Assembly (NCBI GenBank): GCA_004144345.1
Contig: SEEL01000004.1
Location: forward strand, 1 to 64,000
DNA from: Hyphomicrobiales bacterium
GTDB lineage: Bacteria > Pseudomonadota > Alphaproteobacteria > Rhizobiales > Devosiaceae
Reading direction: 5' to 3'
Length of the DNA stretch: 64,000 nucleotides
The notes under the pieces are model-generated. The model was given only the letters and a program-made list of their open reading frames with translations. It was not told where the DNA came from and made no database searches. Every line of letters begins with the position of its first letter. Within the stretch, counting starts at the first letter, position 1. A program made the translations under genes and the position numbers. This document shows, in pieces, positions 1 to 64,000 of this stretch.

Positions 1-272
1 CGAACTGCCCAGTTCCAGCATGATCGCGCGCCGCATCGGCACCTATGCGCTGGTGCTTGTCGCGAGCCCCGCCTTCATCGCCCGCGAAGGCGCCCCGGCG
101 CATCCCGGCGATCTCGCCAGTGCCCGGTGCCTCCTCAACCTCAACATGTCGCCGCGCAACCGCTGGCCGTTCAGCCGGGGCGCCTTCGCGGGCGATGAAG
201 GCGGGGCTCGCGACAAGCACCAGCGCATAGGTGCCGATGCGGCGCGCGATCATGCTGGAACTGGGCAGTTCG
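1..272. repeat. Perfect inverted repeat (98-bp arms) at the window edge
   Basis: Bases 1-98 are the exact reverse complement of 175-272, separated by a 76-base spacer (99-174). The left arm is cut by the window start, so the palindrome probably continues outside. Both arms code for the same stretch of a LysR substrate-binding domain in opposite directions. The spacer is the natural continuation of the left arm, because the plus-strand LysR frame runs on through it. This is the geometry of a fold-back (hairpin) chimera from amplification, library preparation or assembly, or of a genuine inverted duplication. Confidence 0.95.
2..175 (+). pseudogene. LysR-family regulator, duplicated internal fragment
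   Basis: The plus strand encodes 58 residues of a LysR-type substrate-binding domain in one open frame. It starts at the ELPSSS segment, runs through VASPAFIAREGAP and ends in RNRWPFS, a phrase typical of the region about 200 residues into LysR regulators. The first third repeats residues of the minus-strand LysR gene exactly, and the rest is what that gene should encode next. It is therefore the missing middle of the neighbouring gene in inverted orientation, not a separate gene. Confidence 0.75.
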
Positions 273-709
273 CCGATGCGGACGGCGAAATCAAAGCCGT
301 CGGCGATGAGGTCCATGCGCCGGTCGGAGAGCACCATCTCGACCGTCACGGCCGGATTGGCGCTCTGGAAACGGGCGACGATCTCGGCGAGGCGCGAGAC
401 GCCGAGGGTGGCGGGGCCGGTCATGCGGATGCGGCCTTCGAGGCGGCCGGGGGCGCTGCTCATCGCGTCGTCGAGCTCGGCAGCGGCATCGAGCACGGTT
501 TCGGCGTGGCGGAGGAAGGCATCGCCGGCTTCGGTGAGGCGCTGCGCCCGCGTGGTGCGCTCGATCAGGCGGGTGCCGTAATGCGCCTCGAGGGCCTGGA
601 TGCGGCGGCCGATCATCGCCGGGGTGACGCCAAGCGCCCGCGCCGCCGCGGCAAAGCTGCCGGTGCGGACGGCGGTGACAAAGGTTTCGAGCGCGTCGAG
701 ATCAGCCAT
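175..709 (-). CDS. LysR-family transcriptional regulator, N-terminal part
   Basis: The start is ATG at 709 (MADLDALETFVTAV). The first 60 residues form the LysR winged HTH (SFAAAARALGVTPAMIGRRIQALE), followed by the linker and the start of the effector-binding domain up to REGAP. Native sequence stops at 175, where the inverted repeat begins. The frame stays open to the window edge, but the sequence there is an artificial antisense fusion. The gene is divergent from the oxidoreductase at 818, the usual LysR arrangement, with a T-N11-A type palindrome between them. It probably regulates that neighbour (inference). The intact protein would be about 300 residues. Confidence 0.8.
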
Positions 710-716
710 TCGATAC

Positions 717-732
717 TCAGATGATATTCTGA
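717..732. promoter_or_regulatory. Likely LysR operator
   Basis: TCAGATGATATTCTGA is an interrupted palindrome (TCAGA/TCTGA arms) of the T-N11-A kind bound by LysR regulators. It lies 8 bases upstream of the lysR start and 85 bases upstream of the divergent oxidoreductase. This position suits repression of lysR itself and activation of the neighbour. The assignment rests on motif and location only. Confidence 0.5.
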
Positions 733-817
733 AGTGCAACCGGGTGCAATTCAGTTCCTTCTCGTATCGATCTATCTGGAGGTCATCGCAATTCACTTCT
801 CAGCAAGGAGACTGCAA

Positions 818-1402
818 ATGACCATCGCTATCCTCGGAACGGGCAATATGGGTTCGGGTCTCGCTTCCCGCCTCGGCGGCAAGGCCGTGCTCGGCTCGCG
901 CAACCCCAAGGACGGGCAGTTGAGCTATGCCGACGCCGTCGCCAAGGCCGACATCGTCGTGCTGGCGCTGCCCTATGACGCCGCGCTCGAAGCGGCCGCG
1001 ACGCTGAACCTCGCAGGCAAGGTCGTCGTCGACATGACCAACCCGGTCAAGGAAGACTTCTCGGGCCTCCGCCTCGGCACCACCACCTCGGCCGCCGAAG
1101 AGATCCAGAAGGCCGCGCCGGAAGCCAAGGTCGTCAAGGCGTTCAACACGATCTTCGCCGGTGTGTTCGCCGCGCCGCGCAGCGAAACGGCCAAGGTGCC
1201 GGTGTTTGTCGCCGGCAATGACGAAGCCGCCGTGCAGCAGGTCGCCGACCTCGCAGTCGAAGCCGGCTTCGGCGCCGAAACCGCCGGTGGTCTCGACGCC
1301 GCCCGCTTCATCGAGCCGGTCGGCATGCTGAACATCCGCTTCGGCTACGGCCTCGGCAAGGGCACCTCGATCGCCCCGGCCTGGGTGAAGGTCGCCGCCT
1401 AA
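818..1402 (+). CDS. F420-dependent NADP reductase-like oxidoreductase (NADPH-binding protein)
   Basis: This 194-residue protein starts at ATG 818 with an AAGGAG ribosome site 7 bases upstream, so the longer open frame from 734 is not needed. It opens with a Rossmann fold (AILGTGNMGSGLASRLGG) and continues with the NADP oxidoreductase/F420-dependent family pattern, including VVDMTNPVKEDF and VKAFNTIFA. Bacterial homologues without coenzyme F420 act as NADPH-dependent reductases of unknown substrate. It is divergent from the LysR gene and is probably its target. Confidence 0.8.
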   Translation: MTIAILGTGNMGSGLASRLGGKAVLGSRNPKDGQLSYADAVAKADIVVLALPYDAALEAAATLNLAGKVVVDMTNPVKEDFSGLRLGTTTSAAEEIQKAAPEAKVVKAFNTIFAGVFAAPRSETAKVPVFVAGNDEAAVQQVADLAVEAGFGAETAGGLDAARFIEPVGMLNIRFGYGLGKGTSIAPAWVKVAA

Positions 1403-1450
1403 CTCCCGCGGTTGGTCAGGCGAGCTACTTCAGGCTCGCTTGGTCCAGAG

Positions 1451-1483
1451 CAAACAAAAAAGGGCGGCCCATGGCCGCCCTTT
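1451..1483 (-). terminator. Rho-independent terminator of infC
   Basis: An 11-bp perfect stem (1459-1469 with 1473-1483, 3-base loop) is followed on the minus strand by a run of U residues (plus-strand A run at 1456-1461). It lies 25 bases past the infC stop codon. The plus-strand oxidoreductase ends at 1402, so the hairpin may also slow transcription from that side. Confidence 0.85.
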
Positions 1484-1507
1484 GTCATTTCCAGCGATGT
1501 GCGGCGC

Positions 1508-2044
1508 TCACTTGGGCGCCAGCACCATCACCATCTGGCGGCCTTCCGAGCGCGGGCTCGATTCGACCTTGGCCTTTTCGGCCAGTTCGGCCTGCACTTT
1601 GACAAGCAGGCCCATGCCGATGTCCTGGTGCGCCATTTCGCGGCCGCGGAAGCGCATGGTGACCTTCACGCGGTCGCCATCATCAAGGAAGCGGTGCACC
1701 GCCTTCATCTTGGTCTCGTAATCATGCGTGTCGATATTCGGACGCATCTGGATTTCTTTGACCTCGATGACCTTCTGCTTCTTGCGCGCCTCGTTGGCTT
1801 TCTTCTGCGCAGCGTATTTGAAGCGGCCAAGATCGAGCATCTTGGCAACCGGCGGCGTCGAGTTGCCGGCGATAATAACCAGATCGAGGCCCAGTTCCTG
1901 GGCCTGAGCCAGCGCTACGCGCGTATTGATCGCGCCTTGATTGACGCCTTCGGCGTCGATCAGCTGGACTTCGGGGGATTGAATGTCTTCGTTCGAGAGC
2001 GGCCCGTCTTTCTGGGGCTGCACCGGTCTCATAGGTCTGCGAAT
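1508..2044 (-). CDS. infC: Translation initiation factor IF-3
   Basis: This 178-residue protein binds the 30S subunit, keeps it apart from 50S and proofreads initiator tRNA pairing. Both IF-3 domains are present: the N-terminal segment ([19 protein letters not shown]), the lysine-rich linker and the C-terminal domain ([28 protein letters not shown]). I place the start at an ATT codon (2044) rather than ATG 2032. The four extra residues, IRRP, match the usual alphaproteobacterial N-terminus, and an AAGGA site lies upstream. AUU is the classical infC start codon and allows autoregulation by IF-3. Confidence 0.95.
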
Positions 2045-2183
2045 GGCAGGGGTCCTTCAGTTGTTGATGGTCTGGCGGAAAGCGCGGCTAAAATCGTGAC
2101 TTGTGGCCAAGAAGTCAATGCGCCACTGCCGCCGGAAATGCAAATGTGCGAGCCGGTCTCGTGGTTGCCGCAAGGAAAGCATT

Positions 2184-2936
2184 TTGTCTGAATTTATCGA
2201 TGCCGGCGGTCGCCCGATTGCCGTCGAACGCCGCTCCGGCCGGGCCCCGGGCCTGTTCTGGCTGGGGGGCTTCCGCTCCGACATGACCGGCTCCAAAGCC
2301 ATGGCGCTCGACCGCTTCGGCGCCGAACACTCCCTGGCGGTGACCCGTTTCGACTATTCCGGCCATGGCAGCTCGGGCGGCGACTTCAATGAGGGCACGA
2401 TCAGCCGCTGGCTCGAGGAGGCGCTGGCGGTGTTCGGAACGACCACGGGCCCGCAGATCGTCATCGGCTCGTCGATGGGCGGCTGGCTGGCGCTGCTCCT
2501 GATCCGCGAACTGCGGCGGCGGGGCGACAGCCGGGTGTTCGGGCTGATCCTGATTGCGCCCGCCACCGACATGACCGAGCTGATGCTGGCGCAGATGCCC
2601 AAGAAATATCGGAAACTCCTCGACCAGCAGGGCTTCGTCGAGGAACCCTCCGCCTATTCAGCCGAGCCCTATCGCATCAACAAGGCGCTGATCGAGGACG
2701 GGGCGCAGCATCTGCTGTTCGGCCGCGCCATCGAGACGGGCTGCCCGGTGACGATCCTGCAGGGCGCGCGCGACAAGGACGTGCCCAAGGAACATGCGCT
2801 GAAACTGGTGCAGCATCTGGTCAACGACCCCGTGACCTTCACGCTGGTGCCCGATGGCGACCACCGGCTGAGTCGCGACGAGGATCTGGCCCTGCTCGGC
2901 CGGACCATCGAGGGGCTGCTGGCGCATTACTCGTAG
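2184..2936 (+). CDS. Alpha/beta hydrolase
   Basis: This 250-residue protein starts at TTG 2184, six bases after an AAGGAA ribosome site; the frame is open further upstream but lacks a good start. It has the alpha/beta hydrolase layout: an early strand (LFWLGGFRSDMTGSKA), DYSGHGSSGG, the nucleophile elbow GSSMGG (Ser), the acid region (ILQGARDKDVP) and a late His (PDGDHRLSRDED). The family includes small esterases and peptidases, and the substrate cannot be predicted. It is divergent from infC and its end overlaps the convergent adhesin gene by 10 bases. Confidence 0.85.
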   Translation: MSEFIDAGGRPIAVERRSGRAPGLFWLGGFRSDMTGSKAMALDRFGAEHSLAVTRFDYSGHGSSGGDFNEGTISRWLEEALAVFGTTTGPQIVIGSSMGGWLALLLIRELRRRGDSRVFGLILIAPATDMTELMLAQMPKKYRKLLDQQGFVEEPSAYSAEPYRINKALIEDGAQHLLFGRAIETGCPVTILQGARDKDVPKEHALKLVQHLVNDPVTFTLVPDGDHRLSRDEDLALLGRTIEGLLAHYS

Positions 2937-3856
2937 AACAGCGTCACCACCACGGTGTCGGTATAGGCGCCCGTCGCGGCCTGTTGCGGCGGGATGCGGC
3001 CATAGACGGAGTATTCGTGCGTCTCGCCGTCGCCATCGCCGGTGACCATGTCGGCGTCATCCATGCCCCAGCGGGAAGTGCGCTCGGCATTGGAGTAGAG
3101 ATCGTAGCGCACGCTGTTGTCGCCCGCGACCAGACGGCGGTTCGCCGGATCGCCCGCGCCGCCGCCATCGATGGCGATGCCGTAGCCCGTGCCGGCGGTG
3201 CAGATGAGGTCGAGGCCGGTCTCGGCGTCGATATTGTCGCCGATGCGACCGGTGGTGCCGAAGCTGAGGTCGCTGGTTTCGAGGCGGCAATTGGCGACGA
3301 TGGCGGCATCGACCGAGAAGCTGGCATTCGCCACGGAGGCGCCGCTCAGGCTGGCGCAATCGTGGTCGCCCTCGTCATAGGTGAAGGCGACGTCGGTGGC
3401 GCTGAAGCCGGCATGGTAGGTGCCAACGGGTGCGGTGGCCTGGCCGCCCGGCACTACGGCGTGGAGCGTCGCCTCGCCGGTGGCGCTGCCATCGGTGACA
3501 TTCAGCGTGAAGCGATTGGGCTGGCCGAGCGCCGGTGTGCCGCTGCTGCCCCAGGCCACACCGCCGCTCGAAGACGTGAGGAAGCCGAAGGCCAACTCGT
3601 CGGGTCCGGAGCGGGCGAGGCGGTAGCTGCCCGCTATGCCGCCATCGCCGGCGCCGATATGGCCACAGACCGTGATAGTGCTTTCCGTTGCACCGTCGCA
3701 CTGGATGGTGATCTCGGAGGTCGAGGTCTTCTCGGCATTGCCGATGGCGTCCACATCGCCCAGATCGATGTCGCCGATATCGACCGAGCAGATGGCCGCC
3801 TGCGCCGCCGGAACGGACAGCAGGATCAGCGTTGTCACCAGCAGGATGCGCAGCAC
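2927..3856 (-). CDS. Spore-coat-U domain protein with two SCPU domains (putative tip adhesin)
   Basis: I place the start at GTG 3856, giving 309 residues, because it follows an AAGGG site and begins directly with a signal peptide (VLRILLVTTLILLSVPAAQA). The ATG at 3901 would add a non-signal extension and overlap the usher by 29 bases. Two beta-rich SCPU-like domains follow, each with paired cysteines. The second (ANCRLETSDLSFG...TVVVTLFYE) is the canonical one. Such two-domain proteins act as surface or tip subunits in chaperone-usher systems of the archaic sigma class. It is last in the cluster, directly after the usher. Confidence 0.8.
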   Translation of the reverse strand: MLRILLVTTLILLSVPAAQAAICSVDIGDIDLGDVDAIGNAEKTSTSEITIQCDGATESTITVCGHIGAGDGGIAGSYRLARSGPDELAFGFLTSSSGGVAWGSSGTPALGQPNRFTLNVTDGSATGEATLHAVVPGGQATAPVGTYHAGFSATDVAFTYDEGDHDCASLSGASVANASFSVDAAIVANCRLETSDLSFGTTGRIGDNIDAETGLDLICTAGTGYGIAIDGGGAGDPANRRLVAGDNSVRYDLYSNAERTSRWGMDDADMVTGDGDGETHEYSVYGRIPPQQAATGAYTDTVVVTLFYE

Positions 3857-3872
3857 GGGCTTGCCCTTGGAG

Positions 3873-6419
3873 CTAGACGGGAAGGCAGACGATATCGGCA
3901 ATGCTCACGAGATTGCTACCCTCGTCGGCATAGGGGATCTCGGCAATGCAGCTGCCGCCATCGGCGAGTGCGATGGTCGCCACATTGTCGGCGCCGAGCC
4001 CTTCGAGCAGCGCTTCGCCATCATAGCCGACGGTGAATTCGCCGCCGCCATCGCCGATGCTGCCGGTGCTGGCGAGCGGCAGGAATTCGCCGGCGGCATC
4101 GCGGAAGCTGACCAGCGCCGTGCCGCCCGAACTGTGCTTGCCGAAGCGCACGACGACGCCCGAACCTGCCGCCGGAATGGCGATGGCCGTGGTGTTCTCG
4201 ACCATGAGGTCGAGTGGCAAATTGGTGGGGTCGATTGAAATGCGGTTCTTCTCATAGGCAGAGAGGCCGGGGACCAGCAGCTTGCCATTGGCGCCGGTGA
4301 CGCCCACCGGACGGTTCTGGTAGAACACCGGTATATTCGGCGCGCCCACATCGACGATGGCGAAGGCATCCCTGATGCGGTTGGCGATAAACAAGCCGCC
4401 ATCGGCCGCGACGACCGCACCGCTCATCTGCGCATTGAGCGTGGTGCGCGCGTCGCGATGGGTGAGCCGGCCGCGCACGCTCGCCACCGGCAGCTTGGTG
4501 CGCACGGTTGCGGCGTAACTGGAGGATTTGCCCTGCTCGGTGTTGAGCAGCCAGCCGACATCGCCCACTTCGCTGCCGCCGCCATTGCCGAGGCTGGCAG
4601 TGAGCACGGTGCCGGTGTCGGTCTGCCGCATCGAGGCGCGGGTGGACAGATTGTTGCCCAGCGGCATCCACAGGCCCAGCGACGCGCCATAGCGGCCGCT
4701 CTTGAGGTCGGCATAGGCGGAAGCGGAGCCGCTGCCGCCGAACAGTTTCTGTCCGTAGCTCGCGGCAATGAGCTGCGCCGGATCGCCCGAGGCAGGTTCG
4801 AGATGCGTATAGCTGAGGCTGGCGCGGCCGCCATTCTCGAACGGCATCGGCAGCGACAGCGACAATTGGTAGAGCGAGGACGGCGTGCCGCTGCTGCGAT
4901 CGGTGATGCCGGGCGCCGTGTAGGACGCGATGTCCTCGAAGCGCCCGAAGCTTTTCTGGGCGCGGGCGCCGACCGCAACATTGCCGAAGCTCAGCTGCAG
5001 CGAGCCGGTAACCTGCGCGCCTGTCGCTTCGGCGGTCTTGCTGGCGGCGACCGAGAACTGGCCGATGCCGAGCCGGCCGAGCGTGGCGACAACGCCGCTG
5101 CCGGCGCTGATGAGGTCGAGGCCGCCTTCGGCGTGGCCTTCCCAGGTCAGCCAGTCGGTGACGCCGGCGCGGATGCTGCCCGAGCCCATCAGGCGGCGGT
5201 CATAGGTGTCGGTATTGGTGCCGAAGCCGGTGCGGGCAAAGCCGATCTCGGCCGAGTAATCGAACAGCCCCGGCTTCAGCAGCTGGGGCGAGGCGAAATA
5301 GTCGGCCTTGGTGGTGACCTCGTTGCCGGCGGCGTCCTTGACCACCAGTTCGATCGTTCCGGCGCCGGTGACGATGGGCAGGTTGGCGATCTCGAACGGC
5401 CCCTCGAGCACTTCGCCCGAATAGCGGTTCTTGTCGTTGATGTAGATCTCGACGGCGGAGGGCAAAGCGGCGCTGCCGGTGATCGAGGGCACCGGATAGG
5501 TGACGATGTCGGAGCGGAGGCCGAAATCGTTCTGCATCTGGATGCCGCCGAGCCGCGTCGGCCGCGTCCAGCCCAGCGCGCTCGTGACGATGTCGCCCGC
5601 CCGCCAGGTGCGCATCGCCGCCGGATCGGAGGTGGACCAGGTGGTGTTGAGGCGGCGGAAGTTCAGCGGCTCGGTCTGCACCGAAAAGCTCTGTTCGAGC
5701 AGGCCGAAGGGGCCGAACAGCTTGGCCTCGAACGACCCGGCAGGCGCTGGCGCCGTGAACGCCCCGCCATTGGTCACGCTGGCGCTGGCATAGATGTCGT
5801 AATTGAGGACGGCGCCGAACGTGGTGGTCGGGCCATCGGGATCGTCTTCGGCAGGAGCGGCTTTCGACCTGCGGGCCCTCGCATCGATGATCTGACGCGC
5901 GCGCGCCGTTTCGGGCGCGAAGAAATCGATGGTCTGCTCGATTTCGTCGAACACATAGGTGACATCGGGCAAATCGGCGAGCGCGATGCGCGCCTCGGGT
6001 GACGGGTCGCCGGTCTGAGGTGCCATAAGGCCGATTGCGGCAAGGTCGCCGCGCGTCGCCGAGAGGGTACCATCGGCCCCGTGATGGATGGCGACGATCT
6101 TCTTGCGGCGCTGGCCGTTGATCAGGACATCGAGCCAGAGATCGTATTCCAGCGGCTCCTCGATCAGCAACTGGTCCGCCGCCGCATCGGTCTCGGCTCC
6201 AGCTTCGGGAGCGGCGTCGATATTGGCGAAGGGATCGATGGTGGGCGTCACGGTTTCGGGCGTCACGGTCTCCATCGCCAGATCGGCAAACGGATCAACC
6301 GGCTCGTCGAGAATCTGCAAAGCGGTCGCGGCCGTCGGCAGGACCATCAGTCCAGCCGCGGCCAACGCCAGCCAAAAATGTGCTCGTGCTCTGCTACTCG
6401 AAGTAGAGCGGGATTGCAT
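3873..6419 (-). CDS. Outer-membrane usher protein of a chaperone-usher (SCPU-type) pilus
   Basis: This 848-residue protein opens with a signal peptide (WLALAAAGLMVLPTAATA). It then has an acidic linker, an N-terminal usher domain around residues 85-180 (DLWLDVLINGQRR), a long beta-barrel region with alternating short strands (for example ITGSAALPSAVEIYINDKNR and DRRLMGSGSIRAGVTDWLTW) and small C-terminal plug-like domains (NRPVGVTGANGKLLVPGL). Length and order fit fimbrial ushers, which thread subunits across the outer membrane. Its start overlaps the chaperone stop by 26 bases, implying translational coupling. Confidence 0.9.
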   Translation of the reverse strand: MQSRSTSSSRARAHFWLALAAAGLMVLPTAATALQILDEPVDPFADLAMETVTPETVTPTIDPFANIDAAPEAGAETDAAADQLLIEEPLEYDLWLDVLINGQRRKKIVAIHHGADGTLSATRGDLAAIGLMAPQTGDPSPEARIALADLPDVTYVFDEIEQTIDFFAPETARARQIIDARARRSKAAPAEDDPDGPTTTFGAVLNYDIYASASVTNGGAFTAPAPAGSFEAKLFGPFGLLEQSFSVQTEPLNFRRLNTTWSTSDPAAMRTWRAGDIVTSALGWTRPTRLGGIQMQNDFGLRSDIVTYPVPSITGSAALPSAVEIYINDKNRYSGEVLEGPFEIANLPIVTGAGTIELVVKDAAGNEVTTKADYFASPQLLKPGLFDYSAEIGFARTGFGTNTDTYDRRLMGSGSIRAGVTDWLTWEGHAEGGLDLISAGSGVVATLGRLGIGQFSVAASKTAEATGAQVTGSLQLSFGNVAVGARAQKSFGRFEDIASYTAPGITDRSSGTPSSLYQLSLSLPMPFENGGRASLSYTHLEPASGDPAQLIAASYGQKLFGGSGSASAYADLKSGRYGASLGLWMPLGNNLSTRASMRQTDTGTVLTASLGNGGGSEVGDVGWLLNTEQGKSSSYAATVRTKLPVASVRGRLTHRDARTTLNAQMSGAVVAADGGLFIANRIRDAFAIVDVGAPNIPVFYQNRPVGVTGANGKLLVPGLSAYEKNRISIDPTNLPLDLMVENTTAIAIPAAGSGVVVRFGKHSSGGTALVSFRDAAGEFLPLASTGSIGDGGGEFTVGYDGEALLEGLGADNVATIALADGGSCIAEIPYADEGSNLVSIADIVCLPV

Positions 6420-6819
6420 GACGCACGAGGACGTTCACCACGCCTGCCTTCTGCGCCTTGGGATCGGGTAGCTGATCCACAAGCACGCGGTAGGCTTCAC
6501 GCTCGGTGATTGGAGTCGTCGCGACCCGCACGATGCGGATCAGATTTTCGGCGCCCGGCTTCAGCGAACTGATCGGGGGGCTGACCACGACGTCCTTGGT
6601 CGGGGTCAGAATGTCCTCGCCATTCTTGCGGGTCCAGCGGAAGACGCGGACCTGGATCTTCACCGCGGCCTTGTCGGTGTTCCATACCCGCAAGGTCGTG
6701 GTGGGTTGTGCGGCCGAGGCCTCGAGCCGCACCGGCGAGACGCGGAGACTAGCCGCGCCTACGTCGGTGACAGCAAGGCAGGCAAAGGCAAGCATCGCGG
6801 CAATAACGCGAAAACGCAT
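6394..6819 (-). CDS. Periplasmic pilus chaperone, N-terminal domain only
   Basis: This 141-residue protein starts at ATG 6819 with a signal peptide (MRFRVIAAMLAFACLAVTDVGA). The Ig-like PapD N-terminal domain follows: ASLRVSPVRLEA, VRVFRWTRKNGED, and the F1-G1 strand region ending VRHAIPLYFE before a stop. Usual chaperones of this class are about 230-250 residues with a second Ig-like domain. Here the reading frame stops where domain 2 should begin, and the usher starts immediately, leaving no room for it. It is either a functional minimal chaperone or one that has lost domain 2 by deletion. Confidence 0.8.
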   Translation of the reverse strand: MRFRVIAAMLAFACLAVTDVGAASLRVSPVRLEASAAQPTTTLRVWNTDKAAVKIQVRVFRWTRKNGEDILTPTKDVVVSPPISSLKPGAENLIRIVRVATTPITEREAYRVLVDQLPDPKAQKAGVVNVLVRHAIPLYFE

Positions 6820-6856
6820 AGTCAGAAATTCCCCCGAATAGACTGTGCTGGACGGC

Positions 6857-7390
6857 TTACGGCAGGCCCGCGCCGTACCAGATGGTCGCCGTGATGACGT
6901 CGGCATACTCGCCGGCCGGGGCGTTCTGGTGATCCTCGATCCGTCCGTAGATCGTGTGCTCTTCCGCCTCGCCCAGGGCGCTGTCCGAGTCGACGGTGTC
7001 GGTGCCGATCGTGTGGCCCCATTCGGTATCGAAGGTGCCGTCCGAATAGAGCTGGTAAGCCAGCACGTCATCGGCCTGGCCGCCGTCCAGCTTGAGCTTG
7101 CGGTTGGCGATATCGGTGCCGCCGGCATTGACGCCGGCGCTGAGGGCGATGGCGTAGGCGGAGTCACGCGTGCATTCGATGGTGATGGTCGTCGAGGCGG
7201 TGACGTCCTCGTCAACGATGCCGGTGTCGCCGAAGGCCAGCGGCTCGGTTGCGAGGACGCAATCGTCCTCGACCGTCAGGCTGACGGCGATCGTGCCGGT
7301 ATCGGAATCCGTTTCCACCCAGGCGGCGAAGGCCGGCGAGCAAAGCGCGGTCGTGGCAAGGATTGCCGCTGCGATTCTGTAGCGATTCAT
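6857..7390 (-). CDS. Spore-coat-U domain pilin-like major subunit
   Basis: This 177-residue exported protein starts at ATG 7390 with signal peptide MNRYRIAAAILATTALCSPAFA, then one SCPU domain. It has a Cys pair (DDCVLATEPL, IECTRDSAYA), the conserved DLDFG-like turn, YQLYSDGTFDTEWG and the C-terminal TATIWYGAGLP. It heads the minus-strand cluster subunit-chaperone-usher-adhesin and is probably the abundant structural subunit. Homologous proteins form thin surface fibres used in attachment and biofilm. It is only 37 bases from the chaperone start, so the four genes are probably one transcript. Confidence 0.85.
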   Translation of the reverse strand: MNRYRIAAAILATTALCSPAFAAWVETDSDTGTIAVSLTVEDDCVLATEPLAFGDTGIVDEDVTASTTITIECTRDSAYAIALSAGVNAGGTDIANRKLKLDGGQADDVLAYQLYSDGTFDTEWGHTIGTDTVDSDSALGEAEEHTIYGRIEDHQNAPAGEYADVITATIWYGAGLP

Positions 7391-7726
7391 GAGGTTCTCA
7401 CTTCCCTGTTTGACGCAGATCGGTGAGCCCCCATTGGCGCGATCGGCGGAAGGGCGGGGAGTACTTTCTGTATCCGTGGCCCATCGCATCGACGCTACGG
7501 CCGGTCACCATAACAATTTGTGTATGACTTGAAGTATAGCGGGAGGCCAATACTTGCGGTTAACCAATCACGGAGTCAGGTCGTTAACCATAAGTACTGT
7601 CGAATGTCCTTGCGGTCCTAGGGCGAAGAGTCAATCGCCACGGCGCCAGAGTCGTCGCGTTCTGCGAAGCCGCTCATATCTGGGTAACTCTATGGCAAAG
7701 AGGGGCGGCGTTTACTTCTTGCCGCG
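7391..7726. other. Intergenic leader of the chaperone-usher cluster
   Basis: These 336 bases carry no convincing gene and are more AT-rich than their surroundings. On the minus strand a TATACT box lies near 7533-7538, but its -35 partner is weak. Two copies of a GTTAACC palindromic core lie at 7559-7565 and 7583-7589 and could bind a regulator. The promoter of the pilus operon must be here or just inside the first gene. Confidence 0.4.
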
Positions 7727-8365
7727 TTACTTGCCGAGCCCGTTCAACTGCCGTCCGGCGGCGTCGAAATTAGTGGGATCGAGCCAGCGCTCGAAGCGGG
7801 CCTTAAGGGCCGGCCACTCGCTGTCGAGCATGGCGAACCACGCCGTATCGCGGTTCTGTCCCTTGACGATCATGTGCTGGCGGAAGACGCCCTCGAAAGT
7901 AAAGCCGAAGCGCCGTGCCGCGGCTTTGCTTGGCTCATTGAGGTCGTTGCACTTCCATTCGAAACGGCGATAGCCGAGTTCGTCGAAGATATAGCAGGCG
8001 TGGAGGAACAGCGCCTCGGTGGTGACGCGGCCGCGCGCAATGGCCGGACCCCAATAGATGCCGCCGATCTCGATGACGCCATGCTCGGGCGTGATCCGCA
8101 TCAGCGACTGGCGGCCCTCGGCGCGGCCGCTGGCCTTGTCGATGACGGCGAAATAGAGCGGGTCGGTCTTTTGCGCGGCATTGGCCACCCATTGTGCCAT
8201 CGCCCCGGCATCCGCCGGGCCGGGCTCGGCGAGATAGGTGAAGCGCTCGGGCACGGCGGCCGCGAACAGCGCATCGGCATGTGCCGCCGCCAGCGGCTCG
8301 AGCCGCGCGTAGCGGCCCTCAAGCACGAGGCGTTCGGGCCGCCGGGCGGGCTGCGGCGCGCTCAT
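7727..8365 (-). CDS. GNAT-family N-acetyltransferase (RimJ/RimL type)
   Basis: This 212-residue protein has the RimL-like pattern. An N-terminal strand (RYARLEPLAAAHADALFAA) comes first, then GVIEIGGIYWGP (beta4), the acetyl-CoA loop region ARGRVTTEALFLHACYIFDELGYRRFEWKC split over the fold, and NEPSKAAARRFGFTFEGVFRQH near the C-terminus. Family members acetylate protein N-termini, amino acids or antibiotics; the substrate is not predictable. It is coupled to the preceding gene by an ATGA overlap. Confidence 0.85.
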   Translation of the reverse strand: MSAPQPARRPERLVLEGRYARLEPLAAAHADALFAAAVPERFTYLAEPGPADAGAMAQWVANAAQKTDPLYFAVIDKASGRAEGRQSLMRITPEHGVIEIGGIYWGPAIARGRVTTEALFLHACYIFDELGYRRFEWKCNDLNEPSKAAARRFGFTFEGVFRQHMIVKGQNRDTAWFAMLDSEWPALKARFERWLDPTNFDAAGRQLNGLGK

Positions 8366-9234
8366 GCGGCGAGCCGGCCGATGGCGTCGAGGCCATCGCG
8401 ATAGGTGGGGTAGAGCAGCTCGATGCCGAGTGCCTGCCGGATGGCGGCGTTCGAGACGCGCTTGTTGTCCGAATAAAAGCTGCGCGCCATCGGCGTCATC
8501 TCGGCCCCCTCGAACGGAATGTCGGGCGGCACCGCGACGCCGAGCTGGCGCGCTGCATATTCGATGAGATCCTGCGGCGGTGCCGGTTCATTGTCGGCGA
8601 GATTGAACACCCCGCCCAGCCGCCGCTCCGCTGCGAGCGCGGTGACCCGGCCGATGTCCTCGACATGGATGCGGTTGAACACCTGGCCCGGCTTGACGAT
8701 GCGGCGGGCAGTGCCCTCGCGCAGCTTGTCGAAGGCCGAGCGGCCCGGCCCATAGATGCCGGCAAGGCGCAGCGTCAGCAGCGGCACGCCGCGGGCATCG
8801 GCATAGTCGCGCCATTGCTGCTCGATCTCGACCCGCATGGCGCTGCGCTTGTTGATCGGGCGCGTCGGGGCGTTCTCGTCGATCCACTGGCCGCCGAAAT
8901 CGCCATAGACGCCAACGGTGGAGTAATAGCCGATCCATTCGAGCCCGGTGGCGGCATCGAGATCGGCGCGATGGAAATTGAGAGCCGGATCGCCCGCTTC
9001 ACTGGGCGGGATCGACAGCACCACATGCGTCGCCTGGCGCAGATCCGCGCCCAGCGTCGGGCCGGCGGAGACGCCGTCGAACACATGCATGCGGTAGGCG
9101 CTTTCGGCCAGCGCCTCGAGGCCATCTTCGCTGCGCGACGTGCCCGCGATCGGCACATCTGCGCCGGTGAGCTGGTGAATGGCATGCGCCGCGGCGAGCG
9201 AGGAATAGCCCATGCCGAAGAAGAAGACATTCAT
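8362..9234 (-). CDS. NAD(P)-dependent epimerase/dehydratase-like protein (YeeZ family)
   Basis: The start is ATG 9234, in an ATGA overlap with queG, giving 290 residues. The Rossmann glycine motif is the variant FFFGMGYSSLAAAHAI, as in YeeZ-like atypical SDR proteins. YYSTVGVYGDFGGQWIDE contains the YSTVGVYG segment typical of that group. RLAGIYGPGRSAFDKL and NRIHVEDIGRVTALA are extended-SDR hallmarks. The reaction is unknown. Confidence 0.85.
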   Translation of the reverse strand: MNVFFFGMGYSSLAAAHAIHQLTGADVPIAGTSRSEDGLEALAESAYRMHVFDGVSAGPTLGADLRQATHVVLSIPPSEAGDPALNFHRADLDAATGLEWIGYYSTVGVYGDFGGQWIDENAPTRPINKRSAMRVEIEQQWRDYADARGVPLLTLRLAGIYGPGRSAFDKLREGTARRIVKPGQVFNRIHVEDIGRVTALAAERRLGGVFNLADNEPAPPQDLIEYAARQLGVAVPPDIPFEGAEMTPMARSFYSDNKRVSNAAIRQALGIELLYPTYRDGLDAIGRLAA

Positions 9235-10379
9235 TGCGTCAGTTCCGCCGTCCATTCCGATCGGACCGTGATGTCGCCCTCGCGGGCCATAAAGTCCAGC
9301 GCCAAAGCATTGGCCCGGTCGCGCGGGACGAGGCGCCGCACCGACCAGATGGCGGCGCCGCGCACCAGCGGGTCGTCATCGCCGAGCCGCGCTTCGGCTA
9401 AGGGCGCAAGGCCCACATCGCCGCTATTGCCGATGGCGATCAGCACATTGCGCAGGAACCTGCCATGGCCGATGCGCTTGATCGGCGAGCCGGCGAACAG
9501 CGCGCGGAAGCCCGCATCGTCGAGCTGCACGAGGTCTGAGAGGGCCGGGGCATTGAGTTCGTCCCGCGCCTGGAGCCGCGCCTCGCTGGCGACGGAGGCG
9601 AATTTGTTCCACGGGCAGACCGCGAGGCAATCGTCGCAGCCATAGATGCGGTTGCCCATCGCGGCGCGGAATTCGAGGGGGATCGGCCCCTTGTGCTCGA
9701 TATTGAGGTAAGCGAGGCAGCGCCGCGCATCGAGCTGGAACGGCGCCGGAAAGGCAGCGGTCGGGCAGATGTCGAGGCAGCGCCGGCAGGTGCCGCAGCT
9801 TTCCTCATGCGGTTCGTCGGCGGGCAGGTCGGCGCTGGTGAAGATGGCGCCGAGGAACAGCCACGAGCCATAGTCGCGGCTGACCAGCACGGTGTGCTTG
9901 CCCTGCCAGCCAAGCCCGGCGGCTTCCGCCAGCGGCTTTTCCATCACCGGCGCGGTGTCGACGAAGACCTTTACCTCGGCACCGCTGCGGCGGCTGAGGA
10001 GCCCCGCCAGTTCCTTCAGCTTGCCCTTGATGATCTCATGATAGTCGCGGTTGCGCGCATAGACCGAAATGGTGCCGCGGTCGCGCCGCGTCAGCGTCGC
10101 CAGCGGATCGCTGTCCGGCCCGTAATTGACGCCGAGCATGATGATGGAGCGCGCCCCGTCCCACAGGGCCGACGGGCTGGCCCGGCGCTCCGCCGTCTCG
10201 GCCATCCACTCCATGTCGCCATGCCAGCCCTCGGCCAACGCATGCTGGAGCTTGTCGCGCAGGTCCGGCCGCGCAGCGGCGCTGGTGATGCCGAACGCCC
10301 CAAACCCCAGCGCCGCCGCCCGGGCTTTGAGTTCAGTGACGAGGGCGGCCGGTGCCGCCTCAGAAATCAAGGTTGGCAT
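9231..10379 (-). CDS. queG: Epoxyqueuosine reductase
   Basis: This 382-residue protein catalyses the last step of queuosine synthesis in tRNA, reducing epoxyqueuosine with a cobalamin and two [4Fe-4S] clusters. Visible signatures are VFVDTAPVMEK (containing the catalytic Asp), GWQGKHTVLVSRDYGSWLFLG split across the active-site region, ferredoxin motifs CGTCRRCLDIC and CDDCLAVCPWN, and a C-terminal HEAT-like helical part. ATG 10379 is chosen because the 41-residue upstream extension has no conservation and overlaps the GST. It overlaps the GST end by 20 bases. Confidence 0.95.
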   Translation of the reverse strand: MPTLISEAAPAALVTELKARAAALGFGAFGITSAAARPDLRDKLQHALAEGWHGDMEWMAETAERRASPSALWDGARSIIMLGVNYGPDSDPLATLTRRDRGTISVYARNRDYHEIIKGKLKELAGLLSRRSGAEVKVFVDTAPVMEKPLAEAAGLGWQGKHTVLVSRDYGSWLFLGAIFTSADLPADEPHEESCGTCRRCLDICPTAAFPAPFQLDARRCLAYLNIEHKGPIPLEFRAAMGNRIYGCDDCLAVCPWNKFASVASEARLQARDELNAPALSDLVQLDDAGFRALFAGSPIKRIGHGRFLRNVLIAIGNSGDVGLAPLAEARLGDDDPLVRGAAIWSVRRLVPRDRANALALDFMAREGDITVRSEWTAELTQ

Positions 10380-11037
10380 AGCCGGAATGGGGCGGCATGC
10401 CGCCGATGCGGTCGTTGAGGAGGGTGCGGAAGGCGGGGCGCGATTTGATGCGGGCGTACCAGTCGCGCGTCTCGGCGGCGCTGTCCCAATTGACGTCGCC
10501 AAGATAATCGAGGGCGCTCAGATGGGCGGCGAGGGCGAAATCGGCCAGCGTCATCACATCGCCCGCGATCCATTGGCGGGTGGCGAACAGCCAGTTGAAA
10601 TATTGCAGATGCTCGCCGAGGTTGGCCTTGGCGACGCGCAGCACCGACGGGTCGGGGGTGGCGCCGGGGCGGTCGCGCTTGATGATCTTCTCTTCGAAGA
10701 TGTAGCGCGTCACCTCGTCATTGAACTTGAGCAGCACCCATTCGCACAGCCGCCACATCTCGGCGCGATCTTTGGGCTGGGCTGGAAACAGCCCGGCGAC
10801 GGCGGCCGGCGAATAGCGGTCCTCGATGGCGTGGAGCACCGCGAGCACGCCCACGGCATTGGGCTGGCCCTCGTCGATGAGGATCGGCACGGTCGCCGCC
10901 GGGTTGAGTTCGAGGATATGCGTGTCACGCAACCAGGGCTTGATGTCTTCGACGTCGACGGCGATGCCGTATTCGGCAAACATCAAGCGGGCGAGGCGGG
11001 AAGCGGGATCGAGCCTGTGCTGGAGAAGTCTCGGCAT
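10360..11037 (-). CDS. Glutathione S-transferase family protein
   Basis: This 225-residue protein has an N-terminal thioredoxin-like domain (SRLARLMFAEYGIAVDVEDI, with the cis-Pro segment NPAATVPILID) and a C-terminal all-helical domain (IAGDVMTLADFALAAHLSALDYL, with the N-capping box Asp). It is first in the four-gene minus-strand operon GST-queG-epimerase-GNAT. A GST directly upstream of queG is a recurrent alphaproteobacterial pairing. The substrate is unknown. Confidence 0.9.
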   Translation of the reverse strand: MPRLLQHRLDPASRLARLMFAEYGIAVDVEDIKPWLRDTHILELNPAATVPILIDEGQPNAVGVLAVLHAIEDRYSPAAVAGLFPAQPKDRAEMWRLCEWVLLKFNDEVTRYIFEEKIIKRDRPGATPDPSVLRVAKANLGEHLQYFNWLFATRQWIAGDVMTLADFALAAHLSALDYLGDVNWDSAAETRDWYARIKSRPAFRTLLNDRIGGMPPHSGYANLDF

Positions 11038-11125
11038 GACGCTGCGATGGGTCCAATTCTGGCGCGGTGGCGCAAATCAGCTTAGACGGAACCGGGCTTT
11101 GGCCCCGCGATGAGTAGGAGATCAA

Positions 11126-11938
11126 ATGAACGGCGATCAAGGTATTTTTGTGCCGGCGCTCCTTGGGATTGTTGAAGGCCTTACTGAATTCCTACCAGTC
11201 TCTTCCACCGCGCACCTCCTGCTGGCCGGGCATTTCCTCGGCTTCAACAGCCCCGGCCGGGTGTTCGAAGTGCTGATCCAGTTCGGCGCCATCCTTGCCA
11301 TTGTCGTGGTCTATTTCTGGCGCTTGGTGGGCATTGCCCGCGACGCGATCGCGCGCAAGCCCGGCGCCCTGCGCTTCATCTCGGGCGTGGTGCTGGCGGC
11401 GTTCCCGGCGGCGCTGGCCGGCGTCCTGCTGCATGATTTCATCAAGACGGTGATCTACGAGACGCCGCTGCTGATCTGCGTCATGCTGATCGTGGGCGGC
11501 ATCATCCTGCTTTATGTCGACCAGCTGAAGCTGACGCCGAAATACACCTCGATCTACGAATACCCGCCGCTGCTCTGCCTCTATATCGGGCTGTTCCAGA
11601 TGCTGGCGCTGGTGCCCGGCGTGTCGCGCTCGGGCGCCACCATCGTCGGCTCGCTGCTGCTGGGCGCGGACAAGCGCTCGGCCGCCGAATTCAGCTTCTT
11701 CCTCGCCATTCCGCTGATGGCCGGCGCCTTTGGCTACGATCTCTTCAAGAGCCGTGACATGCTGACGTCGGAACTGGGGCTGGCGGTCGCCGTCGGCTTT
11801 GCCGCCGCCTTCGTCTGCGCCTTCTTCGTCGTGCGCTACGCGCTCGACTTCATCAACAAGCACGGCTTTGCCCCCTTCGCCTATTGGCGCATCTTCGTGG
11901 GCGCGATTGGCCTGTGGGGCGTGCTGCTGTTCCGCTGA
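11126..11938 (+). CDS. uppP: Undecaprenyl-diphosphate phosphatase
   Basis: This 270-residue inner-membrane protein recycles the lipid carrier by hydrolysing undecaprenyl diphosphate, and overexpression is known to give bacitracin resistance. The two BacA signatures are present: [20 protein letters not shown] (acidic catalytic residues) and [20 protein letters not shown]. About eight hydrophobic segments follow the family topology. A GGAG ribosome site precedes ATG 11126. It is divergent from the GST operon and acts on the same lipid carrier used by the sugar transferase at 25.4 kb. Confidence 0.95.
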
Positions 11939-11941
11939 GGC

Positions 11942-12277
11942 CTATTCCAGCCAGTCGGTGATGAATTCGTCCGACTGGTGGATGCAGACCATCTTGATCC
12001 GCCCCGCCGAGAGCACGGTGAATTTGTGCGGCTCGCCCGGCGCGACATAGACCACGTCGCCAGTGCTGGCCTCGCGCATCTCCCTGCCGTCCGAAAAGGC
12101 GATGCGGCCCTCGATCACCACCCAGGTCTCGCCATAGGGATGGGTGTGCAGTCTTGGCCCCGAACCGGCAGGCATGTGCTCGAGCAGCAAGGTCACCGAG
12201 GCGCCATGCGCCTTGCCCTCGATGGTCTGGACATTGGCGTCTCCGGGCAGCCATTGGCCGGTGGAGACGATTTCCAT
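11942..12277 (-). CDS. Cupin-domain protein
   Basis: This 111-residue single-domain cupin starts at ATG 12277, sharing one base with the upstream stop (TGATG). Cupin motif 1 is PRLHTHPYGETWVVIEG (two His and one Glu metal ligands) and motif 2 is GDVVYVAPGEPHKF (third His). The metal site looks complete. Function is unpredictable from sequence; homologues include oxalate-decarboxylase-like and regulatory proteins. It is translationally coupled to the NDUFA9-like epimerase gene. Confidence 0.8.
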   Translation of the reverse strand: MEIVSTGQWLPGDANVQTIEGKAHGASVTLLLEHMPAGSGPRLHTHPYGETWVVIEGRIAFSDGREMREASTGDVVYVAPGEPHKFTVLSAGRIKMVCIHQSDEFITDWLE

Positions 12278-13236
12278 CAGGCCGTCTGCCGGTCGAACTG
12301 GCCATTGCGCGAGAAGCGCCACAGATAGCCGGGCAGCACCGCATCGAGCGGCCGCGGCGCAATGCCGAGACCGGCAAGATTGCGCTTGTCCTTGCTGGCC
12401 TCCGCCGACACGACGTTATCAATGCCGAGCAGCTTGAGCTGGTCGCCGGTGATAAGCGGCTTGGGCAGGATCTGCATCGGCAGCGCGATGAGCGAGCCGA
12501 CGAAATTGGGCAGCGGCAGGATCGGGTTGGAGCGGTTGGAGAACTGCAGCACCCGCTCGATCAGCTGGCGGTGCGTCAGCACTTCCGGCCCGCCCAGCTC
12601 ATAAATCTTGCCGGGCTTGGCATTGCCCTGCGCGGCGGCGGCCAGCGCTTCGGCGACATCGCCGACATAGACCGGCTGGAACTGCGTCTTGCCGCCGAAC
12701 AGCGGCATCACCGGCAACAGGCGCGCCAGCATGCCCATCTGGTTGAAGAAGCCATCGCCCGGGCCGAAGACGATCGACGGGCGGAAGATGATGGCGGCGG
12801 GGAAGGCGGCTTTCACCGCCGCCTCGCCCATGGCCCGCGAGCGGGCAAAGAGGCTGGGCGAGGTCTCGTCGGCGCCGAGCACCGACATATGGATGAGGGT
12901 CCTCGCCCCGGCCGCCTTGGCGGCCTCGGCGACATGGCGCGCGCCGTTCACATTGATGGCGCGGAAGCGCTGCTTGCCCTTCTCGATGCCGATGGCGGCC
13001 AGATTGATGACGATGGAGGCGCCCCTGACGGCGGCGGCCACCGAATCCCGGTTGCGCAGGTTAGCCTGGACCGGCACCACCTGCCCGACGGCGCCAAGCG
13101 GCCGCACATGGCCGGCGAGATCGGGGCGGCGCACCGCGACGCGGACGCGGTAGCCGGCGCGCGCCAGAGCCTGCGTCACTTGCGTGCCGACAAAGCCCGA
13201 ACCCCCGAAAATCGTGACCAGTTCAGGGTTTTCCAT
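12277..13236 (-). CDS. Complex I NDUFA9-subunit-like NAD(P)-binding protein (atypical SDR)
   Basis: This 319-residue protein starts at ATG 13236 (MENPELVTIFGGSGFVG) after a GGAG site; the frame is open upstream but runs into tRNA-Leu. It has a Rossmann motif (FGGSGFVGTQVTQALARAGYRVR), RRPDLAGHVRPLG (dinucleotide preference), LIHMSVLGAD and RPSIVFGPGDGFFNQM. The family groups with NDUFA9, an accessory subunit of mitochondrial complex I; bacterial members are linked to quinone or isoprenoid metabolism. The enzymatic role is not established. Confidence 0.85.
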   Translation of the reverse strand: MENPELVTIFGGSGFVGTQVTQALARAGYRVRVAVRRPDLAGHVRPLGAVGQVVPVQANLRNRDSVAAAVRGASIVINLAAIGIEKGKQRFRAINVNGARHVAEAAKAAGARTLIHMSVLGADETSPSLFARSRAMGEAAVKAAFPAAIIFRPSIVFGPGDGFFNQMGMLARLLPVMPLFGGKTQFQPVYVGDVAEALAAAAQGNAKPGKIYELGGPEVLTHRQLIERVLQFSNRSNPILPLPNFVGSLIALPMQILPKPLITGDQLKLLGIDNVVSAEASKDKRNLAGLGIAPRPLDAVLPGYLWRFSRNGQFDRQTA

Positions 13237-13371
13237 CAGGCGCTCCAGCTCGGCGAAAACAGTGCCCGCTTCTAGCCGATCCCGCGACGAACTGTCGAGA
13301 CTTGCCGCCCGTTGCGCTTTGCCGTTGACAGAGCCAAGGCCGTCCCCTAGGGGAACGGCGCCCATCGGTTT

Positions 13372-13456
13372 GCCCTGGTGGCGGAATTGGTAGACGCGCA
13401 CGGTTCAGGTCCGTGTGTTTAACGACGTGGAGGTTCGAGTCCTCTCCAGGGCACCA
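13372..13456 (+). tRNA. tRNA-Leu(CAG)
   Basis: The gene is 85 bases including an encoded CCA. The acceptor stem GCCCTGG pairs with CCAGGGC, the discriminator is A (required for Leu), the anticodon arm CACGG-TTCAGGT-CCGTG reads CAG, and a long class II variable arm and a GGTTCGAGTCC T-arm follow. Its 3' end from the T-arm to two bases past CCA is the attachment site of the element that follows. Confidence 0.97.
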
Positions 13457-13458
13457 TC
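13438..13458 (+). repeat. attL core (inside tRNA-Leu 3' end)
   Basis: This 21-bp sequence, beginning AGTCCTCTCC and ending in CACCATC, is identical to 24476-24496. It covers the T-arm 3' strand, acceptor stem and CCA, so integration leaves a complete tRNA next to the integrase. Confidence 0.93.
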
Positions 13459-13554
13459 ACTCAGCGAACTGGCTGACCCCGTTGAGCTTATTGAGATTGC
13501 TGAGGTTTTTGCGCACCCGACTGTCACACACGGGTGTCACGCATGGTTTTCAGA

Positions 13555-15279
13555 ATGGCTAGGCCCACGCGCCGACAGGGCTCTACTTTCAGCCAGTTCA
13601 AGCAGCGCATTCCACGCGATATTCGCGCGATGGCCGTGGGGAAGACGTTCGTCGCTCCGGTCGGAGATACGCTCACATCGGTCAAGATAGGGCCGTCCAC
13701 CGAGGTCCTTCAGTTTTCCCTCCGCACACGCGACCCGGACCAGGCGAAGGCGCGACAGGCGGTCGTGCTGTCGCACTGGGCAAGCTTCCTCGAAGCTCTT
13801 CGGCACGGCCCGCGGCGGCTCACCCAAAAGGAGGTCGTTGCGCTGTCTGGAGAGGCTTACCGCGAGTTCGTGGCTGGCGCTGAGGACGACCCCGGCAACC
13901 GGGCTCGCTGGGAGTACGTGAGAGACTGGGTGCAACACACGTGGCCGATCTTCGCGCCGGGCGATGGTGCTGATGGCGCGTCTACGGGTCTGCCCTACCT
14001 GGACAGGGTTCTTGCCATGCACGGTCTGGTTGTCGACCTCGACAGCCGCAAACGACTTCACGATGAACTCGGACGCGTCCTCATGTTGGCCGCGGATCGT
14101 CTCAACTCAAACGCTCACGGAGACTATAGCGAGGACAAGAACCTCAACCGCTTCCCCGCTCTACGGTCAGCCACCGCCGATGTTCAACGGGTGCCAAAAG
14201 CGGGGGTCTCTTTGACCGGCCTTGTTGACGAGTGGTGGGGGGAGTCCAGTCGAACGGGCGCGGCGAAGCCAGCGACCCACCGGAACTATTCGGGTGCCAT
14301 AAGGACCTTCGTGAAGTTCCTCAAGCATGACGATGCAGCGCGCGTTAGGCCGACTGATGTTGTTGCGTTCAAGGACTTTCGGCTCGCGCATTCGTCGCCC
14401 AAGACTGGCAAGCCGCTCTCGCCCCGCACGGTCCACGACAACGACCTGGCGGCGCTAAAGAGCGTGTTTGCCTGGGCTGTTGAGAACCACAAAGTGTCTG
14501 CCAACCCGGCTCTCGGGATTAGGGTGAAGGGCGCGGGCAAACTAAAGGCCAAGCGGAGCAGCACGCCGAAGGGTTTCACTGACGACGAGGCAAGGGTCAT
14601 CCTCGCGGCGTGCAACAATGAGGTCAGACGGCCCGAAGAGGCGGTCCAGTCGTTCGCGCTGCGTCGCTGGGTGCCATGGGTGTTGGCTTATACCGGTGCG
14701 CGTGTGGGCGAGATCATCCAGCTTCGCAAGCAGGACGTTCAACGGAAGAGCGATCACTGGGTTCTCGTGATTACGCCTGAGGCAGGGACGGTGAAGACCG
14801 ACACGTCGCGCGAGGTTCCCATTCACCCACATCTGGTGGAGCTGGGGTTTGTCGATTTCGCAACGAGCGCCCCCGGGGAGCGCCTGTTCATCCATCCGAC
14901 GCACTCCAAGGCCGCGAGGGGTGGGGCTTCACCCAAGACGACGGCGCGGGGCAAACGGCTGCTCATGCCTCCCGGTAAACCTGAGGCCGTTGCCAGTGAT
15001 GGCACGGAGAGTGTCAGTGGAAGGGTGAAAGCCGGGGCCAATCGCCTGAGGGAGTTTGTCCACGGGATCATCCCCAATCTTTCGAGGCAACCGAACCATG
15101 CGTGGCGTCACCGGATGGAAACGGTGTGCCGCGATGTCGGCATCGACGGTTACTACCAGCGCATCTTCACCGGCCACTCGCTCAGAGACGAACACGAACG
15201 GTATGGAGAGCCCGCGGGTCTCTATCGTGAAATATGTCGGCTCCCGCGCTTCGAGATGCTCTCGCCACCCACCCTATAG
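13555..15279 (+). CDS. Tyrosine site-specific integrase
   Basis: This 574-residue recombinase has an N-terminal DNA-binding part, a SAM-like core-binding domain around residues 215-310 (LTGLVDEWW...TVHDNDLAALKSVFAWAVEN) and a C-terminal catalytic domain. The catalytic Arg is in YTGARVGEIIQLR, the His/Arg box is HAWRHRMETV, a second His is in FTGHSLRD, and the nucleophile Tyr is in HERYGEP. All are present, so it appears active. I chose ATG 13555 (MARPTRRQGS) because homologues start with MARPT-like sequence; GTG 13534 and ATG 13543 are alternatives. Confidence 0.92.
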   Translation: MARPTRRQGSTFSQFKQRIPRDIRAMAVGKTFVAPVGDTLTSVKIGPSTEVLQFSLRTRDPDQAKARQAVVLSHWASFLEALRHGPRRLTQKEVVALSGEAYREFVAGAEDDPGNRARWEYVRDWVQHTWPIFAPGDGADGASTGLPYLDRVLAMHGLVVDLDSRKRLHDELGRVLMLAADRLNSNAHGDYSEDKNLNRFPALRSATADVQRVPKAGVSLTGLVDEWWGESSRTGAAKPATHRNYSGAIRTFVKFLKHDDAARVRPTDVVAFKDFRLAHSSPKTGKPLSPRTVHDNDLAALKSVFAWAVENHKVSANPALGIRVKGAGKLKAKRSSTPKGFTDDEARVILAACNNEVRRPEEAVQSFALRRWVPWVLAYTGARVGEIIQLRKQDVQRKSDHWVLVITPEAGTVKTDTSREVPIHPHLVELGFVDFATSAPGERLFIHPTHSKAARGGASPKTTARGKRLLMPPGKPEAVASDGTESVSGRVKAGANRLREFVHGIIPNLSRQPNHAWRHRMETVCRDVGIDGYYQRIFTGHSLRDEHERYGEPAGLYREICRLPRFEMLSPPTL

Positions 15280-15377
15280 TCCATCGTTGGGGCGCCTTGT
15301 GAAGCTCGGCAACGTAGGCCGCCCTAGTCGAAAAACAGTGGCTCGCATCCCGGCGCGCCCTTCAATAGAGACCTGCC

Positions 15378-15644
15378 ATGAACGTGATCCAGTTTCCCTC
15401 CACCCCATCGAAACAGGCCGTCGCGGAGGTCGCCGCACGAGCGTCGGCTGCGCATCAACGGTGGCAGGTGGAGTGCCTCGTGGCTGATGACGGCCAACCC
15501 TACCTTGCTCTGGAGCATCGTTCCGACGGCACCATCCTTGGTGCGCATTGGAAGGCGGCGCGTTGGGCCGTCCTCAGTGAGCGCGGCGTCACCATGTCGG
15601 AGTCGGAAGACCTCTGGACGGCCCTCGAGGAAGCTCTGGCATAG
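15378..15644 (+). CDS. Small hypothetical protein
   Basis: This 88-residue protein, beginning MNVIQFPSTPSKQ, follows the integrase by 98 bases on the same strand. It has a mixed alpha/beta pattern (WQVECLVADDGQPYLALEH, WAVLSERG) and an acidic C-terminal helix (SEDLWTALEEALA). I do not recognise a family. Its place next to the integrase would fit an accessory recombination or regulatory protein, but nothing in the sequence shows a DNA-binding domain. A ribosome site is not obvious. Confidence 0.5.
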   Translation: MNVIQFPSTPSKQAVAEVAARASAAHQRWQVECLVADDGQPYLALEHRSDGTILGAHWKAARWAVLSERGVTMSESEDLWTALEEALA

Positions 15645-15744
15645 GGGGTGTCAAGAGGCTCGTATAGCCGCGCATCTGGCCCCGGGTAGGTAGTGACGGC
15701 GGGGCGCTGGAAGGGCCTGGGCGAGTCCCCAAACGCCAGCAGCG

Positions 15745-16368
15745 CTATACCTTCGCAAGGGGCAAGGGCGAGGGCGCTGTGCGTTCCTGGTTGAGTGCGA
15801 AGAGGCGGGCCAGGACTTCATCGTCGGCCAGATCGGCGGGCCAGCCGTAGGCGTTCGCCACGGCGGCATCGAGTGCCTTGTGTGCATGATCGAGCCATGC
15901 CGGTCGCTCGTTGTAGAGCTTGGTCAAGGTGCGCTTCTTGAGAACCTCCGCAGCCTCATCGTCCTTCGCGAGTACGCGGTCGGGAAACCCCGCGACGACC
16001 TCTGGTTCACGGCGCACGAGGTCAGCCGGGTTGAGCCAGTTCTCGCGCAGTTCGTTCAGCCTCTTCGCCGCTTCCGCAATCGCAATGGCTTCGGGGTTGG
16101 TCGCGTAGTTGACGGCGGGTATGTCGGGGGTCAGCCCAGCGGGAAACGGGAAGGTCTCGAAGCACGTCAGGCTGTTGTAGCGGCGCTGATTGCCCGCGCC
16201 CATGCGGTTGCCCATTGCGGTCGCCCAGAGTTCGTGATGGCTGGATTGCAGGATGCCGAACGCGGTGTCGTCGTCCCTCGGGAACACGATGAGGTTCTTG
16301 TCTGGAAGGATATGGATGGGGGAATGGAGCGGCGTACACTCCGCTACACGAGGTAACCCGAAGTCCGA
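15745..16368 (-). pseudogene. C-terminal remnant of an MmeI-like (type IIL/IIG) DNA methyltransferase
   Basis: An open frame of about 207 codons runs down from a TAG at 16369-16371 with no good start near its beginning; a GTG lies at 16287. The protein matches the tail of MmeI-type class I DNA methyltransferases: LIVFPRDDDTAFGILQSS, SHHELWATAMGNRMG, YNSLTCFETFPFP (target-recognition region) and the terminal helical part ALDAAVANAYGWPADLADDEVLARL. The SAM-binding and NPPY regions are absent. The element therefore once carried, or recombined with, a restriction-modification enzyme. Confidence 0.7.
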
Positions 16369-17003
16369 CTATCGGTAGACATCATGTATGCCTCTAAGTG
16401 TGTATCTGACCGGGGGAGGGTTCCATCAAGATCGTCCAACAAATGCGACCCCTCGGAGGGCCGCTACTTTGGGCTACGACGAGACGGCCTGGCGTAGGCT
16501 TGAAGAGGACGACTGTCTGCGTAGTGAGCCCTCCCTCGGGTGTCATGGGCGCTGATATATGGGGCGTCCAATCTCGAACCCCACATCATGACGGTCGAGT
16601 AGTCATCGTTCCGACGTACTATCTGTCTGTCTTTCAGTGGTGTGCCACCGAGATCGTCAAACAAATACGTTCTACCTGTCGCGTGTGAGGTGGGATCAAG
16701 ATCGTCAGAGAAATCACGCGGCCCGTTGACGGTCTCACGTTGCCGCGCTGACTTGGTCTGGCCGGTGCCATGCAGGGCCAGGGAAGCCCCAGGAGACTCG
16801 CCGGGTCCTCAAGCTAGGGTGACGCCTGGCACAGTCGCCAGGACTCTCCTCGGTCCTCTGCGGGGCTTCTAGGAGTAACGCTGGCGACGTGGTCCACTCG
16901 ACCTTTCGGTGGCCCGGACGATGGTCACCTTGCCGCCCGAAGGGTGGGGCCCCAAAGCGACCAACTACGCTTGTCGACTTGCTGCGCGAGATAAGTCTTT
17001 CGG
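16369..17003. other. 635-bp non-coding stretch with iteron-like repeats
   Basis: I find no credible gene here. It contains three copies of an AGATCGTC...AAAT motif (annotated separately), an inverted GAAGCCCC/GGGGCTTC pair at 16783-16790 and 16862-16869, and several GC-rich imperfect repeats near 16790-16870. The region lies between the decayed methyltransferase and the 3' end of the serine recombinase. It may hold binding or recombination sites. Confidence 0.5.
16429..16720 (+). repeat. Three iteron-like direct repeats (AGATCGTC-N4-AAAT)
   Basis: Copies start at 16429 (AGATCGTCCAACAAATGCG), 16651 (AGATCGTCAAACAAATACG) and 16699 (AGATCGTCAGAGAAATCACG). The first two differ at two of 19 positions and the third is more diverged; copies 1 and 3 share a preceding ATCA. 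Spacing is 222 and 48 bases. Conserved short repeats in non-coding element DNA usually mark protein-binding sites. The binding protein is unknown. Confidence 0.6.
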
Positions 17004-17633
17004 TCAACCGATTGGCACCCCACCCGGCACGGCGCGCTTGGAAAGGCGAGACAGCGTGGACCGGGAGCAACCAGTGGCCCGAAGGATGGTATTCCAACTC
17101 TGCCCTGCCGCCAGCATTTCCACGATCGCAGCGTTGCGCTCCGTGTCTTCGGGGCGACCCCGATAGACTCCGCGTCCTTTCGCACCGGCAATCCCCTCCG
17201 TCTGCCGACGGCGTCGATCCTCGTAATCCTTGCGGGCAATCGCGGCGAGCATGTCGAGCATCATACTGTTGATCGCGTCAAACATGCGCTCCGTGAACTC
17301 GTCTGCGGTAGTCGCCAGACGCCAAGACGTGGGCAGGTCAAGCGCGACGACACGCACCCTGCGGGCCCTCAGTTCGGCACATAGCCGGTCCCAGTCTACC
17401 CCGTTGAGACGGCTGAGGCGGTCGACCTGCTCGACTAGCAGCACGTCCCCCGGCTTGCTGTCTGATAGGAGGCGGAACAGCTCAGGGCGCTGAAGGGACG
17501 CGCCGCTCTCGTTCTCGACGTAAGTGGCGGCAATGGTAAGGCCCCGTTCCGCGGCGAAAACGTCAAGGGCGGCGCGGGCACGATTGGCGTCCTGCTCTTT
17601 GGTAGATGCTCGTAAGTAGGCGCGGATGAACAT
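17004..17633 (-). CDS. Serine recombinase (resolvase/invertase family)
   Basis: This 209-residue protein has an N-terminal resolvase domain with catalytic Ser10 in YLRASTKEQD, the conserved DVLLVEQVDRLSRL segment, the long E-helix and a C-terminal HTH (NTILRATGCSRSTLSRLSKR). Length and organisation match small resolvases and invertases. It sits inside the tRNA-Leu element and may resolve dimers, invert a segment or have brought in part of the cargo. Repeated GGTTCGTTT motifs upstream of its start could be its operator or crossover region. Confidence 0.9.
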   Translation of the reverse strand: MFIRAYLRASTKEQDANRARAALDVFAAERGLTIAATYVENESGASLQRPELFRLLSDSKPGDVLLVEQVDRLSRLNGVDWDRLCAELRARRVRVVALDLPTSWRLATTADEFTERMFDAINSMMLDMLAAIARKDYEDRRRRQTEGIAGAKGRGVYRGRPEDTERNAAIVEMLAAGQSWNTILRATGCSRSTLSRLSKRAVPGGVPIG

Positions 17634-17646
17634 GACCTAGACCATC

Positions 17647-17712
17647 GGTTCGTTTTGGATGGTCTGATAATACATGGTTCGTTTAGGGTGTCAAATCTCA
17701 TTTATCGAACCA
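17647..17712. repeat. GGTTCGTTT repeats upstream of the serine recombinase
   Basis: GGTTCGTTT occurs at 17647-17655 and 17676-17684 in direct orientation, and its inverted form ATCGAACCA lies at 17704-17712. All sit within 80 bases upstream of the recombinase start. Such a cluster could be a resolvase binding (res-like) site or an autoregulatory operator. Confidence 0.5.
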
Positions 17713-17772
17713 CCTCATAGGGCGGTTCCGTTGAAGCACACCCTAGCGATCAACCTCCCACCATAGCGGTGA

Positions 17773-18087
17773 CTAGAGGCTACTGAGGTTGAGTTTGATC
17801 GCTGCCCGGGCCTTTCCGCGAACTGAAAGCTGCCATTGATTTCTGGGGTTCCGCAGCATCCAGCCTTCGTCGACCAGTCGCCGTCGCGCGAACCGGACGA
17901 CGTTGGGCCACACTACGTCCCTACTGGCATTCGGACGACGTAGGTGGGTTGCGACCCAGCCCAACTCAAAGTGTTCGGCCAGCGCGTCGTATGCCTCTTG
18001 GGCGGTAATGGGTTTCCCGCGCGCTCCAAGTAGGCGGAGGAGTGCCCATTCCACGTCCGCCTGTGGCGGGAGCAGTTGTGTGGTCAC
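17773..18087 (-). CDS. Mrr N-terminal-like winged-helix protein, stand-alone
   Basis: This 104-residue protein starts at GTG 18087, six bases after a strong AAGGAGG. It matches the winged-helix domain found at the N-terminus of Mrr-type restriction endonucleases: ADVEWALLRLLGARGKPITAQEAYDALAEHF, then FARRRLVDEGWMLRNPRNQWQLSVRGKA. The nuclease domain is missing. Single Mrr-N proteins may be DNA-binding regulators or specificity partners. It is divergent from the nuclease-helicase cassette, so it could regulate it (inference). Confidence 0.7.
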   Translation of the reverse strand: MTTQLLPPQADVEWALLRLLGARGKPITAQEAYDALAEHFELGWVATHLRRPNASRDVVWPNVVRFARRRLVDEGWMLRNPRNQWQLSVRGKARAAIKLNLSSL

Positions 18088-18188
18088 GTGCCCTCCTTCG
18101 CTTAGGCCGCCTAGTATCCGCTGGTTCAGGCGACCAGCAAGCCCCTGGGGGCGGCTTTGACCCCGGGGTAACGGGGGCGTCGGCGTCT

Positions 18189-18246
18189 CGCTGTCCAGGA
18201 AATAGGCCCTCAAATCTGGATGCAACTTTTGACCCCGAGGTCCGAC
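18189..18246 (+). repeat. Left copy of about 58-bp direct repeat flanking the nuclease-helicase cassette
   Basis: This aligns without gaps with 20859-20908 over the first 50 bases or so (about 80% identity by eye). Shared blocks are CGCTGTCCA, AGGCCCTCAAATC and CTTTTGACCCC. The first copy lies in the divergent promoter region and the second just past the helicase gene, bracketing exactly the two-gene cassette. A shorter CTTTGACCCC echo lies near 18155. Confidence 0.75.
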
Positions 18247-18346
18247 CAGCGACGCCGTCAATACTTTGCCCTGCCGGACTACTCCCCACTAGACCCACCC
18301 TTGCCTCAATGTTGCGACAATGGTTCATTGCTCGGGGGGTAGAACA

Positions 18347-18793
18347 TTGCGCGCATTCAATTGTTGGGCAGGGGTTCTAGCCATTCTCTGGAACACCCCT
18401 ATGATTGCTGGCGTCGCCCTTGGTGACCAGTGGAAGGAAAGTGACTATCGAGACGCCCTCTGCGAAGGCATGAGAATGGAGGTTACACTCCCGAAGCAGA
18501 GCCGGGCCGATTGCGTAAGCGACACCCATGCGATCGAGGTCGAGTTTGACAACAAGTGGAAAGAGGCAGTTGGTCAGGCGCTTACTTATGCGCAGCAGAC
18601 CGAGCTTATCCCAGGTATCATCCTGATCTGTCGACGCGCAGAGTCCAAATGCCGGGACGCGTCCCTCTTCATCCAAGAGACATTCTTGGCGTACGGGATC
18701 GAAGCCACAATCTGGGAGTGTTCAGCGAGTGATCGCACCCTTGCGGACTGCGTTGAGAAGTGGGTCTGCAAGGGCGGCGGCTGTTCGGACTGA
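18347..18793 (+). CDS. PD-(D/E)XK nuclease-like small protein, partner of the helicase
   Basis: With a TTG start at 18347 behind GGGGGGT the protein has 148 residues; ATG 18320 (157 residues) has no ribosome site. After a hydrophobic N-terminus resembling a signal peptide (AGVLAILWNTPMIAGVALG) comes a restriction-endonuclease-like core: WKESDY, SRADCVSDTHAIEVEF with Asp and Glu at the usual PD...ExK-like positions, DNKWKEAVGQALTYA, then the strand PGIILICRR. It is Cys-rich. The family is uncharacterised as far as I know. Its stop is three bases from the helicase start, so the pair is co-translated. Confidence 0.7.
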   Translation: MRAFNCWAGVLAILWNTPMIAGVALGDQWKESDYRDALCEGMRMEVTLPKQSRADCVSDTHAIEVEFDNKWKEAVGQALTYAQQTELIPGIILICRRAESKCRDASLFIQETFLAYGIEATIWECSASDRTLADCVEKWVCKGGGCSD

Positions 18794-18796
18794 TTG

Positions 18797-20731
18797 ATGG
18801 ATCGACCTCACATCTCAGCCTCGATCGACGACCTTGAGACTGCACTCGAGGAGGCAACCTCCCATGCAAACAACGTGCGCCTTGATGAGATTGCGTTTGA
18901 GCTGACATTTAGGAAGACCTCGCGGGCAAGGGAGCTTGCCCTCCACCTTGGCGAGCTACGCGCCGCCTCCCGCGATAAGCCCATAAATACAGCCCCATCC
19001 CACAGCGCGCGAGGGACGGTCACGCGCGCCGCGGGCCCAGCCGCCACGACCGTTAAGCGGCGACCCACTGCTGAGCAGGAGGCGGCCATTGCGGCATTTC
19101 GCAACGGCGGGTCGACGAAGATCAATGCATATGCGGGGACAGGCAAGACCTCGACGCTTGAGCTAATCGCTCATGCCTCCCCGAAGAGCGGCCAGTACAT
19201 CGCATTCAATCGCAGCATAGTCGCGGAGGCAAAGGGGCGCTTTCCAACCTCAGTGAACTGCTCCACGACGCACGGCTTGGCATTTCGCGCTACCCCAACG
19301 GACCTCCGTACGAATAGCGGCAAGATGACCGGCAAAACTAGTTCTAACCAGCTCGCCGAAATCCTGGGACTGACTAAGCTCTGGCGCGTGGACAAAGACC
19401 ACAGTTTGCAACCACGGTCGCAAGCGTTTCTCATCCTAGATACGATCCGGCGGTTCGCGCAAAGCGCTGATGACGACATCTTGCCCAAGCACGTTCCCCA
19501 TCACGGCTCGCTTCTGACCGCGTCATTGGACACCCTTGGGGAGGTGGAGCGGTTCGCAGTGAAGGGGGCCAAGCACGTATGGGGACGCATGACGGACCAC
19601 GCCGACCTCGTACCGCTTGGACACGATGGCTACTTGAAGCTCTGGGCGCTTTCCCGTCCCCAAATCGCCAGCGACTTCATACTTCTCGATGAGGCTCAGG
19701 ACACCAATCCGGCAGTGCTAGAAGTGCTGCGTCAACAATCGTCCCAGCTCGTGTACGTTGGAGACCGGTACCAGCAAATCTACGAGTGGCGGGGCGCGGT
19801 AAATGCGATGGAGCAGATTGCGACCGAGGAGACAGTCCGACTGACGCTTTCATTCCGGTTCGGGAGAGGGATTGCGGACGCGGCTTCAAGGGTTCTGGCG
19901 GAGCTTGGGGAAGGGGTTCCTCTGACCGGAAATGCCGATCTGCAAAGCCGCGTCGGCCACTGCGAACCGAGGGCGATACTCGCACGGACAAACGCGTCAG
20001 CAATGACTGCATTAGTCGAGGCGCTGAACGATGGGCGGAAGCCACACCTCGTTGGAGGTAACCGCGAGATGATGGAGATGCTGCGGGGTGTCCAGGACCT
20101 CAAGGAAGGCAATCCCAGTACCGTCGCGGAGTTCTTCGGGTTCCAGAACTGGGACGAAGTAGTCAGGTTTACGGATACCCCTGAGGGCGAACACCTTCTG
20201 ACGTTCGTAAACCTCGTGCAGAGTAGAGGCGAGCGCCAGCTGATGTGGGCTCTCAACCGAACCGTCGAGGAAGAGGAGTGTGACCTCGTCATTTCCACCG
20301 CCCACAAGGCGAAGGGCCGTGAGTGGCGCACCGTCCGGCTGATGGATGACTTCCTCAAGTCACGACCAGCAAGGGTCAGCGACCCCGGGAGCAAACTCAA
20401 ACAGGAGCAGGATCGCGCCGCAGAGCTGCGACTGTTCTATGTGGCGCTCACGCGCGCCCGCGATGTGGTGGACATTCCCGATCCCCTTTTTGCGCAGTTC
20501 GGGCTGCACACGTCCGGTGCGCGTCAGGCCCCAGGGACCATCCCTCCGGCCAACGAGGGGAGAACGAAGCAACCCACTAGTCCGGCTCCAACAAAAACCG
20601 AGCCATGGGCTCCCCCGAGCAACTGGTCACCACCCCAGCGGGGTCCGCAACTGGTTCGCGAGACCCCTCCCGCGAAGGCAGCAAAACCGACCCCGAAGAA
20701 AGGGTTCTTCCGGCGGCTGTTTGACCTCTAG
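18797..20731 (+). CDS. UvrD/Rep-family (superfamily 1) DNA helicase
   Basis: This 644-residue protein has about 90 N-terminal residues of unknown function. SF1A motifs follow in order: PTAEQEAAI (Q-like), AYAGTGKTSTL (Walker A), a helical insertion, LLDEAQDTNP (Walker B), VGDRYQQIYEWRGA (motif III), TLSFRFG (motif IV), VISTAHKAKGREW (motif V) and RLFYVALTRARDV (motif VI). The C-terminus is Pro/Lys-rich and ends in GFFRRLFDL. All catalytic motifs are intact. Pairing with a nuclease-like gene recalls Gabija-type logic (nuclease plus UvrD), but the nuclease family is different. Confidence 0.9.
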   Translation: MDRPHISASIDDLETALEEATSHANNVRLDEIAFELTFRKTSRARELALHLGELRAASRDKPINTAPSHSARGTVTRAAGPAATTVKRRPTAEQEAAIAAFRNGGSTKINAYAGTGKTSTLELIAHASPKSGQYIAFNRSIVAEAKGRFPTSVNCSTTHGLAFRATPTDLRTNSGKMTGKTSSNQLAEILGLTKLWRVDKDHSLQPRSQAFLILDTIRRFAQSADDDILPKHVPHHGSLLTASLDTLGEVERFAVKGAKHVWGRMTDHADLVPLGHDGYLKLWALSRPQIASDFILLDEAQDTNPAVLEVLRQQSSQLVYVGDRYQQIYEWRGAVNAMEQIATEETVRLTLSFRFGRGIADAASRVLAELGEGVPLTGNADLQSRVGHCEPRAILARTNASAMTALVEALNDGRKPHLVGGNREMMEMLRGVQDLKEGNPSTVAEFFGFQNWDEVVRFTDTPEGEHLLTFVNLVQSRGERQLMWALNRTVEEEECDLVISTAHKAKGREWRTVRLMDDFLKSRPARVSDPGSKLKQEQDRAAELRLFYVALTRARDVVDIPDPLFAQFGLHTSGARQAPGTIPPANEGRTKQPTSPAPTKTEPWAPPSNWSPPQRGPQLVRETPPAKAAKPTPKKGFFRRLFDL

Positions 20732-20858
20732 TCGCAGTCGACCACGTGCCAGCTACGAGGGCCGCTCACTGGAAGGATGCCCAGGATCGCGGATCAGGTT
20801 TTCAGGTCCCGCCAAAGGTGTCCGGAGGTATGCTCTACGGGACAGCATGCTCTCGCGG

Positions 20859-20916
20859 CGCTGTCCAAGGCACAGGCCCTCAAATCCGGCTACAGCTTTT
20901 GACCCCTGGGCCGACG
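20859..20916 (+). repeat. Right copy of the cassette-flanking direct repeat
   Basis: This is the second copy of the element at 18189-18246, sharing CGCTGTCCA, AGGCCCTCAAATC and CTTTTGACCCC. It ends one base before the stop codon of the convergent protease gene. The two copies could be target or recombination sites through which the two-gene cassette entered the island. Confidence 0.75.
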
Positions 20917-22518
20917 CTAAAACTGGCTTAGCTTGAACTTGGCAAAATCCACGTCACCCCTGGCTTTCGGGTAGTAAGTCGCGCTGTCTGCTATCGGTGC
21001 GACCGAGCGCTGAAATATCCCGTTCTTGTCGTGAGAGTGCCAGGCGCAAAAGCCTGGAGCATTCAGGAACAGTACCGAGTCTGCGCCTTGGTTCTTGGCC
21101 GTCGCGTCGACGACGCTATGGGCTTGGATCCTTCTGTCGAACTGCGTTCTACCGGTCGTATCGTCAAGCGTTGCAAACTCCGTGACGTACACAAATCTCG
21201 GCGTCTCCAAATTGAGTATTACCTGCCGAACGGGGTTCGATAGCCTGTTTCTCAGGCCGCGCCTCTTATACTTCCATCCATAGGTAAGGTACGTCCGCGC
21301 GACCACCTCGTTCGCCGCCAGCTTGGCCACGAAATCGTCTCCAAGGGGAATGGAACCGCCGCCGAGCTTTGCCTGATGCTTCGCTTGAAAGGCTGGCCAG
21401 TCAGCGGCGTAAGACCGAAGGTTGGACCACGAAAGCGCCTCGGCCTTCTCCGCTGGCAAATAGACTTTGCCTGGCAAGGGTATGATCAGATAGCTCGCGT
21501 TCTCTTCAATCGTATAGTGAGCCTCGTTCAAGGCGCTGCCCTGTCGCAATCCAACCCGTATGTTCGGGCCAATCTGATCGTCGTTAACGTAGAGGGCCTC
21601 AAGGTACTCGGCACGGGTGGGATTGGGGGGAAACGCTGCGGGTGCTGTGAGACGAAAGACCTGGCCAGTCGCGACTACCGCGTGGCCGACAGGTTGGTTG
21701 GGAAAGGTTAGGCCGACTATCACTGGAATGCCGGAGTCAACGTAGCGGTTGATGATGTCGTAGGGTCTAACCGCTCCCCAGGCCTGAGGACTCGCTGCAT
21801 AGTAGATTAGCGGCTCTCGCCCGGCTGCGCGAAGTGCAGCGACCATGTTATTAACGGTCAGTGACTCAGATCCCGCTGGCAACATTAGGTTGGTATGGGC
21901 TTCTGACTGAGCCAAAGCAGCGCGCGTGATGGAAACGGTCGAAAGCCATGGACCGCGGTGGCGCTGGTGGAAATGACGCGCCGCAACCCAGATCGTAGCC
22001 TGTGCGCAAGCCCCAACCCTCGAGTCTTGTTGCGTCATCGGCACACCCTCGACGCTCAGCTCTGCGCCCCAGACGTGATAGGTGTGTTTGCTGCGAACGA
22101 GTAGGTACCCCTCGTGACTTGCTGGTGCGGGAGGGGCGGCAAGCAGCGCCTGGCTGACAGGTGCTTGAGAGATCGGCCTGAGTACCACCTGGCCCAAGAA
22201 GGAGGATGCTTCAAGCTTGTTCGACAGCTCTTCAGCATCGGCCGTCGCGTTCACGAAAGAGATGTCGTTCCCGAAGAACAGCAATCTAGTACAAAGCTTG
22301 GTATGCCGGCGGAAGGTCGTGGAGTAGTACGCGGAGTAGGCCTCGCTAAAGTCGCGATCGAGATAGTCGTCCTCGACCAACACCGACAGTGCGCCAAGCT
22401 CCCGGAGCCTGGTCACGATCATCCCCGCAATATGCGGATTGGCCTGATCGACGGCTAAGCGATCTTCAAGCTTCTTCCAGTCGGCGTTTGAGCCGAGCGA
22501 TAAATAGTTGAATGCCAT
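20917..22518 (-). CDS. Papain/C39-like cysteine peptidase of unknown family
   Basis: This 533-residue cytoplasmic-looking protein (no signal peptide) has a candidate catalytic triad in a papain-like arrangement: Cys171 in SRVGACAQATIWVAARHF at the start of a helix, His279 in GHAVVATG, and Asp313 or Asp314 in YVNDDQIGPN; Gln163/164 could form the oxyanion hole. About 160 residues precede the catalytic domain and about 200 follow, with no recognised fold. It is the second gene of a two-gene operon, 30 bases after the small acidic protein. The target is unknown. Misassignment to a non-catalytic member is possible. Confidence 0.65.
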   Translation of the reverse strand: MAFNYLSLGSNADWKKLEDRLAVDQANPHIAGMIVTRLRELGALSVLVEDDYLDRDFSEAYSAYYSTTFRRHTKLCTRLLFFGNDISFVNATADAEELSNKLEASSFLGQVVLRPISQAPVSQALLAAPPAPASHEGYLLVRSKHTYHVWGAELSVEGVPMTQQDSRVGACAQATIWVAARHFHQRHRGPWLSTVSITRAALAQSEAHTNLMLPAGSESLTVNNMVAALRAAGREPLIYYAASPQAWGAVRPYDIINRYVDSGIPVIVGLTFPNQPVGHAVVATGQVFRLTAPAAFPPNPTRAEYLEALYVNDDQIGPNIRVGLRQGSALNEAHYTIEENASYLIIPLPGKVYLPAEKAEALSWSNLRSYAADWPAFQAKHQAKLGGGSIPLGDDFVAKLAANEVVARTYLTYGWKYKRRGLRNRLSNPVRQVILNLETPRFVYVTEFATLDDTTGRTQFDRRIQAHSVVDATAKNQGADSVLFLNAPGFCAWHSHDKNGIFQRSVAPIADSATYYPKARGDVDFAKFKLSQF

Positions 22519-22548
22519 CCGCCCCCCGCCGAATGACGCATGAGCGTG

Positions 22549-22761
22549 CTATCCGACGACGAGGTTTCCACTCATCTGTTCAGCTGCGCGGATGCGGGCG
22601 TCAATTTCTCGCATCTCATCAAGCGCGTCCTGGCTCACGGTCCAGCCTTGGCCGGGCGCGCGTTCCTCAGCGTCAATGTCTTCGACTTCAATATCGAGAT
22701 CGAGCTTCATTTCGATCGGGTTGCCCACCGGATCATTCTCCCTGAGTCGCCGAGTCGCCAT
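22549..22761 (-). CDS. Small acidic protein, partner of the cysteine peptidase
   Basis: I chose ATG 22761, giving 70 residues; an open extension to 22800 exists. The protein has a basic N-terminus (MATRRLREND), an acidic strand-like middle (MKLDLDIEVEDIDAEERAPG), a charged helix (SQDALDEMREIDARIRAAEQ) and ends in GNLVVG with a terminal Gly. I recognise no family. Conserved spacing to the peptidase gene suggests a substrate, inhibitor or modifier-like partner. This is inference from context only. Confidence 0.6.
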   Translation of the reverse strand: MATRRLRENDPVGNPIEMKLDLDIEVEDIDAEERAPGQGWTVSQDALDEMREIDARIRAAEQMSGNLVVG

Positions 22762-23105
22762 CGCTAACCCCTTGATTTGACTCCGAGTTCGGAAATCCAA
22801 CTAAATCAATAGCTTAGCCAGTAAACATGGTTTCTACGGGTTGTATTACACGAAATGTGTTTACGAGCCACGAAAATCTAGAGGGGAACGCACGAAATAC
22901 TGTCGCGTTCCGTTGAATACTATTGGATCTACATATACGGATCCAAATATGAAGATCCAAATACGCGGATCTGGACATTTTGAGTCGCATGTGAAACAAC
23001 ATCCGGGACCGAACGTCGGTCGCGGACTCTTGGCCCTAAGAAAAACGGGCCACCGGCTGGAACCCGGGAGCCCGTTCATCACAGCCCCTACCGGAGCCAA
23101 TTAAC
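22762..23105. other. AT-rich divergent promoter region
   Basis: These 344 bases separate the divergent peptidase operon and DGQHR gene and carry no gene. The region is clearly more AT-rich than the rest of the window and contains the GATCCAAATA repeat cluster. Promoters for both directions should lie here. Confidence 0.6.
22921..22973. promoter_or_regulatory. GATCCAAATA repeat cluster (candidate operator)
   Basis: GATCCAAATA occurs at 22940-22949 and 22954-22963, 14 bases apart. An inverted form, TATTGGATC, lies at 22921-22929 and a further GGATCT at 22968-22973. The array of direct and inverted half-sites in the divergent region suggests cooperative repressor binding controlling both transcripts. 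Confidence 0.55.
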
Positions 23106-24323
23106 ATGCATACCATTCTCGAACGTCCAGTGGAAGAAAACTCGATGGCCATTCGCCCTACATTCTCGCCACCTCCCGGCCCCTTCACGGCCCCACCCTC
23201 AATACCCGTAATCATGGGGCCGAAGTTGATCCGGGCCGACGTGCCGATCGTAACGGGTTTCATTCCCGCCGGGGCACTGATCCCGAACAACTATGTGGTG
23301 CCCCACAGGGACCCGCGAACTAACAAGGGCTACCAGCGGTTGCCCCAAGAGACGCGCATTAACGAGCTTGCCGTGGATCTCCGAAAGGGGCGCGTCGACC
23401 TACCGACATCGATCCTCCTCAACATCCGCAACCGCGAGGCAAGGCGCGCATTCCAAGACGGCGTGCTGAACCTCTCGCCCCTAAGCGAAAGCGGCGTGAA
23501 GCTTGGATACGAGCCGAAGTTTTACGTTGTGGATGGTCAGCACCGCATTCTCGCACTCAAGCGGCTGATCGAAGAGTTCGAGGAGGAGAGGTGGTCCAAG
23601 TACGAAATTCCCTTCACCTGCATGTTGGGTGCAACCGAAGAGGAGGAGATGGATCAATTCTATATCGTCAACTCTAAAGCCAAATCGGTCCGTACCGATC
23701 TCGCCTACGAGCTTCTGTCTCAGCGGGCAAAGGACCCGGAGGTGATGGAGTCTCTTGTGGAGCGCGGGCGCGATTGGCAGGTGTTAGCGCAAAACATCGT
23801 CCATCAACTCGGGGAAAAGAGTCCGGTATGGCGCGGAAGGATCCGGTTCGCCGCCATGGAAAAGGGCGACACGGTCATGCCCTCTGCTTCGATGGTTTCC
23901 TCACTCAAGCAGGTCCTCGCCTCACCGTACTTCAAGGCCCTAGGCGAAGACCACCAGGTCAGCATTCTCGATGCATACTGGCGGGGTCTCCGGGACATCT
24001 TCCCCGAGGCTTTCGACGATGCGACCAATTTCTCTATTCAGAAGGGCATCGGCGTAACCGTATTGCACACGATCCTAACGCAGGTGGTCGAGATAGCACG
24101 GTCTGGCGGTCACTCAGTGACAGAGGCCGAGACGTACTCCAAGATCGTGCGGAAGGCCGTGGAGCAACTTGAAGGTGAGAACGCTTCGGGCGATCCGGTG
24201 AGCGGGCTCAACTTTTGGCGGGCCGCACCGCTGGGAGCGGCGGGCAGCTTCTCGAGCAGTGCCGGGCGGCGCGTTCTTATCGCCAAAATGCAGCAGCGGC
24301 TGCCCAAAATAAGCGTGCAGTGA
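23106..24323 (+). CDS. DGQHR-domain protein (DndB/DpdB-like)
   Basis: This 405-residue protein has the signature VVDGQHRILALKRLIEEF at residues 141-158, preceded by LPQETRINELAVDLRKGRVDLPTSILLNI as in ParB-like DGQHR proteins, and followed by QFYIVNSKAKSVRTDLAYELL. DGQHR proteins include DndB, the repressor of phosphorothioation genes, and DpdB of 7-deazaguanine DNA modification. No dnd or dpd partners are nearby, so this is an orphan. ATG 23106 is used; ATG 23145 is an alternative. It is divergent from the peptidase operon behind the repeat cluster. Confidence 0.85.
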   Translation: MHTILERPVEENSMAIRPTFSPPPGPFTAPPSIPVIMGPKLIRADVPIVTGFIPAGALIPNNYVVPHRDPRTNKGYQRLPQETRINELAVDLRKGRVDLPTSILLNIRNREARRAFQDGVLNLSPLSESGVKLGYEPKFYVVDGQHRILALKRLIEEFEEERWSKYEIPFTCMLGATEEEEMDQFYIVNSKAKSVRTDLAYELLSQRAKDPEVMESLVERGRDWQVLAQNIVHQLGEKSPVWRGRIRFAAMEKGDTVMPSASMVSSLKQVLASPYFKALGEDHQVSILDAYWRGLRDIFPEAFDDATNFSIQKGIGVTVLHTILTQVVEIARSGGHSVTEAETYSKIVRKAVEQLEGENASGDPVSGLNFWRAAPLGAAGSFSSSAGRRVLIAKMQQRLPKISVQ

Positions 24324-24475
24324 CTAGCCTCGTCTTAACCACGACGAACTGAACTTGGGGGCCCCCGCCAGATTGGGGGTCCCGGCTTGTGGCTGACCCA
24401 CTGATGTGTCACACACATCTCACTCGGTGAGCGAAAAACGTCAACCTTATCAATGAGCAAGTAGTCGGTCGGGCC

Positions 24476-24496
24476 AGTCCTCTCCAGGGCACCATC
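24476..24496 (+). repeat. attR core
   Basis: This is a perfect copy of the 21-bp tRNA-Leu 3' end at 13438-13458. No other part of the tRNA is present here, as expected for the distal junction. A TTTTT run follows directly (24498-24502 area), probably the original tRNA terminator. Confidence 0.93.
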
Positions 24497-24772
24497 TTTT
24501 TCCTCGCTTCAGTTGGATCAAGAACCTAAGCGCGACCGACGCTTTGCCTGGGTAACGGCTCCTCAGCACCGTAGTTCGTCCAACGCATTCCTGCCGATGT
24601 CAGGAAGCGCGTAGATGGTTTGCGTCTGGCGATCTCCCCTTGGCGTTGAGTTCTCCCTTCGCACCGACGTCCCGTGCCAGCCCGTCCATTGACGACGCTA
24701 GTGCTCTTGCCCATGCGCCCAAAAGGGGGTGGGACCACGTCGAGCCGCTGGCTTGCGGGCTCGTAAACGCTC
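24497..24772. other. Gap downstream of attR
   Basis: I find no supported gene in these 276 bases; short open frames on the minus strand lack start signals and codon bias. Together with the stretch before attR (24324-24475, also empty), this leaves about 450 bases without genes at the right junction. Confidence 0.5.
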
Positions 24773-25021
24773 GTGCACTATGAGTCGGGGGGTGCATACT
24801 TCGTGGGCAGTGCACTACTGAGCGTCAGGGAAGCTGAGGTAATACGGTGGCTTGCCATGGGGAAATCGGCCGCTGACGTGGCCGACATACTGGCAATAAG
24901 TCCCGCGACCGTCATGTTCCACTACCGCTCGGTTGCCGATAAATACGGCACGCTGAACCGGACGCACACTGTCGTTGCGGCCCTCAAGCGCGGCGACCTC
25001 AAGATCGAGGACATCGGCTAA
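24773..25021 (+). CDS. Short LuxR-type (GerE) HTH protein
   Basis: This protein has up to 82 residues from GTG 24773; later starts (for example 24803) are possible and no clear ribosome site is seen. It consists almost entirely of a LuxR C-terminal HTH: LLSVREAEVIRWLAMGKSAADVADILAISPATVMFHYRSVADK, split over four helices, ending VVAALKRGDLKIEDIG. No sensor domain is present. It is convergent with, and overlaps by 4 bases, the Cys-rich gene. It may be a remnant of a longer LuxR regulator. Confidence 0.65.
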   Translation: MHYESGGAYFVGSALLSVREAEVIRWLAMGKSAADVADILAISPATVMFHYRSVADKYGTLNRTHTVVAALKRGDLKIEDIG

Positions 25022-25230
25022 CTATGCGCGTGGCTCCAAATAGTGAGCCTGGTTTCGCCGCAGATTGAGCAAACGCCAATCTCCCGCGTGAAGCAACCAT
25101 CCGCTGCCAGCCGCTCCAGGGTGTCCAGAACTGGCACCGTCAGCCGCATATCGACTGTGAGGCACTCGTCGCAGAATTTGTCAGGGCTGGCTGCCGTGAG
25201 GAATTCTTCTACCCGTCCCCTCAGCTCCAT
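25018..25230 (-). CDS. Small Cys-rich (zinc-ribbon-like) protein
   Basis: This 70-residue protein has two Cys pairs: FCDECL near residue 20 and CSICGETR near residue 55, with a His close to the C-terminus (WSHAHS). This suggests one zinc site. The middle (VPVLDTLERLAADGCFTREIG) reads as a small helical DNA-binding-like unit. Similar short proteins are common beside LuxR-type genes in Rhizobiales. No function is established. Confidence 0.65.
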   Translation of the reverse strand: MELRGRVEEFLTAASPDKFCDECLTVDMRLTVPVLDTLERLAADGCFTREIGVCSICGETRLTIWSHAHS

Positions 25231-25417
25231 AGCACGTCACACCCCCTCAATGACGACGGGGTTATGCAGCACTTCCGAGGCGCATGTAAACCTTAGTCAA
25301 CGTCGCAGCAGACGTCTGTTTCGGTCAGTCTTCGCCGACAGGTCACTTGGCGCTTGTGGGAGCCGTCGGGCTCGTCCGGTGCGGGTTACTTCGGCGCCGT
25401 CGCGGGCGGACGACGGG

Positions 25418-26728
25418 CTATTTGGCGCCGGTGCGGAACAGCAGGATTCGGAGAGTCCGCGCGAGGATCACCAGATCGAGGTCGAGCGACATGTGCTTTA
25501 CGTAATAGAGGTCGTAGCCGAGTTTTTCGATCTCTTCCTCGACCGTGCTGGCATAGCCCGAATTGACCTGCGCCCAGCCGCTGAGGCCCGGCCGTACCAG
25601 GAGCCGGCTGGCATATTTCGGCTCGACCGCTTCGGTGACTTCCGCCACCTGGATGGTGGCCGGCCGCGGGCCGATCCAGCTCATCTGGCCCAGCCAGATG
25701 TTGTAGAGCTGCGGGATCTCGTCAAAGCGCAGGCGGCGGACCCAGCGCAGGCCCGGCACGATCCGCGAGTCATTGTCGAGCGCCGAGTGCTTGCCGGCGT
25801 TCTGATGCATCGTGCGGAATTTGTAGATTTGGAAGTTCCGCCCGCCAAAGCCGCGCCGGTCCTGCCGGAACAGGATGGGTCGACCGGCACGCCACAGCGT
25901 GTAGAGCGCCACGACGCCGCCAATGATCAGGGCGAACGGCAGCAGCGCCAGAACGAGGAACAGGTCGAAGACACGCTTGGCGCGCGAGTAAAGCACCTGG
26001 CTGGGGCGGAGGACCACGTCGGATAGATCGAACGTGTCGATATCGACGCGGCCCCGGCGGGTTTCGAGGAACTTGATCCATGGGGTGACGACAACGCCCC
26101 GCATGTAGGAGCGCAGCAGGAAGCGCGACCATTTGTCGGAATAGTGCGTACGAATGTCGATCAGATAGCGGTCGAAGGCGCCAAGATCGGCCTCGGCGCT
26201 GCGGATGACCTGGATGTTGCCGCCCAGTTTTTCCAGCGCGGCCTCACTCTCGGGAAAGTCGAGCAGGGCGACGTGTTCGGTTTGCGCGCGATAGAGCCGC
26301 AGCAAGATAACGATGGCCACGGCCACGGTCGGGATCGCGACGAGCAGCACGCCGGAATAACTCATGTGCAGACGCAGGGCGGACAGGACCGCCACGACAA
26401 CGGCGACCGTCACGCCGGTCACGAAAGTGGCGACGGTTACGGGCTGCGAATGGTCGCGCAAGGACACCAGGACGAAGCTGATGATCAGGGGGAGGAGGGT
26501 GAGGCTGGCGGCCACCAGCCAGAAGCCATCCCAGCGCGGCGGCGTGTCCCGGACGATGATGGCGAGGTAGATTGCGAAATTGAGGACGGAATTGAAGAAG
26601 ATGAGGGGCGCCACGGACAGCGCGTCCCGCACGATTCGGCTCCGGCCGATCGACGCACCTTCGCCCAAAACATAAGCAAGATCATGCGGCTGCCGCCGGG
26701 GCCGCCGCTCCTGATTATCGTCGTCCAA
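25418..26728 (-). CDS. Polyprenyl-phosphate sugar-1-phosphate transferase (WcaJ/RfbP family)
   Basis: This protein starts exopolysaccharide or O-antigen units by moving a sugar phosphate onto undecaprenyl phosphate in the inner membrane. From TTG 26728 (GGAG eight bases upstream) it has 436 residues; GTG 26749 is an alternative. Four N-terminal membrane segments, a soluble loop, one more membrane segment (FDLFLVLALLPFALIIGGVVALY) and the bacterial sugar transferase domain follow: ILFRQDRRGFGGRNFQIYKFRTM region, RRLRFDEIPQLYNIW, SWIGPRPA, RPGLSGWAQVN. All hallmark residues are present. Confidence 0.9.
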   Translation of the reverse strand: MDDDNQERRPRRQPHDLAYVLGEGASIGRSRIVRDALSVAPLIFFNSVLNFAIYLAIIVRDTPPRWDGFWLVAASLTLLPLIISFVLVSLRDHSQPVTVATFVTGVTVAVVVAVLSALRLHMSYSGVLLVAIPTVAVAIVILLRLYRAQTEHVALLDFPESEAALEKLGGNIQVIRSAEADLGAFDRYLIDIRTHYSDKWSRFLLRSYMRGVVVTPWIKFLETRRGRVDIDTFDLSDVVLRPSQVLYSRAKRVFDLFLVLALLPFALIIGGVVALYTLWRAGRPILFRQDRRGFGGRNFQIYKFRTMHQNAGKHSALDNDSRIVPGLRWVRRLRFDEIPQLYNIWLGQMSWIGPRPATIQVAEVTEAVEPKYASRLLVRPGLSGWAQVNSGYASTVEEEIEKLGYDLYYVKHMSLDLDLVILARTLRILLFRTGAK

Positions 26729-26870
26729 AAAAATAACTCCAATCAACACAGGTTTGATGGGCCGACACAGGAGAGCATGTCAACCGCGAGGCGCCGTCCA
26801 CTGCCCGGCCTTTCCATCGACAAGATGCTGTGGCAAACGGGGTCGCACTTTGAATTTCTTTGGGGGCAAT

Positions 26871-27485
26871 ATGACCACGCGCCTGCATCGGGGCGACCTG
26901 CCGGACCTGTCGCGCTATGGCCGCGAAGTGGCGATCGATACCGAAACCATGGGGCTGGACCCCCGCCGCGACCGGCTTTGCGTCGTGCAATTGTCGCCCG
27001 GCGACGGCAGCGCCGATGTCGTCCAGATCCCCGCCGATCTGAAGGAAGCGCCCAATCTGGTGCAATTGCTGAGCGATCCGCAGCGCACCAAGATCTTCCA
27101 CTATGCCCGCTTCGATATCGCGGTGCTCAAACACCGCTTCGGCGTGGTGACTGGCCCGGTCTGGTGCACCAAGATCGCCAGCAAGCTGGTCCGTACCTAT
27201 ACCGACCGGCACGGGCTCAAGGATCTGGCGCGCGAACTGCTCAATGTCGACATGAACAAGCAGCAGCAGAGTTCCGACTGGGGCGCCGACAAGATCTCGG
27301 AAGCCCAGATGGACTACGCGGCGTCGGACGTCCTTTATCTGCACGACATCAAGCGGCATCTCGACCGCATGCTGCGGCGCGAGGGACGGCTGGAACTGGC
27401 CGAGACCTGCTTCCGCTTCCTGCCGACGCGCATCGAGCTTGATCTCCTCGGCTGGGACGAAGAGGACATCTTCGCGCACTCCTGA
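26871..27485 (+). CDS. rnd: Ribonuclease D, short form
   Basis: This 204-residue 3'-5' exonuclease of the DEDDy class starts at ATG 26871 behind GGGGGC. Motifs are VAIDTETMGLDP (Exo I, Asp and Glu), KIFHYARFDIAVLKHRFG (Exo II, Asp) and DYAASDVLYLHDI (Exo III, Tyr and Asp). The C-terminal HRDC domains of E. coli RNase D are absent, as usual for alphaproteobacterial short forms. It overlaps lptC by one base (TGATG), a conserved alphaproteobacterial arrangement. Confidence 0.92.
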   Translation: MTTRLHRGDLPDLSRYGREVAIDTETMGLDPRRDRLCVVQLSPGDGSADVVQIPADLKEAPNLVQLLSDPQRTKIFHYARFDIAVLKHRFGVVTGPVWCTKIASKLVRTYTDRHGLKDLARELLNVDMNKQQQSSDWGADKISEAQMDYAASDVLYLHDIKRHLDRMLRREGRLELAETCFRFLPTRIELDLLGWDEEDIFAHS

Positions 27486-28129
27486 TGGCCATCGCACGCA
27501 CGGACAGCTTCGATCAGCGCGCCGCCATCCTCGGCAGCCTGATCGTGCGCAATCGCGTGGTGGCCGTGCTGCGTATCGTGGTGCCGCTGCTCGGGCTTGC
27601 CGCCTTTGCCGCGCTGGCGGGGCAGATCTATCTGTCCAATCTCATGCGCCAGTATGGCGTGGCGGGGATCAGCGTCGATCGCGGCAACCTGGTCGTCGAA
27701 GCGCCACGATATTCGGGCACCGGGACGGATGGTTCGCGCTACCAGCTGACGGCAGCTGAGGCCCGCACCCCCATCGGCCAGCCCGAGGATATCGCCATGA
27801 GCGAGGCGACGCTCGAATATGAAAAGGCCGATGGCGGGACGTTCTTCGTCATTGCCGACGAGGCGACGATGAATACGGCGTCGCAGATTGCCCTCGTGCC
27901 CGGCATCGCCAACGTCACGGGTGACGATGGGCTTGAGGGCACGCTCTCGGCACTCACCGCCGACATGGCATCCGAGATCATTCGCGCCGATGGCCCCGTG
28001 GACATTGCGCTGGGCGACGGCACGACGATCACCGGCTCGACCATGCTGCATGACGGCAAGACCAATCGCTGGACCTTCACCAACGCGACGGTGACCATGC
28101 AGCAGCTGCCCGAGGCGGAGGAAGAATGA
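27485..28129 (+). CDS. lptC: LPS export protein LptC
   Basis: This 214-residue bitopic inner-membrane protein has one transmembrane helix (LRIVVPLLGLAAFAALAGQIYL) and a periplasmic beta-jellyroll. It hands LPS from LptB2FG to LptA. The sequence is weakly conserved, and the assignment rests on topology, length and order rnd-lptC-lptA-lptB-rpoN. It overlaps rnd and lptA, so the four genes are translationally coupled. Confidence 0.88.
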   Translation: MAIARTDSFDQRAAILGSLIVRNRVVAVLRIVVPLLGLAAFAALAGQIYLSNLMRQYGVAGISVDRGNLVVEAPRYSGTGTDGSRYQLTAAEARTPIGQPEDIAMSEATLEYEKADGGTFFVIADEATMNTASQIALVPGIANVTGDDGLEGTLSALTADMASEIIRADGPVDIALGDGTTITGSTMLHDGKTNRWTFTNATVTMQQLPEAEEE

Positions 28130-28593
28130 TGCGGCGTTTCGCTTTCGCGCTGTTTGCCCTCCTCGCGCTGGCCGTTCCGGCCGCGGCGCAGACCCAGGGC
28201 GAAAGCCCGATCAAGATCACGGCCGACGTCTTCGTCGTCGATGATGAGACCAAGCTCGCGACCTTTACTGGCAGCGTCGTCGTGGTGCGCAAGGACATGA
28301 CGGTGTGGGCGGCCAAGGTCGTCGTCGACTATGGCGAGGGCGGCCCCTCCAACATCAAGAGCTTCGTGGCGACCGGCAATGTGCGGATCAAGACCAACGA
28401 CCAGGACGCGACCGGCGACCGCGCCGTCTATGATCCCAAGGCCGAGACGCTGAAGCTCACCGGCAATGTGATGGTGGTCAACGCCTCGAGCACCGTCGGC
28501 GGACCCGATCTGCTGATCGACCTCAATGCCAATACCACCACCTTCACCGGCGGCCGCGACGGGCGCGTGACCGGCGTGTTCACGCCGCAATGA
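28126..28593 (+). CDS. lptA: Periplasmic LPS transport protein LptA
   Basis: This 155-residue protein has a signal peptide (FAFALFALLALAVPAAAQ) followed by the OstA-like jellyroll: ITADVFVVDDETKLATFTGSVVVVRKDM and the repeated strands ATGNVRIKTNDQDATGDRAVYDPKAETLKLTGNV, split in two sheets. LptA monomers bridge the inner and outer membrane for LPS. It overlaps lptC by 4 bases and lptB by 4 bases. Confidence 0.93.
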   Translation: MMRRFAFALFALLALAVPAAAQTQGESPIKITADVFVVDDETKLATFTGSVVVVRKDMTVWAAKVVVDYGEGGPSNIKSFVATGNVRIKTNDQDATGDRAVYDPKAETLKLTGNVMVVNASSTVGGPDLLIDLNANTTTFTGGRDGRVTGVFTPQ

Positions 28594-29345
28594 GTGAAGC
28601 GGCGGGCACGCGGGTCGATCAGACGGGCTGGCTGGTGGCGCATGGCCTGTCCAAGCGCTTCGGCAAGAAGATCGTCGTGCGCGATGTCTCTATCGCGGTG
28701 CGCCGCGGCGAGGCAGTGGGCCTGCTCGGCCCCAATGGCGCCGGCAAGACCACGGTGTTCACCATCATCATGGGGCTGCTGAAGCCCGACCAGGGCGATA
28801 TCCGGCTCGATGGCGCGGCGATCACGCGGCTGCCGCTGTTCCAGCGCGGCCGCCTCGGCATCGGCTATCTGCCGCAGGAGCCTTCGGTGTTCCGTGGCCT
28901 GACGGTCAAGGGCAACATCCTCGCCGTGCTCGAGGCGCATGTACGCTCGCGCAAGGAGCGGATGGCGCGGCTCGACCAATTGCTCGACGAGTTCGGCATC
29001 GCCCACCTCGCCAATGTGAATGCGCAGGCGCTGTCGGGCGGCGAACGGCGGCGCACCGAGATTGCGCGCGCCGTAGCGGGCGACCCGGTCTTCATGCTGC
29101 TCGACGAGCCTTTCGCTGGCGTCGATCCGATTGCGGTGGCCGATGTGAAGGCACTGGTGCGGCAGCTGACGACGCGCGGCATCGGCGTGCTGATCACCGA
29201 TCATGCGGTGCGCGAGACGCTGTCGCTGGTCGATCGCGCCTATCTCATCCATGACGGACGGGTGATGATTCAGGGCAAGCCCGAAACCATCGCCGCCGAC
29301 CCCGAGGCGCGCCGCGTTTATCTCGGGGAAAGCTTTTCGGTCTGA
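28590..29345 (+). CDS. lptB: LPS export ABC transporter ATPase LptB
   Basis: This 251-residue ATPase powers LPS extraction with LptF and LptG. Walker A is GPNGAGKTT, the Q-loop region is IGYLPQEPSVFRGLTV, the signature is LSGGERRRTEIARA, Walker B is VFMLLDEPFAGVDP and the switch His is in LITDHAVRET. The Q-loop and DEPFAGVDP wording are diagnostic of LptB over other ABC ATPases. It starts 4 bases inside lptA. Confidence 0.96.
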   Translation: MSEAAGTRVDQTGWLVAHGLSKRFGKKIVVRDVSIAVRRGEAVGLLGPNGAGKTTVFTIIMGLLKPDQGDIRLDGAAITRLPLFQRGRLGIGYLPQEPSVFRGLTVKGNILAVLEAHVRSRKERMARLDQLLDEFGIAHLANVNAQALSGGERRRTEIARAVAGDPVFMLLDEPFAGVDPIAVADVKALVRQLTTRGIGVLITDHAVRETLSLVDRAYLIHDGRVMIQGKPETIAADPEARRVYLGESFSV

Positions 29346-29394
29346 CCCCGCCGGTCCGGCAAACTTGATCATCCGGTCAACGGCTTAACCTCTC

Positions 29395-29410
29395 TGGCAC
29401 GCTTCTTGCC
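29395..29410 (+). promoter_or_regulatory. Sigma-54 (-24/-12) promoter upstream of rpoN
   Basis: TGGCACG-N4-TTGCC has GG at 29396-29397 and GC at 29408-29409, the exact 12-base phase of RpoN promoters and a match to the TGGCAC-N5-TTGC consensus. It lies 84 bases upstream of rpoN on the correct strand. This implies that RpoN controls its own gene, positively with an enhancer-binding protein or negatively by occupancy. Confidence 0.65.
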
Positions 29411-29493
29411 CTCGGTCTTGCCCCGACTGTCGCAATACGGCATGGTCCCGCTCGCGCCGCCCTGTCTGCGGCGCGGGGAAGCTAAAGGGTAAT

Positions 29494-30981
29494 ATGGCGC
29501 TCTCGCCGCGGCTCGAGGTCCGGCAGTCGCAAAGTCTGACGCTCACGCCTCAGCTGATGCAGTCGATTCGGCTGCTGCAGCTGAGCCACCTCGAGCTCAA
29601 TGCCTTTGTCGAAGCCGAATTGCTGCGCAATCCGCTGCTCGAACGCGAAGACGGCGTCGAGGCGGCGGAGCCTGCCGAAGCGCCCATGGAAGTGAGCCCG
29701 TTCGACGATTCGGCCAATGCCGTGGACCGGCCGCAGACGGCCGACGCCATTGCCGGCTCCTACGATACCGAGATCGAGAACGTCTTTCCCGAGCAGCGCA
29801 GCGAGGACCGGCTGGGCACCGACTGGAGCAGCGGTGGGGGCGGGGAAGGCGGCGAGGCGGCCGACATCGACCAATACGTCGCCGCGCGCCAGACGCTGGG
29901 CGAGCATCTCAACGACCAGATCGGCCTGCTGCTGATCGATCCTGCCGAGCGCATCATTGCGCGCTTCCTTGCCGACGGGCTGAACGAAGCCGGTTACCTC
30001 GCGCTCGAACTCGATGCCGTGGCATTGCAGCTCGGCGCGCCGCTCGAGACGGTCGAGGCGGTGCTCGGCAAATTGCAGACGCTCGATCCGGTAGGCCTGT
30101 TCGCGCGCGACGTGAAGGAGTGCCTCGCGCTGCAATTGCGCGAGCGTGACCGGCTCGATCCGATGATGCAGCGCCTGCTCGACAATCTCGAACTGATCGC
30201 CAGCCACGATTTCGTCCTGCTGTGCCGCACCATCGGTTGCGACCGCGACGATCTGCTGGACATGCTGGCCGAGCTCAAGGCGCTCGATCCCAAGCCCGGC
30301 CGTGCCTTCGAGCGCGGGCCGGTTGAATCGGTGGTGCCGGATGTGTTCGTGCGCGAGGGCCCCGGCGGCTGGATCATCGAACTCAACAGCGACATCCTGC
30401 CCCGCGTGCTGGTCAACCGGACCTACTATGCGAGCGTCACCGGCAAGGCGCGTGACAGCCAGGAAAAGAGCTTCCTCGTCGATTGCCTGCAGACCGCCAA
30501 CTGGCTGACCAAGAGCCTCGACCAGCGGGCCCAGACCATCCTCAAGGTGGCGACCGAAATCGTCAGCCAGCAGGACGCGTTCCTGCATCGCGGCATCGCG
30601 TTCCTGAAGCCGATGACGCTCAAGCTCGTGGCCGAGGCGATCGACATGCATGAGTCGACCGTGAGCCGTGTCACTTCGAACAAATATGTCGCGACGCCGC
30701 GTGGCCTGTTCGAGATGAAGTACTTCTTCACCACCGCGCTTGCCTCATCGACGGGGGCCGCCGACCACTCGGCGGAGTCGGTGCGCCACCGTATCCGGCA
30801 GCTGATCGACGCCGAGCAGGCGGCCGAGATTCTGTCCGATGACACGATCGCCGAAATGCTCGGCAAGGAGCAGGGCATCGAGGTGGCGCGGCGCACGGTC
30901 GCGAAATATCGCGAGGCGATGAACATCCCGTCATCGGTGATCCGCCGGCGGCAGAAGCGGGCCCTTGTCGGCGCTCGTTAA
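29494..30981 (+). CDS. rpoN: RNA polymerase sigma-54 factor
   Basis: This 495-residue protein has Region I (LEVRQSQSLTLTPQLMQSIRLLQLSHLEL, Gln/Leu-rich, target of activators), an acidic Region II, the core-binding domain (VGLFARDVKECLALQL, LKALDPKPGRAFE), the HTH (VAEAIDMHESTVSRVTSNKY) and the RpoN box ARRTVAKYREAMNIPSS near the C-terminus. Everything is intact. It follows lptB after 148 bases that contain a sigma-54-type promoter. The downstream neighbours hpf and ptsN are the standard rpoN companions. Confidence 0.97.
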   Translation: MALSPRLEVRQSQSLTLTPQLMQSIRLLQLSHLELNAFVEAELLRNPLLEREDGVEAAEPAEAPMEVSPFDDSANAVDRPQTADAIAGSYDTEIENVFPEQRSEDRLGTDWSSGGGGEGGEAADIDQYVAARQTLGEHLNDQIGLLLIDPAERIIARFLADGLNEAGYLALELDAVALQLGAPLETVEAVLGKLQTLDPVGLFARDVKECLALQLRERDRLDPMMQRLLDNLELIASHDFVLLCRTIGCDRDDLLDMLAELKALDPKPGRAFERGPVESVVPDVFVREGPGGWIIELNSDILPRVLVNRTYYASVTGKARDSQEKSFLVDCLQTANWLTKSLDQRAQTILKVATEIVSQQDAFLHRGIAFLKPMTLKLVAEAIDMHESTVSRVTSNKYVATPRGLFEMKYFFTTALASSTGAADHSAESVRHRIRQLIDAEQAAEILSDDTIAEMLGKEQGIEVARRTVAKYREAMNIPSSVIRRRQKRALVGAR

Positions 30982-31151
30982 GCGCCGAAAAATACAAGCG
31001 ATTTTTCCTCTCTTGCGGTGAAAATCCGGCTGAACCAACAGCCGGGATGCGCATTGCTCCTGAACCAGTGCGGGTCTAGACTCGACTGGTCCCGGCTGCA
31101 CGTCCGACGGGCGCGTGGCTGGAGCGGTTCAATCCACCCAAGAGGAGTTCC

Positions 31152-31730
31152 ATGACCCTACGCGTCTCAGGAAAAAACATGGATGTGGGCGATGCACTCA
31201 GAACCAAAGCGGAGGGACACTTCGACACAGTCGTCAAAAAGTACTTCGATGGCGGCTATACCGGCCATCTGACCCTTGAGCCCGAAGGCTCCGGCTTCAA
31301 TGCCCTGTGCAGCGTGCACCTCGATTCGGGTGCGGTACTCCAGGCCAGTTCCTATGGCGGCGACGCGATTTCCGCCTATGAAATCCTCACCCAGACCATT
31401 GAGAAGCGACTCCGCCGCTACAAGCGCAAGCTCAAGTCGCACCGCCGCCACGTCAATGGCGGGGACGAAGATACGCTTGCCGCGCAGAGCTATGTGCTTG
31501 CCGGGCTGGACGATTCCGATGAGTGGGACGAGGACTACTCGCCACCCGTCATCGCCGAGACCACCAAGGACCTCCGTCAGATGAGTGTTGAAGAAGCTGT
31601 GATGGAACTTGATCTTACCCAGGCTGATGTCGTCATGTTCCGCCATGCTGGACACGGCGGACTAAACGTGGTCTACCGCCGCGCCGACGGCAACATAGGC
31701 TGGATCGATCCGGCACTAAGGGCCAATTAG
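31152..31730 (+). CDS. hpf: Ribosome hibernation promoting factor, long form
   Basis: This 192-residue protein has an N-terminal S30AE/HPF domain (TLRVSGKNMDVGDALRTKAE, ETLTQTIEKRLRRYKRKLK-like helix at residues 80-100) and a C-terminal dimerisation domain (MSVEEAVMELDLTQADVVMFRHAGHGGLNVVYRR, in two parts). Long HPFs pair 70S ribosomes into 100S particles in stationary phase. An AGAGGAG site precedes ATG 31152. It lies in the rpoN-hpf-ptsN cluster. Confidence 0.95.
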   Translation: MTLRVSGKNMDVGDALRTKAEGHFDTVVKKYFDGGYTGHLTLEPEGSGFNALCSVHLDSGAVLQASSYGGDAISAYEILTQTIEKRLRRYKRKLKSHRRHVNGGDEDTLAAQSYVLAGLDDSDEWDEDYSPPVIAETTKDLRQMSVEEAVMELDLTQADVVMFRHAGHGGLNVVYRRADGNIGWIDPALRAN

Positions 31731-31767
31731 GCCGCGATGAGCCGGAACGAAATCTAGGAATAGCTTG

Positions 31768-32232
31768 ATGGAATTGGCCGACATCCTCACCGAGGAGTCT
31801 GTTCTTGTTTGCACAGACATCAAGACCAAGCGCGATGTTCTTGAACGACTTGCTGACCGGGTTGCTGCGATAACCAGCCATCCGGCGGCGGACATTTTCA
31901 ATGCGCTGAACGATCGCGAGTCGCTTGGCTCGACGGGCCTGGGGAACGGCATCGCCGTCCCCCACGGCAAGCTCGCCGGACTGTCCGGCGTGGTCGCTGT
32001 GTTCATGAAGCTGTCGGTGCCGGTCGATTTCGACTCGGTCGACGATGAGCCCGTGGATCTGGTGATGATGCTGCTGGCGCCGATGGGCGCCGGCGCGGAC
32101 CATCTGAAGGCGCTGGCCCGCGTGGCCCGTGTGCTGCGCACGGATTCGATTGCCGACAGCCTGCGCCGCGTGAACGACCCCGCGCGGATCTATTCGATCC
32201 TCACCCAGTCGATCGAAAGCAAGGCCGCCTGA
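31768..32232 (+). CDS. ptsN: PTS IIA-like nitrogen-regulatory protein
   Basis: This 154-residue EIIA-Ntr protein has its phosphorylation site His66 in GNGIAVPHGK, preceded by NALNDRESLGSTGLGNG. As part of the PTS-Ntr relay it is phosphorylated by NPr and adjusts nitrogen, potassium and stress responses by protein contacts. ATG 31768 follows AGGAA; TTG 31765 is a poor alternative. It is last in the lpt-rpoN-hpf-ptsN block. Confidence 0.95.
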   Translation: MELADILTEESVLVCTDIKTKRDVLERLADRVAAITSHPAADIFNALNDRESLGSTGLGNGIAVPHGKLAGLSGVVAVFMKLSVPVDFDSVDDEPVDLVMMLLAPMGAGADHLKALARVARVLRTDSIADSLRRVNDPARIYSILTQSIESKAA

Positions 32233-32237
32233 GGGCC

Positions 32238-32260
32238 CGTCGCGCTAGTGCAGCGCGACG
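32238..32260. terminator. Hairpin between convergent ptsN and DUF1150 gene
   Basis: A perfect 9-bp stem (32238-32246 with 32252-32260) with a 5-base loop lies 6 bases after the ptsN stop and overlaps the last codons of the convergent DUF1150 gene. There is no U-run on either side, so it is a weak or Rho-assisted terminator at most. Confidence 0.4.
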
Positions 32261-32526
32261 ATGCCCAAATTCTTGTCGCTGAGCCATTCGTCGACGGCCT
32301 CGGTCGTGTCGGCGACGAGAAGTGGCGAGCCATCGGCCGAAACCACCATCTGGAATTCGGCTGCGGCGTCCTCATCGGCGATATCGGCCATGAACTCGGC
32401 GAGCTGGTCGCCACGGATGGGGCGGATATAGACCACCGCATTGCCGCCGAGCGCCATGAATTGCGCCGTCGTCAGGTGCCTGAGCGGATTGTCGAAAACG
32501 GGCTGTTCTTCTGGTCTGTCTTGCAT
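32245..32526 (-). CDS. DUF1150 family protein
   Basis: This 93-residue protein of the DUF1150 family is found in Rhizobiales and Rhodobacterales almost always behind a small heat-shock gene, as here (13 bases after hsp20). Recognisable segments are HLTTAQFMALGGNAVVYIRPI and VSADGSPLLVADTTEAVDEW. It is probably a stress-related accessory of the Hsp20. The molecular role is unknown. Confidence 0.88.
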   Translation of the reverse strand: MQDRPEEQPVFDNPLRHLTTAQFMALGGNAVVYIRPIRGDQLAEFMADIADEDAAAEFQMVVSADGSPLLVADTTEAVDEWLSDKNLGIVALH

Positions 32527-32539
32527 GATGTTCCCCTCT

Positions 32540-32959
32540 CTAGGCAGAACGAATGTCGATGCGGCGGCTGAGCTTGGCCGCCTTGGGCCTAATCACCGAG
32601 ATGACCAACATGCCATGCTCAAGCACGGCACCTTTCACCTCAACGCCATCAGCCAGCAGGAAGCTCCGTTGAAATTGCCGGGCAGCGATCCCACGATGGA
32701 GATATTGCCGGCCGGGGTCGTCCTTCTGCTTGCCGCGAACCAACAGCTGATTGTCCTCCTGGAGGATTTCGAGCTCGGCGAGGGAGAAACCCGCGACCGC
32801 GATCGAGATCTGGAAGGCCTCGCTGCCATCGGTTTCGATGGTGCGCTCGATATTGTAGGGCGGGTAGCCGTCCGCGGCACGGCTGAGCCGGTCGATCCGC
32901 TCCTCATAGGCATCAAAGCCCAACAGGAAAGGCGCCGAGAACATCGAGACGCGGGACAT
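32540..32959 (-). CDS. Small heat-shock protein Hsp20 (IbpA-like, class A)
   Basis: This 139-residue protein has an alpha-crystallin domain at about residues 35-130: PPYNIERTIETDG, FQISIAVAGFSLAELEI, LLVRGKQKDD and the typical HRGIAARQFQRSFLLADGVEV. An A-x-L box near GAVLEHGMLVI marks strand 8-9. It binds unfolding proteins as an ATP-independent holdase. Its transcript leader carries a ROSE-like hairpin that masks the ribosome site, so translation should be heat-induced. Confidence 0.92.
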   Translation of the reverse strand: MSRVSMFSAPFLLGFDAYEERIDRLSRAADGYPPYNIERTIETDGSEAFQISIAVAGFSLAELEILQEDNQLLVRGKQKDDPGRQYLHRGIAARQFQRSFLLADGVEVKGAVLEHGMLVISVIRPKAAKLSRRIDIRSA

Positions 32960-32960
32960 G

Positions 32961-33050
32961 GTGTCCGTCCTTCAACAAGCAACGTTTCCCGGCGGCCCAG
33001 GTTTCAAGCCTTAGAGCGGCACCGCCGGATGGTCCAAATATGGGTCAGGA
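32961..33050 (-). promoter_or_regulatory. ROSE-like RNA thermometer of hsp20
   Basis: The leader ends in a hairpin at 32966-32984 (minus strand CGTTGCTT-GTTG-AAGGACG). The conserved TTGCT pairs with the AAGGA ribosome site and leaves one G bulged, the defining feature of ROSE elements. A second GC-rich stem (CCGGCGG with CCGCCGG, about 32990-33032) lies upstream. ROSE elements control rhizobial small heat-shock genes by melting near 40 C. Confidence 0.75.
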
Positions 33051-33077
33051 GCCCCCGGGCTTCAAGGCGGCGCGGCC

Positions 33078-33926
33078 ATGGCTGAAACCGTCGCCATCGT
33101 CACCCCCTGCTACCGGGCCGAGCGCTGGATTGGCGCCGCCGTGCGCTCGGCGCTGGCCCAGACCTACCCCCATTGGGAGCACTGGATCATCGCCGATGAC
33201 GGCGCCGACTATGAGGCGCTGCTGGCGGCCGACGGGCTGCGCGACACGCGGCTGCGCTTCCTGTCCTCGGGCGCTATCGGCGGTGGCGCGTCGCGGGCCC
33301 GCAATGTGGCCCTCGACCGGCTCACGGCGCCCTATGTGGCGATCCTCGACGCCGACGACCGCTTCAAGCCGGAAAAGCTCGAACGGGCCGTGGCGGCGCT
33401 AGAGCATCACGCCATCGTCTCGGTCGCGCTCGACGAATATGACGAGACCGGCCGGCAATTGCGGCTGGTGGGCGAGGGGCCGGACCGGGAACTGTCCCCG
33501 GCGGTCTACAAATGGACGTCTTTATCGATGGATTCGATGATCCTGTGGGACCGGCGCAAGACCGATGCCCGCTACGATCTCGACCTCACCAACATGACCG
33601 ATCTCGAACTGCTGCTGCAGCTCTATCGCAAGGTGGCGGCGAGCTGGCATCTGGGGACGCCGCTGCACGACTATCTGAAGCTCAGCGTGTCGATGAGCAA
33701 CGGGCCGGGGGTCACCGAGAAGATGATCCGCTCGAAGCGCGAAATCCTGCGGCGGCTTGAAACGGGATTCTATCCGATGGCGGACGCCAGTGGACCCGAG
33801 GGCATGGCAAGATTTCTGCGCATCTCGCTCGGCGCCGAACAGAGCTATGGCGATGCCGTCGCGGCAAAGCCGGGCCTGCTGTTCGAGGATCACCTCGAGC
33901 CGATGTTGCGAGCTGCGCTACCGTAG
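33078..33926 (+). CDS. Glycosyltransferase family 2
   Basis: This 282-residue protein has the GT-A fold: VAIVTPCYRAERWIGAAVRSALAQTY at the N-terminus, IIADDGADY, GGGASRARNVALDRLTAPYVAILDADDRF with the DxD-type metal motif, and no obvious membrane segment. Such enzymes transfer sugars from UDP- or GDP-sugars in surface polysaccharide synthesis. It is divergent from hsp20 and its end overlaps the convergent ribokinase gene by 9 bases. The acceptor is unknown. Confidence 0.88.
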   Translation: MAETVAIVTPCYRAERWIGAAVRSALAQTYPHWEHWIIADDGADYEALLAADGLRDTRLRFLSSGAIGGGASRARNVALDRLTAPYVAILDADDRFKPEKLERAVAALEHHAIVSVALDEYDETGRQLRLVGEGPDRELSPAVYKWTSLSMDSMILWDRRKTDARYDLDLTNMTDLELLLQLYRKVAASWHLGTPLHDYLKLSVSMSNGPGVTEKMIRSKREILRRLETGFYPMADASGPEGMARFLRISLGAEQSYGDAVAAKPGLLFEDHLEPMLRAALP

Positions 33927-34805
33927 CGCCGCATCGACCTCGGCGGCCAGGGGAATGGCAGGCTGCGCGCCCGGCTTGAGGCAGGCAAGGCTCGCGGCGA
34001 TGGCGGCGCGGCGCATCGATGCTTCGAGATCAAGCCCGGCATCGAGCCCGGCCGCGAGATAGCCGACGAACGTATCGCCCGCGCCGACCGTATCGACGGG
34101 CGTCACCTTCATTGCGGGCACGCTGATATCGAGGCCCGGGCCTTTTGCCCGCGCGCCATCGGGGCCGAGCGTGACGATGATGGTGCGGCCGGTGGCGGCG
34201 ACATAGGCCTCCATGGTCGCGGCAAGGTCGCCTTCACCCGCAAGCAGCGCGAACTCGGTCTCATTGGCGACGACGATATCGGCGCGCTTGGCGGCCTCGC
34301 GCGTGGTGCCGAGGAAGGGTGCGGTGTTGAGGATGCTGCGCGCGCTGCGATCCTTCGCCATCGACAAAGCGCGGATGGTGGAGCCCGGCGCAATCTCCTG
34401 CTGCACGACGAGCACGTCGGACGCGCTGAGGTCGGTCAGCGTGCGCTCGGCATCCTCGATGCTGACCTCGGCATTGGCGCCCGGCAGGATGCCGATGACA
34501 TTTTCGCCGGCCTCGTCGACGAAGATCATCGCGACGCCCTGCGGTTTGTCGAGACGCTTCACCTGGCTGAGATCGACGCCGCCGGCATCGAGCAGCGCCA
34601 GCGCCTCGTCGCCCATCGTATCCTTGCCGGCCGCGCCGATGATCCGGACCTTCGCGCCCGCCCGCCGAGCCGCCAGCGCCTGATTGGCGCCCTTGCCGCC
34701 GGCAGCGGTCGAAAAATCCGTCCCGGGAACAGTCTCGCCCGGTTCCGGGATACGGCTCACCTTGCCGATGAGATCGAGGTTGATCGAGCCGAAGACCGTG
34801 ATCAT
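33918..34805 (-). CDS. rbsK: Ribokinase (PfkB family)
   Basis: This 295-residue sugar kinase opens with FGSINLDLIGKVSRIPEPGET, then GGKGANQALAARRAGAKV (first PfkB signature), NTAPFLGTTREA, ADIVVANETEFALLAGE and DTVGAGDTFVGYLAAGL, with catalytic Asp and anion hole. This wording fits ribokinase, which phosphorylates D-ribose at O5. It is translationally coupled to the preceding DUF1697 gene (ATGA-type overlap). No ribose transporter is in the window. Confidence 0.88.
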   Translation of the reverse strand: MITVFGSINLDLIGKVSRIPEPGETVPGTDFSTAAGGKGANQALAARRAGAKVRIIGAAGKDTMGDEALALLDAGGVDLSQVKRLDKPQGVAMIFVDEAGENVIGILPGANAEVSIEDAERTLTDLSASDVLVVQQEIAPGSTIRALSMAKDRSARSILNTAPFLGTTREAAKRADIVVANETEFALLAGEGDLAATMEAYVAATGRTIIVTLGPDGARAKGPGLDISVPAMKVTPVDTVGAGDTFVGYLAAGLDAGLDLEASMRRAAIAASLACLKPGAQPAIPLAAEVDAALR

Positions 34806-35329
34806 GCGATTGCCTTGAGAATTGTGTTCCAGTTACGCATCGTAACCAGTGTTCCCTTGGGCAAACGCTTCTCCGTGTCAAGACTGCTCCGGCCCAGATA
34901 GGTGCCGTCGGACTTCTTGTAGACGAGGAAGAACAGCTCGCGCTCCGTCATCATGGGCACGTCGAAATCGCCTGGTACCGCTGGCTGGGTGAAGCCCGCA
35001 GGGATCGGCTGGTCGAACAGCATGACGTGGAGATTGGCCGCGTCGCTGGCCTCGACCCCGCCAAACGGGTCGGCAGCGACCATCGCCCTGAGTTCATCGA
35101 GCGAGCGCAGCACGATGGGAATGGGAAAGCCGAAGGCGGCTTCGAGTCCGGTTTCGATCTTCTGCTTCAGCCCCTTCTCAGATCTGGCGTCGAACAGCAC
35201 ATTGCCGCTCGCCAGCAGCGTCTTCACCTCAGTGAAGCCCAACGTCTCGAAGGTCGCCTTGAGCTCGGCGCTCTTGACCGTGCGCTTGCCGAGATTGACG
35301 CCCCGGAGGAAGGCTGCGTAGCGGCTCAT
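34802..35329 (-). CDS. DUF1697 family protein
   Basis: This 175-residue protein has the DUF1697 pattern: YAAFLRGVNLGKRTVKSAELKATFETLGF, VKTLLASGNVLFD and the C-terminal LGRSSLDTEKRLPKGTLVTMRNWNT, split over the family's two ferredoxin-like folds. Members are widespread single-gene proteins of unknown function. It overlaps its neighbours on both sides by 4 bases in the NAT-YdeI-DUF1697-rbsK run. Confidence 0.9.
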   Translation of the reverse strand: MSRYAAFLRGVNLGKRTVKSAELKATFETLGFTEVKTLLASGNVLFDARSEKGLKQKIETGLEAAFGFPIPIVLRSLDELRAMVAADPFGGVEASDAANLHVMLFDQPIPAGFTQPAVPGDFDVPMMTERELFFLVYKKSDGTYLGRSSLDTEKRLPKGTLVTMRNWNTILKAIA

Positions 35330-35928
35330 TTGGCCCTGCCGTTCGGATAGATGGTTTCGCCGCGCTTCAGCATCTCGACGAACTCGGCGATCTTCTTCTT
35401 GCGTCCCGCCTCGGTCTTCATGTTGTGCGTACGAAAGCCGAGCGCGAAGCGGTTCTGCGAATTCAGCCGGCCGAACAATTCCAGCGCCTTCGGCTCCGCC
35501 TCGATGGCAGCGAACAGATCGGCCGGGAACTGGTCCCGGCTGAAGCCGCCATAGGCCCGGTCCCAGCGTCCATCTTCCTGCGCCAGCGTCACCTGCACTT
35601 CGCCCGAGGGCTGCATGCGGCCGGCTTTGCGCAGCCGCTCGATATGGCCGATATTGACCTGGCTCCAGATCGATTTCTTCGTGCGCGGCGTGTAGCGCTG
35701 CAGATAGCTCTTGTCGTCGAACGACTTTCTAATCGCGTCGATCCAGCCCCAGCAGAGGGCCTCGTCCAGCGCGTCGCCGATGGTGACGGAGGCGAGCCCG
35801 GAATCCTTCTTGTGGACCTTGATCCACATCTCGGAGGCCTTGTCGTGGTGCTTGCGATACCAGCGGGCGAGCGCCGCCGCGTCCTTGAATTCATGCACGG
35901 CGTCGGGATCGACGACGAAAGGCGGCAT
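35326..35928 (-). CDS. YdeI/OmpD-associated family protein
   Basis: This 200-residue protein has ARWYRKHHDKASEMWIKVHKKDSG, IGDALDEALCWGWIDAIRKSFDD and YLQRYTPRTKKSIWSQVNIGHIERL, typical of the YdeI-like (bacteriocin-protection/OmpD-associated) family, plus a Lys-rich C-terminus with NSQNRFALGF. The function is unclear; homologues were linked to polymyxin and bacteriocin resistance in enterobacteria. It overlaps the NAT stop (TGATG) and the DUF1697 start. Confidence 0.88.
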   Translation of the reverse strand: MPPFVVDPDAVHEFKDAAALARWYRKHHDKASEMWIKVHKKDSGLASVTIGDALDEALCWGWIDAIRKSFDDKSYLQRYTPRTKKSIWSQVNIGHIERLRKAGRMQPSGEVQVTLAQEDGRWDRAYGGFSRDQFPADLFAAIEAEPKALELFGRLNSQNRFALGFRTHNMKTEAGRKKKIAEFVEMLKRGETIYPNGRAK

Positions 35929-36746
35929 CAGGCAGCCGCCGCCGGCCGGAGGGCCTTTTCGAGCGCCGGATCGAGCCGGTCGGTCTCGGGCAGTTGGAGG
36001 CCGAAGGCATTGCTGAGCACGTCGCGCAGTTCGAGCGTGCTGGTCAGCATGCGCGTCGTGGTCTCGCCGTTCTCATGGATGTTGAAGCGGGCATTGCGCA
36101 AGGCGAGCCGCCTGTTGCCGTCGACGCGCGCGACCATCAGGTTACCGCGATGGCGCTGCATGGCGTAGTCGTTCATCGCCACCAGCTCGCTTTCCGCGAT
36201 GGCCGAGGCGGTGAAATTGTAGAAGGGCTTCCACGCGTCCACGATCTGGCCTTCGAGCGTCCATTTCGGATAGCCGCCCTGGAGGCGATAGCGCCCGAGC
36301 GGCAGTTCATGCTCGGTATCGGCGCGCAGCCGGATGGGGCCGGTCATCACCGGGCCGCCAAAGCCGACATCGGCGAGCCAGATGACTCCGGCGATATCGA
36401 CGAGCAGCGCCAGATGCGAATCCTGCGCCGGCTCATGGCCTGCATCGTGTCCCCACAGCACGCCGGCGCTGACTGCGGTGACGGCGTAGTCCATTGATTC
36501 GAGCACGGCCTTGAGCAGCAGATTGTGCTCGAGGCAGTAGCCGCCGCGGCGCTCAAGCAGCAGCTTCTGCTCGATGTCGGACAGTTGCAGCCGGACCGGC
36601 AGCTCCATCAGCGGATCGAGATTCTCGAATGGGATGGCGTTGACGTGGAGGCGATGGATCGCCTGCAGCGTCTCGAGCGTCGGCGCGATCGAGCCCGAGT
36701 AATTGATTCGCCGTAGATAGGCGTCGAGATTGGCTTCGTCGCTCAC
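35928..36746 (-). CDS. Arylamine N-acetyltransferase
   Basis: This 272-residue protein has the catalytic triad Cys71 in RRGGYCLEHN, His in DSHLALLVDI and Asp in WLADVGFGG. It transfers acetyl from acetyl-CoA to arylamines and hydrazines (isoniazid-type substrates). I chose GTG 36746 behind a GGGAC site, because the open frame continuing to 37202 is unconserved and overlaps the NIPSNAP gene. It is followed closely by YdeI, DUF1697 and rbsK, probably one transcript. Confidence 0.92.
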   Translation of the reverse strand: MSDEANLDAYLRRINYSGSIAPTLETLQAIHRLHVNAIPFENLDPLMELPVRLQLSDIEQKLLLERRGGYCLEHNLLLKAVLESMDYAVTAVSAGVLWGHDAGHEPAQDSHLALLVDIAGVIWLADVGFGGPVMTGPIRLRADTEHELPLGRYRLQGGYPKWTLEGQIVDAWKPFYNFTASAIAESELVAMNDYAMQRHRGNLMVARVDGNRRLALRNARFNIHENGETTTRMLTSTLELRDVLSNAFGLQLPETDRLDPALEKALRPAAAA

Positions 36747-36802
36747 TAAATGTCCCGCCGCCGTTTCCGCCGACGGGATAATGAGCAAGCCGGCCGCATT
36801 TG

Positions 36803-37435
36803 TCACGACACCAGCATCCAGGCGGGCTCGAGCACCAGCGTTTCCGGGGCAAAGCGCAGCATGTTGCGCAGCTCCGGCGGCAGTTCCGGCGGCCGCCGGC
36901 CCATCCGCAGCAGCGCAACGTGGTGCGTGCGATTCTTGATGACGGGCACCGCGGGCACGTCGTTGACGGCTTCGAGGGTGGCGAAGGCGGCGAGCGGATC
37001 GAGCCCGGCCTTGCGCAGCAACAGCCGTAGCCAGAGGTGGTAATTGCCCACCTGCTCGGCAAAACGCAGCTCCGACACCAGCAATTGGTACGATTCGTCC
37101 GGCCGCATCGGCCGCGTGCCCTCGGCCGGGGCGATGGCCCGGGTGAGGAGAACTTCGGCGGAACGGCTGAGATCGGCAACTTCGGCGCGCCGCCCGGCCC
37201 AATCCGGCCCGGCATGGTATTGCGTGAGGGCCTTGCGGCGGGCTTCGGTGCCGGCAAAGCCGCGCAGCGTGATCAGCCGGTCCGGGTGTCCGGCCGCGTG
37301 GAACTGCCCCAGCTCGGCCCCCGGCTGCCCCGCGACCAGCGATAAATATCTGTCAGACTTGAACTTTTCGGTCCGGACGTCGTGGAATTCGACGATCGGA
37401 TACGGACCACTCGCACTCAGCCACTGGAAGTTCAT
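36803..37435 (-). CDS. NIPSNAP family protein
   Basis: This 210-residue protein starts at ATG 37435 behind GAGAGGCG. The first half has the NIPSNAP dimeric alpha/beta barrel pattern: YPIVEFHDVRTEKFKSDRY, AELGQFHAAGHPDRLITLRGFAGTEARRKALTQYHAGPDW. The second half resembles another such domain (ESYQLLVSELRFAEQVGNY). The function is unknown; related bacterial proteins act as small stress-response or putative monooxygenase-like proteins. It is divergent from the WYL regulator, the common pairing of regulator and target. Confidence 0.8.
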   Translation of the reverse strand: MNFQWLSASGPYPIVEFHDVRTEKFKSDRYLSLVAGQPGAELGQFHAAGHPDRLITLRGFAGTEARRKALTQYHAGPDWAGRRAEVADLSRSAEVLLTRAIAPAEGTRPMRPDESYQLLVSELRFAEQVGNYHLWLRLLLRKAGLDPLAAFATLEAVNDVPAVPVIKNRTHHVALLRMGRRPPELPPELRNMLRFAPETLVLEPAWMLVS

Positions 37436-37489
37436 CTCGCCTCTCCATCCCGCTTTCATCAGCGTTGGAAAGACGATACGACTCTATGC

Positions 37490-37506
37490 CTGACACCTGA
37501 TGTCAG
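37490..37506. promoter_or_regulatory. Palindrome between NIPSNAP gene and WYL regulator
   Basis: CTGACA-CCTGA-TGTCAG is a perfect 6-bp inverted repeat with a 5-base spacer, located 22 bases upstream of the WYL regulator start and 54 bases upstream of the divergent NIPSNAP gene. Position and symmetry suit an operator for the divergent regulator. Confidence 0.55.
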
Positions 37507-37528
37507 TGTTTATTGACGGCAGTGAAAA

Positions 37529-38491
37529 ATGCGCGCCAGCCGGCTTTTGTCGATCATGATGCTGCTCCAGGCGAAGGGCCGGATGAGTGCGGAATCGCTG
37601 GCCGAAGAGCTCGAAGTTTCGGTGCGCACGGTCTACCGCGACATCGACCAGTTGAGCGCCGCCGGGGTGCCGGTCTATGCCGATATCGGCCGCAATGGCG
37701 GCTTTGCGCTGCTGGATGGCTGGCGGACGCGGCTGACCGGGCTGACGGCGCCGGAAGCGCGGGCGCTGTTCCTGTCGGGCCTGCCGGGACCGGCGGGCGA
37801 TCTCGGGCTCGGCGATGAGGTCGCGGCAGCGGAGCTGAAACTGCTCGCCGCCTTGCCCGCCGACTGGCAGAGCGAGGCGACGCGGATGTCGTCGCGCTTC
37901 CATCTCGACCCCAAGGGTTGGTTCTCGACCGGACCGCGGCCGGAGTTCCTCAAGGCGGTGGCCGAGGCGGTGTGGTCGGAGCGGCGGATCCAGATCCGCT
38001 ATGACAGCTGGACGCAGATCAGCGAACGGACGGTGGAGCCGCTTGGCCTCGTGCTGAAGGGCGGCATCTGGTACCTCGTGGCGCAGCGCGAGACGGGGCT
38101 GCGGACCTACCGGCTGAGCCAGGTGCTGGCGCTCACCCCGCTCGATGAGCCCTTCGCACGGCCCGCGGATTTCGATTTGCCCAAGCACTGGCGCGAATCC
38201 ACACAGAGTTTCGAGCGCGAGATCTATATCGGCACCGCGAGAGTGCGGGCGACCAAGATCGGGGTGTCGCGCCTCAAGGACATCAGCCAGCGCTGCAAGG
38301 ACGAGATCGAGGCGCAGAATCTCGACTTCGGTGCCGATGGCTGGACCCTGCTCGAGGTGCCGATCGAGGAGGAGGTGTGGGCGACGCGGGAGATGACCCG
38401 CGCCGGCCCCGAGGTCGAAGTGCTGGCGCCGCTGACGCTGCGCGAGCGCATGGCGGACATCGCCCGCCGCTACGCTGCGCTCTATAGCTGA
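37529..38491 (+). CDS. WYL-domain transcriptional regulator (YafY/DeoR-type HTH)
   Basis: This 320-residue protein has an N-terminal HTH_11 (LLQAKGRMSAESLAEELEVSVRTVYRDIDQLSAAGVPV, over residues 12-50), then a WYL domain (IQIRYDSW, GLVLKGGIWYLVAQRETGLRTYRLSQV) and a WCX C-terminal extension. WYL proteins bind nucleic acid or nucleotide ligands and control DNA-damage, metabolism or defence genes. It is divergent from the NIPSNAP gene with a palindrome between them, so that gene is the likely target. Confidence 0.92.
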   Translation: MRASRLLSIMMLLQAKGRMSAESLAEELEVSVRTVYRDIDQLSAAGVPVYADIGRNGGFALLDGWRTRLTGLTAPEARALFLSGLPGPAGDLGLGDEVAAAELKLLAALPADWQSEATRMSSRFHLDPKGWFSTGPRPEFLKAVAEAVWSERRIQIRYDSWTQISERTVEPLGLVLKGGIWYLVAQRETGLRTYRLSQVLALTPLDEPFARPADFDLPKHWRESTQSFEREIYIGTARVRATKIGVSRLKDISQRCKDEIEAQNLDFGADGWTLLEVPIEEEVWATREMTRAGPEVEVLAPLTLRERMADIARRYAALYS

Positions 38492-38495
38492 AGCG

Positions 38496-40139
38496 TCATT
38501 CTACCTTGATCTCGGTGCGCTCGCCGGCGGTGACGACAACGTCCGCTTCCTTGCTGGACTGATCCTCGAGCGTGACGAGGATGTGGTAGTCGCCGGCCGC
38601 CAGGGTGCGGGTCGAGGTGACGTCATAGACGCCGCTGAAGGACTTGCGGTTGCCCTGGATATCCTTCTTGCCGAGCACTTCGATATAGGAGGCACCGGGC
38701 GCCTCGATGAACAGCACGCCGGCATCGAGATTGACGACCACATCGACGGCTTCGCCCGCTTTCACGGTGAAGGGCGTCTCGGTCCTGGCCGCATCGAAGC
38801 TCGCGACGGCGACATAGTCACCCGGCAAGAGGTCGAAGGCGGTGTCGGCGCCATAATTGTAGCCAAAACCCTCGCGGTTGCCCTGGATGTCTTTCTTGGC
38901 GCCGAAGATTTCGACGAACAGATTGCCGTCCTCGACCTTCATGCCCTCGACATAGGAGGCGGTGACATTGGCGCGGCCGACGCCGACGACGATGTCCTTG
39001 CTGACGCGCTCGCCGGCCGCCACAGTCACGGTGTCGACAAGCTTGGCCGCGCCGATGCCGATGGTGAGCTTCGTCTCGCCGGCCGGAATGTAGAGCGTGG
39101 TCTCGCCGTAATAGGTGGTGCTGTTGCCGTCCGGGAACTCCATGTAGACGCTGGCATTGGCGTCGGGCTCGCCGCCCTCATAGGCGATGGGCCGGAGCGT
39201 GACGTGGCCGGCATTTATCGTGAGTTCGGGCTTTGCCACCTCATTGGCGGTGATCGTCACCGGCATTTCGGCATGGGCATAGTCGAGGTGGGCCGTGAGG
39301 ATGTAGTCGCCGGGCTCGACCGCCACTTTGACGTCGGTGCCATACTCGGTGCGGATCCAGTTGCCGGCCTTGCCATCCTCGCCGACGGTCGACAGTTCCC
39401 ACACGATGTTGGTGTCGATCAGCGCGTCGTCGCCTTCGCTGAGATAGGCGATAGGCGCGAAGTTGAACTCGGCCACCGGCTCTTCAACGGGCTCGTCGAC
39501 CGGCGGCGGGGCAGGGGGCGCGTCATTGACCGCGATGTCGATGGCGTTCTTGAGCGCATCGGCATCGCCGGCGCTCAGATATTTGCCGCCGGTGTTGTCG
39601 GCGAGGCATTGCACCGCCGCGCCCTCTTCCTTGCTGAGACCGAAGCCCACGACATTGACGGTGAAATCGACGCCGGCCGCCTCGAGCTCGCTGGCGAGCG
39701 CGCAGGGATCGGCCTCGCAGGTCTCGATGCCATCGGTGATGAGAACGATGGACGCCTTGTCCTCGGTGTATTTGAGATCTTCCGCTGCCTGCCGCACGGC
39801 GGCCGAGAGCGGCGTCTTGCCGCGCGGATTGAGCGACATGGCGGCGCTGACGATGCGGTCGGCGGTGCCTGTGTCGGGCTCGACCATCAGCTCGATATCG
39901 GCGCAATCGCCCTTGGTGCGATGGCCATAGGCCATGAAGCCGAGCGTCACATTGGGATCGACGCCGGCCAGCACCTGGGCCAGCGAGTCGCGCGCAATCT
40001 CGATGCGCGTCTTGCCCTCGATCTGTGCCCACATCGAGCCCGAGGCGTCGAGGATGAGCATGGCGCGCTCGGCGGCAATGGCCGGCAGCGTCAGCAAGGC
40101 GGCGGTAGCGAGCGTGGCGGCAAGGCGGAACAAACGCAT
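38496..40139 (-). CDS. Secreted von Willebrand factor A protein with tandem beta-domains
   Basis: This 547-residue protein starts at ATG 40139 with a signal peptide (MRLFRLAATLATAALLTLPAIAA). A VWA domain follows at about residues 24-200 with the MIDAS motif LILDASGSMWAQIEG and IVLITDGIETCEADPC. Four Ig-like repeats of about 80-90 residues come next; the last two share a KKDIQGNR segment. The protein has no obvious anchor, so it is probably periplasmic or released. It lies 7 bases downstream of the small secreted protein gene. Confidence 0.88.
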   Translation of the reverse strand: MRLFRLAATLATAALLTLPAIAAERAMLILDASGSMWAQIEGKTRIEIARDSLAQVLAGVDPNVTLGFMAYGHRTKGDCADIELMVEPDTGTADRIVSAAMSLNPRGKTPLSAAVRQAAEDLKYTEDKASIVLITDGIETCEADPCALASELEAAGVDFTVNVVGFGLSKEEGAAVQCLADNTGGKYLSAGDADALKNAIDIAVNDAPPAPPPVDEPVEEPVAEFNFAPIAYLSEGDDALIDTNIVWELSTVGEDGKAGNWIRTEYGTDVKVAVEPGDYILTAHLDYAHAEMPVTITANEVAKPELTINAGHVTLRPIAYEGGEPDANASVYMEFPDGNSTTYYGETTLYIPAGETKLTIGIGAAKLVDTVTVAAGERVSKDIVVGVGRANVTASYVEGMKVEDGNLFVEIFGAKKDIQGNREGFGYNYGADTAFDLLPGDYVAVASFDAARTETPFTVKAGEAVDVVVNLDAGVLFIEAPGASYIEVLGKKDIQGNRKSFSGVYDVTSTRTLAAGDYHILVTLEDQSSKEADVVVTAGERTEIKVE

Positions 40140-40146
40140 GAAATCC

Positions 40147-40578
40147 TCAGTAATGCAGGGTGCGGGTGCGCGAGAGGCAGAGGCCGTGCTGCTTGTCCGG
40201 CGTCTCGCAGATGAGGCCCGCCGACGAGGACGAGCAGATGAAACCGTCGAAGGTGACGGTGTTGCCATAGGCAAAGACATTGTCGCCGCTGCAGCAGGCC
40301 TGCTCGCCCGGATTCTCCGTGAGCACGGCCGGGCCTTTCGGGCCCAGCGTGATGTTGACGTATTTGGGCGCGATGCGGTCGCAGCTGAGTTCGGGACCGC
40401 CGTCTTTCGGCGCGTAGATGTCGGTGCCGCCCTTGGGCGTGTAGATGCAGCCGACATTGCCCGAGGGCATGGTGAAGGTGATCTGGCCGTTCTCCTGCGC
40501 GACGAATTTCTGCTCCTTCGCGGCCACTGGCAAAGCGGCGAGGACGAACAGGGTCAGGACGGCGAGCAGGAGGCGCAT
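40147..40578 (-). CDS. Small secreted Cys-rich protein
   Basis: This 143-residue protein starts at ATG 40578 with signal peptide MRLLLAVLTLFVLAALPVAA. The mature part has conserved-looking pieces ITFTMPSGNVGCIYTPKGG, SCDRIAPKYV, QACCSGDNVFAYGNTVTFDGFICSS split at cysteines, and LICETPDKQHGLCLSR. Seven cysteines suggest disulfides. It resembles the DUF6636-like secreted family, a tentative call. It is probably co-transcribed with the VWA gene. Confidence 0.75.
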   Translation of the reverse strand: MRLLLAVLTLFVLAALPVAAKEQKFVAQENGQITFTMPSGNVGCIYTPKGGTDIYAPKDGGPELSCDRIAPKYVNITLGPKGPAVLTENPGEQACCSGDNVFAYGNTVTFDGFICSSSSAGLICETPDKQHGLCLSRTRTLHY

Positions 40579-41074
40579 GGACGAGCCCAGGGTCTTGCGT
40601 GTGCTGGCGATGCTGGAGCCTCGCCCGCGGCGCGTGAATGGCGGCTGAACGGGGCATGGCCCGCCCCACCCACCGGCTGCGCCGGTCCCCCCTCCCCGAT
40701 GGGGAGGGATGGGCTCCACTCAAGGTGCATCACGGTGCCCCCAGTCGGGTCTCCCTCCTCGGCGCGCAGCGCTGGGGAGGGGGGACCGGCGCAGCTGGTG
40801 GGTGCGGCAGGCCTGTCCCCTGCGTCATTCTCGCGACGGGGAGCGTGGCTCCGCTCAAGCGGCCGCCCCCACCACCGCTACGCGGTCCCCCTCCCCCGTT
40901 GCACGGGGGAGGACATGCCGACTGCGCAGTCGGCACCCTTATCCTCCCCCGCTTGCGGGGGAGGGGGACCGCCTTAGGCGGTGGTGGGGGCGGTCGCAGG
41001 ACTCGATAGGTGAGAGGGCATCACCCAGGGGCACTACTCGCCCGCAAGGGGCAGGGTAGGCATCGTGCAGCGCA
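40579..41074. repeat. Intergenic palindromic repeat block A
   Basis: These 496 bases hold no gene. Bases 40661-40803 are a GC-rich element repeated with the same spacing at 54251-54397. Bases 40866-41000 form a second imperfect palindrome, beginning CCCCCACCACCG and ending CGGTGGTGGGGG, with internal hairpins; a relative lies at 60486-60650. These look like dispersed, non-coding palindromic repeats of this genome. Confidence 0.75.
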
Positions 41075-43372
41075 CTACCCCGCGCAGGAACCGACCGGCT
41101 GGCGTTCGTCGGTGGGGGTGATGTCGCGGGCGGGGGTGTCGTTGGTGGCTTCGAGCACTTCGAGCGGGACCATGACGACGGCGCCGCGGGGTTGCTTGCT
41201 GTCGCGGCTGGCGACGGCGGCCGGGCCGCGGGTGGGTTCGCCCGCGCCCAGATCGGCGAGCATGCCGACGAGGCTGGTGTCTTCGGCGCCACGGGTGCGG
41301 ACGACAATGCCGCGCTGCGTCAGGAAGCTGAGGTCGGTGATGTCCTTGCCGCTCTCATTGACCACGGCGACGATGCGCTCGGTGCCGCGGTCGGTCTCGT
41401 TGAGATCGGCCATCGGCTGGAACAGCTTGTCGCCATTGGCGAGATGCGCCTGGCAGAGCAGGGTAATGCCGTAATCGTGGTCGATATAGAGGACGTTGAG
41501 ATCGACCGCCTTGCCCGAGCTGTTGGCGAAATCGACATAGAGGCGATCATCGGGGCGCACGATCGGCGTGGCTTCCGGCGCAAGGGCCTCGAGCGTTTCG
41601 GCGCCAGCCTTCTGCACGGCGAAGCTCAGCTTGAAATCCTTGGGCTTGAAGCTGTTGGCCTGGCTGAGACGCGACAGGCCCGTGGCGCGGAAGATGGTGA
41701 CGAGGTTCTGCGACAGGGTCGAGGCGAAATCTCCCGCATCGCTGTCGCCGATATCCATCGCTGCCGAGCGCTTCTGCGGCTTCAGTGAAATCTCGCCGCT
41801 GGTGGGCAGCAGCCAGAGCACCGGCGTCGCGTCGAGATCGGCCGGGGCATCGGTGGCGACGAGGCCGGCGTCGCGGTCGGCGCTGGCTTCGAGTTCGGCG
41901 ACCTGGACTTCGGAGAACACTGCGAGGCGTACATCGGCGGCCTCGCCAGCTTCGACGATCTTGAGGCGCAGCGGCTTGTCGTCATTGGCGAGGATGGCGT
42001 CGAGCGCGGCGTTGATCTCGGCGAGCTGCGCCGGATCGCCATTCGGGTCGGGCTTGGCGACGGTGAGCTCGAAAGGGAAGCTCTGTTCGATGAGGCGCAC
42101 ATAGGCGCCGGCCGGCACCGCGTCGAGCGCCATGGCCTCGGGGAAGGCATCGCTGGTCGAGCCGGCGAGCTTCGAGCGCAATTGGTCATTGCTCGCGACT
42201 TCGACGATGCCCAGCGCTTCCTCGTCGGCCGCGGCGGGCGTCGGCAGGACGAGGAGCTTGGTGCCGCGATCGAGGCCATGCAGCTGGCCGGCCGAAATGG
42301 TGAGCGATTTGTCGGTGCCGACAACGGTCGGCCATTGCGCGACATTGACGGAGTCTTCGCTGCCGAAGACCGGCGCATCGAGCTGGCCTTCGAACAGCGG
42401 CGTCGGCTTCAGCATATTGCCGGCGGCGTAGCCCGACAGCACCGACTGGGCCAGCTGGCGGTAGGTCATGTTGGGGTTCTTGGCGAGCGCCGAAAAGATC
42501 GTGTGGGTGAACACGCCATAGTTCTGCTTGACCACGCTGCCGTCCTCGAGCGTGACCTCATAGGGCTTTTCGGGCGTCGTCTCGGTGGATTGCGCGGCAA
42601 AGAAGGCGACGAGCCCGCCTTCATTCTCGCTGGCCGGTTCGGCGAACACCTCGGCGGCGAGCGGCGCGGCGCGCTCGGCCGTCTCTGCTGCAGCCTCTTC
42701 AAACGCGGCAGGGTCGATGCCCAGATCCGCCGGCTTGATTTCGCGCATCACGAAGCCATCGCCGTCTTCGCCCGGGGCGCCGCGCGTAATGGTGCCGGAA
42801 TGGCAGGAATCGAACACCAGCCAGACAAAGGCGCCGGCCTTGCGGATGGCCTTGAAGGCTTCGGCGAACTGATTGTCGGTGATGACATTGGGCATGTATT
42901 TCGGATTGTCGGACGGCGCCATCATGGTGTCTGCGGCGAGGAAGATCTCGTCCTTGCCGTCCTGCTCGAGTGCGTCCTCGAGGGCCGGCTGGTAGGAGCC
43001 GTGGCCGGAGAATTGCAGGAACACGAAATCGCCGGGCTGGGCTTTGGCGGCGATGGCCGCGAGCTGGCCGAGGATGTTGTCATGGGTCGCGAGTTCGAGC
43101 CCTTCGCCGGAGCCGAGCGTGACGACGTTTTCCGCCTTGAACGGCACGGGCGCGCTGGTGAGGAGATAGTCGCGCACCAGCGTCGCGTCGTTCTTGGGGC
43201 CCTTCAGCCAGTATTTCTCAGCCAGATTGGGGTAGTCACTGACGGCGGCGATGAGCGCGTAATTTTCGCGCGCCTCGGCCGGTGCGGCGACCAGCGCGCC
43301 GATGAAGCAGATTGGCGCCAGAGCGAGCATGGCGACGAGGCGCCGGGACAGGCGAGAACGAGTGCCGATCAT
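41075..43372 (-). CDS. Secreted caspase-like (C14, metacaspase-type) peptidase
   Basis: This 765-residue protein has an N-terminal signal sequence (LVAMLALAPICFIGALVAAPAEA), then a caspase p20-like domain at residues 37-300 with catalytic His124 in LQFSGHGSY and Cys190 in VFDSCHSGT, both intact. The C-terminal 450 residues are beta-rich with a DUF4384-like surface (VDFANSSGKAVDLNVLYIDHDYGITLL). Exported bacterial caspase homologues are linked to stress or programmed death, and their substrates are mostly unknown. It is upstream of the secreted Cys-rich and VWA genes on the same strand. Confidence 0.88.
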   Translation of the reverse strand: MIGTRSRLSRRLVAMLALAPICFIGALVAAPAEARENYALIAAVSDYPNLAEKYWLKGPKNDATLVRDYLLTSAPVPFKAENVVTLGSGEGLELATHDNILGQLAAIAAKAQPGDFVFLQFSGHGSYQPALEDALEQDGKDEIFLAADTMMAPSDNPKYMPNVITDNQFAEAFKAIRKAGAFVWLVFDSCHSGTITRGAPGEDGDGFVMREIKPADLGIDPAAFEEAAAETAERAAPLAAEVFAEPASENEGGLVAFFAAQSTETTPEKPYEVTLEDGSVVKQNYGVFTHTIFSALAKNPNMTYRQLAQSVLSGYAAGNMLKPTPLFEGQLDAPVFGSEDSVNVAQWPTVVGTDKSLTISAGQLHGLDRGTKLLVLPTPAAADEEALGIVEVASNDQLRSKLAGSTSDAFPEAMALDAVPAGAYVRLIEQSFPFELTVAKPDPNGDPAQLAEINAALDAILANDDKPLRLKIVEAGEAADVRLAVFSEVQVAELEASADRDAGLVATDAPADLDATPVLWLLPTSGEISLKPQKRSAAMDIGDSDAGDFASTLSQNLVTIFRATGLSRLSQANSFKPKDFKLSFAVQKAGAETLEALAPEATPIVRPDDRLYVDFANSSGKAVDLNVLYIDHDYGITLLCQAHLANGDKLFQPMADLNETDRGTERIVAVVNESGKDITDLSFLTQRGIVVRTRGAEDTSLVGMLADLGAGEPTRGPAAVASRDSKQPRGAVVMVPLEVLEATNDTPARDITPTDERQPVGSCAG

Positions 43373-43560
43373 CGGCTTCCCCCAAGAAACACGTTGCTTT
43401 CAGCTGTTAGACGAATGGACTATGGCTGCTTGGTGGCGGAACGCAAGCGGCGGCAAGGTCATTTGGAGCAACGGCTTAACCGCCCTTAATGCTGTGCGAC
43501 GGAAGCCCTTGCCGGGACTTGCCCGACTTGACTAGTGTCCCGCCCAATCAAGACTGGAGA

Positions 43561-44994
43561 ATGCACTTGGCCGCGCCGATTGTTCCCGTGATCCTTGCCG
43601 GCGGGCAGGGGACCAGGCTGTGGCCGCTGTCGCGCTCGGCGCGCCCGAAACAGTTCCTGCCGCTGACCGGCAGTCTGAGCCTGTTCCAGGAGACGCTGAA
43701 GCGCGTCGCCGATGCCTCGCGCTACGGCGCGCCCGTGATCATCACCAATGCCGAGTACCGCTTCATCGTGGCCGAGCAGGCGCAGGAGATCGGCATCGAG
43801 CTCGCCGGCGTGCTGCTCGAGCCGGTGGCGCGCAACACCACCGCGGCGATCGCCGCGGGCGCGGTGTTTGCCGGACAGCAGGGCGGCGCCGACACGGTGA
43901 TCCATGTACTGGCCTCCGACGCGGCGATCGATGCCGACGCCAATTACTGGCAGTCGGTCGATATCGCGGCCGAGGCGGCCCGCGACGGCAGGCTGGTGAC
44001 GTTCGGCATCACGCCGACGGCGCCCGAGACCGGCTATGGCTATATCGAAGCCGGCGCCGAGCGCGGCGACGGCACCCGCGAAGTGGCGCGCTTTGTCGAA
44101 AAGCCGGACGCGACGAAGGCTGCCGCGATGCTGGCGGCGGGCGGCTTCTACTGGAATTCGGGCATGTTCATGCTGGGCGTCGACGCCTTCCTCGACGAAT
44201 GCCGGGCGCTGTCGCCGGAGAGCTTCGAGGCGGCGCGCGGCGCCGTCGAAAAGGCCAAGACCGATCTCGATTTCATCCGGCTCGACGAAGCGAGCTTCGC
44301 CACCGCGCCGAATATCTCGGTGGACTACGCCATCTTCGAGAAATCGCAGCGCGTCGCCATGGTGCCCGTGACCTTCTTCTGGTCCGATCTGGGCAGCTGG
44401 GATGCGGTGTGGAAGGTGTCCAGCAAGGACGCGCAGCAGAACGCCGTTCTGGGCCAGGCGACGCTGAGCAATACCTCCAATTCGCTGGTCATGAGCGAGA
44501 AGGCGCATGTGGCGGTGGAAGGGCTCGACGATGTCGCGGTGATCGCCACCGAGGACGCGGTGTTCGTCGGCCGGCTGAGCGAGGCGCAGAAGGTCGGCCA
44601 GATCGTCAAGACCTTGCGCGCGGCGCCGGAGACGCAGGCCATCACCGAGATCCACCGCACGGCCTACCGGCCCTGGGGCGGCTATTCCTCGGTGCTCAAC
44701 GGCGCCCGCTTCCAGGTCAAGAAGCTGTTCGTGAAGCCGGGCAAGAAGCTGAGCCTGCAAAAGCACCACCATCGCGCCGAGCACTGGATTGTCGTGTCGG
44801 GCACCGCCGAGGTGACCATCGACGGCAAGGTGACGATGCTGAGCGAGAACGAGTCGATCTATCTGCCGCTGGGCTGCGTCCACCGCCTCGCCAATCCGGG
44901 CAAGATCCAGCTCGAGCTGATCGAAGTGCAGACCGGCTCCTATCTCGGCGAAGACGACATCATCCGCCTCGAAGACGAATTCGGCCGGGCGTAA
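43561..44994 (+). CDS. manC: Mannose-1-phosphate guanylyltransferase/mannose-6-phosphate isomerase
   Basis: This 477-residue bifunctional enzyme makes GDP-mannose for surface polysaccharide. The nucleotidyltransferase signature is LAGGQGTRLWPLSRSARPKQF, with FVEKPD and NSGMFMLGVDAFL in the core. The C-terminal cupin isomerase part begins at RPWGGYSSVL and has KKLSLQKHHHRAEHWIVVSG with three His and Glu ligands. ATG 43561 lies behind GGAGA; the open frame from 43489 has no conserved extension. It probably supplies the glycosyltransferases in the window. Confidence 0.95.
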   Translation: MHLAAPIVPVILAGGQGTRLWPLSRSARPKQFLPLTGSLSLFQETLKRVADASRYGAPVIITNAEYRFIVAEQAQEIGIELAGVLLEPVARNTTAAIAAGAVFAGQQGGADTVIHVLASDAAIDADANYWQSVDIAAEAARDGRLVTFGITPTAPETGYGYIEAGAERGDGTREVARFVEKPDATKAAAMLAAGGFYWNSGMFMLGVDAFLDECRALSPESFEAARGAVEKAKTDLDFIRLDEASFATAPNISVDYAIFEKSQRVAMVPVTFFWSDLGSWDAVWKVSSKDAQQNAVLGQATLSNTSNSLVMSEKAHVAVEGLDDVAVIATEDAVFVGRLSEAQKVGQIVKTLRAAPETQAITEIHRTAYRPWGGYSSVLNGARFQVKKLFVKPGKKLSLQKHHHRAEHWIVVSGTAEVTIDGKVTMLSENESIYLPLGCVHRLANPGKIQLELIEVQTGSYLGEDDIIRLEDEFGRA

Positions 44995-45063
44995 GGGCGC
45001 CGGAGGGCCGGATTTGCAGAGGGTTGGCGATTCTTTCGCCGACCCTGTTGACGACTGAGCATA

Positions 45064-45085
45064 GTGTGCTACATAACTAATACAC
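45064..45085. promoter_or_regulatory. Inverted-repeat operator upstream of the GntR/YtrA gene
   Basis: GTGTGCTA-CATAAC-TAATACAC is an imperfect inverted repeat 16 bases upstream of the regulator start, overlapping a possible promoter (TTGACG at 45048). YtrA-type regulators repress their own ABC-transporter operon through such GTGTA-type palindromes, so this is the likely autoregulatory site. Confidence 0.6.
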
Positions 45086-45101
45086 CAATACGGACGACCC
45101 C

Positions 45102-45455
45102 ATGACAAACTTCAACGAAACACAGCCGATCTTCGTCCAGATCCGCCAGAGGATTGCCGCCATGATCCTGAGTGAAACCGCCAAGGAGGGTGAAGCGCTG
45201 CCATCGGTACGCTCCATCGCCGCCGATCTCAGTGTGAACCCCCTGACCGTGACCCGCGCCTATGACGCGCTGGTCGATCTGGGTGTGGTCGAAAGCCGAC
45301 GCGGCATGGGCATGTTCGTGGCCACGGGCGGCCGCGACAAACTGCTCGTGCATGAACGCGAGACCTTCATGCGCGAGGAATGGCCGCGCATCCGCAGCCA
45401 GATCAAGGCGCTTGGCCTCGATCTCGACGCCCTGCTCAAGGACAGCCAGAAATGA
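45102..45455 (+). CDS. GntR-family regulator, YtrA subfamily
   Basis: This 117-residue protein has the GntR winged HTH (PIFVQIRQRIAAMILSETAKEGEALPSVRSIAADLSVNPLTVTRAYDAL across residues 9-58) with the short YtrA C-terminal tail of two helices instead of an effector domain. YtrA regulators usually head an ABC exporter operon induced by cell-wall stress. Its stop overlaps the ATPase start (ATGA). Confidence 0.92.
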   Translation: MTNFNETQPIFVQIRQRIAAMILSETAKEGEALPSVRSIAADLSVNPLTVTRAYDALVDLGVVESRRGMGMFVATGGRDKLLVHERETFMREEWPRIRSQIKALGLDLDALLKDSQK

Positions 45456-46318
45456 CCAACTCCATCGTCACCGTCCGCGGCCTGAAGAAGCAGTTCGGCC
45501 GCACCGAAATCCTGCACGGGCTCGATTTTGATATTCCGGCCGGCCGCATCTATGGGCTGATCGGCCACAATGGCGCCGGCAAGACCACGACGCTCAACGC
45601 CATGCTCGGCCTCACCTCCTACGAGGGCAGCGTGCAGGTGCTGGGCGAGGACCCGTACCAGCACCGGGCGCGGCTGATGAAGGATGTCGCCTTCATCTCC
45701 GACGTCGCCAGCCTGCCGCGGTTCCTCAAGGTCGGCGAACTGTTCCAGATGCTGTCGGACATCCATCCGAATTTCTCGCGCGAGAAGGCGCTGAAGTTCC
45801 TCGAGGGCACCGACGTCAAGCTTGGCGCGCTGATCGCCAATCTCAGCAAGGGCATGCTGGCGCAGTTGCACCTGGCCGTGGTGCTGGCGATCGACGCCAA
45901 GCTCCTGGTGCTGGACGAGCCGACGCTCGGCCTCGACATCACCTACCGCAAGCGCTTCTACCGCCGCATCCTCGAAGACTACATGACGGAAGAGCGGACG
46001 CTCCTGATCACCACCCACCAGGTGGACGAGATCGAGTTCATGCTGACCGACATCATGTTCATCCGCGATGGCAGCCTCGTGCTGCACATGCCGATGGACC
46101 AGGTGCCCGAGCGCTTCATCCAGCTGGTGGCGCAGCCCGACAAGGCCGAAGCCGCCCGTGCCCTCAAGCCGGTGTTCGCCGAGACGCGCTTCGGCCAGAC
46201 CGTGATGGTCTTCGACAACGCCGACCGGGCGCAGCTCGAAGCGCTCGGTACGCTCAGCACCCCAACCCTGTCTGACCTTTTCGTCGCGCTGATGAGCCGC
46301 GACACCGGAGTCAACTGA
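45452..46318 (+). CDS. ABC transporter ATP-binding protein
   Basis: This 288-residue ATPase starts at ATG 45452, coupled to the regulator. It has Walker A GHNGAGKTTT, a degenerate signature NLSKGMLAQLHLA, Walker B KLLVLDEPTLGLD and switch His in ITTHQVDEIEF. The sequence order and the C-terminal tail match YtrB-type exporter ATPases. It works with the permease that starts on its last base (TGATG). The substrate is unknown, possibly a peptide antibiotic or lipid. Confidence 0.92.
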   Translation: MTNSIVTVRGLKKQFGRTEILHGLDFDIPAGRIYGLIGHNGAGKTTTLNAMLGLTSYEGSVQVLGEDPYQHRARLMKDVAFISDVASLPRFLKVGELFQMLSDIHPNFSREKALKFLEGTDVKLGALIANLSKGMLAQLHLAVVLAIDAKLLVLDEPTLGLDITYRKRFYRRILEDYMTEERTLLITTHQVDEIEFMLTDIMFIRDGSLVLHMPMDQVPERFIQLVAQPDKAEAARALKPVFAETRFGQTVMVFDNADRAQLEALGTLSTPTLSDLFVALMSRDTGVN

Positions 46319-47205
46319 TGCACACTCTCAGATCGTGGCGGGCGCTGTTCGTCCGCGAATATCTCGAGCACCGCATAGCGTTCCTGTGGTTCCCGCTGGG
46401 GATCGTGGCGCTCTTGGCGCTCTCCATCATCGCCGCCTTCGGCTTCCAGCGCATCCGGGTCGAGCCGTTCTTTCTGCCCGAGGCCATGAAGGTCTATGAG
46501 GTCGGCTATCTGGCGCTGCTCGGCTTCTGGCTGGCCTACCTGGCCATCGCGCTGTTCTTCTACTTCGGCGATGCGTTCAACGCCGACCGGCGGAACAATG
46601 CGATGTTCTTCTGGAAGTCGATGCCGGTGACGGATCTGAAGATCCTCGCCAGCAAGTTCCTGAGCGGCTGGACAGTGTTCCCGCTGGTGATCTTCGTGAT
46701 CGCCATGGTCACGGGACTGATGTTCTACGTCGCGGTAACGGCTGCCGCCTGGGTGCTGCCGGGCTTTGGCCTGCTGAACCCGATGACCGCGCTGGGCGCC
46801 TTCGTCCAGATCACGCTGTTCGGGCTCATCTACTATGCGCTGACGCTGCTCTGGTATGCGCCGTTCTTCGCCTGGGTGGGTGGCCTGAGCTCGGTGTTCG
46901 GCCGCTGGAGCCTGCCGCTGGCCTTCGTGATCCCGGGCCTCTTGGCAGTGATCGAGAACATCTCGTTCTTCGGCTCGGGCCCGGTGGGCGGCTATGTCGC
47001 CCAATATCTGGGCTATCGCGCGCAGTTCGGCCTCTCGGACGCCGACTACACGCTGATGGTGATGAACAGTCTGCCGTTCGATGCCGGCCTGTTCACCAGC
47101 CGGGTACTGGCCAGTGTCGACTGGACCCAGATGGCGATCGGCCTCGTCTTCTCGGGCGCCGTGATCTGGCTGGCCAGCGAATACCGCCGCCGCCGCATCG
47201 TTTGA
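46318..47205 (+). CDS. ABC-2 type permease
   Basis: This 295-residue integral membrane protein has six hydrophobic segments (for example IAFLWFPLGIVALLALSIIAAFGF, VGYLALLGFWLAYLAIALFFYFG split at residue boundaries, and MAIGLVFSGAVIWLAS at the end) and the cytosolic NADRRNNAMFFWKSMPVTDLKIL loop typical of ABC-2 exporters. It is the membrane partner of the preceding ATPase; the three genes GntR-ATPase-permease overlap and form one operon. Confidence 0.9.
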   Translation: MHTLRSWRALFVREYLEHRIAFLWFPLGIVALLALSIIAAFGFQRIRVEPFFLPEAMKVYEVGYLALLGFWLAYLAIALFFYFGDAFNADRRNNAMFFWKSMPVTDLKILASKFLSGWTVFPLVIFVIAMVTGLMFYVAVTAAAWVLPGFGLLNPMTALGAFVQITLFGLIYYALTLLWYAPFFAWVGGLSSVFGRWSLPLAFVIPGLLAVIENISFFGSGPVGGYVAQYLGYRAQFGLSDADYTLMVMNSLPFDAGLFTSRVLASVDWTQMAIGLVFSGAVIWLASEYRRRRIV

Positions 47206-47308
47206 TGCGGATTCGCGAACGAAGCCTCCGCTTCTACTGAACCTCCCGGCATGGCCCAAGCGGCCATGCCGGACTATATGAGGGTCAGTCCAATTGATGG
47301 AGGCGAAG

Positions 47309-48232
47309 ATGATCTTCCCCGTCGAATCCCAATCGAGCGTTCGCACCAAGCCGGCGCTGCCGCTGACCACCAAACTGGGTCCGGTCCACATTGCCGTCAC
47401 CGAGCGCGACAAGGCGCTGGCGATCTGGCGTGACGTGGTCGGTCTCGAACTGATTGCCGAAGCGGGCAATGAACTGACGCTGGGCGTCGGCAAGACGCCG
47501 CTGATCGTGCTCGAAACGGGCGCCGTGCGTCCCGTCGTGCAGCGCACCACCGGGCTTTATCACGTGGCAATCCACGTGCCTAAGCGCACCGACATGGCGC
47601 AGCTCGCCATCCGGGCGCTGCAGCGCAATGTGCGGATCGCCCCGACCGATCACCTGGTCTCCGAAGCCATTTACCTGTGGGACTTCGACGGCAACGGCAT
47701 CGAGATCACCTTCGAGACGCCCTGGCGCGGCACGCTTGGCGACCCGGAGTCCGGCAATTACGCGACGACCACCGAAGGCAAGCAGCATTCGGGTCGCGAG
47801 CCGATCGATCTGCAGCAGATGGTGAGCGAGCTCGGGCCGAACCCGGTGCTGGAAGCGACGATGCCCAAGGGCACGCGCATCGGCCACGTGCATGTGCACG
47901 TGAACGATCTGCACCAGGCGATGGACTTCTACCGCGACGGCATCGGCTTTGGCGGCCTGTTCATCATCAAATCGTTCGGCATGGGCGACGTCGGGCTCGA
48001 CTACACGCCCCATACGGTCGCGTTCAACATCTGGTCCGGCCCCAACGCCACCCAGGCGCCCGCCGGCTCGGCCGGGCTGCGCTGGTTCACCATCGTGGTG
48101 CCGGACGAACAGACGCTGGACGATGTACGGGCCCGGCTGACGGCGCATCACTTCGCCTTCGAGGAAGCCGGCGGCGGCATCGAGGCGCGCGACCCGTCGG
48201 GCAACCTCGTCAAGATCGTCATCGCAAAATAG
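47309..48232 (+). CDS. VOC-family protein, catechol-2,3-dioxygenase-like
   Basis: This 307-residue protein starts at ATG 47309 with GGAGG five bases upstream. Two VOC (glyoxalase/extradiol) modules are visible. Module 1 is at about residues 20-130 (GPVHIAVTERDKALAIW, TGLYHVAIHVP). Module 2 is at about residues 185-300 (RIGHVHVHVNDLHQAMDFYRDGIGF, EARDPSGNLVKIVI). The His, His and Glu metal ligands of the second module are present, so a metal-dependent extradiol dioxygenase like B. subtilis CatE is plausible. It has no aromatic-degradation neighbours. Confidence 0.85.
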   Translation: MIFPVESQSSVRTKPALPLTTKLGPVHIAVTERDKALAIWRDVVGLELIAEAGNELTLGVGKTPLIVLETGAVRPVVQRTTGLYHVAIHVPKRTDMAQLAIRALQRNVRIAPTDHLVSEAIYLWDFDGNGIEITFETPWRGTLGDPESGNYATTTEGKQHSGREPIDLQQMVSELGPNPVLEATMPKGTRIGHVHVHVNDLHQAMDFYRDGIGFGGLFIIKSFGMGDVGLDYTPHTVAFNIWSGPNATQAPAGSAGLRWFTIVVPDEQTLDDVRARLTAHHFAFEEAGGGIEARDPSGNLVKIVIAK

Positions 48233-48292
48233 ACTTTCGACGGCTTTCCCCTCGCGGCGGCGATCTCTATGGTCGCCGCCGCGGAGGATTCC

Positions 48293-49291
48293 ATGCGCGC
48301 TATTTCCTGCTCCGAACCGGGCAAACTCACCATCGTCGATATCGCCAGGCCGGAACTGCAGCCTGGCTGGGTGCGTGTCGGCATCCGCCACATCGGCATT
48401 TGCGGCACCGACTACCACATCTTCGAGGGCACCCACCCGTTCCTCCAATATCCGCGCATCATGGGGCATGAATTGTCCGGCGTGGTGCTCGACGCCAATG
48501 GCAGCGACCTGACCGATGGCGCACCGGTGGTCATCAACCCCTATCTCAATTGCGGGCATTGCCCGGCCTGCCTCGAAGGCAAGGCCAATTGCTGCGAGAC
48601 GCTGTCGGTGCTTGGCGTCCATGGCGACGGCGGCATGACCGAAGAGATCGTGATGCCGGCGGGCAATCTCTATCCGGCCGAGGGCATCACACTGGCGCAG
48701 GCCGCGATGGTGGAGTTCCTCGCAATTGGCGCCCATGCCGTGCGCCGCAGCGAGATCAAGCCGGGCTGGCGCGTGCTGGTAGTCGGCGGCGGGCCGATCG
48801 GGCTCGGCGCGGCGTTCTTCGCCAAGATCGCCGGTGGCGACGTCACCATTGTCGACGCCGCGGCAGACAAGGTTGAACTCAGCAAGCAGATGGGCTTCGG
48901 TGCGTTCGGCGTCAGTGAACTAGAAAGCGACGCCTTCGCCGCCATCAAGCGCAGTGGCTTCGACGCCGTGCTCGATGCGACGGGCTCGATCCGCGTGATG
49001 AACGCCTCGCTGTTCCATGTGCGCAATGGCGGCAATTACACGCTGGTGGGCGTGATCAAGGGCGATCTGGTCTGGCCCGATGCCGAAGTGCACCGGCGCG
49101 AGCTCACCATCCGCGCCTCGCGCAATGCGACGCGCGAGGATTTCGACCATGTGATGGACTCGATCCGCCGCGGCTTCGTGCCGACGGACAAGCTCACGAC
49201 GCACGCCATGAGCTTCGACGAGGTGCTGACCGAACTGCCGCGCCTCACCCACGAGCGCGACGGGCTGATCAAGGCGATCATCAGCCTCTAG
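48293..49291 (+). CDS. Zinc-dependent alcohol (sorbitol-type) dehydrogenase family protein
   Basis: This 332-residue medium-chain dehydrogenase starts at ATG 48293 behind GGAGG. The catalytic zinc region is HIGICGTDYHIFEG with GHELSG, the structural zinc loop is NCGHCPACLEGKANCC (four Cys) and the Rossmann motif is VVGGGPIGLGAAFFAK. Family members oxidise sugar alcohols or threonine; the substrate is not predictable. Confidence 0.9.
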   Translation: MRAISCSEPGKLTIVDIARPELQPGWVRVGIRHIGICGTDYHIFEGTHPFLQYPRIMGHELSGVVLDANGSDLTDGAPVVINPYLNCGHCPACLEGKANCCETLSVLGVHGDGGMTEEIVMPAGNLYPAEGITLAQAAMVEFLAIGAHAVRRSEIKPGWRVLVVGGGPIGLGAAFFAKIAGGDVTIVDAAADKVELSKQMGFGAFGVSELESDAFAAIKRSGFDAVLDATGSIRVMNASLFHVRNGGNYTLVGVIKGDLVWPDAEVHRRELTIRASRNATREDFDHVMDSIRRGFVPTDKLTTHAMSFDEVLTELPRLTHERDGLIKAIISL

Positions 49292-49302
49292 GGCCGCTGC
49301 CC

Positions 49303-49521
49303 TCAGAGGTCGATGTTCTTGGGCAGAGCGAGGGCCGGGGTGATGTCGCGCGCCTCCTCGGCGCCGAGCAGCCGCAGTACCACATCGACGCTTTCCTTGA
49401 CCGTGTAATTGATCGCGGTCGTCTGGATGGCCGTATCCTTCATGCCCTTCTTGACCGAGACGACATAGGCCGGGTTGATGAACACGGGATGGTCGTCGGT
49501 AGTGAACTTCACGAGCTTCAT
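49303..49521 (-). CDS. Small FlbD-like conserved protein
   Basis: This 72-residue protein has the FlbD-type pattern: MKLVKFTTDDHPVFINPAYVVSVKKG, then TTAINYTVKESVDVVLRLLG. The strand-turn-strand plus helix layout matches the FlbD family of short flagellar-operon proteins, but no motility gene is nearby. Similar stand-alone proteins of unknown role are common. It is divergent from DUF924. Confidence 0.65.
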   Translation of the reverse strand: MKLVKFTTDDHPVFINPAYVVSVKKGMKDTAIQTTAINYTVKESVDVVLRLLGAEEARDITPALALPKNIDL

Positions 49522-49574
49522 GGCTGGGATCTCCGTCCGATGACTCCTGCGCGAAATGCGTTAACATCGCCCCC

Positions 49575-50117
49575 ATGAAGACAGCTGCCGATATTTTGAA
49601 GTTCTGGTTCGAGGATCACGGTCCGGAGGACTGGTTCGCCGCCAAGCCCGAATTCGACGCCCTGATCGTCGCCGAGTTCAGCGAAACGCACGCCGCCCTG
49701 GCGCGCGGCGAGGGCTGGCGCTGGCGCAGCAATCCGCCGGGGCGGCTGGCCGAAATCATCGTGCTGGACCAGTTCTCGCGCCAGATCTACCGCGGCGAGG
49801 GCAGGGCCTTCGCCTGTGACCCGATGGCGCTGGTGCTGGCGCAGGAGGCGGTGGCAGGCGGCCACCACAATTTCCTGCCGCCGCCGCAGCGCATGTTCCT
49901 GCTGCTGCCCTATGGCCACGCGGAATCGGCCGAGGTGCAGGCCGAGTCCATCCGCCTGAACATGTCGTTTGCCAGCGACGAGATGATGAAGCACGTGCGC
50001 GGCCACGCCGAATGTATCGCGCGCTTCGGCCGCTTCCCCAAGCGCAACGCCGCGCTGGGCCGCCCGTCGACCCCGGTGGAAGCCGAGTACATCGCCAGCC
50101 GCGACGGCATGTACTAG
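49575..50117 (+). CDS. DUF924 family protein
   Basis: This 180-residue all-helical protein has ILKFWFEDHGPEDWFAAKPEFD, IIVLDQFSRQIYRGEGRAFACDPMAL, RMFLLLPYGHAESAEVQ and the C-terminal RFPKRNAALGRPSTPVEAEYI, the hallmarks of DUF924 (TPR-like fold). The function is unknown. A ribosome site is not strong. Confidence 0.92.
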   Translation: MKTAADILKFWFEDHGPEDWFAAKPEFDALIVAEFSETHAALARGEGWRWRSNPPGRLAEIIVLDQFSRQIYRGEGRAFACDPMALVLAQEAVAGGHHNFLPPPQRMFLLLPYGHAESAEVQAESIRLNMSFASDEMMKHVRGHAECIARFGRFPKRNAALGRPSTPVEAEYIASRDGMY

Positions 50118-50166
50118 CGGAACCGCGCCGCACCCCGCGCATTCGTCTCCGGCAAGGAGACGTGAC

Positions 50167-50946
50167 ATGGAACTCGCCGACAAAGTAGCGCTGGTGACCG
50201 GCGCCGGATCGGGCATTGGCGCCGCGAGCGCGCTGGCGCTGGCCGCAGCGGGCGCCGACCTCGTGATCGTCAGCCGCACGGCGGACGAGATCGAGAAGGT
50301 CGCGGAGGCGATCGAGGGGCTCGGCCGCAAGGCGCTGGCGGTGACTGCCGATGTCGCCGACGACAAGGCGATGGGCCGCCTGATGGGGCGCATCAAGCGC
50401 AATTTCGGGCGGCTGGATTTCGTCCTCGCCAATGCCGGCATCAATGGCGTGTGGGCGCCGGTGGACGAGCTGAAGCCGGCCGAATGGGACGAGACCATCC
50501 GCATCAATCTGCGCGGCACGTTCCTGACCGTGCATCACGCGGTGCCGCTGATGCGCGAGGCGGGCGGCTCGATCGGCATTGTGGCCTCGATCAATGGCAC
50601 GCGGACGTTCACCTCGGCGGGCGCCAGCGCCTATGCGACGACCAAGGCCGGGCAACTGGCGTTCGGCCAGATGCTGGCGCTGGAGCTGGCGCGCGACCGC
50701 ATCCGCGTCAATGTGATCTGCCCGGGCGCCATCGGCACCGAGATTGACGACAATACGAAGAAGCGCCGCACGGCCAAGGCCAAGGTGCCGGCGAAATTTG
50801 CCAGGGGCACAGTGCCACTGACGGGAGGCAAGCCCGGAACGGCGCAGCAGGTGGCGGAGCTGGTGAGCTTTCTCGCTTCCGATCGCTCCAGCCACATTTC
50901 CGGAACGCCGATCTATATCGACGGCGCGCAGTCGCTGCTGGTCTAG
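50167..50946 (+). CDS. Short-chain dehydrogenase/reductase
   Basis: This 259-residue classical SDR has cofactor motif TGAGSGIGAASALALA, NAGI at the NNAG position (VLANAGINGV), catalytic Ser in VASINGTRTF, and Tyr-Lys in YATTKAGQ. The C-terminus (SFLASDRSSHISGTPIYIDGAQSLLV) is typical. AAGGAG lies 7 bases before ATG 50167. The substrate is unknown. It ends convergently next to the PfkB kinase. Confidence 0.9.
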   Translation: MELADKVALVTGAGSGIGAASALALAAAGADLVIVSRTADEIEKVAEAIEGLGRKALAVTADVADDKAMGRLMGRIKRNFGRLDFVLANAGINGVWAPVDELKPAEWDETIRINLRGTFLTVHHAVPLMREAGGSIGIVASINGTRTFTSAGASAYATTKAGQLAFGQMLALELARDRIRVNVICPGAIGTEIDDNTKKRRTAKAKVPAKFARGTVPLTGGKPGTAQQVAELVSFLASDRSSHISGTPIYIDGAQSLLV

Positions 50947-50947
50947 C

Positions 50948-51856
50948 CTAGCCGGCCAGCTTTTCGTGCGGCACCAGCGCGCCCTTGTGGCCGATGACGA
51001 TGGCGGCGAGGGCATGGGCCTCCGCTGCGGCGTCGAGCGGCGACAGGCCCTGCGCGCGGGCGGCGAGATAGGCGCCGTTGAAGCTGTCGCCGGCGCCGGT
51101 GGGGTCGACGCTTTTGGCGCCGGGCTTCGGCGCGACGAAGCCGCGCGATTCCCTGGCGGCGACGAAGGCGGGCTCGGCGCCGTTCTTGACCACCACTTCC
51201 TCGGCGCCCCAGCTCAGATAGCGCTCGGCCACGGCTTCCGGCGACGCATCGCCGAACAGCGCCTGCTCGTCGGGGAAGGTGGGCAGCACCACATCGGCGA
51301 GGATCGCGGCGGCGGCGATGGTCGAGCCCATCACGGCGGGCGAGGTCCACAGCGCCGGGCGCTCATTGGGATCGAACACCACGCGGGCGCCGCCCTGCTT
51401 GGCCAGATGCAGGGCCTTGAGCAGCTTGCCGCGGGCGCGGGCATGGAGGATGGCGAGGCTGATGCCGGAGAAATAGGCGATGTCGGCGCCCTCGAAGGCC
51501 TCGTAGAGCGCCTCGGGGTCTTCGGCCATGTAGCGGGCGGCGGACTGGCCGCGCCAATAGGTGAAATGGCGGTCGCCATCCTGCTGGTGGATCATGTAGA
51601 GGCCGGGGCGGCGGCCCTCGACCATCTGGATGTAATCGACGCCGATGCCGTTCTCGTCGAAGAAATCGGCCATCTGTCCGGAATAGAGATCGTCGCCGAG
51701 CGCCGTGACGTAGTCGACGTCCCACTCCTCGGGGAGCATGGCGCGCGCGTACCAGGCGGTGTTCAGTGTGTCGCCGGCATAGCCGAGGCGGTAATTGCCG
51801 TCCTCACCGCCCGACATCTCGATCATGCACTCGCCGACACTGACGAAACGGGGCAA
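50948..51856 (-). CDS. PfkB-family sugar kinase, 2-keto-3-deoxygluconate kinase-like
   Basis: This 302-residue protein starts at TTG 51856 with GAGGAG eight bases upstream; the frame is open upstream without a better start. It has FVSVGECMIEMSGGEDGNYRLGYAGDTLNTAWYARAML (KdgK-like N-terminus), FDPNERPALW and DPTGAGDSFNGAYLAAR with the catalytic Asp. KdgK phosphorylates 2-keto-3-deoxygluconate in pectin and glucuronate breakdown. A terminator hairpin separates it from the upstream nucleotidase. Confidence 0.85.
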   Translation of the reverse strand: MPRFVSVGECMIEMSGGEDGNYRLGYAGDTLNTAWYARAMLPEEWDVDYVTALGDDLYSGQMADFFDENGIGVDYIQMVEGRRPGLYMIHQQDGDRHFTYWRGQSAARYMAEDPEALYEAFEGADIAYFSGISLAILHARARGKLLKALHLAKQGGARVVFDPNERPALWTSPAVMGSTIAAAAILADVVLPTFPDEQALFGDASPEAVAERYLSWGAEEVVVKNGAEPAFVAARESRGFVAPKPGAKSVDPTGAGDSFNGAYLAARAQGLSPLDAAAEAHALAAIVIGHKGALVPHEKLAG

Positions 51857-51869
51857 ATCGAAACTCCTC

Positions 51870-51898
51870 AAAAAGCGAAGGGCGGCCGAAGCCGCCCT
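51870..51898 (-). terminator. Terminator of the 5'-nucleotidase gene
   Basis: A stem of AGGGCGGC and GCCGCCCT (51879-51898) closes a TTCG tetraloop on the minus strand and is followed by a U-rich tail (plus-strand A run at 51870-51874). It lies 26 bases past the nucleotidase stop and just before the kinase ribosome site, isolating the two same-strand genes. Confidence 0.8.
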
Positions 51899-51923
51899 CC
51901 TAACCTGATTATGCCGCTGGCGT

Positions 51924-53462
51924 CTACCGCTTGAGCGTGATGCGGCCTTCGACCTTGGCGTCGACGGTGCCACCGAGGGCGGTGACATAGTTGATCACCG
52001 TCGAGGCATCTAGGCCGCCGGCCGATTCATTGACCAGCGTCTCGCCATTCTTGAGCATGGTGTAGCCGTCGCCGCCATTAAGCTGGAAATGGCTGGTGGC
52101 GAGCTTGTACATGGCGGCCGGATCGAGCGGCGCTCCATTGACTTCGACCATGGTGACGCGCGAGCCCGCGGCCTTGGTCAGATCGGCTTCGACCTTGATG
52201 CCCGAGACCTGCGGGAAGCGGCCCGCACCGGCCTCTACCTGGCTGAAGCCGTTTTCGAGCGCCAGCAGCAGATCGGCGCCGCTGACGGTCGCGAGGACCA
52301 CCTTGTTGCCGAACGGCATTTCGGTGAACACGTCCTTGCGGGTCAGCACATGGCCGGCCGGATAGACCTTGTCGCCGCGGATACCGCCGCCGGAGTACAT
52401 GGCGACATCAGCGCCGGTGGCCGATTTGATGCCATCGGTGATGAGGTTGCCCCAGGCCGATTCCTCGCCGCGCACGACCGCACGGACCGAGCTCATCTCA
52501 TTGCTGAGCGTGCCGATCTCGACATTGAGCTCGGCATCGAGCTGGGTCTGGAACTCGGCGATCTTGGCCGCCGTGTCCGGATCGGGCTCGACGGTGGCGG
52601 TGTCGATGAAGCGGAAGTTCGGCCGCCAGGTGACCGAGCGCTTGGTGTCGCCATTCTCGGGCGTGACCGTGATGGCGAGGTCGATCGCCGTCAGCAAATT
52701 CGCGTCGTTCGAGGTTTCCACATAGCCGACGATGTCGTTGTAGTGGATGCGGTAGTCGTGATCGTGGCCGGACAGGATAAGATCGAACTTGCCACTGTTA
52801 TACATGGCCTCGTCCTGCGGATGGCTGGCATGGACGAGCGCGATGACGATGTCGGCACCCTGTTCCAGCACCGCATCGGCGCCGGCGATGGCGCTCTCGA
52901 CGGTGGGGGCGAATTTGTAGTCGCCCGGGCTCGACAGTTCCGGCGTCTCATCGGTCGCGACGGGCACGATGCCCACCTTGACCCCGGCGATCTCCTTGAT
53001 CACCGGCTCGGTGCTGAGGCCCTTGATGGGCGAGCCATCGGGGCTCGAGATGTTGACGGCCGTCCACGGGAAGACGGATTCGCCGGCGCGCTCGAGGAAC
53101 ACTTCGGGGCCGAAGTCGAATTCGTGGTTGCCCGGCACCGCGACATCGAACGGCACCAGATTGGTCAGCACGACGGTGTTGGCGCCGCCGTCAATGCCCG
53201 ACAGCAGCGACGGCGAGATCATGTCGCCCGAATAGAGATAGAGCATGTTGGGGTTGGCAGCCCGTTCGGCCTTGGCCAGCGCATTGAGGCGGGCAAAGCC
53301 GCCGCGCGGCCCGTCGACGCCGGTGTCGAACGAATCCATGTCGCCGGCTGCGAGGATGGTGATGTTGACCGTCTCGGGCGCCGGGGCGTCCTGCGCCAGC
53401 ACGGCCCCCGCCGATACGCTCAGCATGGCCGCCGCGGCCAGCCGGATGAAAGTCGATTGCAT
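51924..53462 (-). CDS. Periplasmic 5'-nucleotidase/metallophosphatase (UshA-like)
   Basis: This 512-residue protein starts at ATG 53462 behind GGGAG with a signal peptide ending AGAVLA. The metallophosphatase domain has LAAGDMDSFDTG (metal Asp; the usual NDxH is changed), SGDMISPSL, PGNHEFDFG, ALVHASHPQD and ILSGHDHDYR. The C-terminal nucleotidase domain has WGNLITDGIKSATGADVAMYSGGGIRG (split at residue 390) and FQLNGGDGY. Such enzymes release phosphate from nucleotides in the periplasm. A Pho-box-like site lies upstream. Confidence 0.88.
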   Translation of the reverse strand: MQSTFIRLAAAAMLSVSAGAVLAQDAPAPETVNITILAAGDMDSFDTGVDGPRGGFARLNALAKAERAANPNMLYLYSGDMISPSLLSGIDGGANTVVLTNLVPFDVAVPGNHEFDFGPEVFLERAGESVFPWTAVNISSPDGSPIKGLSTEPVIKEIAGVKVGIVPVATDETPELSSPGDYKFAPTVESAIAGADAVLEQGADIVIALVHASHPQDEAMYNSGKFDLILSGHDHDYRIHYNDIVGYVETSNDANLLTAIDLAITVTPENGDTKRSVTWRPNFRFIDTATVEPDPDTAAKIAEFQTQLDAELNVEIGTLSNEMSSVRAVVRGEESAWGNLITDGIKSATGADVAMYSGGGIRGDKVYPAGHVLTRKDVFTEMPFGNKVVLATVSGADLLLALENGFSQVEAGAGRFPQVSGIKVEADLTKAAGSRVTMVEVNGAPLDPAAMYKLATSHFQLNGGDGYTMLKNGETLVNESAGGLDASTVINYVTALGGTVDAKVEGRITLKR

Positions 53463-53538
53463 GAAAATATCTCCCTGAGGTTCTTGGTCGCCTAGAGGAT
53501 TCTGGCGGGCGGAATTCATTCCCGCGCTGCCCGCGATT

Positions 53539-53556
53539 ATGACAGCCCTGTCGCAG
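53539..53556 (-). promoter_or_regulatory. Pho-box-like site upstream of the 5'-nucleotidase
   Basis: On the minus strand the sequence is CTGCGAC-AGGG-CTGTCAT, two 7-base half-sites at the 11-base period of the PhoB box. The second half matches CTGTCAT perfectly and the first at four of seven positions. It lies 77 bases upstream of a periplasmic phosphatase gene, a classic PhoB target. Confidence 0.5.
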
Positions 53557-53692
53557 CTTTCCAGCGCTACGGAGTAACGATTTGGGATGACGGGGTTGCG
53601 ACGATTCTCCTTGCGGTTGGGTATGCCAAGACTTCCGGCGACCGCGCGGTCCCGGGTATGTCCTGCCGCAGCGCGCGTTGCGCCACGGACGG

Positions 53693-53747
53693 AGAGCGCG
53701 GAGCGCCTCCGATGCTTTAGCGAAGCGTTCGAGACGCTCCGCGCTCT
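53693..53747. repeat. Strong stem-loop in the non-coding gap
   Basis: A 13-bp perfect stem (53693-53705 with 53735-53747) encloses a 29-base loop that itself contains a short GCTTT/GCGAAGC-like pairing. There is no U-run, so it is not a simple terminator. It is a candidate structured RNA or protein-binding element. Confidence 0.6.
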
Positions 53748-54089
53748 TCCGCAACGGGATTTGAGGAACCAGTCGGGCGCGCGTAGCCTTGTTGCACCCC
53801 GGCGCGGTCTCTCACCCCGCCCGGTTAGCTCAACTACGGGTACCCGAAGGCTGGACCATACAGAGCACGACTGCCCCGCCCCCGCTGCTGCCACCCGCAC
53901 TTCGTCGGTACGCCGCGGTAGTCGGCGGCAGCAGGGGTATAATACACCCGCTGGAATCGACGTGGATAAGTTGGCCCAAAATCGCGGTGTGAGCTTAGAG
54001 CTGCCTGGGGAAACCGCTTGTTGAGCTAAGCCTCGGATGAACGCGTATTAGCGCTGTTCGAGGGGCGAATCGAAGCCTCCGCAAACCCG

Positions 54090-54440
54090 ATGTCATCCCC
54101 GCGAAAGCGGGGACCTCTGTTGCGGTGGCCGGTCCCGTGAACGGAGGTTCCCGCTTTCGCGGGAATGACCCGTTGGATGAGGGTGGGGCAAGACACAGTG
54201 CTGACTGCCCTGGATTTCCGCCTGCGCGGGAATGACGCGGTGGGTGTGGCTCGCCCCACCCACCGGCTGCGCCGGTCCCCCCTCCCCGGTGGGGAGGGAG
54301 GGGCTCCACCCAAGGTGCATCATGGTGCCAGCAGTCAGGTATCCCTCCTCGGCGCGCAGCGCTGGGGAGGGGGGACCAGCCGAAGGCTGGTGGGTGGGGT
54401 GGCAATGAAACGGAGATTCCCGCTTTCGCGGGAATGAATG
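54090..54440. repeat. Intergenic palindromic repeat block B
   Basis: Four short hairpins with the theme TTCCCGCTTTCGCGGGAATGA lie at about 54092-54116, 54146-54169, 54211-54237 and 54412-54436, in both orientations. Bases 54251-54397 repeat block A (40661-40803) with identical internal spacing. These dispersed elements occur only between genes. Confidence 0.8.
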
Positions 54441-54527
54441 AGACGCGGGTGCTTGGGGCCGCCCACCGCCGCTGTGCTGGCGCGGGGGAGGATATTTCCC
54501 GCTGCGGGTCAGGTCAGGGTGACGACG

Positions 54528-54848
54528 TCACCCCTGGCGGCTGGGGACGCGCATGATCAGGCCGTCGAGCTTGTCGGACACCTTGATCTGGCAGGACAAG
54601 CGGCTGTTCGGCTTCACCTCGAAGGCGAAGTCGAGCATGTCTTCTTCCATCATCGAGGGCGCCCCGACGATGTCGACGAAGGCTTCGTCGACATAGGCAT
54701 GGCAGGTGGCGCAGGTGCAGGCGCCGCCGCACTCGGCGATGATTCCGGGCACGCCGTTCATGATGGCGGTTTCCATCACGGTCGAGCCGTTTTCGGCCTC
54801 GGTGACGTACTCGGTGCCGTTGGCTTCAATGAAGGTGATCTTTGGCAT
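54528..54848 (-). CDS. [2Fe-2S] ferredoxin, adrenodoxin type
   Basis: This 106-residue electron carrier starts at ATG 54848 ([14 protein letters not shown]). The cluster ligands are in [15 protein letters not shown] (C-x5-C-x2-C) with the fourth Cys in RLSCQIKV. This is the vertebrate adrenodoxin/FdxB/putidaredoxin type, usually serving cytochromes P450, heme or Fe-S cluster assembly. No redox partner gene is adjacent. Confidence 0.93.
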
Positions 54849-54903
54849 GGGCGCCGTATAGCCGGGGGCCAAAGGGCCCGCAAGCTGGCTACGCGTATGA
54901 CTG

Positions 54904-55293
54904 TTATGCCGCGTCCTTCAGCCGCTCCGCGATGAAGGCGGAGACTTCGTGCACGGCCATGTCGAGATCATCGATGCGCTCGGGATTGACCGGGGCGCCC
55001 TCGCGCAGTTCGGTCTCGGCGACACGGGCCAGTTCGGCGAGGGCGAAGGCCCCGACGCCGGCGGCGGCGCCGCGCAGCGTGTGGAGGTTGCGCAGCAATT
55101 CGTCGACATTCGTGCTGGCTTCGACCCGGCCGTAATAGACCCGGCTCATCTCGTCGAACAGGCGCAGCACCTCTTCCTCGAGACCGGGGTCGCCCAGGGT
55201 CTGCTTGCTCAGGTGATCGAGGTCGATGGGCCGGCGAATCTCCTCGCTGGGAAACTGGGCCGGAACGGCCTTTGCCGCGCTGTCACCACGCAT
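54904..55293 (-). CDS. Hpt-domain phosphotransfer protein
   Basis: This 129-residue stand-alone Hpt protein has the phosphorylatable His71 in [19 protein letters not shown] within a four-helix bundle ([19 protein letters not shown] before, [14 protein letters not shown] after). Such proteins shuttle phosphate between hybrid kinases and response regulators. It is divergent from the giant coiled-coil gene, and the shared intergenic region has a CtrA-type site, suggesting a link to cell-cycle control (inference). Confidence 0.88.
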
Positions 55294-55640
55294 TTAACTC
55301 GCCTCACGCACGTTACGCACTGCTTTCTGGCAGCGCGCTAAACCCTAGTGAGCGCGTATGAATCGAGGCTTAAGCCGCACATTTGCAATCTTATCAATTC
55401 GGGCAACGGTCACCAAACCGCCCAAATTAACCTTTGCTTAAGATAGCGCTCGGTTTGCCTCAAATTGAATGTATGTTGTTGAGGTATACCCGGCGCGCGG
55501 CGGTGCGGGGTTGGGGTCGATGGCGGGCAATTTGAATCGCTTTTTACCCAAATGTACCGGGGTCCTGAAACGGGCACCGGTCCATTACAACTCAACCTGC
55601 CGTCCTAGTCGAATCCAGCCGACGTGAGAGTTGTAAGAGT
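55294..55640. other. Divergent promoter region of the Hpt and giant coiled-coil genes
   Basis: These 347 AT-richer bases carry no gene. The CtrA-type site lies in the middle, and a second CttAAG-rich patch (GGCTTAAGCC at 55368-55377) forms a short palindrome. The ribosome site of the plus-strand gene is weak (TAAGAG). Confidence 0.5.
55427..55441 (+). promoter_or_regulatory. CtrA-type binding site
   Basis: TTAA-CCTTTGC-TTAA matches the TTAA-N7-TTAA core bound by the alphaproteobacterial cell-cycle master regulator CtrA. It lies about 200 bases upstream of the giant coiled-coil gene and 134 bases upstream of the Hpt gene. One match is suggestive, not proof. Confidence 0.6.
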
Positions 55641-58600
55641 ATGGCGAAAAAATCCACGACCCCTCAGGAAGATCCCGCAAGCCTTGCCTTCTCGGCGGTT
55701 GAGGATGCCCTGAAGGACTCCGTCTTCGGCGATAATTCGGCCCCCGACTACCGCGACGAGCCCGAGCCTTCGGTCGCGACCGCCGCTCCCCGTCCCGCCG
55801 GTTCGCGCGCCGAGCGCGCCCGCGTCGCCGACAAGCAGGCCGCCATGTCCGGCTCGGTCGCCAATGACGACCGCTTCCAGGGCTCGCGTATTCTCTACGG
55901 CCTGCAGTCGCGCAACAATTCGACCCCCAGCTTCGTCGCGGTGATCATCTCGATCGTCTGGGTGGCCGCGATTCTCTCGATCGGCCTCATCCGCAATGGC
56001 AGCCAGTTCGGCACGGCTGCCTTCTGGGGCTCCAATGATTTCATCGGCCTTGTCGCCCTCGCCGTCATTCCGGTGCTGGGCTTCTTCGCCATCGCGACGC
56101 TGATCCGCCGCGCCCAGGATCTGCGCAACGCCGCGACCGCGGTCACCCATGCCGCGATCCGCCTCGCCGAACCCGAAACCACCGCGTCCGAAAAGGTCGC
56201 CTCGGTGGGACAGGCCGTGCGCCGCGAAGTGAATGCGCTGGGCGATGGCCTCGAGCGCGCCCTGTCGCGCGCCGGCGAGCTCGAAGTGATGATCCACAAT
56301 GAGGTCACCGCGCTCGAACGCACCTATTCCGACAATGAATCGCGCATGCGCGCGCTGATCCAGGAACTGGCCAGCCAGCGCGAAGCGGTGATCACCAATA
56401 CCGAACGCGTGCGCGAAGCCATCACCGAGAGCCATACCGGCCTCGTCTTCGACCTCGACATGATCAGCCAGCGCATCGCCGGCACGATCGTCGAATCCGG
56501 TGGCAACCTCACCAAGGCGCTCGAAACCGCCGGCAATTCGCTGAACGGCGCGTTCGGCGAGCGCACCGAAAGCTTCGTGTCGCTGATCGACCAGCGCACC
56601 AGCCATTTGCTGACCGCGCTCGACGACAGCGCCAGCCGCCTCAACATCACGCTGGAAGACCGTTCGGGTAACATCTCGGGCGCCTTCGAGAACCGCACGA
56701 ACGAACTGAGCCAGGTGATCGACGACCGTATCCAGCTGCTCACCGAGACGTTGGACGGCCGCGGCAACACGCTGGCCGAAGCCATCGAGAACCGCACCTC
56801 GTCGCTGGCCAAGCTCCTCAGCCAGGGCGGCATCACGCTGCTCGACCAGCTGCGCGACCGTGGCCATGAAGTCTCGTCGGCGCTCGACATGATCGGCAGC
56901 CGCATCGCTACCGACATCTCGTCGCGTTCGGGCGAGGCCGAGACGCTGATGCTGAACCTCAGCAAGCAGCTCGACGAAGCCATCTCGATCCAGGTCAACT
57001 CGATGGAGAGCAAGCTCCAGACCGCGATGATCGAACTGAGCGGCGCGCTTGACGACACGACCGAACGCGCCCGCGTCACCCTGATGGGCGCCGGTTCGCA
57101 GAACCTCACCCAGTTCGACGCCCGCCTCGACGAAATCGCCGTGGTCATCGACACCCGCCTCCAGGCCCTCGACGGCGTGGTTGGCGACAAGGGCGAAAAG
57201 CTCGTCGCCGCGCTCGAAAAGCACAATGCCGGCTTCGCCGCCCGCGCCAACGTGCTGGAGATGGCCCTCGACGAGAAGTCCGGCCACTTCAACGACATCG
57301 TCAGCCAGCGCACCCGCGAGATGATCGAGACACTGGGACAGCGTTCCAAGCAGATCACCGAAGTGATCGGCAACCGCTCGCGCGAAATCTCGGATGCCCT
57401 CGAAGGCCATTCGCAGATCCTCGCCGATGCGCTCGACCAGCGCACGCTGACGATCAACGAGACGCTGTCGACCCGCACCAGCGAGCTGGGCGAGACGATG
57501 CTCAACCGCGCCAGCGAGATCAACGAGATCCTCTCGGGCCGGACGACGCTGCTCGACAATTCGCTCACCACGCATGTGGCGCAGATCGGCACGGCCTTCG
57601 ACAGCCGCTTCGACAACATCAACAATGTGCTCGAGCAGCAGCATAATCTGCTGACCGAAGCGCTCGACCAGCGCACGCAGCTGCTCGCCTCGACCGTGGG
57701 CACCCGCTCGTCGGAACTGAGCGAAGCGCTCAACAACCGCACGCAGCAGCTCGCCGAAGTGCTGGGCACGCATACCGCGGCCATCGCCGGCGCCATCGGC
57801 GACCGCACGATGGAACTGGCCCGCACGATCGACGCGCAGGGCACCACGGCTCGTGACAAGATCGACCAGAGCCTCCGCTCGGTCACCGACATCATGGCCG
57901 ATCGCGCCACCGCCGTGTCCTCGCTCATTGCCAGCAAGGTCGCCGAGGTCAACGACAATCTCGGCCGCGGCATCGACACCGCGATTCTCCGCATCGCCGA
58001 TGCCGAGAGCGGCGTGACGGCCCGTATCGACGGCGCCGCCGCAACCGTGGGCGACAGCGCCCGCAAGGCCGCCGACATCATCGAGACCGGCGTCAACTCG
58101 GCGCGCAAGGCGATCACCGACATGGTCGACCAGCGCCTGGGCACCCTGCCCGAAGCGATCACCGCCCGCGCCGACATTACGGCCGAGCGCCTCGCCTCGC
58201 TCAACACGGCGATCAACACGGCCCTCGTGCAGTCGATGGCCGACCTCGAAGCCGGCGCCGACCGGATCGAGGAAACGATCAGCAAGCGCATCGTCGCCGC
58301 GACCGCCAACATCACGCTCGATGTGGCCGAAACCGCCGACCGCATGGACACCCATGTGCGCCAGGCTCTCGAGCAGATCCAGACGGCATCGCGCTCGATC
58401 GACGAACTCATCTCGATCAAGGCCGTGGCCGCCGCCGACGCCATCGAGAACCGCGTCAACAGCCTCAGCCAGTCGGTCAATGCGCAGAGCGACAATCTCG
58501 CCGCTCTGGTCAACGAACGCTCGGCGCAGCTCGAGACCATGCTCAATTCGCATGGCAACGTGCTGCAGGAAGCCCTCACCAACAGCGCGGCGCAGGCCGA

Positions 58601-60401
58601 GCAGCTGATGACGGCGACGTCGAGCCGCATCCTCTCCGATGCGACCGAAGCGCTTACCCGCCTCAACCAGTCCAACCAGATCCTGCAGCAGGTGCTCGAG
58701 AGCGCCAATACCAACCTCGCTTCGCTCGAAACCAGCGTCGCCAACCAGACCGCCGCCTATTCGGCCACGGTTCGGGACGCGGTGGGTTCGACCGAGCAGG
58801 CCGGCCAACTGGTGGCAACTCAGGTCACGGTCCTGCAGGACACGGTCCGCGGCATGATCGACGACTTCGGCTCGATGATGGGCAAGCTCAACAGCGAAGT
58901 GGCCGTCATCGACCAGTCCGCCGCCGCCCTCACCCAGGCCGGTACGCAGTCGCTCGACACGCTCGAAGAACGCCGTTCTGCCATGGATGCCCTGGCGCAG
59001 AGCTTCGTGACCCGCGCCGACGAGATCGACGAGCGCATGCGCGGCTTCGCCCAGACGATCGCCGACACGGTCAACGATACCGAGCGCCGCCTGCTCGACG
59101 CCCGCGCCGGCATGGAGAACATCCTCTCCTCCACCGGCCAGCAGGTCGAGACGGCACTGCTCGCGACCAACGAGCAGCTTGAAGCGACGCTCTCGACAAC
59201 GACCGAGCAGCTGCAGTCCCGCCTCGCGGCGACCGCCGAACAGCTCGAAGCCCGCCTGTCGACGACCGCCTCGCAGATGGAGCTGGCCCTCAACTCGACC
59301 GGCAACGTCATCGAACGCGCCCTCGCCTCGACCGGCAGCCAGGTACAGGAACTGCTGTCGACCTCGGCCGACCAGGTCAACATGGCGCTCACCTCCTCGA
59401 CCAGCGGCGTGACCGACAAGCTCGCCGAGTTCCGCGGTGCGGCCGAAGCCGAGACCGAGAAGGCCTCCGACTCGCTGCGCCAGACGCAGGCGACGATGAT
59501 CCTCGAAATGCAGCAGGCGCTGGAAGAAGCCACCCGCCGCTTCAACGAGACCGCTGTCGCCATGCGCCAGACGGCCAAGGAAGTGGGCAGCGAACTCGAA
59601 GCCACCCGCTCCGAACTGGCCCGCGGCGTCATGGAACTGCCCGAGGAGACCAAGACGAGCGCCGCCGCGATGCGTCGCGTCGTCGCCGAGCAGATCGAAG
59701 CGCTCAGCGAACTCAACGCCATCGTCCGCTCGCAATCGGCCACGCACGATCTCAACGACCGCCGCGTCGCGCCGCGGGCTCCCGAGCCGCGTCCGGAACC
59801 GGCGCGCAGCGAGCCCGTCCGCTTCGCCGAAACCCCGCGTCCCGCCGCTCCCGTTGCCGCTCCCGCCCCGGCCCAGCCGGCGCCGCGTACGGTAACGGTT
59901 GCCGAAGCCCCTGCCCGCGCCGCGGCGCCGGTGGCCGAAGCCCCGCGTCCCGCCCCGGCGGCCGCTGCTCCGGCGCCTGCCGCCAAGACCGAAGAATCGG
60001 GTGGTGGCTGGCTGCGTGACGTGCTGCGCAATGCGAACTCGCCGGCGACCCCGGCCCCCGCACCGCAGAACCTCACGGCGCTGACCGACGAGATCGCCCG
60101 GGCCATGGACCCGGCCGCCCTCGGCGAAGCCTGGCAGCGGTACCAGATGGGCGAGCAGAACGTGTTCTCGCGCCGCATCTATACGCTCACCGGCCAGTCG
60201 ACCTACGACCAGGTGAAGCGCCGCCTCGCTGCCGATGCCGATTTCGGCAAGAACGCCGCGAGCTACATGAGCGAGTTCGAACAACTGCTGCAGCGCGCGG
60301 CCCAGGGCGCCGACCCGGTGGCCGAGACCCGCGCCATCCTCGTGTCGGATCGCGGCAAGGTCTACACCATGCTGGCCCATGCCAGCGGCCGCCTCGGCTG
60401 A
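55641..60401 (+). CDS. Giant coiled-coil (apolipoprotein-like) inner-membrane protein
   Basis: This 1586-residue protein has a disordered acidic N-terminus, two membrane segments near residues 95-150 (FVAVIISIVWVAAILSIGLI, FIGLVALAVIPVLGFFAIATLI), then about 1250 residues of heptad-rich amphipathic helices. Recurrent units such as LDQRT, NRTxxL and RSxEI resemble apolipoprotein A1/E repeats. A Pro/Ala-rich linker (around 1385-1465) and a conserved C-terminal domain (EIARAMDPAALGEAWQRYQMG, LTGQSTYDQVKRRL) follow. Such proteins are typical of Rhizobiales and suspected in cell-envelope or polar organisation. No enzyme domain is visible. Confidence 0.88.
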   Translation: MAKKSTTPQEDPASLAFSAVEDALKDSVFGDNSAPDYRDEPEPSVATAAPRPAGSRAERARVADKQAAMSGSVANDDRFQGSRILYGLQSRNNSTPSFVAVIISIVWVAAILSIGLIRNGSQFGTAAFWGSNDFIGLVALAVIPVLGFFAIATLIRRAQDLRNAATAVTHAAIRLAEPETTASEKVASVGQAVRREVNALGDGLERALSRAGELEVMIHNEVTALERTYSDNESRMRALIQELASQREAVITNTERVREAITESHTGLVFDLDMISQRIAGTIVESGGNLTKALETAGNSLNGAFGERTESFVSLIDQRTSHLLTALDDSASRLNITLEDRSGNISGAFENRTNELSQVIDDRIQLLTETLDGRGNTLAEAIENRTSSLAKLLSQGGITLLDQLRDRGHEVSSALDMIGSRIATDISSRSGEAETLMLNLSKQLDEAISIQVNSMESKLQTAMIELSGALDDTTERARVTLMGAGSQNLTQFDARLDEIAVVIDTRLQALDGVVGDKGEKLVAALEKHNAGFAARANVLEMALDEKSGHFNDIVSQRTREMIETLGQRSKQITEVIGNRSREISDALEGHSQILADALDQRTLTINETLSTRTSELGETMLNRASEINEILSGRTTLLDNSLTTHVAQIGTAFDSRFDNINNVLEQQHNLLTEALDQRTQLLASTVGTRSSELSEALNNRTQQLAEVLGTHTAAIAGAIGDRTMELARTIDAQGTTARDKIDQSLRSVTDIMADRATAVSSLIASKVAEVNDNLGRGIDTAILRIADAESGVTARIDGAAATVGDSARKAADIIETGVNSARKAITDMVDQRLGTLPEAITARADITAERLASLNTAINTALVQSMADLEAGADRIEETISKRIVAATANITLDVAETADRMDTHVRQALEQIQTASRSIDELISIKAVAAADAIENRVNSLSQSVNAQSDNLAALVNERSAQLETMLNSHGNVLQEALTNSAAQAEQLMTATSSRILSDATEALTRLNQSNQILQQVLESANTNLASLETSVANQTAAYSATVRDAVGSTEQAGQLVATQVTVLQDTVRGMIDDFGSMMGKLNSEVAVIDQSAAALTQAGTQSLDTLEERRSAMDALAQSFVTRADEIDERMRGFAQTIADTVNDTERRLLDARAGMENILSSTGQQVETALLATNEQLEATLSTTTEQLQSRLAATAEQLEARLSTTASQMELALNSTGNVIERALASTGSQVQELLSTSADQVNMALTSSTSGVTDKLAEFRGAAEAETEKASDSLRQTQATMILEMQQALEEATRRFNETAVAMRQTAKEVGSELEATRSELARGVMELPEETKTSAAAMRRVVAEQIEALSELNAIVRSQSATHDLNDRRVAPRAPEPRPEPARSEPVRFAETPRPAAPVAAPAPAQPAPRTVTVAEAPARAAAPVAEAPRPAPAAAAPAPAAKTEESGGGWLRDVLRNANSPATPAPAPQNLTALTDEIARAMDPAALGEAWQRYQMGEQNVFSRRIYTLTGQSTYDQVKRRLAADADFGKNAASYMSEFEQLLQRAAQGADPVAETRAILVSDRGKVYTMLAHASGRLG

Positions 60402-60434
60402 GGCTGAGCTCCAGAAGACGACCTCCAAGCAATT

Positions 60435-60462
60435 GGCCCCGCTCCGGCGGGGCCTTTCTTTT
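60435..60462 (+). terminator. Terminator of the giant coiled-coil gene
   Basis: GGCCCCGC-TCCG-GCGGGGCC (60435-60454) forms an 8-bp perfect GC stem followed by TTTCTTTT, 34 bases after the stop codon. This is a standard Rho-independent terminator. Confidence 0.92.
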
Positions 60463-60483
60463 CTGGTGTGCTCCGGAGATTGC

Positions 60484-60655
60484 AGTCGGCACGGACACCC
60501 TCTCCCGCCTGCGGGAGAGGGGGGACCGCGAAGCGGTGGGAGAGGGGTGCACCTTGTGCCCGCTCAGCGCGTGGGGCACCCCCCTCCACCACGCTGACGC
60601 GTGGTCCCCCTCCCCCGTAAACGGGAGAGGATCGCCGACTGCTGGGATCAGGTCG
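60484..60655. repeat. Intergenic palindromic repeat block C
   Basis: An imperfect palindrome of about 170 bases begins AGTCGGCACGGACACC and ends GATCGCCGACTG, with nested GC-rich hairpins (CTCCCGCCTGCGGGAGAG near the left end). It is related to the second palindrome of block A (40866-41000) and lies in the gap before the convergent MFS gene. Confidence 0.7.
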
Positions 60656-61841
60656 TAGCCTTCGGCCGCATCATCTGCATCGAGAGCCAGATGAGCAAGG
60701 CGCCGATGGCGGCGAAGATTGCGGCGGCGAAATAGGCGCCGGCACCGACGAGGCCGATCAGCCAGCCGAAGCCAAGCAGCGCCGCCACGGAAAAGCCCTG
60801 CTGCAGCACGGTGAAGAAGCTCTGCGCTTCGGCCGCGATGTCTTCGCTGGTCCAGTTGGCGATGAAATGCACGCAGCCCATAAAGCCGAGCGCGAAGGTG
60901 ACGGAGTGAAGGAGCTGGAGGCCGATGAGGAACGGCCAGTCCGGCGAAAAGCCCATGATGATCCAGCGCGCCACCGAGACCAGCGCTGAGACGAGGATGA
61001 GCGTGCGTGCCGGAAAGCGGCTGCTGAGCCGCTTGAACAGGAACATCATGGCGGCTTCGGAGGCCGCGCCGAGCGCGATGAGGAGGCCGATGCCGAGTTC
61101 GGGCAGGCCCTGCTCCTTCCACAACAGGCCCTGGAAGGCATTGAGGATGAGGTGGGTGGCAAACACCATCGACCAGCCGATTAGCGGCAAGAGGAACCAG
61201 GGCTGCATCACTTCGCGCAGGCGGCCGGCACCCTGCGGCACGGCAAGCGTGCGCTCATGCGCCGGCGCGCGGAAATTCGGCAGGCCGAGCGCCACCATGC
61301 CGCGCAGCAGCGCGAGACCGACAAAGAGCGGCAGGAACGCGCCGCCCCCGAGCAGCATGACGATCTGCCCGGTGGCATAGATGGCGGTCATGTAGCCGAC
61401 GGTGCCCCAGGCGCGGATGGCGCCATAGTCGGTGCCGTTGCGGCGCGTCATGCGCATGGCCGCCGCGTCGGCGACCGGGCCGATGGCGGCGAGCGGGATG
61501 GCGCCCAGCGTCCAGAACAGCAGGATGCCCCAGAAATCATGGACGAAGAACAGGCCGATCGGGAACACGCCGCCGAGCAGCGCGCCGATGACGATCACCT
61601 GCCGCCAGTCGCTGGCCCGGTCGGCGAGGCGGCCGACCAGCATGTTGAGCACCAGCATGATGAACACCGGCACGGCATTGATGATGCCGATCTGGGCGGG
61701 GTCGAGCCCCTTGTCGGTGAACCAGATGCCGGCATAGACGGTCGCGGCGCCCGCCGTGGTGAACACCGTCATGTAATAGAAGGTGGTCCGCAGCTCCGGG
61801 GTCAGCCAGCGGAGGGCCGTGTCAGGCATCGGTGTGTCCAT
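60648..61841 (-). CDS. MFS transporter (MFS_1-like/LacY-type)
   Basis: This 397-residue protein has 12 predicted membrane segments. The N-half has GLDPAQIGIINAVPVFIMLVLNMLVGRLADR with the conserved GRLADR loop 2-3 motif, and RAWGTVGYM in helix 5 is typical of the MFS_1-like (HcaT/LacY) group. It is paralogous to the neighbour that overlaps it by 20 bases: the same order of GRLADRASDW, IRAWGTVGY and HFIANW segments. The substrate is unknown. Confidence 0.9.
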   Translation of the reverse strand: MDTPMPDTALRWLTPELRTTFYYMTVFTTAGAATVYAGIWFTDKGLDPAQIGIINAVPVFIMLVLNMLVGRLADRASDWRQVIVIGALLGGVFPIGLFFVHDFWGILLFWTLGAIPLAAIGPVADAAAMRMTRRNGTDYGAIRAWGTVGYMTAIYATGQIVMLLGGGAFLPLFVGLALLRGMVALGLPNFRAPAHERTLAVPQGAGRLREVMQPWFLLPLIGWSMVFATHLILNAFQGLLWKEQGLPELGIGLLIALGAASEAAMMFLFKRLSSRFPARTLILVSALVSVARWIIMGFSPDWPFLIGLQLLHSVTFALGFMGCVHFIANWTSEDIAAEAQSFFTVLQQGFSVAALLGFGWLIGLVGAGAYFAAAIFAAIGALLIWLSMQMMRPKATT

Positions 61842-63015
61842 GCGCGGGCTTCAGCAGCAGCGACCACCAGGCGGCGAGGACGCCGAGCACGGCCATGCCC
61901 GCGGCGACGAAATAGGCCTGCCCGCCCATGATGCCGACCAGCCAGCCGAAGGCGAGCAGCGTCAGCACCGCAAAGCCCTGCGTCAGCGCTGACGAGAAGC
62001 TCTGTGCCTCGGCAGCGATCTCCTCGGGCGCCCAGTTGGCGATGAAATGCATGATGCCGAAATAGCTGAAGGGCAACGTGATGGCGTGCAGCGCCTGGAG
62101 CGCGAAGAGTACCGGCAGCGACGGGCTGAACGCCATGGCGAACCAGCGCCCGGCGGCAACGACTCCGGCAATGATCAGCATGGTGCGCGCCGTCATGCGC
62201 CCGCCGATCTTGCGCCAGAAGAACATGGTGACCGCTTCGCCGGCGGCGCTGATGGCGATGAGCGGGCCGAACCAGCCCTCGCCGATGCCGTCGATCTTCC
62301 ACACCAGCGCGCCCATCGCGCCGAGGAAGAAATGCGTCGCCTGGATCAGCGCGAAGGCGATGCAGGGCAGCACGAACCAGGGTTGCACGATAAGGCTGCG
62401 CAGCGTCGCGCCACCCGGCTTGCGGACGGGCGCCTCGACATGCTCGGGGGCACGGAAGCGCGGCAGCTGGAAGGCGAGCCCGGTCCGCAACAGCGACAGC
62501 ACGATGAACAGCGGCACGAAGACGGCGGCGCCCAGCCAGCCGATCAACGCGCCGGTGAGCGCCGCCGTGATGGTGTAGCCGACGGTGCCCCAGGCCCGCA
62601 CGAAGCCGAAATCGGTGCCGCGCCGCTCGGTCATGCGCAGCGTCGCCGCATCGACAATGGGCACCATGGCGCCCGCCGGCATGGAGCAGAGCGCAAACAC
62701 CAACAGCGCGCCCCAGAACTCGCTGACGAACAGGAAGCCGAACGAGGCGAGGCCGGCGATGGCGGCGAGGATGATGATGGCGACGCGCCAGTCGCTGGCG
62801 CGGTCGGCAAGCCGGCCGATCACCATGCTGGCCAGCAGCAGCAGCAGCACCGGCACTGCGTTGATGATGCCGATCTGGTCGGGCGTGATGCCCTTGCCGC
62901 TCAGCCAGATGGCGAAATAGGCGGAGGAAGCACCGGTCGAGGCGAAAACGGTGAAATGAAACAGCGAAGCGCGCAATTCGGGCGAAAAGCCCTCTGCGCG
63001 GTCGGACGGCGCCAT
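61822..63015 (-). CDS. MFS transporter, tandem paralogue
   Basis: This protein starts at ATG 63015 (MAPSDRAEGFSPELRA), giving 397 residues, the same length as its downstream copy. It has 12 membrane segments with GITPDQIGIINAVPVLLLLLASMVIGRLADR, GTVGYTITAALTG and MHFIANWAPEEIAAEAQSFSSALTQGF. It aligns along its whole length with the second transporter, so the pair arose by tandem duplication and may form one transport module or two specificities. An open extension to 63084 has no conservation. Confidence 0.9.
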   Translation of the reverse strand: MAPSDRAEGFSPELRASLFHFTVFASTGASSAYFAIWLSGKGITPDQIGIINAVPVLLLLLASMVIGRLADRASDWRVAIIILAAIAGLASFGFLFVSEFWGALLVFALCSMPAGAMVPIVDAATLRMTERRGTDFGFVRAWGTVGYTITAALTGALIGWLGAAVFVPLFIVLSLLRTGLAFQLPRFRAPEHVEAPVRKPGGATLRSLIVQPWFVLPCIAFALIQATHFFLGAMGALVWKIDGIGEGWFGPLIAISAAGEAVTMFFWRKIGGRMTARTMLIIAGVVAAGRWFAMAFSPSLPVLFALQALHAITLPFSYFGIMHFIANWAPEEIAAEAQSFSSALTQGFAVLTLLAFGWLVGIMGGQAYFVAAGMAVLGVLAAWWSLLLKPAHGHTDA

Positions 63016-63090
63016 TCTACGGGTGCTCCCGGGGCGAGAATCCGCCCCAGGCGGAAACTGTGCGGAAATAGCCGCGCGATGCAAGCGGGA

Positions 63091-63966
63091 TTAGCGCTGA
63101 GACAGCCCCGGATCGAGGTCGTCGGCGGCGGTGTCGTGAACCGGCGCATTGGCCTTGTTGCGCCGCAGCAGGCCCTTGCGCGGCGCCTTGGGCGGCGGCT
63201 CGAGCTGGACGTTCCACTTGATCAGCTCGAACTGCCCGTCCTGCGTCTCGCAGACGGCGGTGCAGCTCTCCACCCAGTCGCCGGTGTTGATGTAGTGGAT
63301 GCCGAGCCGCTCATGCATGTCGGCGAAATGGATGTGGCCGCAGATCACGCCATCGACGCCGGTGTCGCGCGCCGCGAGCGTCAGCGCTTCCTCGAAGCGG
63401 CCGATGACGCTGACGGCGTTCTTGACCTTGTTCTTGGCCCAGGCGCTGAGCGACCAATAGGGGCGGCGCAGGCGCCGGCGGACCCAGTTGATGAAGATGT
63501 TGACGCGCAGCGCCATGCGATAGGCCCAGTCGCCCACATGGGCGAGCCATTTGGCGTGGGCGACGACGACGTCGAACTGGTCGCCATGCATGACCAGATA
63601 GGTGCGGCCGAGCGCCGTGGTGTGGACGGTCTGGTCGACGAATTCGACCTCGCCGAAATAGGTGCCCAGATATTCGCGCAGGAATTCGTCGTGATTGCCC
63701 GGCAGCACGACGATGCGGGTGCCGCGCTCGGCCTTGCCCAGCAGATCTTCGACGAACTCATTGTAGATCGGCGGCCAGTACCAGCTCTTGGCCAGCCGCC
63801 AGCCATCGACGATGTCGCCGATCAGATAGATCGTGCCGGCCTCGTGATGGCGCAGGAAATCGACCAATTGGCCGATCCGGGTGGGGCGCATGCCCAGGTG
63901 CACGTCACTGAGGAACAGGGCGCGGACGTGGCGCACCTCGCCTTTTGTGTCGTCGATTGGGGGCAT
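63091..63966 (-). CDS. UDP-2,3-diacylglucosamine diphosphatase-like metallophosphoesterase (LpxH family)
   Basis: This 291-residue calcineurin-like protein has FLSDVHLGMRPT (metal Asp, His), LIGDIVDGWR (Asp), VLPGNHDEFLREYLG (Asn-His-Asp), VMHGDQFD (His) and VICGHIHFADMHERLG (GHxH). These match LpxH/YbbF-like enzymes of lipid A synthesis or a broader UDP-sugar pyrophosphatase group. It starts near the window edge; ATG 63966 is used. It lies upstream of the MFS pair on the same strand. Confidence 0.88.
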   Translation of the reverse strand: MPPIDDTKGEVRHVRALFLSDVHLGMRPTRIGQLVDFLRHHEAGTIYLIGDIVDGWRLAKSWYWPPIYNEFVEDLLGKAERGTRIVVLPGNHDEFLREYLGTYFGEVEFVDQTVHTTALGRTYLVMHGDQFDVVVAHAKWLAHVGDWAYRMALRVNIFINWVRRRLRRPYWSLSAWAKNKVKNAVSVIGRFEEALTLAARDTGVDGVICGHIHFADMHERLGIHYINTGDWVESCTAVCETQDGQFELIKWNVQLEPPPKAPRKGLLRRNKANAPVHDTAADDLDPGLSQR

Positions 63967-64000
63967 CGGAGCTCCGCCGCTTCAGGGAGCCGGAACATAG

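Follow-up and report, generated by a model that had tools for sequence, protein, structure and literature searches.

A perfect inverted repeat cuts a LysR gene at the first base of the contig

The window analysed here is the whole stretch of 64,000 nucleotides (G000:C43:1-64000). It begins at base 1 of C43, a contig of 138,023 bp in a draft assembly of 132 contigs and 4,095,956 bases. The edge of the window, at which the initial annotation had described a LysR gene cut by an inverted repeat, is thus the end of a contig. The first 709 bases hold the 5′ part of a gene for a LysR-family regulator together with a repeat made of two arms and a loop:

1-99, forward strand: outer arm, a copy of the inner arm in the LysR sense orientation, starting at the first base of C43
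91-99, forward strand: CGCCCCGGC, one half of an inverted pair of 9 nt that flanks the loop
100-173, forward strand: loop of 74 nt, the part of LysR that comes next after the inner arm, reversed relative to the gene at 174-709
174-182, forward strand: GCCGGGGCG, the other half of the 9-nt pair and the microhomology of the junction
174-272, reverse strand: inner arm, continuous with the remainder of the LysR gene
174-709, reverse strand: 5′ part of the LysR-family regulator (HTH_1 and the start of LysR_substrate), truncated at the fold-back

The start codon of the LysR gene (709, reverse strand) was set by comparison with G005, the closest relative, which carries a full LysR of 297 aa. Over 99 of 99 nt, arm 1-99 is the exact reverse complement of arm 174-272. 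The arms had initially been described as 98 bp long (1-98 and 175-272); their exactness stood, while the length and the coordinates turned out to be one base short per arm. The inner edge of the repeat lies at 99/174, with bases 100 (G) and 173 (A) unpaired, and its outer edge is the contig end. When bases 1-272 were shuffled 100 times, the longest inverted repeat obtained was 10 nt and the mean was 7.9. The contig therefore opens with a perfect inverted copy, 99 nt long, of the adjacent sequence across a short loop, which is the form that a fold-back chimera has.

The distribution of the Pfam LysR_substrate profile over this region supported the earlier claim that the spacer continues the LysR frame. 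Profile positions 2-61 fell on 273-724 of the reverse strand and positions 66-117 on 2-172 of the forward strand, the latter with an E-value of 1.2e-5 and 25.2 bits, below the cut-off of 28 bits. Consequently, the natural order is the inner arm, read from 272 to 174, followed by the loop, read from 100 to 173. The order found in the contig is the inner arm, the loop in reverse and then a reversed copy of the inner arm.

Elsewhere in the window, an usher gene (848 aa, PF00577) lies between two Spore Coat Protein U-domain proteins (PF05229) at 2927-7489, in what we take to be a chaperone-usher type pilus cluster.

The LysR gene is straight in related genomes

We searched 31 genomes, our own included, with positions 1-1400 of the window. 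In eleven other genomes, a match covered LysR, at least in part, and the neighbouring gene. In ten of them, all or part of 1-182 matched right beside the sequence from 174 onward, on opposite strands, at a single locus, with the inner arm and the loop together in one gene; the eleventh, G013, showed no match to the 1-182 part. A separate scan of genome contigs gave seven LysR genes with identities of 27-44%, none of them from a near relative. The loci of seven relatives were then retrieved and six were aligned, L046 being omitted because just 49 nt of 1-173 matched. All six aligned relatives ran from the inner arm to the loop and on into a straight continuation, without a second arm. A scan of the seven relatives' loci found LysR free of perfect inverted repeats of 20 nt or longer, and the longest inverted repeat in the 99,231 bases of these loci was 31 nt. 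It is thus very probable that, in the cell, inner arm, loop and C-terminus follow one another as one straight LysR gene.

An orthologous LysR C-terminus was not found in the assembly when a 94-aa piece from a relative was used as query. The matches were two paralogues, at 39% identity, and they were rejected as the missing part. The genes located 3′ of LysR in G005 were found on C14, in a search with 3.7 kb of G005 downstream DNA, and the similarity to G005 ended at C14:21945, some ten bases away from where the LysR stop codon would lie. C14 was likewise rejected as the site of the C-terminus, because the downstream genes are adjoined there by a different LysR-like gene, which was recognised by eye. 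Within C14:12000-31000 (L055), the gene order of G005 is broken near this same position, with the LysR-like gene beside the break. Since the synteny next to LysR is indeed broken in this genome, a true rearrangement may have occurred close by.

A 9-nt inverted pair lies at the turn

After the loop, the straight gene of G005 reads GCCGGGGCG, that is, the nine bases that open the turn of the contig (174-182), and the end of the outer arm (91-99) reads CGCCCCGGC, which is their reverse complement. Taken together, these two matches make it probable, as judged from one relative, that this strain's own straight gene contained an inverted pair of 9 nt, with its halves 74 nt apart. The resulting microhomology of 9 nt is measured against G005 as the single relative, and the other five aligned relatives lacked the full nine bases of this half of the pair. 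Inverted pairs of 9 nt with loops of 50-200 nt are common in the window. We counted 158 of them in 274-64000, about 2.5 per kb, against an average of 75.7 over 20 mononucleotide shuffles.

Terminal inverted repeats occur at other contig ends of the draft

Of the 125 contig ends examined, 91 could be read and the other 34 were masked. Thirteen of the 91 readable ends opened, at the terminal base, with a perfect inverted repeat of 20 nt or longer, and perfect arms of at least 40 nt from the terminal base were present in 10 of them. When loops of up to 400 were allowed, arms of at least 30 nt appeared 11 times in 1,034,111 readable bases, and 10 of these repeats were terminal. The eleventh (38 nt, on C13) lay 219 nt from an end and was the longest non-terminal repeat with such loops; interior arms of at least 40 nt were found 0 times in the same bases with the same loops. 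Lowering the threshold to 20 nt gave 20 inverted repeats, seven of them non-terminal, including that of C13. Two other drafts were used as control, with 25 readable ends and 8 more masked. One of the 25 carried a repeat, of 26 nt, and none reached 40 nt; the difference between 10/91 and 0/25 ends was not significant (p 0.12).

Seven of the 13 terminal repeats occurred at more than one place in the DNA searched and six, that of C43 included, at one place. The terminal repeats of C80 and C54 sit on dispersed repeats. The terminal repeats are therefore a mixture, and natural palindromes explain part of the pattern. Since assemblies can also break at natural palindromes, the position at a contig end does not by itself prove an artefact. 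An assembler word length of k=99 was considered as the cause and rejected, because the terminal arms span 22 to 111 nt and a fixed k fails to account for this range.

Two further observations concern the assembly. Positions 40658-40826 and 54240-54402 of the window are copies of a dispersed, partly palindromic repeat, which has many copies in the genome and similar stretches in relatives of the same genus, and it also forms the start or the end of several other contigs of the draft. In addition, the end of C100 (L040) and the start of C19 (L080) share an exact overlap of 119 nt and may belong together.

Six other ends were compared with relatives. C57 alone gave a clear reading; the matches in relatives left the arms of C26, C8 and C59 unresolved. 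The repeat of C57 (1-159, L129) has arms of 42 nt and a loop of 75 nt and lies in a gene with DUF2207 domains. Four relatives were colinear with C57 from position 34 or 35. This means that about nine bases (34-42) are common to the straight sequence and to the reversed arm. In an alignment of this locus, from which L209 dropped out for lack of flanking sequence, G005 has eight of these nine turn bases. The loop stands in its native sense in C57 and is reversed in C43, and the two strands of one snap-back product give readings of the C57 type and of the C43 type.

Probable origin of the terminal repeat

The findings presented above lead us to interpret the repeat as an in vitro fold-back chimera that became the tip of a contig, and not as a feature of the genome, with a probability of about 0.88. 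The initial suggestion of a hairpin chimera or an assembly dead end is thus supported, though not proven, by the position of the repeat at contig base 1, by the straight gene of the relatives, by the 9-nt turn and by the similar ends found in the draft, that of C57 among them.

The same contig would also be obtained if the strain, or part of its population, carried a real inverted duplication, the product of an in vivo template switch at the 9-nt pair, that truncates LysR and breaks the assembly. Both the lack of an orthologous LysR C-terminus in the assembly and the gene order beside LysR, which differs from that of G005, speak for such an event. However, the duplication must start exactly at the contig end, several other ends would need like events, and it is absent from the ten relatives that resolve the locus, whereas a tip made of chimeric reads needs fewer assumptions. 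A real duplication is therefore unlikely in our view, and we give an equally small chance to its fuller version, in which a recent duplication seeded by the 9-nt pair inactivates LysR in part or all of the population and similar fold-backs exist at other loci.

Even less probable is a natural old inverted repeat, or an invertible segment, which stopped the short-read assembly and so led to the contig break. Such an origin accounts well for other terminal repeats of the genome, which lie in dispersed repeats also found in relatives. The repeat of C43, in contrast, lies within conserved coding sequence and at one place in the DNA searched, the relatives are without the second arm, and arms that show no single difference do not suggest age. 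Finally, a terminal inverted repeat at the end of a contig loosely resembles what would be read around the tip of a linear replicon that is closed by a hairpin, but hairpin telomeres are palindromic replicon ends without a large unpaired coding loop, and given an unpaired loop of 74 nt that codes for LysR, a gene that continues straight in relatives and terminal repeats on 13 of the 91 readable ends of the same draft, we attach almost no weight to this explanation.

If the repeat is the in vitro chimera that we favour, its formation could be pictured as follows. While the DNA was amplified, or when the library ends were repaired, single-stranded DNA would fold back through pairing of the two inverted 9-nt halves, which lie 74 nt apart, and extension of the 3′ end along the same strand would give arm, loop and reversed arm. 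Ordinary coverage would fail at the locus, the assembler would follow the chimeric molecule, and it would halt where the chimeric reads end or re-enter known sequence, leaving a contig tip. That the molecule arose in vitro and by snap-back, that coverage failed and how the assembler came to stop are all inferred.

Three papers describe artefacts of comparable form. Among 475 chimeras from multiple displacement amplification (MDA), 85% were inversions, and priming took place at 2 bp or more of complementarity in 76.8% of the cases (Lasken and Stockwell 2007, PMC1855051). As outlined there, the 3′ end re-primes on a nearby complementary stretch and produces inverted joints with short complementarity, as at C43; those chimeras came from single-cell E. 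coli, and C43 resembles them in form (PMC1855051). In fixed samples, single strands are described to pair at short reverse-complementary stretches and to become chimeras through end repair, and a hairpin route was suggested for the chimeric fragments with short reverse complements (PMC8458033). The chimeras addressed by SimFFPE/FilterFFPE have short seeds, with many pairs 50-200 bp apart, and inverted repeats, features to which the 9-nt seed and the 74-nt loop of C43 correspond; they stem from formalin-fixed human samples and are seen at the read level, whereas C43 presents a contig tip (PMC8458033). Similarly, Illumina sequencing of whole-genome-amplified DNA gave fragments in which both ends had the same sequence, one of them inverted, as in C43, although these were read pairs from C. 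elegans and not a contig tip (PMC4060946). We noticed no paper in the literature searched that deals with fold-backs at the ends of bacterial draft contigs, although such a paper may exist.

Altogether, this case calls for caution, as a draft contig can be chimeric at its very ends. Genes, truncations or inverted repeats should not be called from bases 1-173 of the window, and the same probably holds for the tips of some other contigs in this assembly. The warning sign is a perfect inverted repeat that runs from the first base of a contig and lies inside a gene that is straight in relatives.

Follow-up and report, generated by a model that had tools for sequence, protein, structure and literature searches.

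A predicted exported small protein with a PD-(D/E)XK-like fold, carried by phages and by a tRNA-Leu island next to a UvrD-type helicase gene

A gene coding for a protein of 157 amino acids, which is predicted to be exported and whose structure model shows the topology of the PD-(D/E)XK core, was found next to a UvrD-type helicase gene in the window, i.e. the whole stretch of 64,000 nucleotides of Hyphomicrobiales bacterium DNA that was analyzed. The best explanation overall, to which we give an even chance, is that the small protein is an exported PD-(D/E)XK nuclease acting as a DNA-entry barrier, beside an unrelated helicase. This explanation starts from computed properties, namely the fold, the conserved residues, the hydrophobic N-terminus, the pairing of two cysteines, the carriage by phages, and the finding that, in the samples searched, the small-protein gene is not linked to the helicase.

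Two adjoining genes on a tRNA-Leu island

Both genes are located inside an 11-kb island inserted at a tRNA-Leu (CAG) gene (nucleotides 13,372 to 13,456, plus strand). A 21-bp attachment repeat is present at each end of the island: the left copy (13,438 to 13,458, plus strand) consists of the 3' end of the tRNA-Leu gene and 2 more bases, and the right copy (24,476 to 24,496, plus strand) is identical to it in 21 of 21 positions. Together with the tyrosine integrase gene of the island (13,534 to 15,279, plus strand, recognized by Pfam), these features bear out the description of a mobile tRNA island in an earlier note on this DNA. The minus strand includes a gene for a resolvase-like serine recombinase of 209 amino acids (17,004 to 17,633, Pfam), an ORF for a winged-helix Mrr_N protein (17,773 to 18,261), the true start of which may fall inside the called ORF, and a gene for a 533-amino acid protein without a family (20,917 to 22,518). 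Other defense-like genes are also present on the island.

The small-protein gene encompasses nucleotides 18,320 to 18,793 of the plus strand, as defined by the ORF, the structure model and the alignment. Three bases separate its stop codon from the ATG of the helicase gene (18,797 to 20,731, same strand), which codes for a 644-amino acid SF1 helicase with UvrD domains detected by Pfam. The helicase frame is open from a TTG at 18,794 or the ATG at 18,797 to 20,731 with no stop codon, i.e. the gene is intact, and the coordinates of a nuclease-like ORF and an intact UvrD helicase three bases apart were thus confirmed.

This arrangement had been taken in the earlier note as a two-gene system, possibly antiphage, and a Gabija-like two-component defense, with a helicase for sensing or unwinding the DNA and a nuclease for cutting it, would fit the three-base spacing on one strand, the single pair of repeats that brackets both genes, the match of the helicase to the PADLOC GajB models (best E 4.7e-16), and the further defense-like genes held by the island. 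However, both genes were found together in this genome alone in each of three partly overlapping samples of 201, 337 and 349 genomes, using cut-offs of E 1e-3 for the small protein and 1e-20 for the helicase and scoring the best few candidates per genome (3 or 6 in the case of the helicase), so that some copies may be missed. Furthermore, the helicase was found in none of the flanks of 80 small-protein loci (in 57 of 72 loci, 1 kb or more was available on either side), and the small protein in none of the flanks of 21 helicase loci, 12 of which, from the genome search (L014 and L113 to L123), extend about 1.5 kb or less per side. A predicted exported nuclease and a cytoplasmic helicase would also work in separate compartments, and the helicase is far closer to the phage helicase family phrog_1967, its best PHROG (E 1.1e-97), than to GajB. 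On the co-occurrence and neighborhood results for these samples and flanks, the two-gene system was rejected, rare co-occurrence of the two genes being a refuting condition set in the earlier note itself, and its Gabija-like version is largely refuted; we regard it as highly improbable. The earlier note had already set the pair apart from Gabija, and rightly so: no GajA-like OLD protein was seen, and the pair is not conserved. The likeness is confined to a UvrD-like helicase adjoining a nuclease or nuclease-like gene. GajA, as far as the source consulted describes it, is an OLD-family nuclease beside a helicase, whereas the small protein has 157 amino acids and one PD-(D/E)XK-like domain, and its search against PADLOC produced nothing better than E 0.03. 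A tempting but wrong "nuclease plus helicase" defense pair can therefore be struck from the list.

The cassette is probably a pair of unrelated cargo genes that ended up as neighbors in a single integrative island. Judged from its sequence relationships, the helicase appears to be an accessory gene of plasmids and phages, and the protein would have its own, cytoplasmic role as an accessory helicase of the UvrD type. Within the 337-genome class sample it was found in this genome only, and a single-protein scan of viral contigs yielded no confirmed relative of it.

Fold, conserved residues and export of the small protein

The AlphaFold2 model of the small protein (pLDDT 88.6, pTM 0.78) includes, in this order, a helix (residues 40 to 47), three strands (52 to 57, 61 to 66, and 70 to 76), a helix (77 to 94), a strand (97 to 104), a helix (108 to 124), and a strand (129 to 135). 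Its alpha-beta-beta-beta-alpha-beta topology is that of the PD-(D/E)XK core, so that the likeness proposed from the sequence was upheld by structure prediction. The PD-(D/E)XK superfamily takes in Hjc, YaeQ, MmcB-like proteins and phage nucleases. The small protein resembles it in the order of strands and helices, with an aspartate on strand 2 and a glutamate on strand 3, and differs from it by the addition of a signal peptide and a probable disulfide. Structure searches with Foldseek gave a best E of 0.089 against solved structures, where most of the 50 matches listed are other folds by name, while six matches at E≤0.001 (4.9e-8 to 2.7e-4) were obtained against viral models. The viral models named endodeoxyribonuclease I, PD-(D/E)XK, MmcB-like and ERCC4 were among the weaker matches, with E of 0.016 and up. 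A like domain was also found by Foldseek in KilA-N domain proteins of giant viruses (best E 1.5e-4, 17 to 21% identity); these, by name, carry an extra KilA-N DNA-binding domain, unlike the small protein. Sequence search of solved structures gave only chance-level matches (E 0.8 and 1.5).

The protein of the window has E40, C48, E54, D64, C65, E73, E75, K79, Q86 and Y90. Conservation was counted over a structure alignment of 56 members, consisting of the window protein and 55 of 69 loci, the other 14 being duplicates, fragments or sequences with doubtful starts that were left out. G85 and Q86 are found in all 56 members, D64 in 55, and E40, E73, K79 and Y90 in 54 each. On the other hand, position 75, the place of the textbook ExK lysine in the superfamily, is D or E in 56 of 56, and the conserved lysine is found instead six residues past E73. 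With the ExK lysine replaced and K79 as a candidate substitute, activity may be absent or of an unusual kind. The small protein could thus be an exported, catalytically silent PD-(D/E)XK fold that binds DNA or a phage or envelope protein, for example to block injection. In two Devosia genomes the gene persists without E73 and K79, and in one of these D64 is missing as well. This agrees with the silent alternative, which we consider unlikely since the retention of D64, E73 and K79 in 54 to 55 of 56 members across distant bacteria and phages points to catalysis.

A hydrophobic N-terminal helix encompasses about residues 9 to 24 of the window protein. The signal-peptide-like N-terminus proposed for this protein proved to be a property of the family: by a simple hydropathy rule, with start codons also chosen by hydropathy and the same start rule for all, a hydrophobic N-terminus was found in 59 of 63 loci (74 loci, less 9 duplicates and 2 that had no start codon) versus 63 of 200 neighboring ORFs. 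Among neighbors of up to 220 amino acids the count was 46 of 131. Whichever start was tried, four loci (L031, L068, L069 and L076) showed no clear hydrophobic N-terminus. Both C48 and C65 are present in 41 of the 56 members, neither in 15, and one alone in none (Fisher 6e-14, relatedness ignored), a pattern that suggests a probable C48-C65 disulfide.

Distribution and proposed function

The family has no model in the curated libraries searched and is widely scattered. Any single Pfam, NCBIfam or PHROGs model matches at most 3 of the 56 members, no Pfam or NCBIfam family was found for the window protein, and no Pfam nuclease family is listed among the members. The phage families of unknown function phrog_5928 and phrog_6497 weakly match 1 and 2 of the 56 members (best E 0.0094 and 0.0047), and residues 53 to 107 of the window protein match phrog_5928 with E 0.058; they are possible distant relatives, the matches being too weak to place the small-protein family there. 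A literature search of partial coverage recognized no description of the family. While a single-protein scan of genome contigs gave no confirmed relative, an alignment-based scan found 34 loci; the family is rare, with 7 carriers in 349 genomes. Two family members used as queries had no match in plasmid records. The family was found in 8 of 50,697 phage records, in which it is annotated as "hypothetical protein", and in 35 viral contigs, 8 of these treated as duplicates.

In phages the small protein is single-gene cargo, sometimes near a repressor or an integrase. Such a gene lies within 2 to 3 genes at 9 of 32 non-duplicate phage loci, a raw count based on neighbors picked by eye (10 were scanned and 8 confirmed by PHROGs, the HTH-like ones at L068 and L069 being unconfirmed) and, at L101 to L103, on the depositors' annotation; no lysogeny gene was confirmed in the vicinity of the other 23 loci. 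Neighboring ORFs came from a crude caller, and the PHROG tallies encompass 103 of 119 phage-side and 83 of 109 bacterial-side neighbors. At some phage loci, structural or lysis-side genes are close by, and in one carrier, a phage of 440 kb, the gene adjoins ribonucleotide reductase genes.

We tentatively propose, at somewhat less than an even chance, that these phage- and island-borne proteins are periplasmic nucleases of the PD-(D/E)XK fold, locked by a disulfide and with the catalytic lysine relocated, which destroy phage or other DNA crossing the envelope, i.e. one-gene, compartment-based exclusion by a family absent from the curated libraries searched. Catalysis, a DNA substrate, the periplasmic site and the barrier function are what we infer here. 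The small protein would be made with a signal peptide and cross the inner membrane, and, locked by the C48-C65 disulfide, it would wait in the periplasm. DNA of phages or plasmids, or free DNA, would be unpackaged and exposed in the envelope and could be cut before it reaches the cytoplasm, while the chromosome, housed in a different compartment, would escape. By carrying this single gene, temperate phages and islands may close the host to competitors through superinfection exclusion or a barrier to uptake.

The same fold and export evidence is compatible with an exported nuclease put to another use, such as obtaining food from extracellular DNA, biofilm control, lysate handling, or an antibacterial toxin, and it is favored by those phage loci that have structural or lysis-side genes, not repressors, in their vicinity. 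The repressor or integrase near 9 of 32 phage loci, however, suggests expression in the lysogen, and a toxin would need an immunity partner, so that it counts against this use that no immunity-like partner was seen among the 25 most frequent neighbor families of each tally (of 103 and of 80). Another use of this kind is in our opinion rather unlikely.

Precedents exist for the proposed DNA-entry barrier. The prophage-borne exported DNases of Campylobacter (CJIE1 dns and the CJIE2 and CJIE4 nucleases), periplasmic or extracellular, block natural transformation, according to the parts of the report consulted (PMC3995785). Like the small protein, each is one gene on an integrated element for an exported nuclease that blocks foreign DNA, export and activity being predicted in our case; the two are set apart by the lack of a Pfam nuclease family listed for the 56 small-protein members. 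SNIPE, as described in the sections consulted, protects self DNA by location and cuts DNA at entry, which is the logic shared with our proposal, but it is an inner-membrane protein with a DUF4041 and a GIY-YIG domain that faces the cytoplasm (PMC13190303), whereas in the small protein no Pfam domain was found, its fold is of the PD-(D/E)XK type, and its predicted site of action lies outside the cytoplasm. If the exported protein does cut entering DNA, it would be a minimal one-gene immunity by compartment, transferring the recently described principle of SNIPE to the periplasm, with temperate phages as carriers. Testable residues are now available for a scattered family of "hypothetical" phage proteins.

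Direct repeats bordering the two genes

The cassette is flanked by two imperfect direct repeats identified by local alignment at nucleotides 18,189 to 18,246 and 20,859 to 20,915 (plus strand). The left copy is overlapped by the Mrr_N ORF and is 73 bases away from the ATG at 18,320, and the right copy starts 127 bases after the helicase stop codon and is immediately adjoined by the stop codon of the gene for the 533-amino acid protein. The ungapped core of 48 nucleotides (18,189 to 18,236 and 20,859 to 20,906) is 83% identical, and 47 of 58 columns are identical in the gapped alignment, with a local score of 59, whereas 1000 dinucleotide shuffles of both flanks never scored above 34. The two repeats of about 58 bp reported at the cassette borders are therefore real. 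Folding of the repeats into hairpins is no better than that of shuffles (z 0.24 and -0.69).

Within the 4.1-Mb, 132-contig assembly the repeat is found at these two places only (E≤0.001), by which a common genomic repeat was rejected. Plasmids gave no match better than E 0.1, phages and viral contigs gave none, and a short pattern of the repeat had one match, with 2 mismatches, in one of the 150 other genomes among 151 searched. An IS21-like terminal repeat or a resolvase site was also discarded, having no supporting match in genomes, plasmids, phages or viral contigs. Direct repeats of at least 30 nucleotides were not found in 6-kb stretches around six plasmid homologues of the helicase.

The direct orientation of the repeats, the coincidence of their borders with the two genes, and the presence of the serine recombinase gene 555 bases to the left could indicate a site-specific mobile cassette on whose repeats this recombinase acts. 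We find this distinctly unlikely, as a different short repeat (GGTTCGTTT) sits directly upstream of the serine recombinase gene, and copies of the bordering repeat elsewhere amount to the single short-pattern match. As to the claim in the earlier note that the cassette moves as a unit, the repeats stood, while a second cassette for comparison was not found in the assembly, the 151 genomes, plasmids, phages or viral contigs. A single insertion event probably left the repeats as its scar, in the form of a duplicated target or attachment site.

A repeat-bracketed gene pair in a tRNA-Leu island

Two imperfect repeats in direct orientation, located by mutual alignment at 18189-18246 (+) and 20859-20915 (+), enclose two ORFs: one encoding a small PD-(D/E)XK-like protein (18320-18793, +) and one encoding a UvrD-type helicase (ATG at 18797, end at 20731, +), with the three bases TTG separating the stop of the former from the ATG of the latter. 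The repeat copies share 47 identities in 58 aligned columns, and the alignment score of the pair was 59 versus a maximum of 34 among 1000 shuffled pairs. Both genes are inside an integrated island, since a tRNA-Leu gene (13372-13456) has an adjoining integrase gene (13534-15279, +) and an exact 21-bp copy of the tRNA end is found 11,038 bases away. The G+C contents are 56.3% for the small gene, 60.7% for the helicase gene and 65-66% for the flanking chromosome. Coordinates, alignment, shuffles and island marks all agree with the earlier note, which had described two genes bracketed by repeats within a tRNA island. A search of the assembly at E <= 0.001 located the 58-bp repeat in two places, both of them cassette borders, so it is not a common genomic repeat.

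The right copy lies directly beyond the stop of a gene for a 533-aa protein (20917-22518, −), and an Mrr_N ORF (17773-18261, −) starts at the left copy; these two genes are on the same strand. Deletion of the cassette and one repeat copy would leave them side by side, which suggests an insertion scar. A second repeat-flanked case was not found in plasmids (no match better than E 0.1), nor was the repeat found in phages or, by exact pattern matching, in viral contigs; its short pattern had one two-mismatch match in 151 genomes apart from the window. Within the 64-kb window, TTTGACCC is present three times, always on the + strand: at 18228 inside the left copy, at 20898 inside the right copy, and at 18156, which is 33 bases to the left of the left-copy start. 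Just upstream of a serine recombinase gene (17004-17633, −), the region 17640-17710 includes the motif GGTTCGTTT twice with GGTTCG inverted nearby; this arrangement differs from the 58-bp repeat and may be a separate recombination site.

Other island genes deserve mention. The 533-aa protein belongs to no family; its relative on a Mesorhizobium plasmid (4001-5554 of the locus, 30% identity) adjoins ThiF-family and multiubiquitin-domain genes, hinting at a connection with bacterial ubiquitin-like systems. A DGQHR-domain or DpdB-like protein is encoded near the right end (23106-24323, +), and no Dpd or Dnd partner for it was found among the island proteins scanned. A fragment at 15745-16287 (−), which matches MmeI-type type IIG restriction enzymes over their C-terminal part, is likely a remnant.

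Separate distributions of the small gene and the helicase

The pair had been proposed to act as a two-gene system. Both genes were searched in the same three genome samples, with the window's own genome included in the counts. The small protein and the helicase were found in 9 and 2 of 201 genomes of relatives, in 4 and 1 of 337 genomes of the class (the latter being the window genome alone), and in 7 and 10 of 349 genomes of the phylum; in each sample the only genome carrying both was the window's own. No helicase homologue was detected by tblastn in 74 small-protein loci, or in 80 once six were added. Conversely, the small-protein profile had no match in 21 helicase loci; it did recover the window locus and each of nine control loci, among which the window is counted again. 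The proposal thus fails, and the two genes almost certainly do not form one system. The pairing appears to be a local juxtaposition, because co-occurrence and adjacency were not found elsewhere in these samples and loci, the helicase neighbours mostly differ, and the window helicase matches the phage helicase family phrog_1967 (1.1e-97). Its nearest plasmid relatives (50-64% identity; Mesorhizobium, Rhizobium, Bradyrhizobium and Roseomonas) have mostly different annotated neighbours within about 5 kb, including SIR2, Shedu, HNH or methyltransferase genes, one record of this survey being without annotation; an upstream RelE/CopG pair is common to two Mesorhizobium plasmids. Remoter relatives are found beside conjugation genes and also in phages.

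The small-protein family includes 34 genome loci, ranging by record titles from Devosia, Ensifer and other Hyphomicrobiales to Endozoicomonas, Opitutales, Saprospiraceae and Gastranaerophilales, and 35 viral contigs. It was found in 8 of 50,697 phage records and, with two different queries, in none of 72,556 plasmid records. In several phages the gene is single and close to control genes: it adjoins that of a LexA-like repressor in Nitratiruptor phage NrS-4, is three genes from the repressor in NrS-3, follows CI by one small ORF in Dulem virus 31, is next to a large serine recombinase gene in Rhizobium phage RR1-A, and lies between a repressor-like gene and an integrase gene in contigs L073 and L075. 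Of 32 non-duplicate phage loci, 9 have a gene confirmed as repressor, regulator or integrase within two to three genes, a count without a baseline rate, and the remaining 23 have none at that distance. One carrier is a 440-kb phage.

Predicted fold and candidate active site of the small protein

The structure of the window protein was modelled from 56 sequences (mean pLDDT 88.6, pTM 0.78). In the model a helix is followed by three strands and then by helix, strand, helix and strand. D64 falls on strand two and E73 on strand three, the arrangement of PD-(D/E)XK enzymes, in agreement with the fold assignment made from the sequence earlier. Relatives have the common core 'RxD...AIExDF..KW.EA.GQ...Y'. 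Two residues after E73, at the usual lysine position, every member has D or E. K79 lies at the start of the following helix and is conserved in 54 of 56 members, as are E40 and Y90, and Q86 is conserved in all 56; by position and conservation K79 is a candidate relocated catalytic lysine. Searching the PDB with the model gave no confident match (best E 0.089). Among viral models there were six matches at E<=0.001, giant-virus KilA-N proteins among them, and weaker matches to entries named as nucleases; these searches back the predicted fold only in part.

The family has no describing model in the libraries scanned, where any one entry matched at most three of the 56 members in Pfam (E<=0.1), two in NCBIfam (E<=0.1) and two in PHROG (E<=0.01). 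The strongest match, to the YHYH domain (NCBIfam YHYH_alt, 4.6e-11, two members), is to an extra part and not the family core; a YHYH-like insert apparently lies between signal peptide and nuclease core in L029 and L036. A distant relationship to phrog_5928 and phrog_6497 is possible. Three weak relatives (L109, L110 and L111; E 9e-5 to 3e-6), from three genomes of one family in the same class, have retained the RxDC and IE parts, though not the KW part, and are possibly a sister family.

Predicted export and a possible role

The signal-peptide-like N-terminus remarked on in the earlier note recurs in most relatives as a hydrophobic N-terminal segment. With a single start rule applied to all, a hydrophobic start was found in 59 of 63 family loci versus 63 of 200 ORFs in their neighbourhood; among the shorter of these ORFs the figure was 46 of 131. 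A few members look like lipoproteins, as we read L089 and L098. Two cysteines go together: C48, directly behind the first helix of the core, and C65, which immediately follows the conserved D64. The pair is complete in 41 of 56 members and missing altogether in 15, and no member has one alone; with a one-column tolerance, L048 has a lone cysteine. Such joint presence is what a disulfide would predict and so points to a probable oxidising site outside the cytoplasm. Cysteines 104, 111, 134 and 144 co-occur in a subset of members.

We consider it very probable that the small protein is both exported and of the PD-(D/E)XK fold, as predicted. Temperate phages and islands carry it, with no constant partner, and it could act as a barrier to incoming DNA, the reading that best fits predicted export, nuclease fold, phage and island carriage and the lack of a constant partner. 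There are precedents: Campylobacter is reported to have periplasmic DNases, encoded by prophages, that block natural transformation (PMC3995785), and SNIPE shows that location can tell self from phage DNA (PMC13190303). The whole model, catalysis and barrier function included, could equally well prove right or wrong. Two Devosia loci (L025, 2872-3294; L027, 4941-5369) keep the hydrophobic N-terminus and the cysteines and have lost E73 and K79, L027 also D64; these may be paralogues that are silent and have a different role.
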